Assembly (NCBI GenBank): GCA_025774205.1
Contig: JALGWK010000100.1
Span: 1-6,703, forward strand
Source of the DNA: a bacterium
GTDB taxonomy: Bacteria > Blakebacterota > Blakebacteria > Blakebacterales > Blakebacteraceae
Direction of reading: 5' to 3'
Length of the DNA: 6,703 nt
Shown: positions 1 through 6,703 of the stretch, piece after piece
How positions within the stretch are numbered: the stretch's first letter is position 1
How the letters are laid out: each line of letters begins with the position of its first letter
The notes under the pieces: generated by a model
Databases searched by the model: none
The model's input: only the letters and a program-made list of their open reading frames with translations
Told to the model about the DNA's origin: nothing
Translations under genes and position numbers: made by a program

Positions 1-173
1 TTGTAACCCACGACATGCGCAGTGTCACTACCATCTGTCATCAGGTGGCTTTTCTCCATCGCGGCATTATCTTTGCACAGGGTACACCGGCAGAGATCAC
101 GGCCAGCGAGGATGCGGTCGTGGCTCAGTTCATCGCGGGCGGGGCTGATGGCCCCATCAGACCCCGGTACTGA
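1..173 (+). CDS. MlaF-like ABC transporter ATP-binding protein, C-terminal fragment
   Basis: This is the last 56 codons (frame beginning at base 3) of an ABC ATPase whose start lies before the window. The fragment opens with VTHDM, the switch-histidine (H-loop) motif that contacts the ATP gamma-phosphate; its His codon is at 9-11. Next comes the usual beta-strand and 'G-x-P-A-E-I' segment (QGTPAEI). The tail AQFIAGGADGPI closely resembles the C-terminus of MlaF-type ATPases, which power phospholipid or organic-solvent-resistance transport between the two membranes together with MlaE and MlaD. Subfamily assignment rests on that tail, because the Walker A, Walker B and signature motifs are outside the window. 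The stop is TGA at 171-173. yajC follows after 78 bases. An ordinary ABC ATPase of another subfamily is the alternative, though the ADGPI ending argues for Mla. Confidence 0.85.
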   Translation, partial: VTHDMRSVTTICHQVAFLHRGIIFAQGTPAEITASEDAVVAQFIAGGADGPIRPRY

Positions 174-180
174 CCGGGGT
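161..180. repeat. Perfect inverted repeat (8-bp arms) over the ABC ATPase stop codon
   Basis: The arms ACCCCGGT (161-168) and ACCGGGGT (173-180) are exact reverse complements around the 4-base loop ACTG. The TGA stop at 171-173 straddles the loop and the right arm. In RNA this would be a stable GC-rich hairpin. No run of T follows, so it is not a canonical intrinsic terminator. It could protect the 3' end of the upstream message or attenuate transcription before yajC. The repeat itself is certain; its function is inference. Confidence 0.55.
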
Positions 181-186
181 GGACCG

Positions 187-207
187 GGTGCCGGAATCAC
201 CGGCATC
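187..207. repeat. Second inverted repeat in the ABC ATPase-yajC gap
   Basis: TGCCGG (189-194) and CCGGCA (200-205) pair perfectly around the loop AATCA. The stem can extend by one G-T wobble pair (188/206) and one G-C pair (187/207). It begins seven bases after the preceding hairpin and ends 34 bases before the yajC ribosome binding site. It also lacks a T-tract. Tandem hairpins at an operon boundary suggest an RNA-stability or attenuation element, but chance pairing in GC-rich DNA is possible. Confidence 0.4.
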
Positions 208-240
208 GACCCGAAGTTCCGCGTCACCAGGTACTGCCAG

Positions 241-246
241 AAGGAG
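241..246 (+). promoter_or_regulatory. Ribosome binding site of yajC
   Basis: AAGGAG lies five bases before the ATG at 252. This near-consensus Shine-Dalgarno sequence fixes the yajC start and is the clearest one in the window. Most downstream genes have weaker sites and probably rely partly on coupling. Confidence 0.75.
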
Positions 247-251
247 CAGGC

Positions 252-581
252 ATGACAGCACTGATCCATGCGCTGACAGCGTATCAGCAGACACAACCCG
301 GCCCGTCTCAGGGAAATCCGATCGGGTACTTCCTCCCCTTCGCCCTCATCATCGGGATCTTCTACCTGATGATCATCCGGCCGCAGAGCAAGCGGCAGAA
401 GGCACATCGGGCGCTGGTTTCATCTCTCGAGAAGGGCAACCAGGTCGTCACGGCAGGGGGCTTCCACGGCACCGTGCACGCGATCAATGAAGAGACCGAT
501 ATTGTTGTTCTTGAGATCGCCGACAAAGTCCGCGTGGAGGTGAACCGCAGCAGCATTTCGAAAGTCCAGAAGAAGGATTGA
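252..581 (+). CDS. yajC: Preprotein translocase subunit YajC
   Basis: A 109-residue single-pass inner-membrane protein, the usual size for YajC. YajC associates with SecDF and the SecYEG channel in protein export and membrane insertion. After a short polar N-terminus, a hydrophobic segment at about residues 25-42 (GYFLPFALIIGIFYLMII) forms the membrane anchor. It is followed immediately by the family hallmark RPQSKRQK. The soluble C-terminal domain carries the typical KGNQVVTAGGFHGTV stretch and ends with a lysine-rich tail. The start ATG is supported by AAGGAG five bases upstream. In many bacteria secD and secF follow yajC. Here def begins five bases after the stop, so the gene heads a translation-related operon. 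Identification is firm from the anchor, RPQ motif and domain order. Confidence 0.95.
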   Translation: MTALIHALTAYQQTQPGPSQGNPIGYFLPFALIIGIFYLMIIRPQSKRQKAHRALVSSLEKGNQVVTAGGFHGTVHAINEETDIVVLEIADKVRVEVNRSSISKVQKKD

Positions 582-586
582 TCGGG

Positions 587-1105
587 ATGGCAGCTTTGCC
601 GATACGCATCTATGGTGACCCGGTGCTTCGGAAAAAGGCCGCGCCGGTCCCTGCTGTGGATGAAACGATCCGCGTCCTTGCCGCCGACATGCTGGAAAGC
701 ATGCAGGACGCCAACGGCATCGGCCTGTCCGCCAACCAGGTGGGCGAACTCTGCCGCCTGATCACTCTCAATTTCGACATCGATGACGGTGGGGAGGGAT
801 CCACAGCCATTGTCAATCCGCGGATCGTGGAGCGGGAGGGTGAGCAGCTCTCCATGGAGGGCTGTCTCTCGATCCCCGAGGTCTGGGAGGAAGTCGAGCG
901 GGACGACCGGATCGTGGTCGAATACCTCGACCTTGACGGCGAAGAACAGAGCCGTGATCTGCGGGGTCTGCACAGCGCGGTGGTCCAGCATGAGATCGAC
1001 CACCTCGAGGGGATCCTCTTCGTTGATCATATCCCCGCTGTCCGCCGCATGATGCTGCGAGGGACGCTCAAGCAGATGGCCCGGAGCGCCAGACAGACGG
1101 CGTGA
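587..1105 (+). CDS. def: Peptide deformylase
   Basis: A 172-residue metalloenzyme that removes the N-formyl group from nascent proteins at the ribosome. All three family motifs are present: GIGLSANQ (residues 44-51), EGCLS (91-95, metal ligand Cys93) and HEIDH (135-139, metal ligands His135 and His139, catalytic Glu136). The length matches bacterial type I deformylases. The ATG at 587 is preferred because AGAAGG at 571-576 sits ten bases upstream and the protein then begins MAALPIRIYGDPVLR, a standard Def N-terminus. An in-frame TTG at 578 would overlap yajC but lies only one base from that same site. The stop TGA overlaps the GTG start of fmt by four bases (GTGA). It pairs functionally with Fmt, which adds the formyl group that Def removes. 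Confidence 0.96.
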   Translation: MAALPIRIYGDPVLRKKAAPVPAVDETIRVLAADMLESMQDANGIGLSANQVGELCRLITLNFDIDDGGEGSTAIVNPRIVEREGEQLSMEGCLSIPEVWEEVERDDRIVVEYLDLDGEEQSRDLRGLHSAVVQHEIDHLEGILFVDHIPAVRRMMLRGTLKQMARSARQTA

Positions 1106-2064
1106 GGATCGCCTTCCTCGGCAACGGCGTCTTCGGGGTTCCCACCTTCAGGACGCTGGCCCGATCATCACACGAAATCATGGCGCTGGTCACCAGGCCC
1201 GACCGGGCCGCGGGTCGCGGCCGCAGGGAGACCATCAGCCCGTTGAAACCGCCGGCTGCGGATCACGATATACCGGTCGTCGAGATCGCCGATCTGAGGG
1301 CCGCCGAAACCGCCGGGCAGCTGGCGGAACTCGAGACAGACCTGTGGGTCGTCGTGGCCTTTCCGATCATCCCTTCCGACCTCCTGGTGATACCGCCGGC
1401 GGGTACGATCAACCTGCACGCCTCACTTCTGCCGCGGTACCGGGGCGCGGCTCCCGCACAGTGGGCGATCATCAACGGTGAGAGCGTCACCGGGGTGACG
1501 ACCTTCTTCATCGACGCCGGCATCGACACCGGAGGAATCTGTCTGCAGCGGGAGGTGGAGATCGAAGCCGACGAGAACGCCGACGGACTCCTGCTGCGAC
1601 TCGCCGATCACGGTGCCTCGCTCATGCTCGAGACGATCGAACTGATCGCGGCCGGGAAGGCCCCCCGAACGCCACAGGATCCGGGCCTCGCCACCCCGGC
1701 GCCGGCCTTCAGCAAGGAGGACGGGCTGGTCGACTGGGATCTCCCGTCGAATGCGATCCGGAACCGGATCAGGGGACTCCAACCGTGGCCGGGATCGTAT
1801 TCCACGCTTCGAGGTGAGCGTATCCTCCTCCTGAAGGCGCGCCCGGCGACCGCTGAGGAAGTGCCGTGGGAGGCAGGGGCAGCACCCCCTCCAGGCACCC
1901 TGGCCGGCTACCTTCCCAATGGCCTGCCGGTCGTCGCGACCGGGGGGGGAGAGGGACTGGTGCTGCTCGAGATCCAGCGGGAGGGACGACGACCGGGTGA
2001 CGGCGCCTCGGTCATGCGCGGTCTCCGCAGTGAGCCGGGAGTACGGTTCAGTGATGAAGGATGA
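1102..2064 (+). CDS. fmt: Methionyl-tRNA formyltransferase
   Basis: A 320-residue cytosolic enzyme that transfers a formyl group from 10-formyltetrahydrofolate to initiator Met-tRNA. The N-terminal Rossmann-type catalytic domain opens with MRIAFLGNGVFGVP and carries RPDRAAGRG. The active-site block is NLHASLLPRYRGAAP, with Asn104 and His106, and the catalytic aspartate is Asp142 in DAGIDTG. The C-terminal tRNA-binding domain starts around residue 205 (FSKEDGLVDW) and includes IRGLQPWPGSY. Length is normal for the family. The start is GTG, overlapping the def stop by four bases, so translation is probably coupled. A small departure is AFPIIP near residues 86-91, where the family usually shows AYG-x-x-LP. 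All catalytic residues remain, so the enzyme should be active. The 3' end overlaps rsmB by 11 bases. Confidence 0.96.
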   Translation: MRIAFLGNGVFGVPTFRTLARSSHEIMALVTRPDRAAGRGRRETISPLKPPAADHDIPVVEIADLRAAETAGQLAELETDLWVVVAFPIIPSDLLVIPPAGTINLHASLLPRYRGAAPAQWAIINGESVTGVTTFFIDAGIDTGGICLQREVEIEADENADGLLLRLADHGASLMLETIELIAAGKAPRTPQDPGLATPAPAFSKEDGLVDWDLPSNAIRNRIRGLQPWPGSYSTLRGERILLLKARPATAEEVPWEAGAAPPPGTLAGYLPNGLPVVATGGGEGLVLLEIQREGRRPGDGASVMRGLRSEPGVRFSDEG

Positions 2065-3358
2065 GATCAGGGGGCTCGCCGCGGCAATCCTGGTCGAGGT
2101 GGAGCAGGGCACCTTCCTCGACCTTGCCCTGAAGGACCGCCGGGGAGGACTGGCGGCGGGAGATCCGGGATCGGCGAGGCTCCAATTTCTGACTGCCGGC
2201 ACCACGAAATGGAGTGGACGGCTCGACCGCGAACTGGAGAGTCGGCTGCCGAAGGGGCTCGAAAGCCTCCCACCCGTTTGCAGGGCCATTCTCAGACTGG
2301 CGCTCTTTGAACTCCGGCACGGTGATTCCCCCGATTATGCCGTGGTGGATACGGCGGTCAACCAGACCCGGGATTCGGGGCTGGCAGGTCTGACGTCGGT
2401 AGTGAACGGAGTGCTCAGGACCGCCATCCGGGAGGGTGAACCACCACTGCCGGAGGATCCGTTCGGGCGTCTGGCGGCGGAGCATTCCCACCCCGAGTGG
2501 CTCCTCCGCCTGGTGGATGAAGTCCACGGAGTCGGGTCGGCAGCGGCTTTTGCGGCATGGAACAATCTGCCGCCGCCTATCTGGGTTCGGGTGAACCGGC
2601 TGGTGGAGAGCGTGGAGAGCGCGACCGGACTGCTCCGGGAATCGGGAATCGAGGTATACCCCGGCACGCTCCTGCCCGACTGGCTGCTCCTGGGGGAGGG
2701 GATCGATCCGGCGACTCTGGCAGGGATCAGGGAGGGATGGCTCACGGTCCAGGATCCCTCGGCCGGGCTGGCGGCTCTGGCGGCCGCGCCGGCAGAGGGT
2801 GCAAGCGCGGCTGACATCTGCGCCGCGCCGGGAGGCAAGGCGACCCATCTCGGGGAACTCGGTGCCAGGGTGGATGCCGCCGACAGCAATCGGGAGCGGG
2901 CGCTTCTGCTCCGGGAATCGATTGCGCGGCATGCCAGTGGGGGGATCACGCCGGTCGAGTATGGCGAACTCCTCTCCCGTCGGGAGAGCTACGACCTGGT
3001 GCTCATCGACGCGCCGTGCAGCAATACCGGAGTGCTCCGGCGGCGGGCCGATGCCCGCTGGCGCCTGACGGCCGAGGAACCGGCTCGACTGGCAGGAGTG
3101 CAGTCTCGTCTGCTGGAGAATGGCGCGGAACTGGTTCGTCCGGGAGGCGTACTGGTCTACAGCACGTGCACCCTCCTCCCGGTTGAAAACGAAGTGGTGG
3201 TGGATCGGTTTCTGTCGCACCATAATACTTTCATGCCGGACAACCTCCCGGGTTCCATCCCGGAGGTGTTCAGGAGAGGTGAAGGCAGAGCGGCATCACT
3301 TCCCTGGAAACACGGCCTGGATGGTTCCTTCGTTGCGAGGATGAAACGACAGCCATGA
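2054..3358 (+). CDS. rsmB: 16S rRNA m5C967 methyltransferase RsmB (Sun/Fmu family)
   Basis: A 434-residue SAM-dependent RNA cytosine-C5 methyltransferase. The N-terminal third is a NusB-like helical RNA-binding domain (IRGLAAAILVEVEQGTF at the start, AVVDTAVNQTRD near residues 96-107). The C-terminal catalytic domain has the SAM-binding loop CAAPGGKATHL (from residue 256), DAPCSNTG with Cys322, and STCTLLPVENE with the catalytic nucleophile Cys372. The two-cysteine arrangement is diagnostic of the NOL1/NOP2/Sun family, and the NusB-like domain points to RsmB rather than RsmF. ATG 2054 is chosen because the protein then begins MKDEIRGLAAA; GTG 2051 directly before it is an equally possible start, with GGGAG at 2037-2041. 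An open frame extends upstream inside fmt but shows no family similarity. It overlaps fmt by 11 bases and the PASTA gene by four. Confidence 0.94.
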   Translation: MKDEIRGLAAAILVEVEQGTFLDLALKDRRGGLAAGDPGSARLQFLTAGTTKWSGRLDRELESRLPKGLESLPPVCRAILRLALFELRHGDSPDYAVVDTAVNQTRDSGLAGLTSVVNGVLRTAIREGEPPLPEDPFGRLAAEHSHPEWLLRLVDEVHGVGSAAAFAAWNNLPPPIWVRVNRLVESVESATGLLRESGIEVYPGTLLPDWLLLGEGIDPATLAGIREGWLTVQDPSAGLAALAAAPAEGASAADICAAPGGKATHLGELGARVDAADSNRERALLLRESIARHASGGITPVEYGELLSRRESYDLVLIDAPCSNTGVLRRRADARWRLTAEEPARLAGVQSRLLENGAELVRPGGVLVYSTCTLLPVENEVVVDRFLSHHNTFMPDNLPGSIPEVFRRGEGRAASLPWKHGLDGSFVARMKRQP

Positions 3359-4263
3359 CATCGATGACACAACGGGACGATAACGGAGGAGGAACCGATT
3401 TTGTCATGATCGTGAAATCGGCGGGACTCCTCGTCATGCTCCTCCTCATCATCACCGCCTTCTTCATAGGCGGCATGATCCTCGTCGACCGGGTGATCAT
3501 GCCGGCCTGGACCGATCGCGGATCGGAGGTCGATCTGCCGGACATCGTCGACCTCGATTTCTACGCCGCCAAGAGCGACCTGCAGGAGCTCGGCCTCGAA
3601 CTGGAGCGGATCGAAGAGAGTTTCCACGCCGTCATCGACGAGGGGCGGATTATCGAACAGGTGCCGCCTCCCTTTACCCGGGTGAAGAAGGGCCGCACCG
3701 TCGGCGTGGTCGTCAGCCGGGGGCCGGAGGAGGTCATCATCCCCGACCTGACGAGGCTGACGACCGATCAGGCCCGGGCAAAACTCCAGGACTTCGGTCT
3801 TCTGCTGGGGCAGATCACCACCCGTCCCGACGATTCACCCGACGGCACCGTGATCGACCAGCGGCCAGGCGCCACCCTGAAGGCTCTGCGGAACACCCGG
3901 ATCAGCCTGGTGGTTAGTTCAGGACCGCTACGGACCACCAGCCTCATCCCCCGGCTCGTGAACATGGGGCTCACCGGCGCTCTGACGAGGATCAGGGATA
4001 TAGACGGCAAAGTCTGGATCGAATGGATCGAAGATGACACCCAGGTGATGATGACAGTGGTTGAGCAGAGTCCCGATCCGGGTAACGAGGTTGAGGGTAT
4101 ACCGATCTTCGACCTGACGGTCGCGGTCAGGACCGGTTTCAGACCGACCGCGGCCATGGTGGACACCGTCGGTATGGGCGCTCCGCCCCCCTGGGTGCGT
4201 CAGGGCCTCGACGCGCCGCCACCCGAAGAAGATCGCCGTGGACGTCGGATTCCACCGCGGTGA
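3355..4263 (+). CDS. Membrane-anchored protein with three PASTA domains
   Basis: A 302-residue protein with a short cytoplasmic N-terminus, one membrane segment at about residues 24-45 (GLLVMLLLIITAFFIGGMIL) and an outer region of three tandem PASTA domains. These span roughly 58-126, 127-195 and 196-263. The first two have the expected pattern: an opening 'P-D-(I/L)', a helix, a 'V-I-x-Q-x-P' strand and a closing V-S-x-G-P. The third is divergent, beginning IPRLVNM and keeping VEQSPDPG. A proline/arginine-rich tail (APPPEEDRRGRR) ends the chain. PASTA modules in serine/threonine kinases and penicillin-binding proteins sense or bind muropeptides. No kinase or transpeptidase domain is present here, so a periplasmic peptidoglycan-binding role is inference. 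The ATG overlaps the rsmB stop by four bases (ATGA); ATG 3364 is an alternative start. Confidence 0.88.
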   Translation: MTSMTQRDDNGGGTDFVMIVKSAGLLVMLLLIITAFFIGGMILVDRVIMPAWTDRGSEVDLPDIVDLDFYAAKSDLQELGLELERIEESFHAVIDEGRIIEQVPPPFTRVKKGRTVGVVVSRGPEEVIIPDLTRLTTDQARAKLQDFGLLLGQITTRPDDSPDGTVIDQRPGATLKALRNTRISLVVSSGPLRTTSLIPRLVNMGLTGALTRIRDIDGKVWIEWIEDDTQVMMTVVEQSPDPGNEVEGIPIFDLTVAVRTGFRPTAAMVDTVGMGAPPPWVRQGLDAPPPEEDRRGRRIPPR

Positions 4264-4270
4264 TGCCGTC

Positions 4271-4939
4271 ATGAGTGTCCAGGTAGCGCCCAGCCTGCTC
4301 TCGGCCGATTTCGGCCGGCTGGAAGGGGAGATCGCCATGGTTGAGGCGGCCGGAGCCGACCTCCTCCACCTCGACGTGATGGACGCCCATTTCGTGCCCA
4401 ATCTGACCTTCGGTCCGTTGATCGTCGAAGCCGTCACCCGTCTCACAACCCTGCCCCGCGACACTCACCTCATGATCACCGACCCCGACCGGTACCTCGA
4501 TCCATTCGTTGAAGCTGGCGTCTCGACCTTCACCTTCCATCTCGAGGCGTTCGGGGAGGAAGAACGCGAAGCGCGGGCCGACTCGATTCTGGAGCGGCTG
4601 GCGACGGCGGGAGTAGGCCGGGGCCTCGCCCTCAACCCCGAAACTCCCGTGGAGTGGGTGTACCCCTGGCTCGATCGCCTGGAGACGGTGCTCATCATGA
4701 CCGTTCATCCCGGTTTTGGGGGCCAGAAGCTGATAGCGGAGAGCCTGGCCAGGGTACCGCTCCTGAGAGAGGAGATCGACCGGCAGGGCGTGACGGTCAC
4801 CATCGGTGTGGATGGCGGGGTTACGACCGGGAACGCGGCTGAAGTCGTCGCCGCGGGAGCTGATATCCTGGTGGCAGGATCGGCTGTGTTCGGCGCTGAT
4901 GATCCCGCTGCCGCGATTACGGCCATCCGTGGCGCCTGA
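4271..4939 (+). CDS. rpe: Ribulose-phosphate 3-epimerase
   Basis: A 222-residue TIM-barrel enzyme interconverting D-ribulose 5-phosphate and D-xylulose 5-phosphate in the pentose phosphate or Calvin pathway. Family blocks appear in order: APSLLSADF (6-14), HLDVMDAHFVPN (33-44), HLM (66-68), LNPETP (121-126), HPGFGGQ (146-152) and GVDGGV (179-184). The predicted metal ligands are His33, Asp35, His66 and Asp181, with Asp35 and Asp181 also acting as acid/base catalysts; all are present. GSAVFG (203-208) is the phosphate-binding end. ATG 4271 is chosen because the protein then begins MSVQVAPSLLSADF as in homologues. GTG 4238 would add 11 residues and overlap the PASTA gene. The start lies seven bases after the preceding stop, with only a weak GGTGA site, so coupling is likely. 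Confidence 0.96.
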   Translation: MSVQVAPSLLSADFGRLEGEIAMVEAAGADLLHLDVMDAHFVPNLTFGPLIVEAVTRLTTLPRDTHLMITDPDRYLDPFVEAGVSTFTFHLEAFGEEEREARADSILERLATAGVGRGLALNPETPVEWVYPWLDRLETVLIMTVHPGFGGQKLIAESLARVPLLREEIDRQGVTVTIGVDGGVTTGNAAEVVAAGADILVAGSAVFGADDPAAAITAIRGA

Positions 4940-4972
4940 CAGCGGGCAGGCAACAGGCGCAGGACGGTTTTT
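4932..4972 (+). terminator. Weak terminator-like hairpin at the rpe end
   Basis: GCGCCTG (4932-4938) and CAGGCGC (4954-4960) are perfect 7-base reverse complements with a 15-base loop, and five T residues follow at 4968-4972. A smaller alternative stem, GCCTG (4934-4938) with CAGGC (4947-4951), uses the same left arm. The long loop and seven-base gap before the T run make this a poor intrinsic terminator. It does sit at the one natural break in the gene run, between rpe and ffh. Confidence 0.3.
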
Positions 4973-4976
4973 CATG

Positions 4977-5006
4977 TTGGAAATGCCTGTTTTCTGTCTA
5001 CCTTTA
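4977..5006 (+). promoter_or_regulatory. Possible promoter before ffh
   Basis: The 94-base rpe-ffh spacer is clearly more AT-rich than the flanking genes. It contains TTG at 4977-4979, then 19 bases, then TACCTTTA at 4999-5006. This approximates the Bacteroidota-type pattern (TTG, about 19-21 bases, TAnnTTTG), missing the final G. Read as a classical sigma-70 promoter it would be TTGGAA with a poor -10 TACCTT at 16 bases. Either reading is weak. Location at a transcription-unit boundary is the best support. Confidence 0.25.
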
Positions 5007-5033
5007 CAAGTCTGTTGATTTTTCAGGTTTGAT

Positions 5034-6703
5034 ATGTTTGATACCCTCACTGCCAGATTAAGCACGGTACTCGACCGTCTGCGCGGTCGGGGGGTTTTGA
5101 GCGAGGAGAATGTAGCCGAGGCCCTTCGGGATGTGCGGAGGGCGCTCCTCGAAGCTGATGTGAACGTGGGAGTGGCCCGTTCTTTCATAGAGAGGGTGAA
5201 GGAAGAAGCCCTCGGAAGCGAGGTCGGGAAGGGGATCCGTCCCGGTCAGCAGATGGTCGGGATCATCCATGCCGAGCTGGTGGGATTGCTGGGAGGAGCG
5301 GGTGAACCGCCCGATCTGGACCTTTCCGGAAAGCCTCCGACCACCGTCATGCTCCTCGGTCTGCAGGGCTCGGGGAAGACGACACTGGCAGCCAAACTGG
5401 CGCTGCGCTTCCATTCCGGAGGCCGGAAGATCGGCCTGATGGGGCTCGATCCGTACCGCCCGGCGGCAGGTGAACAGCTCAAACGTCTCGCGGAACGTGT
5501 GGAGGCTCCGGTCTCTGTTGCCGGTGAGGGTGAATCACCACTCACGGCCGCGCTCCGGATCTCGGGCGAATTCGAGGCTGCTGGAATAGACCTCGTACTC
5601 GTCGACACCGCCGGCCGACAGACGGTGGACGAGATCCTGATGGATGAACTGGCCGACCTGCAGCAGCAGCTGAAGCCGCGGGAATCGCTGCTCGTTCTGG
5701 ACGCGATGACCGGTCAGGATGCTGTCAAGACCGCGAAGACGTTCAATGACCGTCTCGAATGCACCGGAGCCGTCCTGACCAAACTCGACGGTGATGCCAG
5801 AGGCGGGGCGGCGCTCTCCCTGCGAGGCGTGACGGGATTACCCATCCGCTATGCCGGGACGGGCGAGGAACTCGGTGCCCTGGAGGTATTCCATCCCGAC
5901 CGGATGGCCGGGAGGATCCTCGGGATGGGGGACGTGGTCTCCCTGGTCGAACGCGCCGCGGCCGATGCCGGGGGCGCGGAGGCGCTGGCCGAGGAAGGGC
6001 GGAAATTCGTCGCGGGTGAGTTCACCCTCGAGGACTTCCGGGAGCAGATGCGTCGCCTGCGGAGCATGGGTTCCGTGCAGGACCTGGTCGGGATGCTGCC
6101 CGGTCAGTTCGATCGGGCCCTGGCAGGACAGGAAATTGATGAAGACTCGATCGTGGCCCTGGAGGCCATGATTGACAGCATGACACCGGAAGAACGACGT
6201 CGCCCCGGCATCCTCGATGGAAGCCGGCGGCGAAGGATCGCACGAGGCAGCGGACGGAGTGTGCAGGAAGTCAACACGCTCCTGAAGCAGTACTCGATGA
6301 TGCAGAAGATGGCCAAGGCCCTGAAGGGCAAGGGCAGGAAGGGGCGGATGCCCTTTCCGCCGATGTTCAGTTCCCGGAGCCCGCGCGACGGAAGGTTCAT
6401 TGAGATCCTGGGGAATTACAATCCCCACACGGACCCTCCGGAGATTACAATCGACGAGGAGAGGACGCTCTACTGGCTGAAGACAGGGGCCCAGCCCTCG
6501 AATACCGCCAGGAGCCTGCTCTCGAAGAAGGGGATCCTCAAGCGTCTCGCGGAAGAGAGACCTGACCACCCTCTGCTGAAGAAGCCGGTGAGACGGGGCC
6601 GCCGACCTGAAGTCGCCCCCGAAGAGCCGGAAGCTGTCGAGGTTGTGGAAGCTCCCGTCGAGCCTGAAGAGGCTGCTGTCGAGGAGACCGCCGAGGCGGA
6701 AGC
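5034..6703 (+). CDS. ffh: Signal recognition particle protein Ffh, read through in frame into S16 (3' end open)
   Basis: This SRP GTPase binds signal peptides and 4.5S RNA and docks nascent chains to FtsY at the membrane. The first 445 residues are a full-length Ffh. An N domain ([18 protein letters not shown]) is followed by a G domain with P-loop GLQGSGKTT (109-117), [11 protein letters not shown] (139-149), DTAGR (191-195) and [10 protein letters not shown] (249-258). The M domain carries the RNA-binding signature [11 protein letters not shown] (397-407), then VNTLLKQ, and ends with the basic tail [16 protein letters not shown] stop is expected about here. Instead the frame continues unbroken from residue 446 into ribosomal protein S16 and off the window. 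The ATG start fits family N-termini although only a weak AGG precedes it. The Ffh part is certain; whether the fusion is real is open. Confidence 0.9.
6336..6350 (+). promoter_or_regulatory. Possible internal ribosome binding site and ATG before the S16 segment
   Basis: AGGAAGG (6336-6342) lies five bases before an in-frame ATG at 6348 inside the Ffh basic tail. Translation from it would give a short S16-like protein starting [11 protein letters not shown]. The purine-rich string also simply encodes Gly/Arg/Lys of the tail, so this may be coincidental. A second in-frame ATG is at 6363. Confidence 0.25.
6369..6703 (+). other. rpsP: Ribosomal protein S16 segment lacking its N-terminus, fused to ffh; incomplete at window end
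   Basis: From codon 447 of the ffh frame the translation is unmistakably S16, a small-subunit assembly protein. It reads [11 protein letters not shown], then a G-N-YNP turn, [22 protein letters not shown] and [10 protein letters not shown]. Intact S16 proteins begin with about 23 more residues: a basic beta strand rich in Arg/Lys, then a PFYxIVVAD-like stretch. None of that is present; Ffh tail residues directly precede SRS. After GIL comes a C-terminal extension, first basic (KKPVRRGRR), then Glu/Ala/Val/Pro-rich and acidic, as seen on S16 in some phyla. The coding frame is still open at 6703. ffh-rpsP adjacency is a common bacterial gene order, so a deletion spanning the ffh stop, the spacer and the rpsP start would give exactly this product. 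As written it should not fold as normal S16. Confidence 0.85.

Follow-up and report, generated by a model that had tools for sequence, protein, structure and literature searches.

An in-frame junction between ffh and a truncated rpsP in a draft metagenome genome is most probably an assembly artefact

The window analysed here, a stretch of 6,703 nucleotides, is the entire contig C335 of a draft metagenome genome that totals 3,088,548 bases in 527 contigs, with 85.85% completeness and 4.84% contamination. Its upstream part (252–4939) carries, in order, genes for a YajC-like protein, peptide deformylase, methionyl-tRNA formyltransferase, an RsmB-like methyltransferase, a PASTA-repeat protein and ribulose-phosphate 3-epimerase, names that come from reading their translations. 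These genes are colinear with those of the congener G001, the one further genome that was found for this genus (locus L021; its contig is the same as JALGVQ010000004.1, L032), and ffh comes next. From 5034 to 6701 on the + strand runs a single frame of 556 aa, free of stop codons and open at the contig end, with Pfam domains in the order SRP54_N (PF02881, residues 5–82), SRP54 (PF00448, 103–297), SRP_SPB (PF02978, 329–426) and Ribosomal_S16 (PF00886, 446–489). The Ffh part scores 515.7 bits against TIGR00959 and is complete, with N, G and M domains all present, since the match covers profile positions 1–427 of 428. The S16 part matches only positions 16–62 of 62 in PF00886 and 22–77 of 78 in TIGR00002, the latter of which indicates that its N-terminus is missing. 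Ffh thus reads straight into bS16 at residue 25. By both S16 profiles the full domain with its basic N-terminal region is lacking; the bS16 core and its conserved motif are retained, with 90% amino acid identity to the congener over 77 codons. The profile matches and the absence of stops bear out the preliminary description, made from the letters of the window, which had proposed one uninterrupted frame from ffh into S16.

The junction was placed precisely by alignment with the congener, in which Ffh is 83% identical at the amino acid level. In G001, ffh ends in ...MPFPPMFR and a stop, followed by an 11-nt spacer that begins with GGAG and by rpsP with a GTG start. The window has one clean gap of 86 nt between 6370 and 6371. 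On its left side ffh (5034–6370, +), supported by TIGR00959 and colinear with the congener gene, is complete as far as its final codon (ATG TTC AG.), and its stop is lost at the junction (6370–6371, +). On its right side an rpsP remnant (6371–6703, +), supported by PF00886 and by congener identity, begins with the third base of codon 24, continues into the acidic C-terminal tail and runs off the contig. The absent 86 nt therefore comprise the last base of the final ffh codon, TAA, the GGAG-containing spacer, the GTG start, and 23 whole rpsP codons together with the first two bases of codon 24. The preliminary description had put the junction at about 6368/6372, within a codon of this position, and its estimate of roughly 23 lost rpsP codons agrees with the measured loss. 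Along the roughly 6.5 kb that align with the congener, this gap is the sole large gene-breaking difference.

In the congener, rpsP is read in another frame than ffh, and 86 is not divisible by three, so the join brings the two genes into one frame. That it does so happens by chance; a random deletion would give an in-frame join about one time in three. We considered sequence features that could have promoted a deletion. Folding of the congener boundary was no better than that of shuffled sequence (z = −0.52), and although an inverted-repeat arm, TTCCCGG, begins at the right breakpoint, the left breakpoint does not fall at the partner arm, so a hairpin-driven event was rejected. A microhomology-driven event was rejected as well, as the congener has no exact run common to both breakpoints; the sole recurrence is CAG, offset by one base. 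Judged from the congener sequence, the two breakpoints have neither useful microhomology nor a common k-mer, and simple k-mer collapse is for this reason insufficient to account for the gap.

Relatives have separate ffh and rpsP genes. Both genes are intact and distinct in the congener (L021/L032) and in the same-family genome G003 (L010), where the rpsP GTG directly follows the ffh stop. This comparison, which the preliminary description had proposed as a check, argues against a fusion. Of the 60 genomes searched, 57 besides that of the window gave an S16 match, congener and family member included. Every one of these 57 matches is full-length (positions 1–62), and the window S16 is the sole match starting at profile position 16. 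In a larger S16 search, every start among the matches listed is at position 1 or 2. Wherever rpsP was matched in the searched genomes, it occurs once per genome. The basic N-terminal region is likewise present in the S16 of solved ribosomes. One same-family genome, G002 (72% complete), gave no S16 match, probably owing to missing sequence. Two long open frames that could have represented fusions, of 622 aa in G025 and 639 aa in G027, resolved on inspection into separate ffh and rpsP genes. With these included, no ffh-rpsP fusion was found in any relative; the junction sequence of the window has no match in relatives or in viral contigs, and a literature search on ffh-rpsP fusions yielded nothing relevant.

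The contig end lies close to the junction. C335 terminates 333 nt past it, within the acidic tail of S16, and another contig of the assembly, C371, starts with the tail's final residues (...DEETETVEETEEETKE, stop). Next on C371 come rimM, trmD, rplS and a gene like that for ribonuclease HII, all colinear with their congener counterparts; these names rest on translations read by eye and on the known order of the trmD operon (PMC10931766). No exact overlap of at least 10 nt links the C335 end to the C371 start. In the congener, the S16 tail consists of six 39-nt units in tandem, at the very place where C335 breaks off. Since rpsP is split between C335 and C371, the gene was not assembled whole, and the suspicious join is close to a true break in the assembly. 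The long acidic C-terminal tail is itself a feature of S16 in this genus, seen in the window (6600–6703) and at the start of C371 (L050); in the congener it is encoded by the six repeats (EETPSEPEVAAEA; L036, 9561–9793), and the same-family S16 at L010 has a long acidic tail as well. Overall, the layout of ffh followed by rpsP-rimM-trmD-rplS is alike in gene order and sequence in the congener and in the window with its continuation on C371, and differs in the 86 nt that the window lacks at the ffh/rpsP boundary.

A search for a second full-length rpsP, likewise suggested in the preliminary description, found no other S16 in the bin (85.85% complete), whether the query was the profile or the protein or DNA of the congener, at loose cut-offs. 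Nor does the bin, at that completeness, hold a stray copy of the missing 86-nt piece. Between window and congener, dN/dS is about 0.06 for the S16 remnant and 0.11 for Ffh. The remnant is thus under strong purifying selection, which implies that a working S16 is still made in this lineage or was made until very recently, and that the deletion, if real, is recent.

From these observations we infer a technical origin for the absence of the 86 nt: in our judgement it is very probably a deletion artefact, arising locally in the assembly or at the read level, rather than the mark of a novel fusion protein. The organism would have ordinary separate ffh and rpsP genes, as in the congener, with rpsP heading an rpsP-rimM-trmD-rplS operon. 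The gap would be a local metagenome-assembly error, caused by bad gap closure or by a consensus that was based on a read that was chimeric or carried a deletion. bS16 has been described as essential and as important in 30S assembly (PMC10931766). As the residues lost are the conserved basic N-terminal region of this essential protein, a lineage with the 86-nt deletion and no other S16 would not be expected to survive. A technical cause also fits better because local assembly errors are documented in metagenome genomes and propagate incorrect protein-coding genes (PMC7111523); there, as is suspected in the window, wrong joins in fragmented drafts yield such genes. The preliminary description had thought an artefact likelier than a real fusion, and the separate genes in relatives together with the lack of a second rpsP in the bin leave that reading favoured, if not proven. 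What counts against it is the junction itself, which is clean, in frame and devoid of an N run or useful microhomology. With simple k-mer collapse insufficient, one has to assume in addition either a gap-closing step or a read that was chimeric or had a deletion.

The same clean gap, with no N run, would suit a real and recent 86-nt deletion that destroyed the rpsP start in this strain or in a small fraction of the population. Growth would then rely on another S16 encoded in the roughly 14% of the genome that is missing by the completeness estimate, or the window would represent a dead-end allele picked up by the assembler. We regard such a deletion as unlikely, given the single rpsP in each searched genome with a match, the failure to see a second copy in the bin and the strong conservation of the remnant. 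A working Ffh-S16 chimera is less likely still. It would act as a fused SRP-ribosome protein, or would supply a shortened S16 by internal initiation at the ATG at 6349 or 6363, and the single open frame and the conservation of both its parts are what it would predict. There is also a precedent of a kind: an S16-RimM hybrid protein of E. coli, said to have been described by Lovgren and Wikstrom in 2001, in which S16 is likewise fused to the protein of an adjacent gene. The partner there is RimM and not Ffh, and function was reportedly kept; in the window the N-terminus of S16 is missing. The loss of 24 S16 residues from a basic N-terminal region that is kept in every relative with a match and in solved ribosomes, and the lack of a fusion in any relative, make a working chimera very doubtful. 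Least credible of all is a living bacterium in which an S16 without its first 24 residues is covalently attached to Ffh, so that the SRP protein is tied to the small subunit or a truncated S16 sits in the ribosome.

If true, such a fusion would be an exception to the rule by which Ffh and S16 are two distinct essential proteins. As the finding most likely stands, with an artefact as its source, its meaning is one of caution only: a boundary deletion in a draft metagenome, in frame by chance, can look convincingly like two essential proteins fused into one.
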